From positions 1 through 44,272 of IMG/VR virus record IMGVR_UViG_3300028831_000187: a stretch of 44,272 nucleotides of DNA; one strand, given 5' to 3'. The position numbers and the translations under genes are program-made. The notes beneath the pieces were generated by a model, which was not told the origin of the DNA, searched no databases, and saw nothing but the letters and a program-made list of their open reading frames with translations. Below are positions 1 to 44,272 of the stretch, piece by piece. Numbering within the stretch: the first letter of the stretch is position 1; each line of letters starts with the position of its first letter. The DNA comes from a virus.

Positions 1-143
1 CACCTGACACGCCTGGCAAGAAAAGGGACGAGCAGAATAGCAGGCTGAAGCGCAAGGCCACAGTGGGCTGGTGGACGCAGAACAAGATGACGCTCGTCAT
101 GAGGAAGCGGGCGCGCTGGCTCGTTGGTTATGGGGTGGCACCG
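1..143. repeat. Terminal direct repeat, left copy (contig closes to a circle)
   Basis: These 143 bases recur at 44130-44272. Positions 12-143 are identical to the right copy; positions 2 and 11 differ (a for g, g for t). Both differences fall at third codon positions of the portal gene and are silent (proline CCA/CCG, threonine ACG/ACT). The overlap shows that the assembly is circular or terminally redundant. It is more likely an assembly overlap than a biological terminal repeat. Confidence 0.95.
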
Positions 144-1577
144 GTCATGCTGCGCCCTGACCCTGATATTGACATGCCACGCTGGAACGCCAGAGACCCG
201 CTTCACACGTTCCCGCCCATTGGAGGAGACAACCTCCAGCCGAAGGACTGCATCTTTGTTCAGAGACGCAGTTTGGCCTGGCTGCAACAGAACTATCCAG
301 AAGCCACCAGCAGGCTGCACACTGGGCGGAACCCGAAGCCTGACGACATGTACGAGATGCTCGAATATGTTGACGATGACGTGTGGGTTCTCGGTGTCGC
401 TGGCCCGAGCAGGGCGACCTGGGATACCGGTAGCGGTGGCCGTACTCCTGACGTAGAGATCTGGCGCATGCCTAACAGAATTGGCATATGTCCCGTCGTC
501 ATTCCTGAACGCATCTGTCTTGACTCTGCGCAAGGACAGTTCCAGAACGCTATTGGCATGTACAAGTGGCAAGCGCGGCTGATGGCACTAGAGGTGATCA
601 GCGTTGAGAGGAACATCTTCCCCGACACGTACCTTATATCTCGTCCAAACGAGGTGGCAGCCTTTGTCGATGGCCCCTATGACGGGCGTACTGGCAAGGT
701 CAATATTGTCAAGGGCGGCGATGTTAAGGATATGTCGACGCAGACGCCACAGATGACCAACGTTGCCATCGACAGGCTCGAACGAGCGCAGCGCCTGACA
801 GGAGGGATGCCCGCTGAAATTGGTGGCGAAAGCACTAGCAACATCCGTACTGGCAGGCGCGGTGACAGCGTTCTCTCTGCTGTTATCGACTTTCCTGTAC
901 AGGAAGCACAGGAAATCTTCCAAGAATCCCTAGCACAAGAGAACAAGATCGCCATTGCCATAGACCGCGAGTATTTCGATCACCCCAAGAGCTTCTATGT
1001 CAACGTGAAGGGCGCCAAGGGGCTGGTGCAGTACACACCCTCCGAGACCTTTACCAGCGATGTGAACTTCGTGACATTTGCACACGCTGGCGCCGACAGT
1101 AACCAGCTTACGGTGGCCCTCGGCCAGAAGCTTGGCACTGGGCAAATCTCGAGGTTCACGGCAATGCAGATAGATCCAATGATTGACGACCCGGAGTTTG
1201 AGCACGACCAGATCATCAAAGAGGCTATCGAGCAGAGCATCCTCGCCAGCATTCAGCAGCAGGCTACGACGGGTGCCCTACCTCTGCCTGACCTGGCCAA
1301 CATCATGCAACTGGTAGCCACGAACAAGAAGGATTTGGTCGATGCCGTTATCCAAGCGCAGCAGGATGCTCAAGAGCGACAGGCACAGCAAGTTCCGGCA
1401 GGCGCCCCAGAAGGACAGCCGGGTCTTGCGCTGCCTGGACAGGGAGCAGAGGCTGGACAGGCGCCACCAGAAGGAGCAGGAGGCCCACCAGGACTAGCTA
1501 CCCTGCCCGCGCTGCTTGCTCAGCTACGAGGTGCCCCGGCAATCCAGCAGACTCGTGCCACGATGGCAGCGGGATAG
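1..1577 (+). CDS. Portal protein, C-terminal 80% (continues from 43901 across the joint)
   Basis: The dodecameric portal forms the DNA entry vertex of the head and anchors the packaging motor and tail. The reading frame is open from the first base and continues in frame from 43901-44272, giving a 601-aa protein when the 143-base overlap is collapsed; an apparent start near base 63 is therefore only an internal codon. The family call rests on length, the Lys/Arg/Trp-rich N-terminal region, position after the large terminase, and overall resemblance to phage portals rather than on a diagnostic motif. The last 60 or so residues are low complexity, rich in Pro, Gly, Gln and Ala, with repeats such as PEGQPGLALPGQG, likely a flexible tail. 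It ends 7 bases before the next gene. Confidence 0.8.
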   Translation, partial: PDTPGKKRDEQNSRLKRKATVGWWTQNKMTLVMRKRARWLVGYGVAPVMLRPDPDIDMPRWNARDPLHTFPPIGGDNLQPKDCIFVQRRSLAWLQQNYPEATSRLHTGRNPKPDDMYEMLEYVDDDVWVLGVAGPSRATWDTGSGGRTPDVEIWRMPNRIGICPVVIPERICLDSAQGQFQNAIGMYKWQARLMALEVISVERNIFPDTYLISRPNEVAAFVDGPYDGRTGKVNIVKGGDVKDMSTQTPQMTNVAIDRLERAQRLTGGMPAEIGGESTSNIRTGRRGDSVLSAVIDFPVQEAQEIFQESLAQENKIAIAIDREYFDHPKSFYVNVKGAKGLVQYTPSETFTSDVNFVTFAHAGADSNQLTVALGQKLGTGQISRFTAMQIDPMIDDPEFEHDQIIKEAIEQSILASIQQQATTGALPLPDLANIMQLVATNKKDLVDAVIQAQQDAQERQAQQVPAGAPEGQPGLALPGQGAEAGQAPPEGAGGPPGLATLPALLAQLRGAPAIQQTRATMAAG

Positions 1578-1584
1578 GAGAATC

Positions 1585-1761
1585 ATGGCTAAGTCCAAGA
1601 AGACTACGTCGACTGGCACCACGACGACCACCACTCGTGTTCCCTATACCCGGCCACAGCGCTCGTCCACAAGCACGAAAACGCAGGTAGTTGAGAACTA
1701 CCAGCAGCGCATGGGTTCCGTCCGGGCCAAGCAGACTGGCAAGTCGCAAAAGGGCTTCTGA
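1585..1761 (+). CDS. Small basic Thr/Lys-rich protein
   Basis: A 58-aa protein of unknown function. It starts at an ATG after GGAGAA, seven bases beyond the portal stop. The N-terminal third is lysine- and threonine-rich with a run of threonines (TGTTTTTTRVPYTRP), and the C-terminus is basic (RAKQTGKSQKGF); it is probably disordered and may bind nucleic acid or another virion protein. It sits between the portal and the large internal virion proteins and ends in TGATG, overlapping the next start by one base, so it is translated with them. Such short basic proteins next to portals are common in phages but I do not recognise the family. Confidence 0.7.
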   Translation: MAKSKKTTSTGTTTTTTRVPYTRPQRSSTSTKTQVVENYQQRMGSVRAKQTGKSQKGF

Positions 1762-1859
1762 TGTTGGCCGTCGTGCAGGACACCTCAGACACAATCTGGC
1801 TGATCGTCGGCATTCTCGCCATCATTGCGCTGTTTCTCTTTATTATCGGGAGGCGCTAA
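1761..1859 (+). CDS. 32-aa single-pass membrane peptide
   Basis: A very short gene (32 aa) held in place by overlapping junctions: its ATG overlaps the preceding TGA (TGATG) and its TAA overlaps the following ATG (TAATG). Residues 11-30 are almost entirely hydrophobic (from TIWLIVGILA to the end) and are followed by Arg-Arg, giving one transmembrane helix with a positive C-terminal tail. The acidic N-terminus (QDTSD) would face outward. The role is unknown; a small membrane peptide between portal and ejection-type proteins could act in DNA entry or be a minor virion component. The reading is supported by both junctions and by composition. Confidence 0.65.
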   Translation: MLAVVQDTSDTIWLIVGILAIIALFLFIIGRR

Positions 1860-2308
1860 TGCCACGCGGAGGCGCACGTCAGGGAAAGCCGGGCCAGGCA
1901 TACGGCAACAGGGCTGACCTTAATTCCCCCAAGGTCCCGACCATTGTGCCGAAGGGCGCACAGTATGGCCAGCGTCAAGCGTTGGAGACCTCGCAGCGGG
2001 TTTTGCCACCCGCGGCGGGGAACCCCGGTCAGCCTGCCCCAGTGGGCGCTCCAGCGACCCCTGTAGGCGCGCCTGGCGCCCCTGGGGCGGCGGCCGGTCC
2101 CGTCAACCTGCCCGCCTTCAATCGGCCTTCAGAGCGGCCAGGGGAGCCGGTCACGCATGGGCTGCCCATCGGGGCGGGAGGTGGACCGGAGGTGATGGGG
2201 ATGCCCCCGAACAACCTCGGTCAACTGCTTGACCAGTTGTCACGCCAGCCGTTCGCATCACCGGCTATTCAGCAACTCGCTGCGCTTGTGAAGAGCGGCA
2301 GGATGTGA
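1859..2308 (+). CDS. Pro/Gly/Ala-rich small structural-type protein
   Basis: A 149-aa protein that starts at ATG overlapping the previous TAA. The N-terminus MPRGGARQGKPGQAYGNRADL resembles short proteins found in structural modules of many actinobacterial phages (recognised by eye only). Residues 55-85 are collagen-like in composition (PVGAPGAPGAAAGP) and are likely disordered; the last 35 residues form a more regular helix (LGQLLDQLSRQ, IQQLAALVKS). The stop overlaps the GTG of the giant downstream gene (GTGA). A role as linker, scaffold or minor virion protein is inference from position. Confidence 0.7.
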   Translation: MPRGGARQGKPGQAYGNRADLNSPKVPTIVPKGAQYGQRQALETSQRVLPPAAGNPGQPAPVGAPATPVGAPGAPGAAAGPVNLPAFNRPSERPGEPVTHGLPIGAGGGPEVMGMPPNNLGQLLDQLSRQPFASPAIQQLAALVKSGRM

Positions 2309-5300
2309 GCGCACAAAGCGAGGCCCTCGACAGACTGCTCAATACTACCCCGGAGATGAACAATGCGCCAGGGGTAGCCCTGCCCCTCTCTATGATGACT
2401 GGGAATACGCAGCAGTTCGGGCAGGCGCTCGCCATGGGGAACAAGCTCCAGGCACTGAACAGCGTCGTCGAGGAACATACGGCGAAGGTTGGAGGTAGCT
2501 CCAACTTCGCTAAGGTGCTGGGCTTCTTTGGGCACGCTGCGAGCGAAGTGACGCACCCGGTGGGAGAGGCGGTCGGGGGACTCCTCCACGTTGCCGGTGC
2601 TCCTCTCAGGGAAGTCCAGCACCAATATCGCTACTTCCATGATGTATGGGACAGGCACGGACCTATTGATGCCCTGCTTGAATTGATTCCAGCAGCGGGC
2701 ATTATGGGTGTAGCGGCAGCAACGGATGTCCTGACCTTGGGCTTGGCCTCACCTGTAACCACACTCGCAGCGGAGGCTGCAACGGGCCTGGAGGCTCGCC
2801 TGCTGCACCCTGACTCCTGGAAACGAACCACCGACGGCGAGGCGTACCTCGACAGATCGGGTAGGCATGTGTCCATTGGTCGGGATATCGGCAAAGCGTT
2901 CAACCATGTTCCCGGCCTCGGCAGTCAGGTAACGGACAGCGGTGAAGGTTGGCTCTCCGGGGCCATGGACGCCATCGCAGACCTCGCTGCCGATCCCCTG
3001 GCGGTCGCTGGTCGCCTGCGGGGTGGAGCCCTCGGCATCGAAGGTGCGGGCGGCTACAGGGCCGTTGAGCGGGCAGCGGTGGCCGCTGGTGAGCACGGAC
3101 CTGCCTGGACCGAAGAGGTCCCCGTCGGCCTGAGTAAGGTCTGGGGCGGCCTCGGCGTTCGCAACATCGAGAATGCCTACACCCAGTATCCCCGCTTCGC
3201 TCGGGCAGTGAAGGACATCGCCAGCATCAGTAACGAGGGTGACCTTGCCAGACGGTACGGCGAGAATCTGGGACCGCTGATTCCGAGACTCGCCAAAGCC
3301 GAGACTCCCGGCGAGGTCATGGATGTCTTCCGAGGTGCAGCCAACACGAACGAAATCATCTCGGGACGACTCCCTACCCGCTCATTCACACGCATCCCCT
3401 TCGCTGCGCTGTATGAAGGTATGGCGGATCCAACTGGTAATGCCATGAACCGGGCTGTAGCCCGTATGGCCCGTATCCAGAACGTGTTCACGCCCGAGAC
3501 GATGAACTTCTCCTCCAAGGGCTTCTCCCTGGACGAGAAGGGCTTGAACTACGCCTCGGAGGGCATCTACCGCTCCCTGCTCATGGGCATGAAGCCCCAG
3601 GATGCCGCCGACGTTGTAACCGAACTCTACCGGGCTGGTACACCTCAGGCCCGAGATGAGATCATGAACGGCGCCTGGGTCAAGATGTTTGACAATCTCG
3701 GCATCAAGACCCTGGTTGATAAAGAGGGCGCTGTCGTCAATATCACCGACGCCGATCAGAACCTCATCCGGCAGAAGCTCTTCCACAAGCTTGAAGAGGT
3801 CACTGGCACCCGCGGCGGCGGCGAGCCCTTTGCCAGAGACGCCACCGGGCGCAATGCCTCAGGTTTCCCCACCGGCGATGGCAGCATCGACAATGTACCC
3901 GTTCATGTGGGCGATGTGCTCGAAGACGGCACCGTCGCTCCTCATGGCGATGTCGGTCGTAGGGCGTTCCCTGATTATCAGAAGGTTCGCCACGAACTCA
4001 TGGGCCTCGGTGGCTTAAAGAAGTACACCGGCCGGGTGAGCGAGTTTTGGTACGACCACTACACCAGCACCGTCTTCAAGCCTATGGCCCTCGCCACGCT
4101 GGGCTTCCCTCTGCGTGTTGCGTCGGGTGAGATTATCCCTCAGGCTATGCGGGGCGAGACTTGGAACCTCATCAAGAGCCGGATTGCCCTCACCGCCGCC
4201 AAGGAGGAGGCTGGGGGCCTTCTAGCGAGCAGCGAGGCCCCTAGCGTCGTTGCGGCGGTCAGTAAGGCCGCCCGCCCTCACATTGTGAAGGTGATCGAGC
4301 AGGGCCTCGACTCGCCAATTGGACGAGAGGCTGCTGAGCGCCTGGACTTTTCCACCAAGATCCTGATGGACAATGGCGGACACATCATGAACCCCGCCGT
4401 TACCGCAGGCCATAGCGTCACATCAGGCGATGCGGATGATCTGGTATTCAATAAGGCGTTGGACATGCTCCATCGTCAGCAGCCCCCGTCACAGATTGAC
4501 GGCAGGCCCTTGGGCGACTTCGAGGGCCGGGACCTCAATGAGATATACCAGTGGCAACACAACCTGGACCGTCACGCCAAGGATGGACCGACCAGGGCGG
4601 CCATGCGAGGCCTCGTCGATGCTCTTACACCGATGCCATCCGAAGTTACAGGCGTACAAGGAATCTCTGAGAGGGTCGGGACTGCCATACCGCCCACAGC
4701 TACACCGGAAGCAGCATTGCCGGAAGCCTGGAAAACTGCCGCTCCCGTTACCGTTCCTCCGCTCGAAGATGTCCACCCCGATGCTGCTGCGCTGGCGCAG
4801 AAGCTCCAGGCGGACGGCATCCCCTGGAAGGAAGCCAACAAGTATAAGGCTGAGGACTGGGAGCGTATCGCTACTGCGGTAGGAGTAGACCCTCCTGCTC
4901 CGACAACGATCAGGGATATCCGTCGCTCGCTCCAGCATGCTGAACAGACACAGGCTGCTGCCGCTGGTGCTGTGCCCGTGCCCAAGCCGACAGGCCCCGA
5001 GGTCGTCCGGGTCAAGTCCGGGCACTACGAGTACGACGCACCCGAGGGCAAGATCGTTATCAAGCGTGTCCGTCCTCGTGGCGAGGCTAGTCAGTGGCAT
5101 GTGCAGCGCCCCGGCATGCCTGAAGCGCCCTCTCCTATGATGGAGGAAGCGGCTGCTGCGGACGCCAGGGCCAAGCAGATCGTTGATGAGTCGCACGGCA
5201 TTACAGCTGAAGAGTCGCCCTACCCAACCAAGGCTCAGATTGATGATCTGATTAAGAAGCGCAAGCTGGAGAACACTCCGGGCAATCGTATGAGGATCGA

Positions 5301-8300
5301 GGAGGAACTGCAAAAGGGGATCAAGCCCACCCACATGCTCCAAGGCGATAGGCCAGTGCATGTGCTGTATGAAAGCGGAGACCGGGCACAGATCATTGAC
5401 CCCGAGACGGGGCGGCAGCACAGCATTAGGAATGAGAATCTTACACCGATAGCCGATGACGAGATGGCGCACCCGCTCTTCGGCGCCAAGGTGCGGAGGA
5501 CTCGGGAAGAACTCCAGGCTGAGCTAGACGACATGCTCGAACAGCAACGCCAGGCTCACAGCGTCTGGGAAAGCACGGCGAACGATGAAGTGCGCTCCGA
5601 GATGGCAGGGAAGCTTGAGAACCTGGACGACAACATCGCTAAGTTCGAACGGGCGCTGCACGGCAAGGGGTTCGGTGAGGTGGCCGCACTCCCCACCGAG
5701 GCCCCAGAGATCGTCGGCCGCAACCCCGAGCCACGCAAGATCGCGGCCAGAGACGTCAAGGCGGGTGACAAGTTCGCCACACCCTACGAAACTGGCGTTG
5801 CGACGGACACCTACGTCGTCAAGAAGGTCGAGAAAGCAGGTCGGTTCATTCGTATTACTGCCGAGGATGGCAGCGTCCATGAATACGGCCCATCAAAAAA
5901 CCTCGACGTGTTCCAAGGCGAAACGGTCAGAGGCCGAGCGATTCGTGAAGCTACTGCAAAGTTGCGTCAGGAAAAGGTGGACCCTGGCTCCGAAGAAGGC
6001 CAGGAGTTTATTCATCGTTACATTGCTAAGGCTGAACGAGAGGTCGCTCCCGCTGCTCCTGCTGCTGCTGAGGCACCCAAGGCTGAGGTCTATGGGTCCC
6101 TCGAAGAAGCCAAGGCTGCTGCCATGGGGCGCCCTGCCCCGCCCAGTCCTGAGGCTACTATCGGTCGTCCGGTAGAGACCGTCAAGGCTCCAGTGCTGGA
6201 AGCACAGACCCCAGTAGAGGAGCATAGGCCCATCAAGTTCGGGCGTGCCAAGTCAGGACAGTATGGCTTCGAGTCGTACCCTGAGCAGGGTGGCGTCATC
6301 GGCCAAGGTAAGATCGTCAAGGAAGGCAAGCAGTGGAACGTTACCTACCCTGGTGAAGCTGAAGTCGGTAGCACCCACAGGACACTGAAGGAAGCGCAGC
6401 AAGCAGTCCAAGACTTCACTGCCAAGTCCCATGCTACTGAGATGGCTCGACGGTCAGCGAACATCGCTGCTGACATCCCTCTTGACACTGCTATTAAGGC
6501 AGCGGAGAGAGCGGCGAGGGACTGGCTGGACACTGCACCCGAGGCATTGCTGGAGAACAACCCTCGGCACTTCCGCTCCAACGTGCCAGGGCAGGACCCG
6601 CACGGCGCCTGGGCCAAGGTCATTGTCAGGACGGCGCTGGCTGATGCCACCAAGCCTGGCATGATAGACGCTCCCATTGCCGATGCGCTGCACATGGATG
6701 TGATCCACGACATCGCTAACGGCAGAGTGCCCGACCTGGATCGGCTGGCGGCTGTCGACCCCGCACACAGGCCCGACACGCTGGTAGGCCCAGCGCACAC
6801 CCTGCCGATCAAGCAGGGAACGATAGCCAAGGTTGCCAACTGGGGGCACACCAAGATCTTCAGTCCGATGATTAATTACATGGCTCGTGAGCCGATGTAC
6901 CACAACCTGGTATGGCACGAGTACAACGGCGGGCTAAAGACGGCTGTCGAGAATGGTTTCATGCAGGATTGGGAAGCCAGGATGATTGCCCAGCAACGGG
7001 CCTCGTTCAATATGAGCAAGCTTGTTCACAACCTGAACGAGCGGACCTACATGTCTGAGAGCACTCGCAACTGGATGCCCTTCTTCTTCGCCGAGACTCA
7101 GGCGTTCCGCCGCACTGGGCAACTACTAGCCGATGACCCTGGTGCGTTCCGTCGGTTCCAGTTGGCATCCTCCATGCTCCTCGATGTGGGTAACCCGCAG
7201 AAGGGTGAGGATGGCTCAGCCAACATGGTCTTCCCCGGTGAGGGCTTCTTGGCTCAGGCCGCCATCGGCGTGCTGAACAAGTTCCACATCCCCATGGCTG
7301 GCGCCGTGCCCATCGCCTTTACTGGCACCGTTCAGTCCCTTGGTCCAGTGTTTCCGCTGACCAGCCTCGGCGAAGAGCAATTGCCTGTCGGTCCACTGGC
7401 CGCTCTGGGCGTGAAGGCTGCCACTGGCATGTTCCCCGAGCTAACCCCCTTGGGCGAGAAGATCATTGGCTCCGCAGGCATGCAGCAGTCGGTCATGGAC
7501 ATGCTCATTCCGAACGCCACGCTCCGGGGGATGTACCACACATTCACCGGCGACCATAACCGTGCCTTCATGAACGCCCAGTTGTATGTGATCCAGGATC
7601 TGGCTCGCCAGCAGCAAGAGGAAGAAACCAAGGCGGCTAAGGAAGGGCGCCCGGCGAAGAGGATCATTCCTGACGAAAGCTCCTCGGTCATTGACCAGCA
7701 AGACTTTGTGAACAGGGTGAAGAACCAGACTCGTGTGGTCATGGGCGTGCGGGCCATCCTTGCCAGCATTAACCCCACTGCCACATCGGCTGAAGTGGGG
7801 AAGAGCCAGTTCCGTGATGAAGTGCGTAAGCTCATCAAAGAGAAGGGCCTTGCTCAAGGGATGCAGGAGTTCCTGACTCGGCATCCGGATGCTACGCCGT
7901 ACACCGTCTTCACCTCTGAGGCGAACGTCAAGGCTCCGCTGTCTGCCTCCTCCGAGGTGGGCGAATGGCTACATCAGAACCTCGACACCGTGAAGAACTA
8001 CGCCTACGGCGGAGCGTGGCTGATCCCTCAGGCTAAGGACACGTTCGACCAGGGGGTCTACAACGAACAGCTAGCCCTTAGTCTACGCCAGCGCAAGGCT
8101 CCCGAGCAGTTCTTCAAGGACATCCAGATTGCATCGAGCAACAACCAGTACTACGCCATGAAGGCACAGTTTGATCAGGCTATGACGAAGGCCAAGGGCG
8201 ACCCCGCCAAGGAGAAGGCGATCAAGGCGAAGTGGACAGGGCTGAAGCAAGCCTTCGGTGCACAGAACCCCGTCTGGTTCGAGGACTACCAGTCACCTGA

Positions 8301-8676
8301 GCGCAGGATCATGCGGGACAACACGATTGCTGACTTCCGGCGTATGGTTGCAGATCCTAGTGTCCCTCAGTCGCCCCAGTTCCAGGGCATCCAGTTGCTG
8401 CTGCGTGGCTACGATAGGTTCGTAGAAGCCTCGCTGCCGGGACGCACAGACACATTCGCCAAGCAGGCTCGAGCCATAGCGGAACAGCAATGGGACGATA
8501 ACCTGGATGGACTGATGCAACGTCGGCCTGAGTTGACTCCGCTTATTCAAAAGATCTTCAAGGGTGCAACGGTACAGTCTGCTACACAGGCAGCGACGGC
8601 AAGTGAACTGACGCCAGAACTGGAAGAGCTGCTTGGATCACTGACGCCTGAGCAATTGGCAGGGAGGACGCCGTGA
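2305..8676 (+). CDS. Giant 2123-aa putative internal virion / DNA-ejection protein
   Basis: Starts at GTG in a GTGA overlap. At 2123 aa it is the largest gene, about 14% of the genome. In podoviruses, proteins of this size just after the portal are usually internal virion proteins that are ejected with the DNA (T7 gp16, N4 vRNAP); I see no RNA polymerase or lytic-enzyme motif. A hydrophobic stretch lies near residues 118-160 (LELIPAAGIMGVAAATDVL). Residues about 720-1500 are Pro/Ala/Glu/Lys-rich with two copies of a KSGxY...GKIV...QWxVxxPG module near 903-945 and 1312-1370. The C-terminal 600 residues are more globular (FSPMINYMAREPMYHNLVWH, NERTYMSESTRNWMPFFF), helical and rich in Gln. The next gene overlaps by GTGA. 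Function is inferred from size and place. Confidence 0.75.
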   Translation: MSAQSEALDRLLNTTPEMNNAPGVALPLSMMTGNTQQFGQALAMGNKLQALNSVVEEHTAKVGGSSNFAKVLGFFGHAASEVTHPVGEAVGGLLHVAGAPLREVQHQYRYFHDVWDRHGPIDALLELIPAAGIMGVAAATDVLTLGLASPVTTLAAEAATGLEARLLHPDSWKRTTDGEAYLDRSGRHVSIGRDIGKAFNHVPGLGSQVTDSGEGWLSGAMDAIADLAADPLAVAGRLRGGALGIEGAGGYRAVERAAVAAGEHGPAWTEEVPVGLSKVWGGLGVRNIENAYTQYPRFARAVKDIASISNEGDLARRYGENLGPLIPRLAKAETPGEVMDVFRGAANTNEIISGRLPTRSFTRIPFAALYEGMADPTGNAMNRAVARMARIQNVFTPETMNFSSKGFSLDEKGLNYASEGIYRSLLMGMKPQDAADVVTELYRAGTPQARDEIMNGAWVKMFDNLGIKTLVDKEGAVVNITDADQNLIRQKLFHKLEEVTGTRGGGEPFARDATGRNASGFPTGDGSIDNVPVHVGDVLEDGTVAPHGDVGRRAFPDYQKVRHELMGLGGLKKYTGRVSEFWYDHYTSTVFKPMALATLGFPLRVASGEIIPQAMRGETWNLIKSRIALTAAKEEAGGLLASSEAPSVVAAVSKAARPHIVKVIEQGLDSPIGREAAERLDFSTKILMDNGGHIMNPAVTAGHSVTSGDADDLVFNKALDMLHRQQPPSQIDGRPLGDFEGRDLNEIYQWQHNLDRHAKDGPTRAAMRGLVDALTPMPSEVTGVQGISERVGTAIPPTATPEAALPEAWKTAAPVTVPPLEDVHPDAAALAQKLQADGIPWKEANKYKAEDWERIATAVGVDPPAPTTIRDIRRSLQHAEQTQAAAAGAVPVPKPTGPEVVRVKSGHYEYDAPEGKIVIKRVRPRGEASQWHVQRPGMPEAPSPMMEEAAAADARAKQIVDESHGITAEESPYPTKAQIDDLIKKRKLENTPGNRMRIEEELQKGIKPTHMLQGDRPVHVLYESGDRAQIIDPETGRQHSIRNENLTPIADDEMAHPLFGAKVRRTREELQAELDDMLEQQRQAHSVWESTANDEVRSEMAGKLENLDDNIAKFERALHGKGFGEVAALPTEAPEIVGRNPEPRKIAARDVKAGDKFATPYETGVATDTYVVKKVEKAGRFIRITAEDGSVHEYGPSKNLDVFQGETVRGRAIREATAKLRQEKVDPGSEEGQEFIHRYIAKAEREVAPAAPAAAEAPKAEVYGSLEEAKAAAMGRPAPPSPEATIGRPVETVKAPVLEAQTPVEEHRPIKFGRAKSGQYGFESYPEQGGVIGQGKIVKEGKQWNVTYPGEAEVGSTHRTLKEAQQAVQDFTAKSHATEMARRSANIAADIPLDTAIKAAERAARDWLDTAPEALLENNPRHFRSNVPGQDPHGAWAKVIVRTALADATKPGMIDAPIADALHMDVIHDIANGRVPDLDRLAAVDPAHRPDTLVGPAHTLPIKQGTIAKVANWGHTKIFSPMINYMAREPMYHNLVWHEYNGGLKTAVENGFMQDWEARMIAQQRASFNMSKLVHNLNERTYMSESTRNWMPFFFAETQAFRRTGQLLADDPGAFRRFQLASSMLLDVGNPQKGEDGSANMVFPGEGFLAQAAIGVLNKFHIPMAGAVPIAFTGTVQSLGPVFPLTSLGEEQLPVGPLAALGVKAATGMFPELTPLGEKIIGSAGMQQSVMDMLIPNATLRGMYHTFTGDHNRAFMNAQLYVIQDLARQQQEEETKAAKEGRPAKRIIPDESSSVIDQQDFVNRVKNQTRVVMGVRAILASINPTATSAEVGKSQFRDEVRKLIKEKGLAQGMQEFLTRHPDATPYTVFTSEANVKAPLSASSEVGEWLHQNLDTVKNYAYGGAWLIPQAKDTFDQGVYNEQLALSLRQRKAPEQFFKDIQIASSNNQYYAMKAQFDQAMTKAKGDPAKEKAIKAKWTGLKQAFGAQNPVWFEDYQSPERRIMRDNTIADFRRMVADPSVPQSPQFQGIQLLLRGYDRFVEASLPGRTDTFAKQARAIAEQQWDDNLDGLMQRRPELTPLIQKIFKGATVQSATQAATASELTPELEELLGSLTPEQLAGRTP

Positions 8677-9446
8677 GTTTCTTTGATGATGTAAGTGATC
8701 CGACTGCCGCCAACACTGGCGCCTTCCCCGGCAGCAGCGTAGGACCCGCACTGGCCGGAGTGTCTCCCATTCTCTCCTCGATCCCTATTGAGATCGGAAG
8801 GAAGATGGTACCAGGAGGTACGGCGCCAGCAGGTGAGCGTTCAGTGACTCTCGGGGAGTACGACGAGCCTGATCTCGTCTCCATGGACAAGGCCATGCTG
8901 CATGTCTTCCAAACCTCACCAGAGGAACTGTCTTCTCTCCAGAAGCAGATGTGGGACGGTGGATGGTACTCGGACACCACTTACAAGCAGGGCTACACGG
9001 CTGGCATCATCCAAGATGGTGATGACATCAACCGAGCCTGGAACAACGTTGTCATGACCTCAGCCAAGAGTGGCAAGTCGATCCAAGAGGTGCTAAAGGA
9101 CGCCATCGATAGAACCACTAAGGCTGGTGGTGTCGGTGCCCTTACTGGCAAGGCAGCCGGTGCGGGGAAAGCACCCACTGCCAAAGTAGACCTCTACCAT
9201 TTCGGCAACGCCATCGCTCGTGAACTGATTGGCCGAGAGATGTCTAAGGATCAGATGGACAAGTTCATTTCGCAGTACCAGGGGGCTGAGCAAAGAGGAG
9301 AAGCTGGCAGCCCATCGGCGGCAGCCGAATCCTTCCTTCAGAATACAAGTGGCCCCGAGGTTGGCGCCCAACGGATGCTCACTGCCTTCGACCGGCTAAT
9401 GGGAATGGTCGGTAACGTCAAGCCTGTGAACCTTGGGGGCTCGTAG
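8673..9446 (+). CDS. Putative minor virion protein
   Basis: A 257-aa protein starting at GTG (GTGA overlap with the giant gene). A segment around residues 88-110 (SPEELSSLQKQMWDGGWYSD) looks like a small helical domain of the type ELxxLQxxLxxxGWY seen in phage virion proteins next to ejection proteins. It is followed by a Lys/Ala/Gly-rich linker (GKAAGAGKAPTAKV) and a second helical region containing IGREMSKDQMDKFIS, then MLTAFDRLMGMVG. No catalytic motif is visible. The stop TAG overlaps the next GTG (TAGTG). Together with its neighbours it is probably part of the internal or connector complex. Confidence 0.65.
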   Translation: MSFFDDVSDPTAANTGAFPGSSVGPALAGVSPILSSIPIEIGRKMVPGGTAPAGERSVTLGEYDEPDLVSMDKAMLHVFQTSPEELSSLQKQMWDGGWYSDTTYKQGYTAGIIQDGDDINRAWNNVVMTSAKSGKSIQEVLKDAIDRTTKAGGVGALTGKAAGAGKAPTAKVDLYHFGNAIARELIGREMSKDQMDKFISQYQGAEQRGEAGSPSAAAESFLQNTSGPEVGAQRMLTAFDRLMGMVGNVKPVNLGGS

Positions 9447-11026
9447 TGGCTAACTACGGTAGTAAGACTGCACAACAACTTCTCTATAAACGGCTCGGGT
9501 TTGCTAACGCTGGGCGGGGTGTCAAGAGTGATGAGGATGAAGTACGTCTTCTTAATGGCCTGTTAGCCTTAGGCATTGACCCCACTAAGGTTGCAAGTTT
9601 CTCTGACCGCAACCCCAATCGTCGCTTCCTCGGAGACGCAATTACTCGGGCACTCCGGGCTGGCGTCTCCCAGGACGATATCGTCCGAGCGATCTCCTTC
9701 GATGAGGTAGCTCGTACTGAGCACGATCCGGTGAAGCGGGTCCAGGGATTGGCGCAGGCTCTGGGTCTGGACATGAACGCCATTACCCAGAAGGCCAAGG
9801 CTAAAGGTAATACACCTGACGCCTGGATCAATGCTACCGAGGAAGTGCGCCACGCTAGTCAAATGACTGGTAGGGCATCAGGCACGATCAGTTCGATGTC
9901 TGATACCACCTTCCGGCAGTATGCTACCTCTCAGCAAGCTACCTATATTGGCAAGGGTGATGTCCGAGCCGGTGCGGGTGGTCCCGCCCCCGGCATCCCG
10001 GCTCCCCTCCCAGGTGACATCAGAACCCCTCCGCCGCCCGGAGGGACGCCCGGACTCACCCCGGCACCACCAGGGTCGGCGGCGACGAAGGGTGGCGCAG
10101 CGGGCCGTGTAGGGGGTGCTGGCGGGCTGCTGGGCGACACGTCCACCCTGCCCCGGCCGATGAACCCGGAAGAGGCCGAAGCCCTCATTCGTCAGCGCTA
10201 TGGCTACATGGGCAGCCTGCTCGACATCCCTGACATTCACAGGATCCTGTATGGCGTGGCTGACGGGTCGATAGCGCCAGACGAGTTCGACCATCAGTTG
10301 ATGGCGACCGACTGGGCCAAGACCCGCAATGATGCACAGCAGGCATGGGAGATCCTCAAGGCTACCAAGCCCACCGAGGCGCAGACTCAGCTAACCGCAA
10401 GCGCCGACCAAATTAAAGGCTTTGCCGTAGGTCTGGGCTTCACACTAGATGATGCTACCGCCAAGGAGATTGCTACTAGCGCCATCTCTATGGGCTGGGA
10501 TCCAACGCAAACGCGTTCCGCCGTGGCCAGTCACTATCAGTTTGTCACAGGTCAGTCAGCTACAGCCGGTATCGCTCAGCAATTGAAGGCCAAGGCTGCT
10601 GACTACCTCCTGCCGATGAGCGACCAGGCTCTTACGCAATGGGGTCAGCAACTGATCAGCGGCACGGCCAGCATGGACAACTTCACTGACTATGCTCGAA
10701 CGCAGGCGAAGGCTCAGTACCCTGGCCTTGGTGCCTGGCTTGACCAGGACCCCACTCGCACAGTCAAACAATTCACTGATCCCTATGCTCAGCAGGCAGC
10801 CCAGATCCTCGAGATTCCGCCAGACCAGGTGGACTTCACAAACCCTAAGTACCAGGCGCTGTTTGGCAAGCTAGACCCTAAGACTGGTGAGCGTTCCATC
10901 ATGACTGGCCCAGAGTGGTCAGCATACCTGAAGCAGCAGCCTGACTGGCAGTATACGAAGAACGCACATGATACTGTGAGCAATCTTACCGCCACACTGG
11001 CGAAGACGTTTGGGCAGGTGGGCTAA
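9446..11026 (+). CDS. Putative internal/minor virion protein
   Basis: A 526-aa protein starting at GTG directly coupled to the previous stop. Its N-terminal 150 residues are helical; residues about 170-240 form a Pro/Gly/Ala linker (PGDIRTPPPPGGTPGL). The C-terminal half is a helical domain with the signature LDPKTGERSIMTGPEWSAYL followed by QQPDWQYTKNAHD. WxxYLxxxPxW-type endings of this kind recur in actinobacterial phage structural proteins encoded beside portals (from memory of the family, not a search). The next gene starts in TAATG overlap. No enzyme motif is seen. Confidence 0.65.
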   Translation: MANYGSKTAQQLLYKRLGFANAGRGVKSDEDEVRLLNGLLALGIDPTKVASFSDRNPNRRFLGDAITRALRAGVSQDDIVRAISFDEVARTEHDPVKRVQGLAQALGLDMNAITQKAKAKGNTPDAWINATEEVRHASQMTGRASGTISSMSDTTFRQYATSQQATYIGKGDVRAGAGGPAPGIPAPLPGDIRTPPPPGGTPGLTPAPPGSAATKGGAAGRVGGAGGLLGDTSTLPRPMNPEEAEALIRQRYGYMGSLLDIPDIHRILYGVADGSIAPDEFDHQLMATDWAKTRNDAQQAWEILKATKPTEAQTQLTASADQIKGFAVGLGFTLDDATAKEIATSAISMGWDPTQTRSAVASHYQFVTGQSATAGIAQQLKAKAADYLLPMSDQALTQWGQQLISGTASMDNFTDYARTQAKAQYPGLGAWLDQDPTRTVKQFTDPYAQQAAQILEIPPDQVDFTNPKYQALFGKLDPKTGERSIMTGPEWSAYLKQQPDWQYTKNAHDTVSNLTATLAKTFGQVG

Positions 11027-11865
11027 TGGCAGATATGACTCCCGCTCAGAAAAGCGCCTTCGACCAGATGAATGCGTACCTTCAGAGCCTGGGCTTGGAC
11101 CCGGCACAGTTCCAGCAGATGATCACCGACGCTGCTGTGAATGACTACTCGCCGATTGCTTTTACCCAGGTCATCCAGGCATCGCCACAGTTTCAAGCAG
11201 CCTTCCCCGAGATCAAGATGCGCCAGCAGAATGGGTATGATCCGCTGACGCCAGCAGAAATTGTCACGTACAGGAGCAGGGCTAGGGCGCTGGCCCGAGA
11301 CTATGGCCTACCGGCCGGGTTCATGAGCAACCAGCTTATTACCGATCTTATCGGCAATGATGTAAGCGCTGACGAGCTAAACAGTAGAGTCCTGCAAGGC
11401 TTCTCTGCCGTAAACAATGCCCCTCAAGACGTGAAGGACACGCTGCTTAACTACTATGGCATCGACCAGGGACATCTCGCCGCGTTCTTCCTTGACCCCA
11501 AGGCAGGAGAAGATGCAATCCACAAGGCTGTAGCGGCCAGTCAGATCGGTGCTGCGGGACAACGCACACACTATGGGCTGAGCCGTGAAGAGGCAGAGAT
11601 GCTGGCCGGGGGTGGAGTCTCGGCGGACCAGGCAGCCAAGGGCCTGAGTGATCTTTCCCAAGAGGGCGAGTTGTTTGGCACTCTTCCGGGGGAAGCTCCT
11701 GGCAGAAACATCACCCGCTCTGAGCAACTGAGCACGCTGCTCTCTCCTGGCGGTGCTGCTGAACAAGAGCTACAGAGACGAGCAAGCCAACGGAAGGCTC
11801 AGTTTGAGGGCGGCGGAGGCTTTGGCACCAGCGAGAAGGGCGTCTCAGGGCTGGGGCAGGGATAG
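11026..11865 (+). CDS. Putative internal/minor virion protein, last gene of the portal operon
   Basis: A 279-aa protein starting at ATG overlapping the previous TAA. It is helical throughout. Motifs include LTPAEIVTYRSRARALARDY, VSADELNSRVLQGFSAV and a second similar element near the C-terminus (LSREEAEMLAGGGVSADQAA), suggesting duplicated EF-hand-sized helical units without calcium loops. The end is Gly-rich (EGGGGFGTSEKG). It closes the plus-strand operon begun by the terminase; a weak hairpin and a promoter region follow. It is most likely part of the same internal-virion or connector set; function unproven. Confidence 0.65.
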   Translation: MADMTPAQKSAFDQMNAYLQSLGLDPAQFQQMITDAAVNDYSPIAFTQVIQASPQFQAAFPEIKMRQQNGYDPLTPAEIVTYRSRARALARDYGLPAGFMSNQLITDLIGNDVSADELNSRVLQGFSAVNNAPQDVKDTLLNYYGIDQGHLAAFFLDPKAGEDAIHKAVAASQIGAAGQRTHYGLSREEAEMLAGGGVSADQAAKGLSDLSQEGELFGTLPGEAPGRNITRSEQLSTLLSPGGAAEQELQRRASQRKAQFEGGGGFGTSEKGVSGLGQG

Positions 11866-11894
11866 CTATTTAGTTGTCAAAGAACGGGTGGGGA

Positions 11895-11912
11895 AGTCCT
11901 GCTCAGGATTTT
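11895..11912 (+). terminator. Weak terminator-like hairpin after the portal operon
   Basis: An imperfect stem (AGTCCT / AGGATT with one G-T pair, loop GCTC) followed by TTTT-poor sequence (ATTTTG). It lies 30 bases after the last stop of the operon, which is where a terminator is expected, but the stem is short and the U-tract minimal. Confidence 0.3.
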
Positions 11913-11972
11913 GCATGCGATGTAAGATGTTACGGAACGGTAACTTAAGCTAGAAAATATTCTGTCAGGGAT

Positions 11973-12001
11973 TTGACAAGGATTTGGGGGTATGATATGA
12001 T
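11973..12001 (+). promoter_or_regulatory. Strong sigma70-type promoter (copy 1 of a two-copy phage promoter)
   Basis: TTGACA (11973-11978), a 17-base spacer, and TATGAT (11996-12001). The spacer (AAGGATTTGGGGGTATGA) and the upstream CAGGGAT closely match those of the promoter at 32628: about 29 of 38 aligned positions agree, so spacer conservation goes beyond the -35/-10 boxes. It drives the 12.3-16.9 kb operon through a leader of roughly 300 bases. Confidence 0.75.
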
Positions 12002-12229
12002 AGGGCGTTCAATGAAGGACCCTCACTTCCCCCTCTTCCCCGCCCGAAACTTGACATGCAGCTTACATAGATTTTCAACCGGGCGCCAGAGCTAAGCCTG
12101 AGGACTTTAGGGACAGGTTAAGGGACTCCTGCGTCGTTGCTAGAGTCACAGGATTCGCTGACGTTCCTGGGGGGTGTAAATGCTTGTCCACCCGCCTAAG
12201 GATTCCTGTTCTGGCGTCCGGTTCACACC

Positions 12230-12258
12230 TTGCCAAGCGTTATCCGTTATATTAGGAT
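12230..12258 (+). promoter_or_regulatory. Second promoter close to the recombination operon
   Basis: TTGCCA (12230-12235), a 17-base spacer, and TAGGAT (12253-12258), a -10 box typical of actinobacterial vegetative promoters. Start of transcription would fall about 40 bases before the ATG at 12306. Confidence 0.6.
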
Positions 12259-12305
12259 GCGCTTAGCAGTGGAGGCAGGGCCTCCCGAAACCAAGAGGAG
12301 CAAGA

Positions 12306-12545
12306 ATGGCAGAGAAGATCGCGCAGTTCACCGCTGACCCGGTCACCCCCCAGGCGAAGAACTCGCAGGGATTTCCTTGGGCGGAATGGGGAAACGGGGA
12401 TATTTGGATGGTGAAGCAGAATGAGGACTACACCTCGCAGCGTGGCATGTTGGCCGCTCTGACGAAGCGGGCGATTAAGGACAACAAGACTGTCCGCTTT
12501 GTCCGCCACGAGGGAGCCATCGAATTCTGCTTCGAGCCCAAGTAA
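12306..12545 (+). CDS. Small protein of unknown function, first gene of operon
   Basis: A 79-aa protein starting at ATG behind AAGAGGAG with good spacing. It is a compact mixed alpha/beta-looking sequence (FPWAEWGNGDIWMVKQNEDY; FVRHEGAIEFCFEPK) with a lysine-rich middle. No motif identifies it. As the first gene after the strong promoter it is likely made early and in quantity. The stop is immediately followed by the HNH gene with no spacer. Confidence 0.7.
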   Translation: MAEKIAQFTADPVTPQAKNSQGFPWAEWGNGDIWMVKQNEDYTSQRGMLAALTKRAIKDNKTVRFVRHEGAIEFCFEPK

Positions 12546-12947
12546 ATGACTAGGCCCATTCCCCTTTCCCAGCGGCTGTATCGCAGGATTTGGCTTGGAG
12601 ACGGCTGCTGGGAGAGGGAGGGCTATCACACCCGAGACGGATACAGCACTATCAAGGAAGGTGGGCAGACGTTGCTAGCCCATCGAGTCTCCTATGAACT
12701 ATTCTTTGGACCGATTCCCGAAGGTACTGAGATTGACCACCTTTGTCGCAACCCAGGGTGTGTACGCCCGGATCATCTAGAAGCTGTGCCCCATGTAGTG
12801 AACGTGCGGCGTGGCCTGATTGGCATTAACCAAACAGCACACAATCGGATAAAAACGCATTGTCCGAAAGGTCATCCTTACGACGAAACCAATACCTACA
12901 TATCCCCCCGAGGGCATCGTAGGTGTCGAGCCTGTCGTCGTAAGTAA
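12546..12947 (+). CDS. HNH endonuclease (free-standing, homing-type)
   Basis: A 133-aa HNH nuclease that would nick or cut DNA using a beta-beta-alpha metal fold. The catalytic core is visible: LLAHRVSYELFFGPIPEG, then IDHLCRNPGCVRPDHLEAV, giving H-...-N-...-H with zinc-binding cysteines, followed by a second zinc region (HCPKGHPYDETNTY and CRACRRK). This arrangement is that of small phage HNH proteins that act as selfish homing elements. No clear ribosome site precedes the ATG, which abuts the previous TAA, so translation may be coupled. A terminator-like hairpin follows at once, so the gene may be an insertion between the 79-aa gene and the exonuclease. Confidence 0.9.
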   Translation: MTRPIPLSQRLYRRIWLGDGCWEREGYHTRDGYSTIKEGGQTLLAHRVSYELFFGPIPEGTEIDHLCRNPGCVRPDHLEAVPHVVNVRRGLIGINQTAHNRIKTHCPKGHPYDETNTYISPRGHRRCRACRRK

Positions 12948-12949
12948 CT

Positions 12950-13026
12950 TCCCCAGGGGATGAGCAGTCAGACTCCCGGTAGGCGTCCTGGCTAGCATCG
13001 AAGCATCCCCTGGGGATTTTCTTTTT
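12950..13026 (+). terminator. Long-loop terminator or attenuator
   Basis: A perfect 13-base inverted repeat (TCCCCAGGGGATG at 12950-12962 and its complement at 13004-13016) encloses a 41-base loop and is followed by TTTTCTTTTT (13017-13026). The stem plus U-tract is a textbook intrinsic terminator, yet it sits inside an operon only 15 bases before the exonuclease start, which suggests partial read-through or attenuation, or a separate terminator for the HNH insertion. Confidence 0.75.
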
Positions 13027-13041
13027 CCCGAAAGGAGACAC

Positions 13042-13788
13042 ATGCCCAGCCTTGAACCAGTTCCAACTCGTAGTGGCAGGACGTACACATGGGGCGATGA
13101 GACATTCTGGTCAGTAACAACTATCTTGGGTGCCTTAGCCAAGCCAGCACTTCCATCATGGGCAGCCAAGATGACCGCCGAGTATGTTGTAGCCGAGTTC
13201 CCGTTCATCCAAAACATGATTGAGAGTGGCAAGAAGGACGAGGCCATCGGCGTTATGAAGGGAGCACCCTGGCGGTCACGAGACAAGGCAGCCGACCTCG
13301 GCACCCTGGTTCACCAAGCTGTCGAGGCGTACTGTATGGGTGTCGAGCCTCTTCCTGGCTTGGAAACCGAGAAGCATGTCGAACACTTCACACGCTGGCT
13401 GGAAGCTTTCAAGCCCAAGATCCTCGAGTCTGAGGTTACAATCTTCAACCGGCGATTCAACTACGCTGGCACGCTGGACTTGCTCGTGGAGCTAGACTCC
13501 AATACCTGGGTCATTGACGTGAAGTCTGGCTCCGGTGTCTACCCTGAGTTTGCAATGCAGATAGCAGCCTACGCTCATGGGGAGTTTATCGGACGACAAG
13601 ATGGTAGTGAGGACAAGATGCCTGAAGTCACTTGCGGCGCCGTCCTCCACTTGCGACCGAATGGCTACAAGTTCGTACCAGTTGTGATTACTGACCCAGT
13701 ATACAGGTCCTTCCTCCATTGCCGAGAGTTGTTCCGCTTCGTAGAGGACATTGCACCTCACGTCATCATGGGGGAGGTCAGACGATGA
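13042..13788 (+). CDS. PD-(D/E)XK exonuclease (Cas4/RecB-like)
   Basis: A 248-aa nuclease expected to resect double-strand ends to give 3' single strands for the annealing protein two genes on. Core residues can be placed: His91 (LGTLVHQAVEAY), Asp146 in YAGTLDLLVEL, the catalytic Asp159-Val-Lys161 in WVIDVKSGSG, and the QxxxY motif at Gln173-Tyr177 (MQIAAYAHG). This is the RecB/Cas4-like subgroup; no four-cysteine iron-sulfur cluster is evident. Length fits phage exonucleases. It starts at ATG after AAAGGAG and overlaps the next gene by ATGA. Context (Bet-type protein downstream) supports a two-component recombinase. Confidence 0.88.
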   Translation: MPSLEPVPTRSGRTYTWGDETFWSVTTILGALAKPALPSWAAKMTAEYVVAEFPFIQNMIESGKKDEAIGVMKGAPWRSRDKAADLGTLVHQAVEAYCMGVEPLPGLETEKHVEHFTRWLEAFKPKILESEVTIFNRRFNYAGTLDLLVELDSNTWVIDVKSGSGVYPEFAMQIAAYAHGEFIGRQDGSEDKMPEVTCGAVLHLRPNGYKFVPVVITDPVYRSFLHCRELFRFVEDIAPHVIMGEVRR

Positions 13789-13973
13789 GCGCCAACGATG
13801 ACATCACAGACGTGATCTCTCATGCTCGCCAGCTTGTAACGAGCATCAAAACGGGTGAAGCCTTTACTGTTCACCAGGCCCGTCAACTCTACGGCCAAAT
13901 TCGTGAGGCGGAAGGATGGCTACTGTCCGCTCGACAGCTTCTCGATCCCTCAGAGAACGGCGTTACGCCATGA
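13785..13973 (+). CDS. Small helical protein between exonuclease and annealing protein
   Basis: A 62-aa protein starting in ATGA overlap with the exonuclease and ending in ATGA overlap with the Bet-type gene. It is acidic at the start (MSANDDITDV) and predicted all-helical (ARQLYGQIREAEGWLLSARQLL). Its tight coupling suggests a partner of the recombinase pair, but no family is recognised. Confidence 0.7.
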   Translation: MSANDDITDVISHARQLVTSIKTGEAFTVHQARQLYGQIREAEGWLLSARQLLDPSENGVTP

Positions 13974-14770
13974 GCATGGTGCCAGTAGACCAACAGTTGA
14001 ATGTCCTCAAAGCGATAGGACTAGACCCTCGTGCCCCTCTTACTCAAGCGCTCGTTGCTGTATGCAACCGCTACGGGCTGGATCCCATTCTCAAGCAAGC
14101 CTATATCATTCGTGATCAGGTGTATATCAGTCATGCTGGTCTCCTACATGTTGCTCACGTTAGCGGTGACCTTGATGGTATTGAAGTCGAGGTCACGGAA
14201 GAAGGGGACCGATTCACTGCGACTGCTAAGATCTACCGTAAGAGCATGTCTCGGCCCTTCGTCTACACCGATACCTGCTTTAAGAACGAGAACAAAGTCC
14301 CAGATCAGCGGAAGCGAGCCATCACCAGGGCAGAACGGAATGCTCTGAGGCGAGCGTTCGATGTCATCGACACTCAGGATGACTACGAGGAGCCTCGTGT
14401 GCGAATGTCCGCTGAAAGTCCTCCCCTGCCGGGGGAGATTGGGGCGGGGGAACCACAGGGAACTACATCCGCTCCCTCTGGGGAAGCCCAGTCCCCCGCT
14501 CCATTTGATTTCCGACCAGCAGTCATCCTCTGTCGAGAGATGGAGTTCCCCGAAGACCTGCGGCACGAGCTTGTACGGCACATCACTGACCTGCGAACCC
14601 AGAGTGTCAAGGAAATGACGCCCGACGAGTTCACAGTCCTGATGGATCATCTGCGAGGGCTGAAGCAAGGCGTTATCCCCAACGATCTCCCTGAAGTCCT
14701 GCACGAATGGGTGGTGAAGTGGCTGACCGAACGAGGATCCCAGACAAAGAAGCCCGAATCGTCCAACTAA
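13970..14770 (+). CDS. Bet/RecT-type single-strand annealing protein
   Basis: A 266-aa protein that should bind single strands left by the exonuclease and anneal them to complementary DNA. Family features include CNRYGLDPILKQAYII near residues 32-47, VYISHAGLLHVAHVSGDLDG, and the conserved basic helix KRAITRAERNALRRAFDV near 115-132. The second half is divergent: a Pro/Gly/Ser linker (PLPGEIGAGEPQG) and a helical C-terminal domain that may contact partner proteins. It starts at the ATG in ATGA overlap; an upstream in-frame start is possible but would overlap the 62-aa gene fully. Call is by motif memory of Bet (PF03837-like). Confidence 0.8.
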   Translation: MSMVPVDQQLNVLKAIGLDPRAPLTQALVAVCNRYGLDPILKQAYIIRDQVYISHAGLLHVAHVSGDLDGIEVEVTEEGDRFTATAKIYRKSMSRPFVYTDTCFKNENKVPDQRKRAITRAERNALRRAFDVIDTQDDYEEPRVRMSAESPPLPGEIGAGEPQGTTSAPSGEAQSPAPFDFRPAVILCREMEFPEDLRHELVRHITDLRTQSVKEMTPDEFTVLMDHLRGLKQGVIPNDLPEVLHEWVVKWLTERGSQTKKPESSN

Positions 14771-14892
14771 GGTTCGATAGCGAGCAGTGCACCGTGCATG
14801 TCGTACGTGGTAACGCACGCTGGCGTGAATGCATCAAGTGTGGCGTGCTCATTATGAGAGAGGACGACGATGATGATTCTCGGCCTCAGTAG
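14719..14892 (+). CDS. Small Cys-containing protein (probable)
   Basis: A 57-aa reading frame from GTG, overlapping the end of the annealing-protein gene by 52 bases and the next gene by 23. It carries CTVHVVRGNARWRECIKCG, with Cys residues that could form a zinc site, and ends in an acidic run (REDDDDDSRPQ). The start is uncertain (an ATG lies 12 bases upstream) and the ribosome site is poor. It is supported mainly by the composition and by the run of similar small genes that follows. Confidence 0.5.
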   Translation: MADRTRIPDKEARIVQLRFDSEQCTVHVVRGNARWRECIKCGVLIMREDDDDDSRPQ

Positions 14893-15064
14893 GACTGGCT
14901 ACATCAACTTTCGACAGCAAAATAACTTCGTGGTTCACTTCCTTCGCCGCAATCCTAGCGTTGCACTTTGCAGGCGACGGGTTCCCTATCGTTTCAACTT
15001 CAATGCACTTCCCTCCAATGCCATTCTCTGTTCCGAATGCCGTACATCACCGCTGTCATCGTAG
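14870..15064 (+). CDS. Small zinc-finger-like protein
   Basis: A 64-aa protein starting at the first of two adjacent ATGs behind GAGAGGA. The pattern NPSVALCRRRVPYRFNF ... AILCSECRTS (Cys ... CxxC) matches a type of very short actinophage protein in which an LCGR-like element is followed by a CxxC. It overlaps its neighbours on both sides in different frames. The role is unknown; nucleic-acid binding is a guess from the cysteines and basic residues. Confidence 0.6.
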   Translation: MMILGLSRTGYINFRQQNNFVVHFLRRNPSVALCRRRVPYRFNFNALPSNAILCSECRTSPLSS

Positions 15065-15225
15065 ACGGTCAAAAGTACATCTACATACAGGACAGGGAGG
15101 GCACAAATTGTGGGAGTCCGTCGACGGCCAGGTACAGTGGGGGGTGTCACTGTGACGCATGCCGAGATGCCTGGGCGGATTACAAGCGGAAGTACAGAAA
15201 ACAAGCAAAGACAAAGAAACGCTAG
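15037..15225 (+). CDS. Small zinc-ribbon protein with CxxCRxAxxxYxR signature
   Basis: A 62-aa protein. The first 20 residues form strands (YITAVIVDGQKYIYIQD), followed by CGSPSTARYSGGCHCDACRD and a very basic tail (YKRKYRKQAKTKKR). The segment GxxxGCxCxxCRxAxxxYxR is a recurrent small zinc module of actinobacterial phages and also forms the C-terminus of the LAGLIDADG protein at 43449. Start chosen at the ATG at 15037, 28 bases inside the previous gene; ribosome site weak. Confidence 0.6.
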   Translation: MPYITAVIVDGQKYIYIQDREGTNCGSPSTARYSGGCHCDACRDAWADYKRKYRKQAKTKKR

Positions 15226-15496
15226 GGACCTGTACCTCCGTCGGACCTATGGGATATCGCTACTAGACTATGACAATCTACTGGACGACCAAGGTGGCCG
15301 CTGTGCTATCTGCCTGTGCCGCCCCCGTACACGGTCCCTTGCTGTGGATCATGATCACATTACTGGTCGTGTGCGTGGCCTTCTGTGCAGCCGTTGCAAT
15401 CATGGACTGCTGCACTTCGCTCAGGAGGACATCACAATCCTGCGACGGGCCATCGAGTACCTCCTGAAACACCTGGAGGGGAACCGTGACACATAA
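15167..15496 (+). CDS. Recombination endonuclease VII family protein
   Basis: An endonuclease of the T4 endonuclease VII (His-Me finger) family, which cuts branched DNA such as Holliday junctions and cruciforms. The signature is GGRCAICLCRPRTRSLAVDH followed by DHITGRVRGLLCSRCNHGLL: zinc cysteines pair around the DHDH..TGxxRGLLC..CN active site. The start is unclear; ATG 15167 gives 109 aa, while GTG codons at 15152 or 15110 would lengthen it inside the preceding gene. It sits with the exonuclease and annealing protein, consistent with resolving recombination intermediates before packaging. Confidence 0.85.
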   Translation: MPGRITSGSTENKQRQRNARDLYLRRTYGISLLDYDNLLDDQGGRCAICLCRPRTRSLAVDHDHITGRVRGLLCSRCNHGLLHFAQEDITILRRAIEYLLKHLEGNRDT

Positions 15497-15896
15497 CGCC
15501 GATGAAGTGCGGGTCATTGCCCGCCATCCTGACGGCTCCGAGGTGGACGTGACCGAGTCGGTTCGGCTCGTCTACAACCTCCTCGGCAGTTCGATGGACT
15601 ACGGCTCCGGGTTCCTCTCCATCGAAGACGTAGTGGAGACGGAGCGACTGGCTGCGGCGTGCGGGTTCACGTCGTATCCCGATGCAGACCAACAGATTGC
15701 GGCCTACCTGCATACCTACTCTGCTCGATGCCCGACCTGTGACGAGTACGTCCGGGACTTCAAGGCCGGAGAGGTCATCGACACCGGTCGCATCATGATT
15801 TGCCAGCCATGCGGACATGAGATGGAGCTGTTCATGCCGAAGGGCGAGCCCGCTGGGCTGCGTCCCCGACCCGAACACTCCGACGGAGACGCGTGA
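15486..15896 (+). CDS. Zinc-ribbon protein of unknown function
   Basis: A 136-aa protein starting at GTG after GGAGGGG, overlapping the endonuclease by 11 bases. The N-terminal 60 residues are mixed (EVRVIARHPDGSEVDVTESV); residues 76-108 hold a classic pair of knuckles, CPTCDEYV ... ICQPCGHEMEL, giving a C4 zinc ribbon. The acidic C-terminus ends in a GTGA/TGATG junction with the next gene. No enzymatic motif is visible. Confidence 0.7.
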   Translation: MTHNADEVRVIARHPDGSEVDVTESVRLVYNLLGSSMDYGSGFLSIEDVVETERLAAACGFTSYPDADQQIAAYLHTYSARCPTCDEYVRDFKAGEVIDTGRIMICQPCGHEMELFMPKGEPAGLRPRPEHSDGDA

Positions 15897-16087
15897 TGCA
15901 GCACGACCCACACACGCTGATATCGAGCTACACCGTCAACGGGGTCACCCACTACCCGCACTACTGGTCGACCTACTGCATCCACCTCAACCACGCCGAC
16001 TGCCGGATGACCTGCAAGACGTGCCAGACCCCCTGCCTCTGCCCCTGCCATCGACCCGCACAGCGCGACGGAGACGACCGTGGCTGA
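15896..16087 (+). CDS. Small Cys/His-rich protein
   Basis: A 63-aa protein starting at ATG in a TGATG overlap (a GTG one codon earlier is also possible). It is very rich in Cys and His: CIHLNHADCRMTCKTCQTPC followed by LCPCHRPA, enough for one or two zinc sites. Unknown function; part of the overlapping chain of small zinc proteins. Confidence 0.65.
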   Translation: MQHDPHTLISSYTVNGVTHYPHYWSTYCIHLNHADCRMTCKTCQTPCLCPCHRPAQRDGDDRG

Positions 16088-16283
16088 CTGCCCTCACCCA
16101 TTCGATGACGTGGTCTATCTGGGGCGTGGCCGGTGGTCATGCTCTCGATGCGGCACCCTCGTCGAGGACTTCGATCCGGCCTCGCTGATCGACAACGATC
16201 GGCCGGTCACCCAGAAGGTTCGGGACCACGCCCGCAAGCTGGCGGCCGAGCTAAACGACGGATCGGCGTGCGATGCTGACTAG
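16080..16283 (+). CDS. Small zinc-ribbon protein
   Basis: A 67-aa protein starting at GTG, eight bases before the previous stop. CPHPFDDVVYLGRGRWSCSR then CGTLVEDF forms a compact two-strand zinc ribbon (Cys ... CSRCG), followed by a charged helix (KVRDHARKLAAEL). The overall layout, Cys-Pro-His then a YxGxGRWxCxxCG motif, is typical of short phage and host regulator-like proteins; function unknown. Confidence 0.65.
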   Translation: MADCPHPFDDVVYLGRGRWSCSRCGTLVEDFDPASLIDNDRPVTQKVRDHARKLAAELNDGSACDAD

Positions 16284-16467
16284 GAACCACCCAGCCCTCG
16301 GTGCCTTCCGCAAGAAGAAGCTCTATGTACCAGACTGGCGGCGCATAGCCGACGAGTTGGCAATAGAGGTCCGTCGCCGAACGGGACATCGGCAGAACAT
16401 CTGTAGCTGTACAGCATGCCTGGCTCTCGACGTGTATGACGAAGCGAAACGGAGGGTCGGTGGCTGA
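16273..16467 (+). CDS. Small basic protein with CxCxxC motif
   Basis: A 64-aa protein from ATG, overlapping the previous gene by 11 bases. It is basic at the start (FRKKKLYVPDWRRIADELA) and carries NICSCTACLALDVYDEAKRR. Possible DNA-binding; no family assigned. Confidence 0.6.
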   Translation: MLTRNHPALGAFRKKKLYVPDWRRIADELAIEVRRRTGHRQNICSCTACLALDVYDEAKRRVGG

Positions 16468-16624
16468 GGCGATCCTGAGAAGCGGCTATGAATGCTTCGA
16501 GTGCGGGAACTTTGTGACCTCTATCGATCCACTAGACTTCTGGGAATGCAGTCTCTGTGAGACTCGCTACCTCTATCAGCTTGACGCAGAAAGGTGTTGC
16601 CCCGATGCGGAAACTCTTGATTAG
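16460..16624 (+). CDS. Rubredoxin-like small zinc protein
   Basis: A 54-aa protein. GTG at 16460 is chosen because GGAGGG stands at 16451; an in-frame ATG at 16436 would overlap more and lacks such a site. Two CxxC knuckles are present, ECFECGNFV and ECSLCETRYLYQL, followed by a Cys-Cys pair, so a C4 zinc or iron site is likely. It overlaps the start of the secreted protein gene by 20 bases. Confidence 0.65.
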   Translation: MAEAILRSGYECFECGNFVTSIDPLDFWECSLCETRYLYQLDAERCCPDAETLD

Positions 16625-16910
16625 TGCGATTGCCATAGCCAGCTTCCTCCCCTCCGTCGCCTGGGCCTACGACGACGGAGGGGACTATGGCAACGATAAC
16701 GACCAGCGAAGGTGCTACCACGCTGAGAACTGCCGAGGCAGCTTCTCTCCCGGCCCCTTCGATAGATCACCGGTCGACATCCACGACAATCAGGTGTGCA
16801 TTAGTCCTGACTGTTCATCTCGGGGAGACAATAAGAAGTCAGGGCAGGCGCCAGCAGGGTTTGACTGCCTGATCCCTTTCCCCTTCCACTGTGACCCTAA
16901 GCCTCACTGA
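16605..16910 (+). CDS. Secreted cysteine-containing protein with signal peptide
   Basis: A 101-aa protein. The start at ATG 16605 gives a clean Sec signal peptide: MRKLL, hydrophobic core ISAIAIASFLPSVA, cleavage expected after AWA, leaving mature YDDGGDYGND. The mature part is Asp/Gly/Pro-rich with six cysteines (CYHAENCRG, CISPDCSS, DCLIPFPFHC), suggesting disulfides outside the cell. AAAGG precedes the start. It is the last gene of the operon and its stop overlaps the convergent minus-strand gene by seven bases. A phage-encoded exported protein could alter the host surface (for example exclude other phages), but this is inference. Confidence 0.75.
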   Translation: MRKLLISAIAIASFLPSVAWAYDDGGDYGNDNDQRRCYHAENCRGSFSPGPFDRSPVDIHDNQVCISPDCSSRGDNKKSGQAPAGFDCLIPFPFHCDPKPH

Positions 16911-17065
16911 TTCAGCTTAGCCTCCAACTGATCGAGTAGCTCTGCGAACTTTTCAAGCTGGGCGCCCATCAGTTGGAGGCCCTCGCCCATGAGACGAGTG
17001 ACATTCTCGGGCACCTCAAGAGCAGTAGCACCAAGCTTCTCAAGGAAGTCTGCAACGTTAGCCAT
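16904..17065 (-). CDS. Small amphipathic helical protein, last gene of virion/lysis operon
   Basis: A 53-aa protein starting MANVADFLEKLG behind AAAGGAG, overlapping the holin-like gene by eight bases. The whole chain is a heptad-patterned helix (LMGAQLEKFAELLDQLEAKL), likely a coiled coil. A 13-base perfect inverted repeat lies inside its coding sequence. It may accompany the lysis proteins; function unknown. Confidence 0.65.
   Translation of the reverse strand: MANVADFLEKLGATALEVPENVTRLMGEGLQLMGAQLEKFAELLDQLEAKLNQ
16920..16980. repeat. Perfect 13-base inverted repeat at the convergent operon junction
   Basis: GCCTCCAACTGAT at 16920-16932 and its exact complement at 16968-16980 are separated by 35 bases. 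The stem would form in transcripts from either strand where the plus operon (ending 16910) and minus operon meet. No T-run follows, so it could be a factor-dependent or processing structure rather than an intrinsic terminator. Confidence 0.6.
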
Positions 17066-17396
17066 CTTCACTCTCCTTTTCCCGTACGATACCACCGATT
17101 AGGTCACCCACCCCGCCAAGAGTACCACCTACAGCGGACCCTATTTCACCACCAGCAGCCGCACCGGCTGCGCCCCCTGCTGCCGCTGCCGCTGGAATGA
17201 GAGAAGCATTCGATTTGTCTCCTACCCTCGATGCAAAGATAGACTTTACCGTAGAGGCCAGTGCGCCCCCTACGGCAATCTTCCAGTTCTTTGCCGCCCA
17301 GATATCTCCTGGCAAAACAACCACAGCCGCAACGTACGTCTCCACGAAGGTGGCTATTGTTCTCTCCAGGAGATCGAGGAAGTAATGCTTATTCAT
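17058..17396 (-). CDS. Holin-like membrane protein
   Basis: A 112-aa protein with one N-terminal hydrophobic segment (ATFVETYVAAVVVLPGDIWA) and a second Ala/Gly-rich one (AAAAAGGAAGAAAGGEIGSA). The arrangement LLERTIATFVETY ... NWKIAVGGALASTVKSIFAS resembles r1t-type holins of actinobacterial phages, which form membrane holes to trigger lysis. The C-terminus is charged (VREKESEDG), as usual for holins. It lies in the lysis cluster behind the endolysin and overlaps its neighbours by ATGA and eight bases. Confidence 0.7.
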   Translation of the reverse strand: MNKHYFLDLLERTIATFVETYVAAVVVLPGDIWAAKNWKIAVGGALASTVKSIFASRVGDKSNASLIPAAAAAGGAAGAAAGGEIGSAVGGTLGGVGDLIGGIVREKESEDG

Positions 17397-17878
17397 CGCT
17401 TCTCCCCGGTGGTAGTGGTGGTCAGCGGATTTGCTGGAATTGGCGGGGGCTCAGTTCCCCCGCTTCGCCCTCGCACACAGGCATCGTATTCCTCCAATGC
17501 CGCCTGTGCCCCGCTGTTAAGCACAGTGGGCTGTCGGGCGAATAGTTCAACCTGACACTTATTCTCTGCCTCATTGCGTAAACGATGCGGAGTCATCACG
17601 TCATCGATATAGTCAAGAATAGCCTGAACGGCTTTAGCAGTAGCCTTTTGGTTTTGCTGGTAGCACTGCCCTTGAGGTTCAGAGCAATCCCTAATGCGCT
17701 CCTGAAGATGCCGATTCCCGAGCCCGACTAGCAATGTCGTAGATGATGAGAAGATCGTGATAAAGGCGGCCATAGCCACAATGGCTACCGACCGACGGCC
17801 ATAGACATGACTGATGCGAAGAACCGCCTCCTTCGCCTCCCGAGCCACGCCATTGGGAAACAAGTCGTCATCAGTCAT
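17393..17878 (-). CDS. Membrane protein of the lysis cluster
   Basis: A 161-aa protein with one clear transmembrane helix near residues 30-52 (SVAIVAMAAFITIFSSSTTL), an N-terminal cytoplasmic part and a long presumably external region with four cysteines (CSEPQGQCYQQN, CQVELF, YDACVRG) and a helical QKATAKAVQAILDYIDDV. The Pro/Thr-rich end precedes the stop. Topology would suit an envelope-spanning lysis accessory, but the family is unknown. Confidence 0.65.
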   Translation of the reverse strand: MTDDDLFPNGVAREAKEAVLRISHVYGRRSVAIVAMAAFITIFSSSTTLLVGLGNRHLQERIRDCSEPQGQCYQQNQKATAKAVQAILDYIDDVMTPHRLRNEAENKCQVELFARQPTVLNSGAQAALEEYDACVRGRSGGTEPPPIPANPLTTTTTGEKR

Positions 17879-18222
17879 CGAGCGAATCCATAGTTGACGA
17901 CAAACACGACCAGGGAAAGAACCAAAGTAGCAGCGGCAATCATATAGCCAAAGGTAATGGCATTACCGGCGGCCCGCCCCGACAGCTTGTCCATGTAGGT
18001 GGTCAGGTTGTCGATCTTCTCCGCCACCTGGTCGAATCGTTTCTCCTGGGCCAGTTCTGCTTTGATGACGGCCTCCTTGGCCGCCGCCAGGGCAGCTTCT
18101 GTGGCCCGTTCGATGGCAATAAAGCGCTGGGTAGTAGCTTCGAAGCGGTAGTCGGTCTCCCGCCGCAGGTTATCAAGCCCTGCGTCGTTGGCTCGGCGTC
18201 GCTCCCCGGTACCCTCGATCAC
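17875..18222 (-). CDS. Coiled-coil protein with C-terminal transmembrane helix
   Basis: A 115-aa protein from GTG (GTGA overlap). Residues 10-80 are a charged coiled coil (RFIAIERATEAALAAAKEAV, KRFDQVAEKIDNLTTYMDKL), followed by a hydrophobic helix near 92-112 (YMIAAATLVLSLVVFVVNYG) and a short basic end. This is the XhlA/hemolysin-like architecture frequent in lysis cassettes. It probably works with the holin-like protein at the membrane. Confidence 0.65.
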   Translation of the reverse strand: MIEGTGERRRANDAGLDNLRRETDYRFEATTQRFIAIERATEAALAAAKEAVIKAELAQEKRFDQVAEKIDNLTTYMDKLSGRAAGNAITFGYMIAAATLVLSLVVFVVNYGFAR

Positions 18223-18599
18223 CGGCCCAACGCCCCCCGGCTCTGGCGCAATTCAGCAATCACATCTTTCAGCAGGACTTGCATCACGGCATGCTCTTCC
18301 TGGCGTTTCTTCTCCTCGGCAGCGATCTCAGTAGCAAGCCTTCGTATCGCCTCAGTGCCTGAGACTGTTTCTTGAAGAACGAGATTGGCCTGAGCGATCT
18401 CCTCATACTTAGTTAGCAGGCGTGCATTCTCTTGCTCCTGGCGCTGTAGCGCCTGACCAAGTGCTTTGTTCTCCCGTTCATAGAGCGAGTCAATCTGGCT
18501 CTTCTGCGAATTGCGGGCGTTGGCCCACGAGATGCCAAGTACGCCCGCCACCACGACGATGACGGACGCAATAAAGGCGGCTTGGGAGGCGAGGTTCAA
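18219..18599 (-). CDS. Membrane-anchored coiled-coil protein (spanin- or Rz-like topology)
   Basis: A 126-aa protein. I place the start at TTG 18599 because it overlaps the endolysin stop as TTGA, matching the four-base overlaps throughout the operon; the frame is open further upstream, but that part only shadows the endolysin. An N-terminal transmembrane helix (FIASVIVVVAGVLGISWA) is followed by a long charged coiled coil (KALGQALQRQEQENARLL). The layout is that of an inner-membrane spanin, though actinobacterial hosts usually lack the matching outer membrane, so the role is open. Confidence 0.65.
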   Translation of the reverse strand: MNLASQAAFIASVIVVVAGVLGISWANARNSQKSQIDSLYERENKALGQALQRQEQENARLLTKYEEIAQANLVLQETVSGTEAIRRLATEIAAEEKKRQEEHAVMQVLLKDVIAELRQSRGALGR

Positions 18600-19300
18600 G
18601 TTGGCGCGTCTAACCGACCAAGGTAGACGGCATCGCCAAAGGCGTAGATGGCGCCATCGACGGTGACGATCCAATAGCCCTTGCCGGTAGGAGTCGCCTC
18701 GAAGGCGAAGAGCTTCGCCTGGACCTTGTAGACAGGGGGCGCGTCGTCTGCCACAGTGGTCAACCTTTCCAATAGTCGCTCAATAGGAATGCGGCCTGGG
18801 TCCCAGTGTTCGTTTTCTGGCACATGTTGATGCCCACACCAGCCGTCGAAGTTGAGCCACGCTGACGGAGCCATGCGATATCGGGTGTGTAGGCCGTATG
18901 CATCATTACCGCCCCACAGAGGTGGCGCCCACGGCTCGATCCCGGTATTGGTTTCGATCCAGGTCATCAAATCTCGGACAGCGGTGATAAGATTGTCAGG
19001 CCAATCGGGGTTTGCGGCGAACCCGATGACCTCAATCTGGATAGCTGAGAGCCGATTGGTCTCAACCCCACCGATGATATTGACCAGAGCGGACGAGGAC
19101 CGGTCGATGTCTACGTGCTGCCAGCATCCCTCCACACCAATTGTGAAGTGGGGCGACACTCGACTCTTGAGATAGGCAGCTCTAGCTCCAGCGTAGGTGG
19201 CGCCTTCAGTCGTGTGTAGCACACCTCGAAAAGGTCCACCAAGGAACGAGCCTGCACCGGGCAGGCCGTCCCATCTGGCGCCAGGATATCTAGGTGCCAT
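18596..19300 (-). CDS. Endolysin: N-acetylmuramoyl-L-alanine amidase (Amidase_2) with wall-binding repeat
   Basis: A 234-aa lysin that should cleave the bond between N-acetylmuramic acid and L-alanine in peptidoglycan. Amidase_2/PGRP zinc ligands can be placed at His29 (RGVLHTTEGAT) and in GHQHVPENEHWDPG (156-169, His157 or His159 with Asp167). Residues 206-230 form one copy of GKGYWIVTVDGAIYAFGDAV, a repeat found in many actinobacterial cell-wall proteins. Only one copy is present, where host proteins usually have several, so the binding domain is minimal. No signal peptide; release depends on the holin-like protein. The gene abuts the tail-fibre gene. Confidence 0.9.
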   Translation of the reverse strand: MAPRYPGARWDGLPGAGSFLGGPFRGVLHTTEGATYAGARAAYLKSRVSPHFTIGVEGCWQHVDIDRSSSALVNIIGGVETNRLSAIQIEVIGFAANPDWPDNLITAVRDLMTWIETNTGIEPWAPPLWGGNDAYGLHTRYRMAPSAWLNFDGWCGHQHVPENEHWDPGRIPIERLLERLTTVADDAPPVYKVQAKLFAFEATPTGKGYWIVTVDGAIYAFGDAVYLGRLDAPT

Positions 19301-20424
19301 CAGATCTTAATCATGTAGTTGACCACCTGGTAGCCAGGAAGGTTGGCGTCGGTAGCACTGACCCCCGTCGCCTGATTCGTAGCCGTCTGCACTTGGTTCG
19401 TCGCCGTGAATGATTGGTTCGTAGCAGTCTGACCATTCACGCCTACGCTGTGAGCGTGAGCGCCAACGCTATCCATAGCGCTGAAGGTGGCCTTCTCTAC
19501 TGGGCTACCGACCAGACCGTTTGTAGCTGCCGCATGAGAGATGGCATAGCGGCTGCCAATATCTCCGGAGATGCCGTGCTGGTGATTGCCGGTATTGGTC
19601 TCACTGACGGTGTGGCCATGGCTGTCCTGCGTGTGACTGTGCCCATTCTGGGTGTGGTTATGGCTGTCCTGGGTGTGGTTGTGAGAGACGACGACAGCAT
19701 CCTTTGAGCCACCCGTACCACCAAGGGTAGAACCAGTACCTGATGCAGCCTTGCCCATTGCAAAACGCTGGCGCAAGTCGGGTAACTTGAAGTTACCGCC
19801 CCCAGGATCTACGCCTCCGTTGCCACTGTGCCCAATAGCAGCGAAGAGATCGGCGTAGGTTGTTGTGCTCACTAGCGCTCCGTCACACATCAGCCAGCCA
19901 GACGTGGCCGTGGTACGGAACGTCATCTTCATGTCGCCTGGCTCCCAGCGCTGCCCTACTTCCATCTTGGCATAAGTGACAGCGTTGTCAGCCAGGTCTG
20001 CTGTGCCCACGGCGAGGTCTTGAATCATGGCGCCAGTGTGAGCTACGGCAGCATGGCGAGTGGTATTCAGGTACTGGGTATGCTGGTCCTGCGCCGTATC
20101 GAAGATATGTTGGTTCGCTTCGTCCAGGTCAATAGCGCCGCCGACATGATTGACCGTTGCCCCCGAAGAATGGGACACGGCAGCGGTACCGTCAGCACCT
20201 CGGTCAGCGTCACTCGCAACCGTCAACGTGTTGCCAGTACGGCTGACACAATAGAGTTTCTCTTCGGACGCTGTACCCTTGTCAATAACGACAAGAAACT
20301 TGCCAGTGCCAGTAGGCCAACCAGTTGCGGTCCCAGTTGTGCTGATCGACGTAACACCAGAGCTAGCGATCCCACTACTCAGGATAAGCTGGGCCGCACC
20401 GCCCTTATATTCGCGACGGGCCAT
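19300..20424 (-). CDS. Tail fibre with phage tail-collar domain
   Basis: A 374-aa protein. Residues about 183-250 match the tail-collar fold (PF07484): GDMKMTFRTTATSGWLMCDG, then NFKLPDLRQRFAMG. Downstream is a His/Asn/Thr-rich repeat (HNHTQDSHNHTQ, GHSHTQDSHGHT) that in T4-like fibres binds iron along the trimer axis, and a final TATNQ-type repeat (QTATNQSFTATNQVQTATNQ). It likely forms the distal receptor-binding part or a baseplate-like fibre. It ends one base into the endolysin start. Confidence 0.85.
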   Translation of the reverse strand: MARREYKGGAAQLILSSGIASSGVTSISTTGTATGWPTGTGKFLVVIDKGTASEEKLYCVSRTGNTLTVASDADRGADGTAAVSHSSGATVNHVGGAIDLDEANQHIFDTAQDQHTQYLNTTRHAAVAHTGAMIQDLAVGTADLADNAVTYAKMEVGQRWEPGDMKMTFRTTATSGWLMCDGALVSTTTYADLFAAIGHSGNGGVDPGGGNFKLPDLRQRFAMGKAASGTGSTLGGTGGSKDAVVVSHNHTQDSHNHTQNGHSHTQDSHGHTVSETNTGNHQHGISGDIGSRYAISHAAATNGLVGSPVEKATFSAMDSVGAHAHSVGVNGQTATNQSFTATNQVQTATNQATGVSATDANLPGYQVVNYMIKI

Positions 20425-22329
20425 CTACTGTGACACCTCCTTCAGAGAGACAACACAGGTGCCATTCCAGTGCGTCCCGTCCCGAGTGGGGTTATACGGC
20501 ACAAACTCGTAGTCTTCTACGAAGACACTATGTGCCTCGCTACCTTCCTGATATGTCACAAGGGCGCCATCAGCAATAAGTGCGTCCATGCGGTTTAACT
20601 CGTCTCTTGGTACCAATGATCTCTGCGCCCCGTCCGGCAGCACAAGCTCCTCGTGGAAGATGAGTGGCAATATCCATTGGCGACCACGGTTCGGAGCCGC
20701 ATACGAACGCAAGGTTATACGAATCACCGTGGGACCGAAGGTCGTTGTCCCAGTCAGCTTGATTCGCCACTCAAATGTACGCCCCTGCACCTGATTGGCA
20801 GGCAGGGTGATGCCGTCGCTGGTAGCTGTAGAATGGACTCCGAGACTAACGAACGTCCCCCCATCCACTGACAAGAAGATCTCAACCGAGGTGTTGCTAG
20901 GCAGAGGGGTGAGCCGAATGTCGGCGTACATCCCCACCTTCTTGTCGGGGATGCCATAGGTGATTAGCCCGCTATCGAGTGTACCAGAAGCCACCTTGTT
21001 GTCGCTCTGAATGTAGACGCCAAGACCAGAGACGGAAAATACGCGTCTGTTCAGGGCTGAAGCACCATGAAATACGGTAGCCACAGAAAGCACATCCCCC
21101 TGCCCAGTGACCATGAGGTCGGAGGCATAAGCTGGGGTCCGTGGGGCTGTGAACAAACTCAGGTCCAATCTCCCAAGTCCCGTACTCAGGGTGTCGAAGT
21201 TCTTCCATCCAAACCACACGAACCTATCTTGAGGTTCAAAACATCGACAGACACTGGCTGAGATTAGCTGTCCAAGCTCGAGATTGCCCTGACCATCGAC
21301 TGTAGCGAATCGGACTCCAAGATCAGTTCCGATAACAATATATCCCAGGTATCCCTGGATTCCTCGGATGATCTCTCCGTCAGGTAACTCACCTGCAACG
21401 ACAGGAATGTCAAGCGCTGTGCCATCTGGCTTAACTGAAGTGCGATAGATGAGCGACTTGTCACCTGCGAATCCTGCGGCATAGATTTGTCCCTGCCCCT
21501 CAGCAAAGCCAACCCAAGTGAATGCGGTGTTCGGATGCGTTAGCAGCGCAGTAGGCAGTGCGCCACCCGCTGTAATGTTGTACAGGCTGTTGGCATTCGC
21601 CAACATCAACCTGCCCTTGACATAACCAATCGGACCAGAAGCGGCAGAAGTCACATAAGCTGCCGCAGCGCCTGTTCCCGTATTCGTACTGTATACACCA
21701 TTCGCCCCGGCGTAGCTGATCCATACATTGTACCCATCGCTAGCAATACCCTGCGCTGTCTGCGCCGGTGTACCCGTAACTGCGGTCCACGTCACGGATC
21801 CAGCAGTAACATCCGTCGTGTAGTATGTACTCTGTCCATCCGTCAGGTATAGCCGGGCACCAGCATTCACCAAATACAAGTTCGTGTTCGCAGAACTTCG
21901 GACCTGAGTCGTATCCGGCAGAAGGCTCAATTGCCACTTCGTCCATGGATCGACCCCCTTCGACGTACGGAACCTAGAGGACTCCGAGTACTGCCTCGTG
22001 TACGGGCTGGCGCCCGTCGTGCGGTCCAGGTAGGTTTGACCGGCACCTGCGTGCCACGACTCTTGAGAGCGCCTCCAGAGGTCCTCTGGATTGAGCGCAC
22101 CCTCACCGGGCAGGTTCGATACGTCAGCCTGACCTCGCAGGATCTTGATGCTCTGACGGCGATACTGGTTGGACTTCAGGTCGATCATGTATCCACGACC
22201 GGCAAGCCCAATGGGGAAGATGCCAGGCACTTCCGTCGAGATGCCTGTGCCGCTATAGAACGGGTCACTAATCGAGCTAAACCCACTACCGCCGGTCGTG
22301 ATATTATTCGTAAATCCGGTGGCACCCAT
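20425..22329 (-). CDS. Large tail protein, beta-propeller-like (tail hub/nozzle candidate)
   Basis: A 634-aa protein rich in short beta segments and Gly/Thr/Ser. Regularly spaced elements (AQGIASDGYNVWISYAG, GYVKGRLMLANANSLYNITA, WVGFAEGQGQIYAAGF, GYIVIGTDLGVRFATVDGQG) recur every 40-50 residues like propeller blades, followed by beta domains. Podoviral nozzle proteins combine a propeller with beta domains, so this is the best candidate for the tail tip. No sequence motif proves it. It lies between the connector candidate and the collar fibre. Confidence 0.6.
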   Translation of the reverse strand: MGATGFTNNITTGGSGFSSISDPFYSGTGISTEVPGIFPIGLAGRGYMIDLKSNQYRRQSIKILRGQADVSNLPGEGALNPEDLWRRSQESWHAGAGQTYLDRTTGASPYTRQYSESSRFRTSKGVDPWTKWQLSLLPDTTQVRSSANTNLYLVNAGARLYLTDGQSTYYTTDVTAGSVTWTAVTGTPAQTAQGIASDGYNVWISYAGANGVYSTNTGTGAAAAYVTSAASGPIGYVKGRLMLANANSLYNITAGGALPTALLTHPNTAFTWVGFAEGQGQIYAAGFAGDKSLIYRTSVKPDGTALDIPVVAGELPDGEIIRGIQGYLGYIVIGTDLGVRFATVDGQGNLELGQLISASVCRCFEPQDRFVWFGWKNFDTLSTGLGRLDLSLFTAPRTPAYASDLMVTGQGDVLSVATVFHGASALNRRVFSVSGLGVYIQSDNKVASGTLDSGLITYGIPDKKVGMYADIRLTPLPSNTSVEIFLSVDGGTFVSLGVHSTATSDGITLPANQVQGRTFEWRIKLTGTTTFGPTVIRITLRSYAAPNRGRQWILPLIFHEELVLPDGAQRSLVPRDELNRMDALIADGALVTYQEGSEAHSVFVEDYEFVPYNPTRDGTHWNGTCVVSLKEVSQ

Positions 22330-22547
22330 CAGGCTGCCGTCACTACGAGAGCCCCAGCATTGCTAACAGTGATACGCCACCGAGACCCATTGGCAGACAA
22401 CATCACGAATCCAGTCGCAGGCATATCTCCGACGATGTCGCCAGGCGGATGGGTGTGGGCTGCCGTGCTGGATGGTGGCAACTGTCCACTATTTGGATCG
22501 AGTGTCCACCTCGTGTTCGGGTCAATGCCCGATGGCAGGTATGTCAT
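22329..22547 (-). CDS. Small tail-associated protein
   Basis: A 72-aa protein with MTYLPSGIDPNTRWTLDPNS and a central AAHTHPPGDI element. THPPxDI motifs are typical of the N-terminal adaptor part of phage fibres, so this may be a short adaptor. It overlaps both neighbours (ATGA and TGATG). Confidence 0.6.
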   Translation of the reverse strand: MTYLPSGIDPNTRWTLDPNSGQLPPSSTAAHTHPPGDIVGDMPATGFVMLSANGSRWRITVSNAGALVVTAA

Positions 22548-23455
22548 CCAACAAACTCGTAACTGTAAGCACGCTGGAGTCGAACAGACTCTGCCATGAT
22601 GCGATCCCGACGTAACGCCCGGAGCCCACTCACGGACTGAATATTAGCTTGTGGCGGAACCTCCTCCGCTCGTCGAGGCTCGCCTTGCGCTTCATCGAAG
22701 TTGCGCTTGATCTCTCGTCCAGCAACGAGGCGAATAGCTGCGCCGATGGGCGGCAGATCCAACATGGTGTCGACCAGGCCAGTGACAGTCAGCACGTTGT
22801 CTGTCAGATTGACCAGCGGCACATAGGGCGCACGATAGACGACATGAACCGGGTAGCCAGGCTGAGCCGACTCATACACAACGAGAGCAAACCCAGACGG
22901 GAAGTCCCCGAAGTCCCCACTACTCGTGGCATTACGAAGTAGCTGCCAGCTATCAATCTTCGGCCATGTCTTCTGTGGGCCTGGTGTACGGAACCGCACC
23001 TCTTGAATGCCGATCATGCCAGTAGCGCCCGCGAGATCATAGCCGAACGTGACGGGGTTGAAGGTCAGGTCCACAGTCTTCAGTTGATAAAGCCCATTGA
23101 GCGGAGACGACAGATCCTTCAGGTCATCATTGATCGCTTCAAGGATTCGGAACTTGGAGAACTTGGGCTGTACGGTGACAATGGCGCCGCTAGAGTGAGT
23201 GGCTGCCGTCGAACCGTTGTAGCCACGAATACAGTCAGTCACTGTCTTCGATGTGCTATCAACCGAGAAGACAAAGATCTCCTCCAGGTCGATAGCTACA
23301 ATTGTGCCAGCCTGGAGTCCCGCCACATCATAAGCAAGAGCGAAGGTCGTAGCACTGTTCGTCAGCGAGCCGCTGAGCTTATTCAGCTTCTCTGGCTGTC
23401 CGGTTAGAAGATGATGGCGAGTACTCTCGATCAGGTCACTGGCTAGCGTTGGCAT
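22544..23455 (-). CDS. Head-tail connector / tail tubular protein candidate
   Basis: A 303-aa protein starting MPTLASDLIESTRHHLL, followed by a beta-rich domain (FALAYDVAGLQAGTIVAIDL, DCIRGYNGSTAATHSSGAIV) and a helical C-terminus (GREIKRNFDEAQGEPRRAEEV, ALRRDRIMAESVRLQRAYS). Start-helix plus beta plus arginine-rich helical end resembles gp11/gp4-like adaptor proteins of podoviruses. The HSSGAxV element also occurs in the neighbouring collar fibre gene. It overlaps the glycosyltransferase by 20 bases. Confidence 0.6.
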   Translation of the reverse strand: MPTLASDLIESTRHHLLTGQPEKLNKLSGSLTNSATTFALAYDVAGLQAGTIVAIDLEEIFVFSVDSTSKTVTDCIRGYNGSTAATHSSGAIVTVQPKFSKFRILEAINDDLKDLSSPLNGLYQLKTVDLTFNPVTFGYDLAGATGMIGIQEVRFRTPGPQKTWPKIDSWQLLRNATSSGDFGDFPSGFALVVYESAQPGYPVHVVYRAPYVPLVNLTDNVLTVTGLVDTMLDLPPIGAAIRLVAGREIKRNFDEAQGEPRRAEEVPPQANIQSVSGLRALRRDRIMAESVRLQRAYSYEFVG

Positions 23456-24788
23456 ACTTGTCCGCCCTTGTCGGCCTACTGTTCAGTTCCTGACCACAAA
23501 GTTGACAGTGATTATGACGTTCCATGTACTCAGGCAGACGCTCAAGCTGCTCAGGCAGAAGGCCGAGGTCTGGTCCTTCTAGGCACTCAGGGTCAAGTAG
23601 GTTGGCCTCGAAGAGGATGCGCTTGACATCAGCCACGGTCCACTGAGGCTCGCCTCTGAGGAACTGATACTGTGCACCAGCCACATCACACGACCAGTCC
23701 CTATTGGTGATGACTCGGAACTTCTGCAACGTCGGCTTATACCACTCAAAGTTCTCGCACTCACTGGCGAGGAGGTCCCGCCCAAGAGCATCGATCAGGC
23801 GCTCCGCAGTCTGCGACCACGTCCAGTTCTTTGAGATTTCTTCTGCGGAGGCACGGGCCATCTCTTGTGCTGCATCGTAGTTGTCGTAGACGTAGCGCAT
23901 CCTGTCGCAGAGTTCATCAAGATCTGGCTCCCACCAGTCTCCGGCGTCGCCATATATAAAGTATGCAGACTGACTTGGGGTGGAACTGATTCCGTAACCG
24001 AGATGTGCGAAGGACTCGTGCCCATGAGCATTTGTGAGAATAGTCGGACAGCCTTGAGCCATAGCCTGTATCGGCTGGAGTCCGAAACCTTCACCCCTGG
24101 AAGGCTGAAGGTAACAGTGAGCGTCTTCGTAGAGCGCAACCTCGGCTTCTCCGGAAAGTCTGCCTGCCACCACCTGTATTCGTTCCCCATGGAAAGCCTC
24201 CCCCCTGGGGTTCTTCATGATTAGCTGAGGTATAGGCCCATCTCCCCAGGAGCTACGGTCAGGGAACACTCGTCGGAAGGCTTTGTAGGCAAGGTCGGTG
24301 CCCTTGCGGGGACCCGAACCGGCAATGAGAAAGTTGAAGAAGGTGCCGGGGGGCTTGCGAGGTACGTAGTGCCAGGTATTGGGGTCGACCCCCAGGGGCA
24401 CGAAATGCACCTTGCCGTGGTATTCGGAGAACAGCTCGACATTTTGCCAGCTTGGCACCACAATGGCTTCAAACTCATGAAGCGTCTCCCTGAAGGACGG
24501 CGGCAGACGGCGCGCCTCCCACATCGTGAAGATAAAGGGAACTTGTCCCTTGTACCAGCCCTGAGCGTGCGTAGGTACTGAGACCCAGATGATCGCCGGG
24601 CAGATGCCCTCCCGGTCGCCGACATTGACTAGGCCCAGATGGTCCCAAGCAGGCTGCTTCAGCCGATCCGGCTCGGGCAGGTAGTCGTAGATATCCACGC
24701 CATGCTTAGGCAACTCACGAGCCAGAGCAGTCCCGAGCCGCCCATACCCCATACTCTCACTATGCACATACTGGAAGTTCAGTTTCAT
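23436..24788 (-). CDS. Glycosyltransferase, GT4-type (GT-B fold)
   Basis: A 450-aa sugar transferase. The GT-B nucleotide-sugar site is visible in the C-terminal half: LQPSRGEGFGLQPIQAMAQG contains the E-x7-E motif of family GT4, preceded by FFNLIAGSGPRKGTDLA, the usual donor-domain entry. The N-terminal acceptor half contains GYGRLGTALARELPKHGVDI. Residues after 400 are an added region with CQLCGQEL. The gene lies inside the virion operon beside a methyltransferase, so it probably decorates virion proteins (or a cell-surface sugar); target unknown. Its start overlaps the preceding gene by ATGA. Confidence 0.85.
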   Translation of the reverse strand: MKLNFQYVHSESMGYGRLGTALARELPKHGVDIYDYLPEPDRLKQPAWDHLGLVNVGDREGICPAIIWVSVPTHAQGWYKGQVPFIFTMWEARRLPPSFRETLHEFEAIVVPSWQNVELFSEYHGKVHFVPLGVDPNTWHYVPRKPPGTFFNFLIAGSGPRKGTDLAYKAFRRVFPDRSSWGDGPIPQLIMKNPRGEAFHGERIQVVAGRLSGEAEVALYEDAHCYLQPSRGEGFGLQPIQAMAQGCPTILTNAHGHESFAHLGYGISSTPSQSAYFIYGDAGDWWEPDLDELCDRMRYVYDNYDAAQEMARASAEEISKNWTWSQTAERLIDALGRDLLASECENFEWYKPTLQKFRVITNRDWSCDVAGAQYQFLRGEPQWTVADVKRILFEANLLDPECLEGPDLGLLPEQLERLPEYMERHNHCQLCGQELNSRPTRADKYANASQ

Positions 24789-25057
24789 CGGGGAGTGAAC
24801 TCCACTTCGGCGAGTCGCTCAGCCATCTGCCTGCGCTCTTTAGTCGAGAGGTTCGCCATGACGACACCGGTCTGCACCTCCAGGGTGGTCACGGCTTCCT
24901 TCTCCAGATGGGCACAGCCGTCAATGCGGGGAGGCTGCATGCCGTCCCTACGGAGACGCTTGTAGGCTGCCCTGTCCTTGTCCAAGGTCTTCTGCTCGGC
25001 ATCCATTTGGCGCTTAACAACGCCTATGCTCAGCAGCTTCTCTCGATCAATGCTCAT
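24785..25057 (-). CDS. Small charged helical protein between methyl- and glycosyltransferase
   Basis: A 90-aa protein, strongly charged and helical (RQMDAEQKTLDKDRAAYKRL, LSTKERRQMAERLAEVEF), with a central GMQPPRIDGCAHLEKEAV. It is translationally coupled on both sides (ATGA). Perhaps an adaptor for the two transferases; not recognised. Confidence 0.65.
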   Translation of the reverse strand: MSIDREKLLSIGVVKRQMDAEQKTLDKDRAAYKRLRRDGMQPPRIDGCAHLEKEAVTTLEVQTGVVMANLSTKERRQMAERLAEVEFTPR

Positions 25058-25533
25058 GGCTTAATCGCCATCATGGTCATATTCAGTGCCTCATCACAAT
25101 GAGTAACAGTGAACCCCGTTTCTTTCACGATAGTTGCCAGGCCGACTGGAGTCCACCCCCAATAGTGACGGTCCCATTCACCATCCGTGCCCCATCGCTG
25201 ACCACCATATATGTTCATAATCAGCATCTCGACTACGTCATGCTGAACATTCTCGTAATAGCGAGCAAGGGCTCGACTCAGTTGGTACATGTTTGGAACC
25301 CGGAGGGTAAGCTCACCTCCAGGCTCAAGAATACTGTACCAGTGGCGCAAAACGGACATGGTAGATGAGGGTGGTAGGTGTTCAAGTATGTCCAGAGCGA
25401 GGATGTCACTCGCACTGTTGCTGCTAAATGGCAGGTTCTGCACATCAGCCAGCACATCAGCGCAGTCCTGTCGGAGGTCCACATTTATGTATCCCTCCCT
25501 TCTGTCATCACCACCACCAAGGTTCAGTTTCAT
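25054..25533 (-). CDS. SAM-dependent methyltransferase (class I)
   Basis: A 159-aa methyltransferase. Motif I is MKLNLGGGDDRREGYINVDL at the extreme N-terminus, with acidic VDL binding the SAM ribose; LPFSSNSASDILALDILEHL covers motifs II-III; LEPGGELTLRVPN is the post-III strand. The compact form beginning directly at motif I is typical of methyltransferases encoded in glycan-modification loci, where they act on sugars; here the glycosyltransferase follows after one small gene. Substrate unknown. Confidence 0.85.
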   Translation of the reverse strand: MKLNLGGGDDRREGYINVDLRQDCADVLADVQNLPFSSNSASDILALDILEHLPPSSTMSVLRHWYSILEPGGELTLRVPNMYQLSRALARYYENVQHDVVEMLIMNIYGGQRWGTDGEWDRHYWGWTPVGLATIVKETGFTVTHCDEALNMTMMAIKP

Positions 25534-27044
25534 ATGAGAACTCCAGATGCGGTGGCAGCAACGCGACTGTTTGTACCAGCCTGAGTAGATGTCAGAGCCA
25601 GTGTGCCTGTCGCTGCCCCAGTAGCCACCACCATGTTGATCGTTCCCGTATTGTGCCCCGCCGAGCCAACCGTTCCACCTGTAGCCCCAGCACCGATGCG
25701 TGCCTCGACCGAGAACACAGTGCCAGCAGCAGGCACGGTGTTCGCACCAGTTGTCGTGATTACGCCCAGGGCCTGGCCTACTGCCGTACCGGCAGCGACG
25801 TTCGCTACATCACACGTCACTGTGATCTGTCCCACCCACGTTCGGTTGGATGGGATCGTGATAATAGTTGTAGCACCGGTCGTTGCAGTGAAAGCCTGGT
25901 GACCAACGAGAATGTTGGCAGATGCAGGTCCAGCGAGGATCACTCGCTGGGTGCCCGTACTGGAGGTGCCGCTATCGACAGCAATAGCATTACCTGCCAA
26001 CTGAGTCTTATTGACTGCCAGGTTCGTGATGGCTGCCGAACCGTCAGATAGGCGCACAAAGGCAGGAGTGCCAACCGGAGCATCAATAGTCAAACTGCCC
26101 GCATTGTCCGATACTGGGAACGGTCCTGTTCCTGCGTTCGCTGTGACTGTACCGGAAACGGGTTGTGTAGCCTGCCAGAAGGTTCCCGATACTGGCTGGG
26201 TTGCTTGCCAGAATGTACCCGTAACAGGGACCGATGCCTGCGTTCCCTTCAAGTTGACATGCAGAGCCTGCGTGTTAGCGTCAACGTTCTCAGACGTTAC
26301 GTCAGCAGCAGTCGTAGAACCCTTCGCTCCACCTCGATTGATCGCCTTTGTTGTGCCACCCGTCAGCGTGGCATCCTTCGCTAAGCCCGTCTCTGGGTTC
26401 GTCGTTGGATTAGCGACAGTAACAGTACCGCTCACCGGCTGTGTCGCTTGCCAGAACGTTCCCGATACTGGTTGCGTAGCAGGGAGGTTTGACACTGACA
26501 CACTGCCACTGACCGGCTGGGTAGCAGGGAAGTTGCTGACACCAATGTGGCCATCACTATCGATAGCAAGCTTTTGTGTAGTCGCAGTCGGGTCGTGGAC
26601 CGTGACATCTGTAGCACCAGGTCCAGGCCCGCTCCCACTACCAATCGCAGCCGCTAGCTGCTGAATGGCTGACTGGGTGAGATCGACCGCACCACCACCA
26701 TATGCTTGCCTGCCCATTCCCTTCATGCGGAAGTCGAGCGTCTTGAGAGCTTCCGCTACCTCCCGAAGGGGAGCAGTTGAGTCCTCACTCACACCGGGCC
26801 GCAGGACATCAGCGATAGCGGCAGCAATCTCAGCAGCAGTCGGCCCAGGCTTCAGACTAGTGACAGCCGTCACGATAGCTGATAGGTCTGGCGGCTCAAC
26901 CACGACCGCAGGGGAAGGCAGGCTCCTCAGTGCATCAAGAACCTCGGACAGCCTTGTGTCCGGTTCCGGTTCTGGCTCCGGTGGAGACGAGATCGGTGTC
27001 GACTCCCTGACCTTGACTTCCATTTTCAACGGCACTGGGGACAT
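25530..27044 (-). CDS. Repeat-containing virion surface protein
   Basis: A 504-aa protein. The first 150 residues are Pro/Glu-rich then helical (PEPEPEPDTRLSEVLDALRS). A central array repeats ATQPVSGTFWQ / ATQPVSGTVT at least six times. The second half is beta-rich (ITIPSNRTWVGQITVTCDV, GTINMVVATGAATGTLALTS), consistent with an immunoglobulin- or jelly-roll-like tip. TQPVSG arrays are seen in other phage tail and head-fibre proteins. It starts at ATG after a perfect GGAGG and follows the large YadA-like fibre, so it may be a second fibre or decoration protein. Confidence 0.65.
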   Translation of the reverse strand: MSPVPLKMEVKVRESTPISSPPEPEPEPDTRLSEVLDALRSLPSPAVVVEPPDLSAIVTAVTSLKPGPTAAEIAAAIADVLRPGVSEDSTAPLREVAEALKTLDFRMKGMGRQAYGGGAVDLTQSAIQQLAAAIGSGSGPGPGATDVTVHDPTATTQKLAIDSDGHIGVSNFPATQPVSGSVSVSNLPATQPVSGTFWQATQPVSGTVTVANPTTNPETGLAKDATLTGGTTKAINRGGAKGSTTAADVTSENVDANTQALHVNLKGTQASVPVTGTFWQATQPVSGTFWQATQPVSGTVTANAGTGPFPVSDNAGSLTIDAPVGTPAFVRLSDGSAAITNLAVNKTQLAGNAIAVDSGTSSTGTQRVILAGPASANILVGHQAFTATTGATTIITIPSNRTWVGQITVTCDVANVAAGTAVGQALGVITTTGANTVPAAGTVFSVEARIGAGATGGTVGSAGHNTGTINMVVATGAATGTLALTSTQAGTNSRVAATASGVLI

Positions 27045-27123
27045 TGCTCACCTCCTTCTGGCTCGCCACGAGATACAGGTCGGCGATCAGGGCGAGCAAG
27101 GCACGAGCCTGGGCGGGTGTCAT
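26935..27123 (-). CDS. Small overlapping protein (possible)
   Basis: A 62-aa frame starting MTPAQARALLALIADLYLVA in a TGATG overlap with the fibre stop and running 110 bases into the 504-aa gene. The first 35 residues look like a genuine amphipathic helix and resemble short MTPAQARALLALIADLY proteins of actinophages; the rest is the shadow of the Pro/Glu-rich region. The overlap is long for this genome, so the call is tentative. Confidence 0.45.
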   Translation of the reverse strand: MTPAQARALLALIADLYLVASQKEVSNVPSAVENGSQGQGVDTDLVSTGARTGTGHKAVRGS

Positions 27124-29465
27124 CAAGCGGCCTCGTAGGTACCGGATGCCACAAGAGCGTCGCCAGTAGTCCAAGTCATTGGCACCGCTGAAGTCAGCCC
27201 AGTTTCTCCAGCATAAGTACCGCTAACGTCGGTAACCAGGGGAAGCACAATGCTGCCGGTGGACATGCGAACAATGCCGCTGAAGTCGGCCGTGCCGCTG
27301 TCGTGACAACCGCACTGACCCATAAGATCAGTGCCGTTGACGTAATCGGCATGCGGCGCAACGGGCAGCGTGAACGAAGGCGTAGTGCCCATCGAACTGG
27401 TGGTGCCAAACACGACCTTGACGTGCCAATCAATTGTCTTGCCAATCCTGGCGTATTTCGCTGTGACCGTGCCGTTACCCACGGTTAGGTTTGTCCAAGT
27501 CGGTGACCATGTTGACCACGCTCCCGGCGTGACCGCCCCGCCGGACAGGGTCAACGTGCCGGGGATGTTCACGTCCTCGCTGGAGGTGCCGAGGCGGATC
27601 TGGTTGGCGGCGGTTGTGGTGGCCCCGGCGCCGAGCGCTACGGCGGTGGCGTGGGTGGCCGACGCCTTTTGACCGATGGCGATGGCCTGGGCGGCGGTGG
27701 CCGACGCTGCGGCATTCGCAGTGGTGCCACCGCCGATGGCGACGGACTGCGCCCCTGACGCCCTGGCCCCGTTGACGGCATTGTCGTCGTTCGCGCCGAT
27801 GGCGATGGCAGCCGAACCGGTGGCGAAGGGGCTGGACGTTGTGGTCTGTCCCCCGCCGATGGCGATGGTGTTCTGAGCAGTGGTGGCCCTGGCGTTGACG
27901 CCGACCGCCACGGTGTAGAAGTGGGAGGCTGTGGCGAGTGCCCCTACGGCTACCCCTTGAGTAGATGAGGCCGAGGCGGCCTGACCGACGGCGACGGTGC
28001 CTGTCGCCGACGCCACGGTGTTGTAACCGAGAGCAACGCCGTAGCTGGCGGAGGCTGACGCTCCAGCCGTCGTGGCATCACCAGAGCCGATAGCGACGCT
28101 GTTGGCCCCGGAAGCCCTGGCGCCTGTCGCGGTGCTACTTCCGCCGATGGCGACGGCTCCTTGGGCCGTGGCGGACGCGGCCGCCGTCGCACTCGATCCG
28201 CCCCCGATGGAGACGGTCTCAGTACCGATTGATGCATTGGTCCTGGCGCCTAAAGCGACGGAATAGTTTGCTCCCGCCGATGAAGCCCGACCTATGGCCA
28301 CAGAAGCCAATCCGGCTGACGATGCTCCTACGACTCCGGCGGTGGATGTGCCAGAGCCGATAGCGATCGCGCTGGTGTTCGATGCTCTTGCCCCAGCGGT
28401 TGTGGATTCATCCGACGCCCCGATGGCGATAGCACCCTGAGCGTTAGCCAGCGGCGCGGCGGTGGTGTTGGTGCCACCACCGATGGCAATTGTCTCTGCA
28501 CCAGTCGTAGCCTGAGCGTTGAGGCCGATAGCGATGGCCTGAGCGATAGAAGCAACCGCTATGCGGCCAATGCCGATGGCATCAGCAGCCGAGCATGTAG
28601 CCGACCGGCCGATAGCAATAGTGTCACTCGCTGATCCAGAAGCCTGCAAGCCGATAGCAACAGCCTCTAGACCAGCCGCACTCGCTCCAGGGCTACTGCC
28701 TCCATCCCCAGCCCCAATCGCAATGCCGTTATTCCCCGCCGCTCTGGCCCCCGCCAAAGCCGTGGCACTCGACCCTCCGATAGCGATGGCACCATAGCCT
28801 GCTGCGGACGGAGCCGATGTAGTCGTGTCACCACAACCAATAGCGATGGCATTGCCATTGTTGTTGGCCTGAGAAAAGGCGCCGAGAGCCATGTTGTCGT
28901 TATTGCCAGCGAGTGCCGTTCGGCCGATAGCAATAGACCGGGTGCCACTGGCCGTGACCGTATCGCCCGAGTGGGCAGCGGCCACCGCCCCAGTACCGGC
29001 CCCATCGATGCTGGCCCCGGCCGACACCGTCTGCCATGACTGGTCGCCACGAAGAAAGGTGGACGACGTAGCAGACCCGCTGCCCAATTGGGCTGTAGGG
29101 ACAAGACCACCAACAAGACTCGCCTTAGCTGCCAAGTCAGTAGTGAGATTAGTAATATCGCTCTCAGCGTGCGTGTGGACACTCGCCGCCTTGCCAGCAA
29201 GGTCGGTGGTGAGATTAGTGACATCGCTCTCGGCGTGAGTATGGACCGAAGCTGCTTTGCCCGCTAAATCTGTCGTCAGATTAGTGACATCGCTCTCGGC
29301 GTGAGTATGAACGAGGTCCGCTTTACCGGCTACCGCAGACGAATCAGCCTTGGCGTACACTGCCGCATCGAGCGTGTCCATGCTTTCATTGATATCTGTT
29401 TCAACATCAACGAAGTCGCTGGGATCGGGCTTGCGTAATCCATAGTGTGTAGTCGTTGTCGCCAT
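27123..29465 (-). CDS. Tail fibre with YadA-like trimeric head repeats
   Basis: A 780-aa fibre. Residues 6-40 (HYGLRKPDPSDFVDVETDIN) are a virion-attachment element common in phages. Three repeats of ESDVTNLTTDLAGKAASVHT follow (about 50-125), likely coiled coil. Residues about 190-690 contain more than twenty 12-20 residue units with SVAIGxxAxA / AIAIGGGxxT cores, the left-handed parallel beta-roll of trimeric autotransporter adhesins such as YadA. The last 90 residues (WSTWSPTWTNLTVGNGTVTA) are a compact beta tip used by many phage fibres. It should trimerise and bind the host receptor. Start at the ATG in a TAATG overlap. Confidence 0.85.
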   Translation of the reverse strand: MATTTTHYGLRKPDPSDFVDVETDINESMDTLDAAVYAKADSSAVAGKADLVHTHAESDVTNLTTDLAGKAASVHTHAESDVTNLTTDLAGKAASVHTHAESDITNLTTDLAAKASLVGGLVPTAQLGSGSATSSTFLRGDQSWQTVSAGASIDGAGTGAVAAAHSGDTVTASGTRSIAIGRTALAGNNDNMALGAFSQANNNGNAIAIGCGDTTTSAPSAAGYGAIAIGGSSATALAGARAAGNNGIAIGAGDGGSSPGASAAGLEAVAIGLQASGSASDTIAIGRSATCSAADAIGIGRIAVASIAQAIAIGLNAQATTGAETIAIGGGTNTTAAPLANAQGAIAIGASDESTTAGARASNTSAIAIGSGTSTAGVVGASSAGLASVAIGRASSAGANYSVALGARTNASIGTETVSIGGGSSATAAASATAQGAVAIGGSSTATGARASGANSVAIGSGDATTAGASASASYGVALGYNTVASATGTVAVGQAASASSTQGVAVGALATASHFYTVAVGVNARATTAQNTIAIGGGQTTTSSPFATGSAAIAIGANDDNAVNGARASGAQSVAIGGGTTANAAASATAAQAIAIGQKASATHATAVALGAGATTTAANQIRLGTSSEDVNIPGTLTLSGGAVTPGAWSTWSPTWTNLTVGNGTVTAKYARIGKTIDWHVKVVFGTTSSMGTTPSFTLPVAPHADYVNGTDLMGQCGCHDSGTADFSGIVRMSTGSIVLPLVTDVSGTYAGETGLTSAVPMTWTTGDALVASGTYEAA

Positions 29466-29878
29466 TAAGGGCTCTCCCAGGTATCGAGCGACTCCCATGT
29501 CCTAGTTTCCAACGACCCCCAGGTCTCATATGAGATCCCAGCACCGAACCCGCACGCTGTTAACTGGGCGGCCTCATCCTCATCGATCTCGTAGATGTGT
29601 CCACCGAGAAACACCCTACGGATATCCGTGTACGGGATCTCCTGAAGCCCCTGCTCAACAAACACAGACATTACTTCATTGTCCTGCGACACCATCTGGA
29701 CCGGGTTGTCGATAGGACCCACACACGTACCGTCAGTCTTGATGATGATAGTACGACCTCGTGCAAAGTTCTTGTAGTGCGAGAACAGTCGATATTCGAC
29801 AGGTCCCTCGGGCCAGGGATAAGGACCATCCAAAACCCGAGGGACATCGTCTATCGTCGGCGGCTGAAAGGTAGGAAT
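29465..29878 (-). CDS. Small virion protein with possible ATT start
   Basis: About 122-137 aa. The protein contains YRLFSHYKNFARGRTIIIKT and RRVFLGGHIYEIDEDEAAQL, a pattern seen in head- or tail-module proteins of actinobacterial phages (KTDG...VFLGGHxYxV). The first standard start in frame is TTG 29833 without a ribosome site. An ATT at 29878, overlapping the previous TAA and placed six bases behind GGAGA, would add 15 plausible residues (PTFQPPTIDDVPRVL). All nearby genes use TAATG here, so ATT initiation, or a base error, is likely. Its TAA overlaps the fibre start. Confidence 0.65.
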   Translation of the reverse strand: MPTFQPPTIDDVPRVLDGPYPWPEGPVEYRLFSHYKNFARGRTIIIKTDGTCVGPIDNPVQMVSQDNEVMSVFVEQGLQEIPYTDIRRVFLGGHIYEIDEDEAAQLTACGFGAGISYETWGSLETRTWESLDTWESP

Positions 29879-30093
29879 TAGTCGTCTCCAGTGTCGACCC
29901 GACCACGAGTACGAAGGTCCCTCAACTCCATGCCACGACCCCCAACGGTGTGCAACTTATTAAGGTCACTACTTCCTTCGGGTTTCGTGGTTGGAAGCCA
30001 ACCATCACCGTCAATCTCATCCATGAGATTACAGGTAGAGAAGTCACAATCGATCATATTGGCTGAGCTACGAGGCCCCGTATTGTCAGTCAT
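29878..30093 (-). CDS. Small acidic protein
   Basis: A 71-aa protein from ATG overlapping the previous gene by eight bases (ATGACTGA). It is acidic with CDFSTCNLMDEIDGDGW and a basic end (MELRDLRTRGRVDTGDD). Function unknown; its place among head genes suggests a minor head or head-completion protein. Confidence 0.6.
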   Translation of the reverse strand: MTDNTGPRSSANMIDCDFSTCNLMDEIDGDGWLPTTKPEGSSDLNKLHTVGGRGMELRDLRTRGRVDTGDD

Positions 30094-30277
30094 ACCGAGC
30101 CTCCGCCTGCTCGTTCTTAATCTGATCCGAGCAGTTGTGGGCAGCAGAGCCCCGCTCGCCAGGAATGGTCCCCTCTACGAAGGTGCCGTAGGCGTCGCAA
30201 GGCTCTGCCTTCTTGTCCCCATTCGGGGCGATGACATGCTGCCCCTGGGGAACCTTCGTCAGCTTGATATCGGTCAC
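30086..30277 (-). CDS. Small protein of the head module
   Basis: A 63-aa protein starting at GTG (GTGA overlap). MTDIKLTKVPQGQHVIAPNG is followed by KKAEPCDAYGTFVEGTIPGE, a beta-rich segment. No domain is recognised. Confidence 0.6.
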   Translation of the reverse strand: MTDIKLTKVPQGQHVIAPNGDKKAEPCDAYGTFVEGTIPGERGSAAHNCSDQIKNEQAEARYD

Positions 30278-30399
30278 TTCTTCTTCCTCACCTTCGGGGG
30301 CAACTTCTTCCCCTTGGGAGTCTTGGACTCGAACTCCTTCGCAATCTCGGGATGCTTAGCGTGCATGTACTTACGCTGGGCCTCCGACTTGAAAGGCAT
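30274..30399 (-). CDS. Very small basic protein of a widespread phage family
   Basis: A 41-aa gene. MPFKSEAQRKYMHAKHPEIA begins a small family seen in many phage and bacterial genomes (MPFKSxAQRRxxxAxHPEIA); the rest is a lysine-rich tail (KTPKGKKLPPKVRKKK). It fits a tiny DNA- or RNA-binding protein packaged with or near the capsid. It overlaps the next gene by GTGA and begins two bases before the stop of the 92-aa gene's 3' side. Confidence 0.75.
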   Translation of the reverse strand: MPFKSEAQRKYMHAKHPEIAKEFESKTPKGKKLPPKVRKKK

Positions 30400-30400
30400 A

Positions 30401-30679
30401 TCAGGTTCCGTTGTCTCTTCCATCCATTCCGAGTGCATCGCTGCCTCGGAACATTGACTTCACGCTGTGGCGATCAGGAGCACCCTCTACCTTAAAGAGG
30501 GGCTTGTCCCCCTGTCGCCCATAGTCATTGTCCATGACTGCGCCGACACTGGGGTTGCCTTCGACTGCATGAAGGCCAAGGTCGTGACGATTGTCGCCGC
30601 CCAGCATTCCCTTGTCGGGATTGCCCGGAGGAGCAAACCAATCGCCCTCATTCCCCATGTCATCGCCAAGCTTACTCAT
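30401..30679 (-). CDS. Small Gly/Asp-rich protein of the head module
   Basis: A 92-aa hydrophilic protein starting MSKLGDDMGNEGDWFAPPGN behind GGAGGGAT. It is rich in Asp, Gly and His (GGDNRHDLGLHAVEG, FRGSDALGMDGRDNG) and probably largely disordered. Role unknown. Confidence 0.6.
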   Translation of the reverse strand: MSKLGDDMGNEGDWFAPPGNPDKGMLGGDNRHDLGLHAVEGNPSVGAVMDNDYGRQGDKPLFKVEGAPDRHSVKSMFRGSDALGMDGRDNGT

Positions 30680-30686
30680 ATCCCTC

Positions 30687-30968
30687 CTAGTTGAACCTCG
30701 TCACAGTTCCCGAGCCAGTGGCCACAGCGGTCGTAGTACCTGTCCGCTCAGCCTTGGGACGAATAGCGACCGACACAGATCCGTGCGTCATCGGCACGTA
30801 GGGCACAGTCGCTGCCCCGGAACCGTCTGTGGTTGCTTCTCGATAAGAGACCGGCCCGGACGGATCCGTGATCTCGATGACGTACGTCGTGGACGCAGTA
30901 GCTCCAGTGATGGCAATAGTGCCCGCCGTCCTGGCACTGGTTACGTTAACTGCTACTGCGGCCGCCAT
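30687..30968 (-). CDS. Small Ig-like head decoration or completion protein
   Basis: A 93-aa protein starting at the ATG in a TAATG overlap with the major capsid gene. It is all-beta in pattern (VAVNVTSARTAGTIAITGAT, TYVIEITDPSGPV, GSVSVAIRPKAERTG) like an immunoglobulin or fibronectin module. Position directly after the capsid protein suggests a decoration protein bound to the head surface; alternatively head completion. Confidence 0.65.
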   Translation of the reverse strand: MAAAVAVNVTSARTAGTIAITGATASTTYVIEITDPSGPVSYREATTDGSGAATVPYVPMTHGSVSVAIRPKAERTGTTTAVATGSGTVTRFN

Positions 30969-31918
30969 TAGGCGTTCGTCCCGATAGAGCTGGCGGACTC
31001 GAACGCCCGCACAGCTTCCTGACGGAAGATGCCGTAGGCACCGAGCCAGTACCACGCCATGGGCACAAAGCGGCGCATCTTGTCGACGATAGGGGACACA
31101 ATTACTCGAGGATAAGGGCCATTGCCGTCGGTAACGCTGAACGCCTTAGCCAGACCCTGACGGCCGAGGAAGATCGTTCGGTAAACGTCGGTCAGTGTGG
31201 TTGAAGATCCAGCGTCAGCAAAGACGGGAGCACGAGGCGTTTCGATGAACCGGAAACCTTCAAAGGACCCGATTTCACCGTTCCAGATTTCACCCGGCTG
31301 GCTGTAGGTGTGCGGGTCACGCCAGGACGCAGCACCAGTCTGCCCCCTCAGGTCATAAGACACGTCGGGGTGGATGAACGCCACGTACATGCCGCCGACA
31401 GTGGCAACATTGGCGCCACGAAGGTCGGCCAGAGCACGCCGCACGTTGTTGGCAGCAAGCGTGTCGGTAGGAATAACCGTATTGCGGGCGGTACCCTGAC
31501 CGGCATAACGCACATTCGTGCCAGCCTTCAGGATGTCCCGAGCAATCGTGTCAATGGAGATCCCAGCGTTGTAGCCCAGGACATTCGAGACGATGGGGTC
31601 AAGCTCAACGAAGCTGGTGCCGCGAAGCTTGGCGCTCGTAGAGACAGCGTTGCCGTACTCAGCGAGGGTAAGTGTCACCTGAGAGTTGCTGAGCGCAACA
31701 GCATCAACGTCAACTGACTCGTTGATGGTCGTGCTAGCAACAGCAAGGTCAGTCTGTACCGAGAAGACGACAGCGCTACCGGGCATAGCCTGGCGGGTTG
31801 GCTGCACATCCGCTACGGCGTCGAAGTACAGTTCAGGCCGGAGGCTGAAGTATGCCATCCGGTCATAAGCGGTCTGGTCATATGAGACCGAGGCCGTAGT
31901 GGTAATGGCATCCGCCAT
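30968..31918 (-). CDS. Major capsid protein, N4-gp56-like (HK97 fold)
   Basis: A 316-aa protein that should build the icosahedral shell. It fits the N4-gp56 capsid family in length and in motifs: YVAFIHPDVSYDLRGQTGAA, then IWNGEIGSFEGFRFIETPRA, and the C-terminal VVDKMRRFVPMAWYWLGAYG-like segment (read as IVDKMRRFVPMAWYWLGAYG). The N-terminal ALSNSQVTLTLAEYGNAVST is the usual beta-hairpin/E-loop region. GGAG stands before the ATG. The scaffold-like gene ends 18 bases upstream, the normal order in head operons. Confidence 0.88.
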   Translation of the reverse strand: MADAITTTASVSYDQTAYDRMAYFSLRPELYFDAVADVQPTRQAMPGSAVVFSVQTDLAVASTTINESVDVDAVALSNSQVTLTLAEYGNAVSTSAKLRGTSFVELDPIVSNVLGYNAGISIDTIARDILKAGTNVRYAGQGTARNTVIPTDTLAANNVRRALADLRGANVATVGGMYVAFIHPDVSYDLRGQTGAASWRDPHTYSQPGEIWNGEIGSFEGFRFIETPRAPVFADAGSSTTLTDVYRTIFLGRQGLAKAFSVTDGNGPYPRVIVSPIVDKMRRFVPMAWYWLGAYGIFRQEAVRAFESASSIGTNA

Positions 31919-31936
31919 CTATGTCACTCCTTCAGG

Positions 31937-32389
31937 TTATTCCGAACGATTGTAAGTCGTAGGAACCCCGAAGCGAGTCGCTATCTGCATAACCTCTTCA
32001 GCAGAGCTTGCCGACGCAATGAGCGCGGCATAGTCCTCAGTTGACGGATCACCCCCGCCTGCGGCGGTACGGCTCATCTGCTGATGCTGGGCTAGTTCTT
32101 GCTGAGGAACTTGCTGACGTTGCTGTTCTACCTTCTTGAAGAGACCCATCTCTTCAGCCTCAGCCTTAATGGCATCAACCGTCATCTCGCCTTCGTACCC
32201 CTTGACGAAGTACTGACCGGCCTTATCTGACAAGTTGATACCAGCCTCGCCAAACAGCACCTTGCGCTCCAACTCAGCCAGTTTTGTCTGGGCTTCATCG
32301 GCAACGCGAGCCTTTTCCCTCAACTGCCGAAGATCGTCACGACTCAGCGAGATCCCCTCGGGTTCGTTGTCGTCATCTTCGTCAGGCAC
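31937..32389 (-). CDS. Scaffolding protein
   Basis: A 150-aa acidic and Gln-rich protein directly before the capsid gene. It is mostly coiled coil (LRQLREKARVADEAQTKLAE, KKVEQQRQQVPQQELAQHQQ) with an acidic start (PDEDDDNEPEG). These are the typical features of scaffolds that guide procapsid assembly. It is the first gene of the minus-strand virion operon and starts at GTG; AAGGGG precedes at a rather long distance. Expected to be absent from mature particles. Confidence 0.75.
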   Translation of the reverse strand: MPDEDDDNEPEGISLSRDDLRQLREKARVADEAQTKLAELERKVLFGEAGINLSDKAGQYFVKGYEGEMTVDAIKAEAEEMGLFKKVEQQRQQVPQQELAQHQQMSRTAAGGGDPSTEDYAALIASASSAEEVMQIATRFGVPTTYNRSE

Positions 32390-32538
32390 TCTGCGCCACC
32401 CCTTGCGCTACGCCGCCGGTCGGGCACGGCGGGATATGAAGGCCGATCCCCGGCTGGGACCCTCGAAGGCGGGTCACCCCTGCGGCCACTCCAGACGGCC
32501 CTGCGAGCACGCATCTGGCTAGCTCACGCATCAGCGTG

Positions 32539-32567
32539 ACCCTACAGCGCCCGAATTCCACCGTCAA
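32539..32567 (-). promoter_or_regulatory. Promoter of the virion/lysis operon
   Basis: Read on the minus strand: TTGACG (32567-32562), a 17-base spacer, TAGGGT (32544-32539). The same hexamers occur at 41629-41600 upstream of the replication operon. The leader to the scaffold GTG is about 145 bases and G+C-rich with a possible hairpin (GACCC/GGGTC). Confidence 0.55.
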
Positions 32568-32571
32568 GGCC

Positions 32572-32606
32572 CCAGATATTCTGGAAATCTCGCTATCAGA
32601 ATTTCT
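32572..32606. promoter_or_regulatory. Operator-like dyads in the divergent control region
   Basis: Two short dyads, CCAGATATTCTGG (32572-32584) and TCAGAATTTCTAA (centred near 32602), share the core CAGAnnTTCT and are 24 bases apart, so on one face of the helix. They lie between the outward promoters at 32567 and 32628. A related element, AGAAAATATTCTG, precedes the sister promoter at 11952. Regulator unknown. Confidence 0.4.
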
Positions 32607-32627
32607 AATATGGCCTAACTCAGGAAT

Positions 32628-32656
32628 TTGACTAAGGTTTGGGGAGGTGATACAAT
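32628..32656 (+). promoter_or_regulatory. Promoter of the 32.7-38.4 kb operon (copy 2 of the phage promoter)
   Basis: TTGACT (32628-32633), a 17-base spacer, TACAAT (32651-32656). Its spacer, AAGGTTTGGGGAGGTGA, and upstream CAGGAAT match the promoter at 11973 closely. The transcript would start about 35 bases before the first ATG and carries AAAGGAGGTGA, a nearly full match to the 16S rRNA 3' end. Confidence 0.75.
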
Positions 32657-32696
32657 ATAGGTATGATGGGGAATAGGGAAAGGAGGTGAAAATCAG

Positions 32697-32897
32697 ATGA
32701 GTTTCGAGGAGTGGATGAAGGAGATTGATCAACTGCTTATCGCCAAGGTCGGTCTTGGCACTAGCGATTTGGCCGACGCTCCCTACTACGACAACTGGGA
32801 GTCTGGACTCGAACCTATCGAGATGTGTGCAATCGTTCTTGTCGAGTGGAATGACATGGATCCCAACTTTGCCGCAGAACTTGGCTTCGTTCTCTAG
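32697..32897 (+). CDS. DUF5419-like small protein
   Basis: A 66-aa protein with the strongest ribosome site in the window (AAAGGAGGTGA). The sequence MSFEEWMKEIDQLLIAKVGL, then DLADAPYYDNWESGLEP, follows a small family widespread in phages and bacteria (sFEEWmxxVD...G...DLxDxxYxdxxExG), which I recall as DUF5419. Function unknown. First gene after the promoter, hence likely early and abundant. Confidence 0.75.
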   Translation: MSFEEWMKEIDQLLIAKVGLGTSDLADAPYYDNWESGLEPIEMCAIVLVEWNDMDPNFAAELGFVL

Positions 32898-32909
32898 AAA
32901 GGAGGCACA

Positions 32910-33383
32910 GTGTCATTCTTAAGTTTCTCATCCCTAGAAGACATGCAGAAGTACATCAAGGAGAGCGGAGATACCGCTCTCGCCGCTATGTCAGAGGAAC
33001 AACGGGCGTTAACGTGGGGTTCCTATGCCATGATGCCAACAGACGAATGCGTAATCTTCGGCTACGTCTTCACTGAAGAGGAACTCCTCCTCGGCGAGCT
33101 TCACGCAGGCGCCTCGCAAGAGGAGGCTGAAGCGACGGTCAGGATGAGCAGGAACGCCCTCAAGCGGGGCTACCTGTTCGGCCGCTGGTTCAGCATCATC
33201 GAGCCGACCGGCGAGCTTGGCAGCAACCACGCTGTCAACTGCTGGCCGATCACGGCGGAGCAACACGGCATCGCAGCCACCTTCGGCTGGGATGGACGAG
33301 ACATCGTTCGTCAGCCGGAAGGTGCCTGGCTGCTGGATTCATACATCGCCATGGCGCACAGCAGGCAAGCCGATGAGTACTAA
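32910..33383 (+). CDS. Protein of unknown function
   Basis: A 157-aa protein starting at GTG after AAAGGAGG. Parts include SLEDMQKYIKESGDTALAAM, YVFTEEELLLGELHAGASQE and YLFGRWFSIIEPTGELGSNH. It looks like one globular alpha/beta domain. No motif allows a functional call. It overlaps the next gene by 11 bases. Confidence 0.65.
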   Translation: MSFLSFSSLEDMQKYIKESGDTALAAMSEEQRALTWGSYAMMPTDECVIFGYVFTEEELLLGELHAGASQEEAEATVRMSRNALKRGYLFGRWFSIIEPTGELGSNHAVNCWPITAEQHGIAATFGWDGRDIVRQPEGAWLLDSYIAMAHSRQADEY

Positions 33384-33813
33384 GCGCACGATCAACCTCG
33401 ACCAACTGGCTCGTGACTTCGTCCTGGCTCGGCGTGAAATGGCAGACGCCGACGCCAGGGCAAAGGAGTTGCAGGCCAAGCTCATGTCGCTCATGCCCGA
33501 TGGGAAGTTCATCGTGGACATGGGCAATGGCGACAACGCCGAACTGACCAAGGTCGCACCCACTCGCTATGCATGGGTGGCCTCGTCGGTGAAGGCGCTG
33601 CTGCCGGTTCGTCTCTGGAACAGGGTGAAGACGGAAGCGGTCAACAAGCAGATCCTCGAAGCAATGATCACGTCGGGGGAACTGGCCGCCTACGACCTTG
33701 AACCCTGCAAGGAGTTCACCGAAGTCAAGCCCTACCTGAAGGTAACCGAACGGCCTCGGTCGGTCAACGTCATCCCTATCTCTGGGAAGGTGGCATCAGG
33801 TGAGGCCCTATAG
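33373..33813 (+). CDS. Coiled-coil/beta protein of unknown function
   Basis: A 146-aa protein starting MSTKRTINLDQLARDFVLA. An N-terminal helix (ADADARAKELQAKLMSLM) is followed by a beta region (KFIVDMGNGDNAELTKVAPT) and a helical middle (WNRVKTEAVNKQILEAMITS), ending in VTERPRSVNVIPIS. The layout recalls small phage proteins linked to DNA metabolism but no name is justified. It overlaps the HNH-AP2 gene by 14 bases. Confidence 0.65.
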   Translation: MSTKRTINLDQLARDFVLARREMADADARAKELQAKLMSLMPDGKFIVDMGNGDNAELTKVAPTRYAWVASSVKALLPVRLWNRVKTEAVNKQILEAMITSGELAAYDLEPCKEFTEVKPYLKVTERPRSVNVIPISGKVASGEAL

Positions 33814-34336
33814 CCCTCGTCGGCGATTTCCACCGACTCCGATCATAGACGGCGAAGTCGCTCTCATCGAACTGACGGGAGGACAATACGCAATTATCGA
33901 TTCTTGTGATATTGGTCTTGTCAAAGACTACTTCTGGCGAGCACAACTCAAGGGTCGAGTCACCTATGCACTAAACAGTCGTGGACAGTTAATGCACAGA
34001 ATCATCATGGGAACCGCACCTGCCGGGAGGCACTTCATAGACCATATCAACCTAAACGGCCTCGACAACCGACGAGCTAACCTCCGCTGGGTTAACCCCA
34101 GTCAAAGTTCAGCTAACCGCCGCAAACGAACAGGTGCCAAGGGTCACTTCAAGGGAGTGGTCTGGAACGCCGACTGCAACAAATGGCAAGTAATGATTAC
34201 GTCCGGACAAACCAACCACTACCTTGGACTGTTCGATTCAGAAGAAGAGGCAGCACGCAGATACGACCAAGCTGCCTATGAACTTCACGGGCCATATGCT
34301 CACCTCAATTTCCCTAAAGGAGACGAAACATCATGA
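33800..34336 (+). CDS. HNH homing endonuclease with AP2 DNA-binding domain
   Basis: A 178-aa nuclease of the HNH-AP2 class. The HNH part is AHRH-like: LMHRIIMGTAPAGRHFIDHI then NLNGLDNRRANLRWVNPSQS, with the H-N-N/H triad. The C-terminal AP2 domain, KGHFKGVVWNADCNKWQVMI then GLFDSEEEAARRYDQAA and ending HLNFP, binds DNA. Such genes are mobile and copy themselves into homologous sites. It starts at GTG and is fully embedded in the operon by overlaps on both sides, so it inserted without breaking the neighbours. Confidence 0.9.
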   Translation: MRPYSPRRRFPPTPIIDGEVALIELTGGQYAIIDSCDIGLVKDYFWRAQLKGRVTYALNSRGQLMHRIIMGTAPAGRHFIDHINLNGLDNRRANLRWVNPSQSSANRRKRTGAKGHFKGVVWNADCNKWQVMITSGQTNHYLGLFDSEEEAARRYDQAAYELHGPYAHLNFPKGDETS

Positions 34337-34755
34337 GTCTCAGCAAGCCCATTGTCAGCCTGGTCGCCGAACGGATGCTGGACATCTGGGAGTCTGCGGA
34401 GCGTTGGACGACGGGTACCACCGCTAGGGAGGAGGACGGCGACAGTGTCGAAGTCACTTCGAGCTTTGCCGTGAGATGGTGTGCCGTGGGCTGTCTGGAA
34501 CGAGCCCTGTACGACCTGTCCCTCGTTTCGCTCTATGACGAGTTCGAAGGCTTCCTGAACCTCTACACCCAACGCACAACCGACCAAAGATACAACCGAG
34601 TGATCGAGTACAACGACAGCAGTCGCACCTCGTTCGAGGACATGCGTCTCTTCGTGAAGGGGCTGCTGGACGTGGATCCAGACGAGATCATCGACGATGC
34701 TCCCGAGGAAGACAACGAGCCCTGCGAATACGACGACGGCCCCGGCCCCTTCTAA
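34333..34755 (+). CDS. Protein of unknown function (DUF6197-like)
   Basis: A 140-aa protein in ATGA overlap with the HNH gene. RWCAVGCLERALYDLSLVSL has the WCAxGAL pattern of a small actinobacterial and phage family (DUF6197-like); the C-terminus is strongly acidic (DDAPEEDNEPCEYDDGPG). Function is unknown. The neighbour at 34773 shares the general style (Cys-containing helix, acidic patches) and may be related. Confidence 0.6.
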   Translation: MSLSKPIVSLVAERMLDIWESAERWTTGTTAREEDGDSVEVTSSFAVRWCAVGCLERALYDLSLVSLYDEFEGFLNLYTQRTTDQRYNRVIEYNDSSRTSFEDMRLFVKGLLDVDPDEIIDDAPEEDNEPCEYDDGPGPF

Positions 34756-34772
34756 TCCGAAAGGACGATCAC

Positions 34773-35141
34773 ATGACGATCTATGACGACGACGAGCCCT
34801 GCGACTGCCCGCAATGCAACCCGGAGCCTGAAGCCATCGCCATGATGAAGCAGCAGTTGGCCCTAGCAGTCAAGAAGGGGGCCTATCTGCTGGACGAGCA
34901 GTTTCCTGAATGGCGACGGCAAATCAACCTCGGAATCCTGAACCTGGCTTCGTCCAGTTGCTGCGTCCTGGGCCAGCTCTACGGCGACTACGCCAGAGGC
35001 AAGGACAACCTCGGCCTGTGGGAAGACGGAGCAGGCTCGGAATACGGGTTTGACTTCCCGACCGACCCGGCGGAGAACAGCACCACCATCGTTTGGCGAG
35101 CGCTCGACGAGTTGTGGACGGAGCACATTCTCGACATTTGA
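34773..35141 (+). CDS. Protein of unknown function, CVLGQLYG family
   Basis: A 122-aa protein after AAAGGA. An N-terminal Cys/acidic part (DDDEPCDCPQCNPEPEA) precedes the core LLDEQFPEWRRQINLGILNL and CCVLGQLYGDYARGKDNLGL, ending with YGFDFP. LLDexxPxWxxxI...CVLGQLYGxYxxG...YGF is a recurrent small domain in actinobacterial phages (by eye). Function unknown. Confidence 0.7.
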   Translation: MTIYDDDEPCDCPQCNPEPEAIAMMKQQLALAVKKGAYLLDEQFPEWRRQINLGILNLASSSCCVLGQLYGDYARGKDNLGLWEDGAGSEYGFDFPTDPAENSTTIVWRALDELWTEHILDI

Positions 35142-35211
35142 CAGATTCCCTGGGTCGGGGCTTGTCCCCACGGCAGGTCCCGGCCCAGGGACCAATCCCG
35201 AAAGGATACCG

Positions 35212-35649
35212 ATGGCTGACCTGGAACAAGCCCTACGAGACTTCATCGAATACAACTTCAGCTACGCCGATCTGGATCACGAACACGATCCTAACGACCA
35301 CAGGCACGACAACTACGCCGACGACGACCACGAGCACGGCGACTCGTTCGAAAGCCAAGTGGACTACTACCTGTCGAACTTCACTGTTGGCTCTGGCTGC
35401 GCAACCAAGCTGGCGTTCGAGAACGCCGTGCGAGTCATCATTGCCGACCACCTACAGCACGAACTCCACCCGGACGCCATCATCCGATCAATGCTGCTGG
35501 GCACCATCAGACTCGCTCGTAAATTACCAGCAGACCGCGTGATGCACATTCTGGCCGAGACCAGCACCAGGCTGACGGATCTCTCCCGCCAGATCGAACT
35601 GGACCTCGTCAACATGCCAGACCATCTGGCACCACAGGAAGTTGGGTGA
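35212..35649 (+). CDS. Protein with His/Asp-rich N-terminal segment
   Basis: A 145-aa protein starting at ATG 35212 after AAAGGA. Residues 20-45 are almost entirely His, Asp, Glu and Asn (DLDHEHDPNDHRHDNY, DDDHEHGDSF), a likely divalent-metal binding tract. The rest is helical (ATKLAFENAVRVIIADHLQH, VMHILAETSTRLTDLSRQIE). No family known. Confidence 0.65.
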   Translation: MADLEQALRDFIEYNFSYADLDHEHDPNDHRHDNYADDDHEHGDSFESQVDYYLSNFTVGSGCATKLAFENAVRVIIADHLQHELHPDAIIRSMLLGTIRLARKLPADRVMHILAETSTRLTDLSRQIELDLVNMPDHLAPQEVG

Positions 35650-35650
35650 C

Positions 35651-36112
35651 ATGGGACTTCACGAACTCATCGAAGAGCATGTGGACTCACTTGACGGCGA
35701 CCCAGAACTTCTGGCCGTTGCCATCTTCGAGGAGATCCTCAGCGACCCGGAACTACTACAGGAGATCGTCCTACCAGCCCTGCGAGCAGCGATACGGAAC
35801 CGACTGAGGATGCTCGCCCTCACGGCAGAGCGAAGCAGCATCCTTGACGCTAAACCAGGAGCAGATCCGGCTGCCGACCGCTTGGCCTTCCTAGCCGAAA
35901 AGTTCTTCGTACCGGGGGTGGGATTTGTGACCTGGGCAGAAGCCAGCATCGAACACCATGAGGCCCGTATCGCCTATTTACAGAGCAAGGTAGCTGGCTT
36001 GATCGACACACAGGAGCGCCACCAGCGAGCAATCATCGAGATCAAGAAGGCCGGGGTGAAGAACCTCGGGGAGATCCACGGTAAGCGGCGGCGCACCAAG
36101 AGAGCAAGCTAG
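35651..36112 (+). CDS. Helical protein of unknown function
   Basis: A 153-aa protein starting at ATG one base after the previous stop. It is mostly helical (LLAVAIFEEILSDPELLQEI, PALRAAIRNRLRMLALTAER) with a C-terminal coiled coil and basic tail (EIHGKRRRTKRAS). It lies directly before the repeat array. Unknown. Confidence 0.65.
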   Translation: MGLHELIEEHVDSLDGDPELLAVAIFEEILSDPELLQEIVLPALRAAIRNRLRMLALTAERSSILDAKPGADPAADRLAFLAEKFFVPGVGFVTWAEASIEHHEARIAYLQSKVAGLIDTQERHQRAIIEIKKAGVKNLGEIHGKRRRTKRAS

Positions 36113-36135
36113 TTCATCCAGGGCCATTCTTGAAG

Positions 36136-36506
36136 CGAAACCCATATCGAGGGCGCCCAACATTTAAAGGCCATGCCAAAAACGAAACCCAGACGGGTGC
36201 CGCCCATTCTTTGCCATAGTACAGACGAAACCCATACCGTGTCTGCCCACTCCATTCGGCCAGATCCTAAGCGTAACCCATACTCGCCGCGCCTTATCCC
36301 TAAAGGAGTCACGGTGGTCAAAGAAGATTCGAAACCCAATCAAGACGCGCCCACGAAGCGGACCACGAGGGCCGCGAAGCCCAAGGTAGCAGCGTCCGTT
36401 GCCAAACCAGTCACGAAGCCCACGGTAGATCCGCAACCTGCCAAACGTCCACCGCAACCCAAGCATGAACCGCAAAAACGAAGGACCATACAGCTTGCGG
36501 AACCCA
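36136..36506. repeat. Repeat array A: nine CGnAnCCCA elements, about 45 bases apart
   Basis: The core CGAAACCCA or a variant starts at 36136, 36183, 36226, 36272, 36330, 36375, 36414, 36453 and 36498; spacings are 39-58, mostly 43-47. Between cores lie weaker GCCCA and GCCA elements, giving a sub-period near 15-18. The first four units are non-coding; the rest lie in the disordered 5' part of the next gene, so the pattern is not explained by coding alone. It shares words with array B (GCAACCCAAGC and AGATCCGCAACC). Possible multi-site protein-binding region. Confidence 0.7.
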
Positions 36507-37285
36507 ATGTAGCCACGTCCGAGGAGACCATACAGCCTGCGCTGCCCAGCACAATCCCGTCTCCTTACCTCGAACTACGCATCTGGTGCGAGATGTACCA
36601 GGACGCTATGCAGGCCCGGATCGCCGCCAGCAATCGCTCCGAGAGAGGCGGGGTGCACACAGACTTGTACGCAGGGCACATCAGTTCTCTTGAGAAGACG
36701 GAGCACGAAGTTGGACTTGAACTGGTGCGGGCATACCGTAAGATTGTTTCTCCTACTATCCGAGCCTGGCAGAAATCTTCCCCCGGTATTGGGGAGCACC
36801 TTCTCGCCCGCCTCTTGGGCATTATTGGTGACCCCCGCCGTGCTACTCCTTACCACTGGGAAGGTGTCGGTAAGGAGAACCGAAGGCTGGTTGGAGACGA
36901 ACCTTATGATCGGTCGATCTCTCAACTCTGGTCGTACTGTGGAGTTGGTGATCCAGACCGTAAACGTCGGAAAGGACAAACCGTAGAGGAAGCAATGGCC
37001 TGTGGTATCCCTCTTGCCAAGTCAGTCCTGTTCCTGCTAGCCCAGTCCTGCGTCAAGGTGAACAGAGGCCCCTACCGGGAACATTACGACAAGGCCCGGG
37101 AGGTCTATTCCGCTCGTTTGCACCGTACACCCTGTCCTGCTTGTGGACCCAAAGGCAAACCCGCAAAAGAAGGAGAGCCCTGGTCGCCTGCACATCAGCA
37201 TGCTGCTGCACTCCGGAAGGTGTCCAAGGAGATCCTTCGTGACATGTGGATTGTGTCACAACCCTCGGGAAGCGAGGCACCGTGA
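36314..37285 (+). CDS. Helix-hairpin-helix protein resembling the C-terminal domain of IS110 transposases
   Basis: A 323-aa protein. GTG 36314 is chosen for AAAGGAG just upstream, although the frame stays open through the repeats. Residues 1-75 are disordered, basic and repetitive (AAKPKVAAS, VTKPTVDPQ, PPQPKHEPQ), encoded by array A. Residues about 135-250 contain SPGIGEHLLARLLGIIGDPR, an HhH DNA-binding hairpin, then LWSYCGVGDPDRKRRKGQT, the order seen in Tnp_20 of IS110 enzymes; the RuvC-like catalytic half and the serine motif are absent. TPCPACGPKGKPA and a final HAAALRKVSKEILRDMW follow. Related proteins occur in many phages. Likely DNA-binding, not a transposase. Confidence 0.75.
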   Translation: MVKEDSKPNQDAPTKRTTRAAKPKVAASVAKPVTKPTVDPQPAKRPPQPKHEPQKRRTIQLAEPNVATSEETIQPALPSTIPSPYLELRIWCEMYQDAMQARIAASNRSERGGVHTDLYAGHISSLEKTEHEVGLELVRAYRKIVSPTIRAWQKSSPGIGEHLLARLLGIIGDPRRATPYHWEGVGKENRRLVGDEPYDRSISQLWSYCGVGDPDRKRRKGQTVEEAMACGIPLAKSVLFLLAQSCVKVNRGPYREHYDKAREVYSARLHRTPCPACGPKGKPAKEGEPWSPAHQHAAALRKVSKEILRDMWIVSQPSGSEAP

Positions 37286-37602
37286 GCGAACAGAACGCCG
37301 ATTTAGAAGCAGAGGCGGGGAGCCTCGAAGCCCACATGGCGTGGCTCTACCCGGACCCCAAGAGGCCGTGCATCTGCGCCCACCGCATCGGGCCGGGCAC
37401 CCGCATCTACGGCGTCAACATGGGGCCAGCTTGGGGCAGGACAACGACTGAACCCAAGTGCTACCACCACGGCACCGAGGCCCAGAAGTTCTACGACGAC
37501 AACCTGCGGCGCTTCAGGAAGACCGGCGACTGGGCCGAGTTCCACGTTGACCGGGATGCCTGGGAGGCCGAACAGTCCGACGGCCAGGAGGCACAGGAAT
37601 GA
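37282..37602 (+). CDS. Protein of unknown function
   Basis: A 106-aa protein from GTG in GTGA overlap. Its middle, CICAHRIGPGTRIYGVNMGP, and KCYHHGTEAQKFYDDNLRRF contain Cys and His that could bind zinc; both ends are acidic. It is coupled to the membrane protein that follows (ATGA). Unknown. Confidence 0.6.
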   Translation: MSEQNADLEAEAGSLEAHMAWLYPDPKRPCICAHRIGPGTRIYGVNMGPAWGRTTTEPKCYHHGTEAQKFYDDNLRRFRKTGDWAEFHVDRDAWEAEQSDGQEAQE

Positions 37603-37760
37603 CCGGCTGGGAGTTCCTCCGATGGGTTCTGTTTCCGGTCCTGCTGATCACGGTCGGGTCGGTTTTCATCGTCGGGCCGAACCTCTTCTACTGGCTCGCA
37701 CTGCCCCTGTTCATCGCCAGCGTGGCGATGATGGCCTGGAGGGTGGACCGGTGCGACTGA
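37599..37760 (+). CDS. Small two-helix membrane protein
   Basis: A 53-aa protein in ATGA overlap with the previous gene. It has two hydrophobic helices, VLFPVLLITVGSVFIVG and FYWLALPLFIASVAMMA, joined by PNL, and a short charged C-terminus (WRVDRCD). Function unknown; early phage membrane proteins of this size often alter host membrane physiology or exclude superinfection. Confidence 0.65.
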   Translation: MTGWEFLRWVLFPVLLITVGSVFIVGPNLFYWLALPLFIASVAMMAWRVDRCD

Positions 37761-37779
37761 TCGACGGAGAAACAGAGCA

Positions 37780-38103
37780 ATGAACCGCTGCCAAACTACG
37801 ACCGTAACCCATGCGGAAACCGCTGCCAAATCAGATCCGCAACCCAAGCCATCAGCGCAGCCAACGAAGTCCCGTCGCCCATTCCCAACCCGCTGCGTTT
37901 GCCAGAAGAGAATCGACACCCACAGCAGACCCGCACCCTAGCCAAGATACCAACGACACCCATATCGATACCGCAGCTGTCATGGTGGAAACGAAACCCA
38001 CAGCCCCAACGCTACCGCTGCCATCCTGCTGTCGCAGCCCTACTGCCTGCGACACCCAACCTGATCTCGCTGCAACCGAGGCCATGACCACTGCCGTAGC
38101 CCA
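37780..38103. repeat. Repeat array B: CGnAnCCCA elements alternating with CGCTGCCA
   Basis: Cores related to CGTAACCCA start at 37803, 37838, 37873, 37914, 37954, 37992, 38033, 38050 and 38095; intervening CGCTGCCA elements occur at 37786, 37821 and 38016 among others. Spacing is 35-45, once 17. No convincing gene covers it: a 53-aa frame (37780-37941) and a 104-aa frame overlap but are low-complexity and share the repeat words. Related to array A by shared sequence. It lies directly before the gene at 38137. Confidence 0.65.
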
Positions 38104-38136
38104 TGCCCAACCCGCCCTTCCGTGAAAGGAGAGTCT

Positions 38137-38424
38137 TTGCCTGGCAATGGAAAAGATCCACCGCCCCTGATTGACCTAGATGACCCTATTATCGTAATTC
38201 CAGAGGAGGACATCATGGCTAAGCGCCGTGTACACATTCCCGAAATAACACTCAATACCAGTGAGTTGGAGGCTTTACGTTCGGTAATACGATCTGGCAT
38301 TGTGCAATGGGACAACGATGAGACAGAAGATGAACGGTTCAAGAATGGGCAAATGGCAGAGTCAGTCATGGGGAGGGTCTTGAACTGGATGGTCGAGACA
38401 GGAAGACAAAAAGAAGTTGCGTAG
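38137..38424 (+). CDS. Small protein of unknown function, last gene of the operon
   Basis: About 95 aa from TTG 38137, which has AAAGGAG five bases before it; an alternative ATG 38215 (69 aa, MAKRRVHIPEITL) has GAGGAGG. The N-terminal extension, DPPPLIDLDDPIIVIPEEDI, is acidic and plausible protein. The rest is helical (SELEALRSVIRSGIVQW, MAESVMGRVLNWMVETGRQK). Hairpins that look like a terminator follow the stop. Confidence 0.65.
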   Translation: MPGNGKDPPPLIDLDDPIIVIPEEDIMAKRRVHIPEITLNTSELEALRSVIRSGIVQWDNDETEDERFKNGQMAESVMGRVLNWMVETGRQKEVA

Positions 38425-38426
38425 CA

Positions 38427-38475
38427 GGCAGCTTTGCTGCCGTAGCAAGAGGGGTGGTCCTACGGGGCCACCCCT
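38427..38475 (+). terminator. Hairpin pair after the plus-strand operon
   Basis: GGCAGC-TTT-GCTGCC (38427-38441) starts two bases after the stop, and AGGGGTGG ... CCACCCCT (38450-38475, 10-base loop) follows. The second stem lacks a full T-run (ACTATTATG), so termination may be partial. Placement at the end of the operon supports a terminator. Confidence 0.55.
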
Positions 38476-38547
38476 ACTATTATGCACTGAGTACGCAGTG
38501 ATAGATGTGTGCGAAGGGACCCTCGTCCCTCGCCCGTGCTCCGCCGT

Positions 38548-38578
38548 CCGGGGCACATACCCCGGTCAAACGTTTGAC
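38548..38578. terminator. Overlapping hairpin and perfect palindrome between convergent operons
   Basis: CCGGGG-CACATA-CCCCGG (38548-38565) runs into the 14-base perfect palindrome GTCAAACGTTTGAC (38565-38578). They lie between the stop at 38424 (plus) and 38643 (minus), and could be a bidirectional terminator or a protein-binding site. The remaining sequence of this 218-base gap holds nothing else I can identify. Confidence 0.45.
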
Positions 38579-38642
38579 TCGCCCCTCAGCCCGGGCTGGA
38601 TGCACCGGGCCAAGGGGACGAGCGGACGATCAGACGATGGTG

Positions 38643-39323
38643 CTAGGCCGAGACCAACTCAGCCTTCTCAGGGGAAGGGACGGCGGCAGCGACCTCGGCC
38701 CGAGTGGGCTTGAGGACTCGTGCCACGATGCCAGCGGCGTTGACCAGTGCATCGAGCAGGTCTTGCCGCTGTTCAATGCTCAGGTCCCGGATGTCAGACG
38801 GCCGAGTGGCCGCCTCTTTGAGCCCGTTGATCGCAGCTTCGAGCACGGTGTCGATGGGCATCCGCTTGGTAGTGCGGGCGCCGGTGTCCTGGCTCGCCGG
38901 AATCTTCTGGTCGGCGGGAAGGGCCTTGCTCCGCTTGAAGCCAGCAGCCAGCAACTCTGACAGGGAAAGTTCCTTGTCAGCAATCCGACGAACCTGCTTC
39001 CGCACGGCGTTGTCGATGCGGTCGTTGGCGAGGCGGATGGCTTCCGCCTCGAACGGCGTCGTGGCTTCGAGGATGACCAGACCAGCCTTAGTCTTAATGC
39101 GGTCGAACCCGGCCTTGTAGCCATCGCTACGGCCGTGGTAGTCGGGCATTTCCTTGCCCTTGCTGGTGACGGTGAACGTGAGGCGGTAGGCCCAAAGGTG
39201 CTCGGCTACCTTCTCCTCAACCGTGATGAGGTTAGATGTGGACTTGGCCATAGCCTTGAGGTCGGAAACGAGCAGCTTCTCCTGCTCGGCCCGACGGGCC
39301 ATGTTCTCTACGGTGTTCTGCAC
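38643..39323 (-). CDS. Protein of unknown function, distal gene of replication region
   Basis: A 226-aa protein starting at GTG behind AAAGGA. The start is coiled coil (VENMARRAEQEKLLVSDLKA); a beta part follows (EHLWAYRLTFTVTSKGKEMP), then long helices (EAEAIRLANDRIDNAVRKQV, IEQRQDLLDALVNAAGIVAR). The central KSTSNLITVEEKV... and DYHGRSDGYKAGFDRI elements hint at a nucleic-acid related role but nothing is diagnostic. It has its own promoter at 39524. Confidence 0.65.
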   Translation of the reverse strand: MQNTVENMARRAEQEKLLVSDLKAMAKSTSNLITVEEKVAEHLWAYRLTFTVTSKGKEMPDYHGRSDGYKAGFDRIKTKAGLVILEATTPFEAEAIRLANDRIDNAVRKQVRRIADKELSLSELLAAGFKRSKALPADQKIPASQDTGARTTKRMPIDTVLEAAINGLKEAATRPSDIRDLSIEQRQDLLDALVNAAGIVARVLKPTRAEVAAAVPSPEKAELVSA

Positions 39324-39371
39324 TTGCTTGTCCTTTCAGGGTTGGGCGGATCCTTATGACCGGCCCGTTTC

Positions 39372-39414
39372 GGTGGCACTGATCAGTGGCACCCCAAGGG
39401 GCTCCGTGAGCCCC
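39372..39414 (-). promoter_or_regulatory. Hairpins in the leader of the 38643 gene
   Basis: GGTGGCACTGATCAGTGGCACC (read at 39372-39393 as a near-perfect 22-base dyad around CACTGATCAGTG) and GGGGCTC-CGT-GAGCCCC (39398-39414), the latter flanked by direct repeats CCCCAAGGG. Both are in the untranslated leader of transcripts from 39524, close to the gene start, so they could control translation or transcript stability. Confidence 0.5.
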
Positions 39415-39495
39415 AAGGGCTGCTACCGCTGCTCTGAGAAGGGATGGGGGCCGGGCCTCAGACCGGCGGGGTAGCTGACGTGTACTGCAATGTCC

Positions 39496-39524
39496 AATAT
39501 CCTCTTATGTCGATGCCCTGTCAA
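39496..39524 (-). promoter_or_regulatory. Minus-strand promoter for the 38643 gene
   Basis: Read on the minus strand: TTGACA (39524-39519), a 17-base spacer, GATATT (39501-39496). Spacing is ideal and the -35 is consensus; the -10 matches at four of six positions. The leader would be about 165 bases. Confidence 0.55.
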
Positions 39525-39580
39525 GAATTACATTCGGACAAACGGATATTCCTTGTGCTCAGAGCCCTGGGAGCCGTGAT

Positions 39581-39627
39581 GCTTCAATCGAAGCGTCACT
39601 CTGTGACTACGCACTTCGCAGAAGTGC
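39581..39627. other. Three consecutive short hairpins
   Basis: GCTTC-AATC-GAAGC (39581-39594), GTCAC-TCT-GTGAC (39595-39607) and GCACTTC-GCA-GAAGTGC (39611-39627) follow each other almost without gaps. Three perfect stems in 47 bases in non-coding DNA suggest a structured RNA or a folded single-strand initiation site. Confidence 0.5.
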
Positions 39628-39748
39628 CGGGTCTGGGCCTAACCCTCTACCTCAGCTTGACCCCCCGGACGGCCGTAGGTGTCCGTTTTGCCCGGCCCGG
39701 TGGCCGGTGGGCGCCTCACACACACGCTGGGTGAGTAGTCACAAGTTC

Positions 39749-39931
39749 CCCACGTACCCACGTACCCACGTAGCCTCTCCCGCAGGGACGTGGGAACTTT
39801 CGAACGAAAAAAGTGAGCAATAGTGAGCTTTTAACAACAACAATAACAATTTTTACTCATATTATGAGTTTTGAGCGCCTCTCGGCAAACGCCGTCAAGG
39901 CACGGTACCCACGTACGTGGGTTACGTGGGT
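39749..39931. other. Candidate replication origin: CCCACGTA repeats around an AT-rich zone
   Basis: Three perfect tandem CCCACGTA copies (39749-39772) and an inverted near-copy (39785-39794) lie left of an 80-base A/T-rich stretch holding the dyad ACTCAT-ATT-ATGAGT (39855-39869). On the right stand the perfect 16-base palindrome ACCCACGTACGTGGGT (39907-39922) and another TACGTGGGT (39923-39931). Iterons flanking an easily melted zone next to a DUF3987-like ATPase gene fit an origin. Confidence 0.5.
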
Positions 39932-40140
39932 CACCCTTTCGGCCTCCCGTTGCGCTCCGTGGCAAGAGCCAGTTGCCGTGTCGCTGCTGCTTGGGCAAGG
40001 GTCGCCCACACCTGCGCCGCCTCTTCGTGACCTTGAACCAAGTGAAGTGCGCGCTCCATGAAGAAGAGCGCATCACGCTTCACGTAGGCTCGGGGATTTC
40101 CCCAGTAGGCTTGCTCATCCTCTTCATCTCCTGGCCACAT
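39931..40140 (-). CDS. Small acidic/helical protein coupled to the ATPase
   Basis: A 69-aa protein starting at ATG in a TAATG overlap with the ATPase stop, with AAAGGA inside the upstream gene. MWPGDEEDEQAYWGNPRAYV is acidic, then helical (RDALFFMERALHLVQGHEEA, QVWATLAQAAATRQLALATE). It is likely translated with the ATPase and could be a cofactor. Its last codons run into the CCCACGTA block. Confidence 0.65.
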   Translation of the reverse strand: MWPGDEEDEQAYWGNPRAYVKRDALFFMERALHLVQGHEEAAQVWATLAQAAATRQLALATERNGRPKG

Positions 40141-41522
40141 TATTCTTGTCCTTTCAGGTACCAACGGATCACCACTCTACCCTTGGGGGGCTTAACCTCC
40201 CTGTCTACTACCAGCTCTTGCGACTTCAGGGCTTGCAAGAACTGACGTATCTGGCCATAGGGTGTGTTCTTTTGAAGCTTCTCGTAAAGGTCAGTGACAG
40301 TAAGACCCCCCCTCCCGGCACTCGCTAAGGCCGCCAACATAATCCCGACCTTGTCCGCACCCGCCTTGGTCTGCTGCCAGTCAACTGCCTTCTTGGCAGT
40401 GACGGACTCACGCTGAGTCCATAGCCACTCGACGCTCTCCAGACTGTAGCGCCATAGCAGAATGGCAGCCTCAACCGCCTCAGCCGGGATCTGCTTGCTG
40501 CCCATCATCGCACCTGAGATCTGGGCAATACGCAGGACAGCATCCGAGGCACGGGCTAATAGCTCATTGAGGGGATGGTCACCTCGCTCTAGCTGACGTA
40601 TGCGAAGCTCGTGGTAGAAGTCATCGAAGACTACATTTGCCGCATCGGTCTTGGATAGCTCGCCAAGGGTGCGAGCACGCTCTAGCGAGGTCTTAAGACC
40701 TGGCTTGAGTTTCAGTACATCTTCATTCAGCCAGTTCCCCCCTCTCGGCAGCTCCTTGGTGGCCTCGACATATAAACACAAGAAGCGATTGAGAAAGCCG
40801 TTAGTAATCTCAGACTCAGGCCAGCGACACCATGCGCGGGGAGTAGCGTCGTATATGAAGACTGCGTGTGGTAGCGTGACCACCGTGTGCGAGATTTTGG
40901 GATTCTCCACACGTAACGAGTAGTCATACAACTGCTTAATAATGTCCCCCGTAGTAGAGCCTGAGCGAGACATTACAGCCTGGGCCTTCTCACATTCCTC
41001 CTCGATGAAGAGATGGCGCTTGTCTTTGGCCCAGCCGACGTCTTTTTCCTCCCTCTGGTCTCGCATAATATCGAGGAAGCCCTCACCCGAACTCCACCCA
41101 TTGATCTGGCGTAGCTCACCTATACCATCCCACAGCACCCCCCCAACCTTGTGCGAGGTTCCCTTGCGTCCATAACCCGATGGACCTACAAGGTTAAAAA
41201 ACGGACGTGGAGGGATGCGGGGATATGGCCCAACAAAGACGCCCGAGTTGAACGAACACCCACAACGGCCCAGCAGGTCACCATACACACCCGCAGGATG
41301 CGCCTCAGTGTCGGGGAGTACCGCCCACACGATCTCCCCGAGGGAGCCGTAGAGCGCCTGGGGGTTCCAGACTGGTTTTGACTCGGGCTCGACCTCTACC
41401 GAGGGAGCCTCTTCCTGGCAGGTTTTGCAAAGCTGATCGTTAAAGGACTGGTTGTCACAATGGGGGCATTGCGTTACGACCCGGAGTTTTGCGACAGCCT
41501 CCGGTGTGGTAGGATCAGTCAC
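40140..41522 (-). CDS. DUF3987-like replication ATPase/helicase with N-terminal zinc ribbon
   Basis: A 460-aa protein, start GTG 41522 behind GGAGG. Residues 19-35 are a zinc ribbon (CPHCDNQSFNDQLCKTC), as in primases and helicase loaders. The P-loop at 113-123, GPSGYGRKGTS, has the GRKGTS form seen in DUF3987 proteins, and LFIEEE (171-176) is Walker B. RVENPKISHTVVTLPHAVFI precedes an arginine-rich sensor part (FLNRFLCLYVEATKELP). The C-terminal 80 residues form a winged helix (GLTVTDLYEKLQKNTPYGQI). This family commonly accompanies phage replication and may move along or open DNA. No separate polymerase gene is seen. Confidence 0.8.
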   Translation of the reverse strand: MTDPTTPEAVAKLRVVTQCPHCDNQSFNDQLCKTCQEEAPSVEVEPESKPVWNPQALYGSLGEIVWAVLPDTEAHPAGVYGDLLGRCGCSFNSGVFVGPYPRIPPRPFFNLVGPSGYGRKGTSHKVGGVLWDGIGELRQINGWSSGEGFLDIMRDQREEKDVGWAKDKRHLFIEEECEKAQAVMSRSGSTTGDIIKQLYDYSLRVENPKISHTVVTLPHAVFIYDATPRAWCRWPESEITNGFLNRFLCLYVEATKELPRGGNWLNEDVLKLKPGLKTSLERARTLGELSKTDAANVVFDDFYHELRIRQLERGDHPLNELLARASDAVLRIAQISGAMMGSKQIPAEAVEAAILLWRYSLESVEWLWTQRESVTAKKAVDWQQTKAGADKVGIMLAALASAGRGGLTVTDLYEKLQKNTPYGQIRQFLQALKSQELVVDREVKPPKGRVVIRWYLKGQE

Positions 41523-41553
41523 ACCTAGCCTCCAGTAACAGGCGATGGTCGTG

Positions 41554-41589
41554 AAAGCCCCTGGTTGCCCGACCGGGGGCTTTCCTTTT
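41554..41589 (+). terminator. Strong intrinsic terminator just before the terminase
   Basis: AAAGCCCC-T-GGT, loop TGCCCG, ACC-G-GGGGCTTT gives a 12-pair stem with one T-G pair, followed by CCTTTT (41584-41589). It points along the plus strand and would block antisense read-through from the 38 kb side into the terminase. Because it lies before ATG 41620, the longer in-frame start at 41545 is unlikely. Confidence 0.8.
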
Positions 41590-41599
41590 GGCGACGACC

Positions 41600-41629
41600 A
41601 CCCTAGTATCTGGTGCGGTATGCCGTCAA
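41600..41629 (-). promoter_or_regulatory. Promoter of the replication operon
   Basis: On the minus strand: TTGACG (41629-41624), an 18-base spacer, TAGGGT (41605-41600), the same hexamers as the virion-operon promoter. Its transcript would cross the hairpin at 41554-41589 before reaching the ATPase GTG; the hairpin has no U-tract in this direction. Confidence 0.5.
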
Positions 41630-43452
41630 TCGACGCTTTCCGTGAACAGTACTTCACTCTCCGCATTAAGGAGAGGCTCACCCCAGCAGAGGCAAGACGC
41701 TCCCTCCATATCCACTTTCGGGAAGCCGCGGCCCTCGAACGTGAAGTACAAGACTGGGTGCAGGCAAGGGCTGAGCATGGGTACCCAGTCCACCTCAGGG
41801 ATGACGAACAGGGTGACGACGAGCCCCTAGCCCCTGAGCAACTCAGCAACGAAGCTCTGCACGCCCTCGAAGACTTCGGCTACTTCCGCACACGCTACTT
41901 CGGTAGACGACCGACGCCCTGGCAAGAGATCGCAGCCAACCAGATCAAGGATCTTCTCACACAAGAGACTAAGGACAAGCAGTACGTAACAATCAACTGT
42001 CCACCAGGATCAGGGAAGTCCACACTCTTTACGCACGATATCCCATGTTGGCTAGCCGTCAGGAACCGAAACCTGCGGGTTATGATTGGCAGCTACACCG
42101 AGCGCCAGGCGGTGCAGTATGTCGGCAGACTCCGCAGAACCTTTCAGCGACGAACAACTGCGCCAGATGCGCAGAGCACTCTCATTAAGGACTTCGGTGG
42201 ATTTCGTCCGCTCCAACGTGATATCTGGCGTGCCAATGAGTTCGTTATCGCCCAACATGGTGAAGTGGATTACTCTGAAAAGGAACCAAGCTTTGCTGCG
42301 TATGGGTACGACTCCGCCTTTCTGGGCGGGCGCTTTGATTTCATCATCTGGGACGACCTGGTTGATCGGCACGTCCTTCGGACCCCCAAGGCTATGGAAG
42401 ATCTTGAAGCATGGTTCATGACTGAGGCGATTACGCGTGTGGAGCCCGGTGGCCTCTTCGTATTACAAGGTCAGCGCATGGCACCTACCGACCTTTATCG
42501 CTTCTCTCTTGACCTGAAATTTGAGGATGGCTCGCCACAATTTAGCCACATCATCTACCGAGCACACGACGAAGATCGGTGTCAGGAGCAGCATAGCGTA
42601 GACGCCCCATACTGGCCGGAAGGATGCCTTCTCGATCCCGTCAGAGTGTCGTGGAAGGACCAAGGCGCCGTCAAGCGTGCCTCAAACGGCCGCTACTTAA
42701 CCCTGTATCAGCAGCAGGATATCGACGAGAGCATGGCACTGGTGCGCCAGCTCTGGCTTGATGGTGGCACTGACGAAGACGGCATCATTCGTCCCGGCTG
42801 TTATGACCGCCACCGAGGAATAGGCGAATTGCCGCAGATCATCGACCAAATGGCCGGGGTTATCACTGTGGACCCATCGGCAGTTAATAACTGGGCCGTT
42901 CAGCTCTGGGCATTAACTCCTGGCAGTAACACGAGGTACTTGATTGATGTGTACAATGGACCCCTGCTCATCTCCGAGTTCCTCGACTACAGTTTCCAAT
43001 CAGCTACGTTCAGTGGTCTTCTCGAAGCCTGGTATCAACGCTTCAGTTCTCTGGGACTTCGCATACACTCTCTCGTTGTGGAGATCAATGGGGCACAGAG
43101 ATGGTTGCAACAGTCTAGGCACTATCAGCAGTGGGCTAGTACCAGAGGCATCAGCTTAATACCGCACACAACCGGGCTTATGAAATCAGACCCTGAGCTA
43201 GGTGTCCAAAGTTTGACACCGCTCTTTAGGGATGGTAAAATAAGATTACCGGGTAAAGGCGGTAATAATCATCTACAAGCCTTTATTGAACAGCACCTGC
43301 ATTACCCGGCCGGAAAGTGGACGGATCAGGTTATGGCCTGTTGGTTCCTGGAGGCCCAATGGCAGAGCGTATCGGGTCGTTTTCAGAAGAGTCCCTCCCT
43401 CTGGCGTCCAAGCTGGATGAGGAACAACGAGAGAGGCCTCAAGGTTGGATGA
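41620..43452 (+). CDS. Terminase large subunit
   Basis: A 610-aa packaging motor, combining an ATPase that drives DNA into the head with a nuclease that cuts it. Walker A is CPPGSGKST near residues 127-136, Walker B is FDFIIWDDL near 241-249. The RNase H-like nuclease has its acids in ITVDPSA (near 417), LVVEINGAQR (near 487) and KWTDQVMACW (near 568). I start at ATG 41620, after the terminator hairpin; there is no ribosome site, and TAGTAT (41604-41609) is a possible -10, so the mRNA may be leaderless. Small subunit not identified. Confidence 0.9.
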   Translation: MPSIDAFREQYFTLRIKERLTPAEARRSLHIHFREAAALEREVQDWVQARAEHGYPVHLRDDEQGDDEPLAPEQLSNEALHALEDFGYFRTRYFGRRPTPWQEIAANQIKDLLTQETKDKQYVTINCPPGSGKSTLFTHDIPCWLAVRNRNLRVMIGSYTERQAVQYVGRLRRTFQRRTTAPDAQSTLIKDFGGFRPLQRDIWRANEFVIAQHGEVDYSEKEPSFAAYGYDSAFLGGRFDFIIWDDLVDRHVLRTPKAMEDLEAWFMTEAITRVEPGGLFVLQGQRMAPTDLYRFSLDLKFEDGSPQFSHIIYRAHDEDRCQEQHSVDAPYWPEGCLLDPVRVSWKDQGAVKRASNGRYLTLYQQQDIDESMALVRQLWLDGGTDEDGIIRPGCYDRHRGIGELPQIIDQMAGVITVDPSAVNNWAVQLWALTPGSNTRYLIDVYNGPLLISEFLDYSFQSATFSGLLEAWYQRFSSLGLRIHSLVVEINGAQRWLQQSRHYQQWASTRGISLIPHTTGLMKSDPELGVQSLTPLFRDGKIRLPGKGGNNHLQAFIEQHLHYPAGKWTDQVMACWFLEAQWQSVSGRFQKSPSLWRPSWMRNNERGLKVG

Positions 43453-43901
43453 CCGAAGTTGAACTAGCCTGGTTCACCGGCCTGTTCGAGGGCGAAGGCT
43501 GCATCTATGTCAAGGATGACGGGCAGCGCCGTGCTGTCTCGGTTCAAATTATCATGACTGACCTGGACATCCTGAAGCGCTGTCAAACCCTCGTGGGTGC
43601 GGGGAAAATCTATGTTAAGCCCACGCCAGATGACTACAAGCAGCGTTACCAGTGGATCATCAGCAAGTGTGACACAAATCAGCGATTGCTTCAAGCCATG
43701 CTGCCCATGCTGGGGGAGCGTCGGCGTGCCAAAGCCGTAGAAGCACTTGTCGTATTGGCTGACATGATCCCACGTAGCCCAAAGGGCGTTATCCAGCATG
43801 GCACATACGCTGGCTACCAGCAGGAGAGGCGGGCGGGGATGGAAACTTGTCCAGCTTGCCGCCAGGCCAAGTCAGCCTATGAGCGGAACCGAGTCTCATA
43901 A
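43449..43901 (+). CDS. LAGLIDADG-type homing endonuclease with C-terminal zinc module
   Basis: A 150-aa protein. WFTGLFEGEGCIYVK near the N-terminus is the LAGLIDADG helix (here with Glu-Gly-Glu-Gly catalytic acid), followed by the beta saddle (AVSVQIIMTDLDILKRCQTL, YQWIISKCDTNQRLLQAML). A single copy implies a homodimer. The end, YAGYQQERRAGMETCPACRQ, is the CxxCRxAxxxYxR zinc module also seen at 15037. Start chosen at the ATGA overlap; an ATG at 43359 with GGAGG would add 30 residues inside the terminase. Its TAA overlaps the portal ATG. Free-standing homing nucleases here are common in phages. Confidence 0.8.
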   Translation: MTEVELAWFTGLFEGEGCIYVKDDGQRRAVSVQIIMTDLDILKRCQTLVGAGKIYVKPTPDDYKQRYQWIISKCDTNQRLLQAMLPMLGERRRAKAVEALVVLADMIPRSPKGVIQHGTYAGYQQERRAGMETCPACRQAKSAYERNRVS

Positions 43902-44272
43902 TGGGACCTGACTTTAGAGACATTGTAGAGAACTACAAGTACAGGAAGGCTGCGAACCATCCTACGTTCGAGGCCATGAGAGAGTTGAAGGACATCTATA
44001 AGGGCGACGTGGCGATACCGCTGCCTGAGCTGGATAAGAGCGAGAAGTCTGGTGTGGCCAACCTTATCCAGCAGGGCCTAGACCAACTGAGCATGAGAAT
44101 CGCCAGTACGCGGCCCGATGTGTGGTATCCGCCTGACACTCCTGGCAAGAAAAGGGACGAGCAGAATAGCAGGCTGAAGCGCAAGGCCACAGTGGGCTGG
44201 TGGACGCAGAACAAGATGACGCTCGTCATGAGGAAGCGGGCGCGCTGGCTCGTTGGTTATGGGGTGGCACCG
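43901..44272 (+). CDS. Portal protein, N-terminal part (continues at base 144 after circularisation)
   Basis: The first 124 residues of the 601-aa portal, starting MGPDFRDIVENYKYRKAANH. The frame runs to the end of the window and continues exactly at the left end when the repeat is collapsed. The ATG overlaps the preceding TAA. Segments such as LIQQGLDQLSMRIASTRPDV and the basic-Trp stretch WWTQNKMTLVMRKRARWLVG match portal N-terminal wing regions in style. Confidence 0.85.
   Translation, partial: MGPDFRDIVENYKYRKAANHPTFEAMRELKDIYKGDVAIPLPELDKSEKSGVANLIQQGLDQLSMRIASTRPDVWYPPDTPGKKRDEQNSRLKRKATVGWWTQNKMTLVMRKRARWLVGYGVAP
44130..44272. repeat. Terminal direct repeat, right copy
   Basis: Same 143 bases as 1-143 with two silent differences at 44131 and 44140, both within the portal gene. 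Marks the circularisation overlap of the assembly. Confidence 0.95.

What the first reader, a model, noticed from the sequence alone, without database searches (positions are those of the whole stretch)
36136..38103. Two related arrays of degenerate CGnAnCCCA repeats flank an IS110-C-terminal-like DNA-binding protein gene
Seen: nine cores at 36136-36506 and nine at 37803-38103, spaced mostly 35-47 bases, with GCCCA/GCCA or CGCTGCCA elements between. The arrays share words such as GCAACCCAAGC and AGATCCGCAACC. Half of array A and nearly all of array B are non-coding, so coding repeats do not explain them. Inference: a multi-site binding region, perhaps for the HhH protein encoded between them, working as a centromere-like, origin-like, packaging or decoy element. 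The link with an orphan IS110 C-terminal-like domain is unusual, since IS110 recombination uses structured non-coding RNA next to the gene.
Basis: partly seen in the sequence, partly recalled or inferred. Interest (0 to 1): 0.72.

Follow-up and report, generated by a model that had tools for sequence, protein, structure and literature searches.

The report
Phage guide-RNA array with TasA protein
The two repeat arrays are tandem guide-RNA (TIGR) arrays that flank, and run into, the gene for a TasA protein (an RNA-binding relative of IS110 transposases); the system type was described in 2025, but this phage group has a conserved extra gene, guides inside the protein gene and fast-changing guides, so its unknown targets can be hunted in laboratory phages.

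Summary
Every unit reads CCA - 9-nt spacer A - loop repeat CG-NNAC-CCA - 9-nt spacer B - YG - edge, the dual-spacer geometry with box C and box D of TIGR-Tas (Faure et al. 2025, PMC12045711). Array A has 10 units (36124-36559). Array B has 6 clean and 2-3 decayed units (37791-38113). The strict pattern occurs 15 times in 2.2 kb against 0.03 in shuffles. The 'HhH/IS110-C-terminal' protein is a nuclease-less TasA: its family profile hits TasR in the PDB at E = 2e-29 and TasH at 1.9e-16, and the eleven best matches of its model are TasH or TasR complexes. About 90 relatives, mostly actinophages, share the arrangement. Three features are not in the main text of the TIGR paper. First, a second gene (phrog_4604) directly upstream of tasA is nearly universal here. 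Second, guide units lie inside the tasA coding sequence. Third, in mycobacteriophages the spacers differ at about 60% of positions while stems, linkers and silent sites differ at 5-9%. I found no natural target. Expression and function are untested.

The parts
35651..36112 (+). Conserved partner gene directly upstream of tasA (153 aa; phrog_4604-like; unknown function)
   Evidence: Profile built from 77 other partners, window left out, finds only this ORF in the window, E=1.5e-6; ORFs matching the family lie just upstream of tasA in 90 loci
36124..36559 (+). TIGR array A: 10 dual-spacer units; units 1-4 upstream of tasA, units 5-10 inside its 5' coding part
   Evidence: CCA-N9-CGNNACCCA-N9-YG; edges 12-31 nt
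36314..37285 (+). tasA gene (GTG start after AAAGGAG; 323 aa): disordered N-terminus of about 85 residues encoded by array units, then a Nop domain; no HNH or RuvC domain
   Evidence: phrog_4285 E=1.7e-47
37791..38011 (+). TIGR array B, 6 clean units downstream of tasA; the first edges are the 8-nt CGCTGCCA and CGCAGCCA (period 35)
38021..38113 (+). Decayed end of array B: 2-3 imperfect units (8- and 10-nt spacers, CCT box)
   Evidence: relaxed scan

Best explanation
This is a phage TIGR-TasA system. The arrays are transcribed from the + strand and cut into small dual-spacer guide RNAs (about 36 nt in studied systems). A TasA dimer holds each RNA through its box C (CCA) and box D (CG/UG) motifs at the loop and edge repeats. 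Spacer A pairs with one strand and spacer B with the other strand of an 18-bp DNA target, which the dimer opens and bends. As TasA has no nuclease domain, the likely outcome is blocking or bending of DNA of another mobile element, not cleavage. Shown here: protein family, array geometry, box motifs, strand, synteny, stem pairing in relatives, and spacer hypervariability in one relative group. Shown elsewhere for relatives (PMC12045711): processing, RNA binding by a TasA, and DNA targeting by TasR and TasH. Inferred: that it acts on DNA here, and competition with other elements as the purpose.
For: Profile of the protein family hits TasR (9mty) E=2e-29 and TasH E=1.9e-16 over the Nop domain; the window protein alone hits TasH E=1.9e-7 and TasR E=7.5e-4. 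Eleven best structural matches of its model are TasH/TasR-tigRNA complexes, then IS110 recombinases. Units have two 9-nt spacers, a 9-nt loop repeat with invariant CG and CCCA around a mostly A-rich tetraloop, and edges ending in CCA (TCA in two of the 16), as in the paper. Relatives: 431 units on the tasA strand against 43 on the other. Edges form stems of about 10 bp in relatives and 2-3 bp in the window. In A1 mycobacteriophages spacers differ 60%, edges 7.7%, linkers 5.0%, tasA fourfold sites 8.5%.
Against: No RNA data. No DNA target found: none in the window's own genome, none above decoys in 1.7 Mb of actinophage DNA, and none for 23 mycobacteriophage spacer pairs in 50,697 phage genomes as exact gapless 18-mers (18-mer control detected). 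No predicted terminator after the arrays. About a third of relatives lack three strict units, though some of these carry variant loops.
Confidence: 0.93

Rival explanations
1. The arrays are clusters of DNA-binding sites (centromere-like, origin or decoy) for the protein encoded between them.
For: Many repeats next to a gene for a nucleic-acid-binding protein; the paper reports tasA sometimes in an operon with a ParB-like gene.
Against: Two hypervariable 9-mers inside each unit are useless for fixed binding sites; relatives keep paired stems rather than fixed stem sequences; the protein belongs to an RNA-binding guide family; no ParB-like match for the partner gene.
Confidence: 0.04
2. The guides direct TasA to the phage's own genome or to RNA for gene regulation rather than to competitors.
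For: TasA has no nuclease domain; the array starts before and runs into its own gene, so processing could limit tasA expression.
Against: No match of spacer pairs in the own genome beyond chance; spacers turn over far faster than neutral sites in mycobacteriophages, unlike guides for fixed own genes.
Confidence: 0.25
3. It is a decayed or deleted IS110 transposon with leftover bridge-RNA sequence.
For: The family is annotated 'transposase' in PHROGs and is structurally related to IS621 and ISCro4.
Against: No RuvC/DEDD domain, open reading frames conserved across many distant phages, arrays of many units, and a closer match to TasH/TasR than to IS110.
Confidence: 0.01

Closest known systems
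TIGR-TasA with stem-loop arrays (Faure et al. 2025, PMC12045711; Peromyscus gut contig)
   Same: Nuclease-less Nop protein; units with two spacers framed by box C and box D; palindromic edges; arrays split around the gene
   Different: Here the loop repeat is a fixed 9 nt and edges are 8-31 nt with 2-3 bp stems, between stem-loop and dual-repeat arrays; part of the array lies inside tasA; a conserved second gene is present
TIGR dual-repeat arrays of TasR and TasH (SpTasH of Salicola phage CGphi29)
   Same: 9-nt spacers, CCA/UG-type boxes, tetraloop-like loop repeat, Nop domain homologous
   Different: No HNH or RuvC nuclease here; edges not constant in sequence or length; CGphi29 has no phrog_4604 gene
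IS110 family recombinases and bridge RNA (IS621, ISCro4)
   Same: Related RNA-binding domain fold
   Different: No RuvC/DEDD domain; many short guides instead of one two-loop bridge RNA
CRISPR arrays
   Same: Tandem repeats with variable spacers next to an effector gene
   Different: Repeats of 8-12 nt, paired 9-nt spacers, no Cas genes seen

Membership tests
TIGR-Tas | Effector with a Nop domain of the Tas family | tested here: met
   TasR 9mty E=2e-29 by family profile; TasH E=1.9e-7 by the single sequence; best eleven fold matches are Tas proteins
[quoted passage not shown]
   9-nt spacers in all 16 clean units, 9-nt loop repeat; strict pattern 15 against 0.03 in shuffles
TIGR-Tas | Matching box C (CCA) and box D (UG-type) motifs in both edge and loop repeats | tested here: met
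   CCA ends all 16 loop repeats and 14 of 16 preceding edges (TCA in two); CG starts all loop repeats and CG/TG starts the edges
TIGR-Tas | Array next to the tas gene, same strand, usually 5-15 units | tested here: met
   10 and 6 clean units flanking tasA; relatives likewise
TIGR-Tas | Extra pair(s) or palindrome at the edge beside the box C/D pair | tested here: met
   window positions 1-3 pair 94/71/53% against 63/37/25% expected; relatives about 88% over 8 positions
TIGR-Tas | Array ends in a rho-independent terminator | tested here: inconclusive
   One search finds none just after either array; a consensus scan only
TIGR-Tas | Processing into about 36-nt tigRNAs bound by the Tas protein | not testable with these tools
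   Needs RNA sequencing and pull-down
TIGR-Tas | Tandem-spacer targeting of both strands of a DNA site | tested here: inconclusive
   No target found in sequences at hand
TasH or TasR (nuclease subtypes) | N-terminal HNH or RuvC domain | tested here: not met
   N-terminus of about 85 residues is disordered and has no nuclease match, so the protein is filed as TasA
IS110 transposase | N-terminal RuvC-like DEDD domain plus C-terminal domain | tested here: not met
   Only a weak Transposase_20 match, below cut-off; no DEDD domain

The most novel reading that the evidence does not exclude
Actinophage TIGR-TasA forms a two-gene subtype in which the phrog_4604 partner takes part in guide replacement or targeting, and spacers are exchanged in place by an active or strongly selected process, making these phages carriers of a fast-evolving RNA-guided weapon or shield against other mobile elements.
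Probability: 0.2. Interest if true: 0.92.

Novelty: new variant of a known kind. Interest (0 to 1): 0.74.

Why it matters
TIGR-Tas was described in 2025, and its authors state that natural targets, the role of nuclease-less TasA and the origin of spacers are unknown, partly because most loci are metagenomic. Here the system is traced to at least 83 isolated phages, most growing on Mycobacterium smegmatis, where it is annotated 'transposase' or 'hypothetical'. Ten array versions in one phage group show spacers changing far faster than silent sites inside an almost constant scaffold. That is evidence on how TIGR guides evolve, and it gives genetically workable phages for finding targets. The conserved partner gene is a candidate for a missing component.

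Tried and rejected
Rfam: no match for the arrays. Self-targeting: spacer pairs in the window genome no better than decoys. Cross-targeting in 1.7 Mb of actinophage DNA: 7 pairs with 1 mismatch against 5.4 in decoys, 54 with 2 against 52. Exact gapless targets of 23 mycobacteriophage pairs in the phage collection: none; the two hits bridge two spacers and are chance. Host genomes: the one try had no positive control and shows nothing. Covariation of spacers A and B: none; same-position identity is slightly below chance (z = -4.6 within loci), unexplained. Stem wobble bias as an RNA-versus-DNA test: GT 4.2% against AC 2.8%, too small to decide. Partner fold: confident model (mean pLDDT 93.6) but no PDB match. 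The window protein alone as a search seed found nothing in viral contigs; an alignment was needed.

Full report
What is there. The window (44,272 bases, 57.7% G+C, a phage record with a large terminase gene) carries on the + strand, in order: a 153-aa gene (35651-36112); ten repeat units (36124-36559); a 323-aa gene that starts within the unit series (GTG 36314, after AAAGGAG) and ends at 37285; two small genes; and six clean plus two or three decayed units (37791-38113).

The unit. Written out, each is CCA, nine free bases, CG-NNAC-CCA, nine free bases, YG, then an edge of 8-31 bases ending in the next CCA (TCA in two of the 16 units). The pattern was first suggested by relatives: in Gordonia phage Morrissey the same core sits in a 30-nt loop between long inverted repeats, for example CCAGGCCGGGAC-[CATCCACGCCACGTAACCCAAGGTCCACGC]-GTCCCGGCCTGG. 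In the window the strict pattern occurs 15 times on + against one on -, with 0.42 expected in the whole window and 0.03 in the local 2.2 kb. Only the 9/9 spacer combination is enriched. In the 16 clean units C1, G2, C6, C7, C8 and A9 of the loop repeat are invariant.

Identification. A library search with 'IS110', 'bridge RNA', 'phage' and 'standalone' brought up TIGR-Tas (PMC12045711, read). That paper describes arrays of alternating edge and loop repeats with two 9-nt spacers, box C = CCA and box D = UG in both repeats, a tetraloop-like loop repeat, and Nop-domain effectors: TasA (no nuclease), TasH (HNH) and TasR (RuvC). It also reports TasA systems with stem-loop arrays and suggests intermediates between the two array types. 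The window fits unit by unit, with CG for UG.

The protein. Pfam gives only a sub-threshold IS110 match and PHROGs calls the family 'transposase'. A profile of eight family members hits the PDB chain of TasR (9mty, E=2e-29) and of TasH (E=1.9e-16). The window protein alone hits TasH at 1.9e-7 and TasR at 7.5e-4. An AlphaFold2 model (pLDDT above 90 across most of the Nop domain) has eleven TasH/TasR complexes as its best PDB matches, followed by ISCro4 and IS621 recombinases. No nuclease domain is present, so it is a TasA. Its first 85 or so residues are disordered and are encoded by array units 5-10, whose periods are all multiples of three.

Relatives. tblastn finds the protein in 83 sequenced phages, of which 76 infect Mycobacterium and the rest Gordonia, Rhodococcus or Arthrobacter. 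A profile search gives 80 loci in viral contigs and 7 in bacterial genomes. Over all loci tested the unit pattern occurs 431 times on the tasA strand and 43 times on the other; 56 of 90 loci have at least three units. In whole records the units cluster near tasA. A tree places the window among the basal branches of this group, near L022, L020 and a Phycisphaerae MAG locus, with modest support. In relatives the edges pair for about 10 bp (88% Watson-Crick over positions 1-8 against 41% with shuffled partners). In the window pairing exceeds chance only for the first 3 positions. So the window array lies between stem-loop and dual-repeat forms. The first two complete edges of array B are 8 nt, which gives period 35, close to the 36-nt unit of studied arrays.

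Three features beyond the published main text (supplementary tables could not be read). (a) Partner gene. A family recognised by phrog_4604 lies directly upstream of tasA: 90 loci have an ORF matching a seven-sequence profile at E<1e-3. The window member is divergent but is the only hit in the window, E=1.5e-6, with a profile that excludes it. The SpTasH phage CGphi29 lacks it. Its predicted fold is all-helical and confident, with no PDB match. (b) Units inside tasA. Apart from the N-terminal units in the window, 56 units in 21 relatives lie inside the conserved Nop coding region in an open frame. Processing such units would cut the tasA mRNA, so self-limiting expression is a possible consequence (inference). 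(c) Spacer hypervariability. Ten distinct arrays of A1 mycobacteriophages share the same five hairpins. Between phages the spacers differ at 60.5% of positions, edges at 7.7% and tasA fourfold sites at 8.5%. Linkers between hairpins differ at 5.0%. One array combines unit 1 of one phage with units 2 and 3 of another (L031), so recombination contributes. Whether new spacers arise by an active process or by strong selection cannot be told.

Targets. From the published 8-nt 3' overhangs I derived the target as spacer A followed by the reverse complement of spacer B, with a gap of 0-2. No match better than decoys was found in the window genome, in the loci or in 1.7 Mb of actinophage DNA. Exact gapless targets of 23 A1 spacer pairs are absent from 50,697 phage genomes; an 18-mer control was detected. 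Host genomes were not tested in a valid way. The fast spacer change argues against fixed own-genome targets and favours competing mobile elements, but this is inference.

Verdict. A confirmed observation and a partly right interpretation; a TIGR-TasA system, a known kind, in a variant with a partner gene, guides inside the effector gene and an intermediate array form.

Noticed in passing
L159 4780-4913 (Mycobacterium sp. PSTR-4-N): Three neighbouring units look like a 51-nt tandem duplication with breakpoints in the loop repeats: units 1 and 2 share spacer B, units 2 and 3 share spacer A. This suggests arrays grow by recombination at loop repeats, creating new A/B pairs.
   Followed up: no
406 distinct spacer pairs from 61 loci plus A1 phages: Spacers A and B of one unit share the same base at the same position less often than chance (z = -4.6 with shuffles within loci); both spacers show the same position-wise base bias.
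   Followed up: partly
L055 2936-3072: Array with a 33-nt period and almost no stems inside the same TasA group, a true dual-repeat form.
   Followed up: partly
L010 4807-4870 (phage Scowl): The third hairpin of the A1 array is followed by CTTTTCTT and could double as a transcription terminator.
   Followed up: no
window 37464-37495: One isolated unit-like match inside the small gene after tasA; probably chance (0.42 expected per window).
   Followed up: no
window 33800-34336 and 43317-43901: Two homing-endonuclease-like (HNH family) genes, the second overlapping the end of the terminase gene.
   Followed up: no
phrog_4285 in PHROGs and phage records: The tasA family is annotated as transposase, helix-turn-helix or hypothetical in sequenced actinophages; the name is misleading.
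   Followed up: yes
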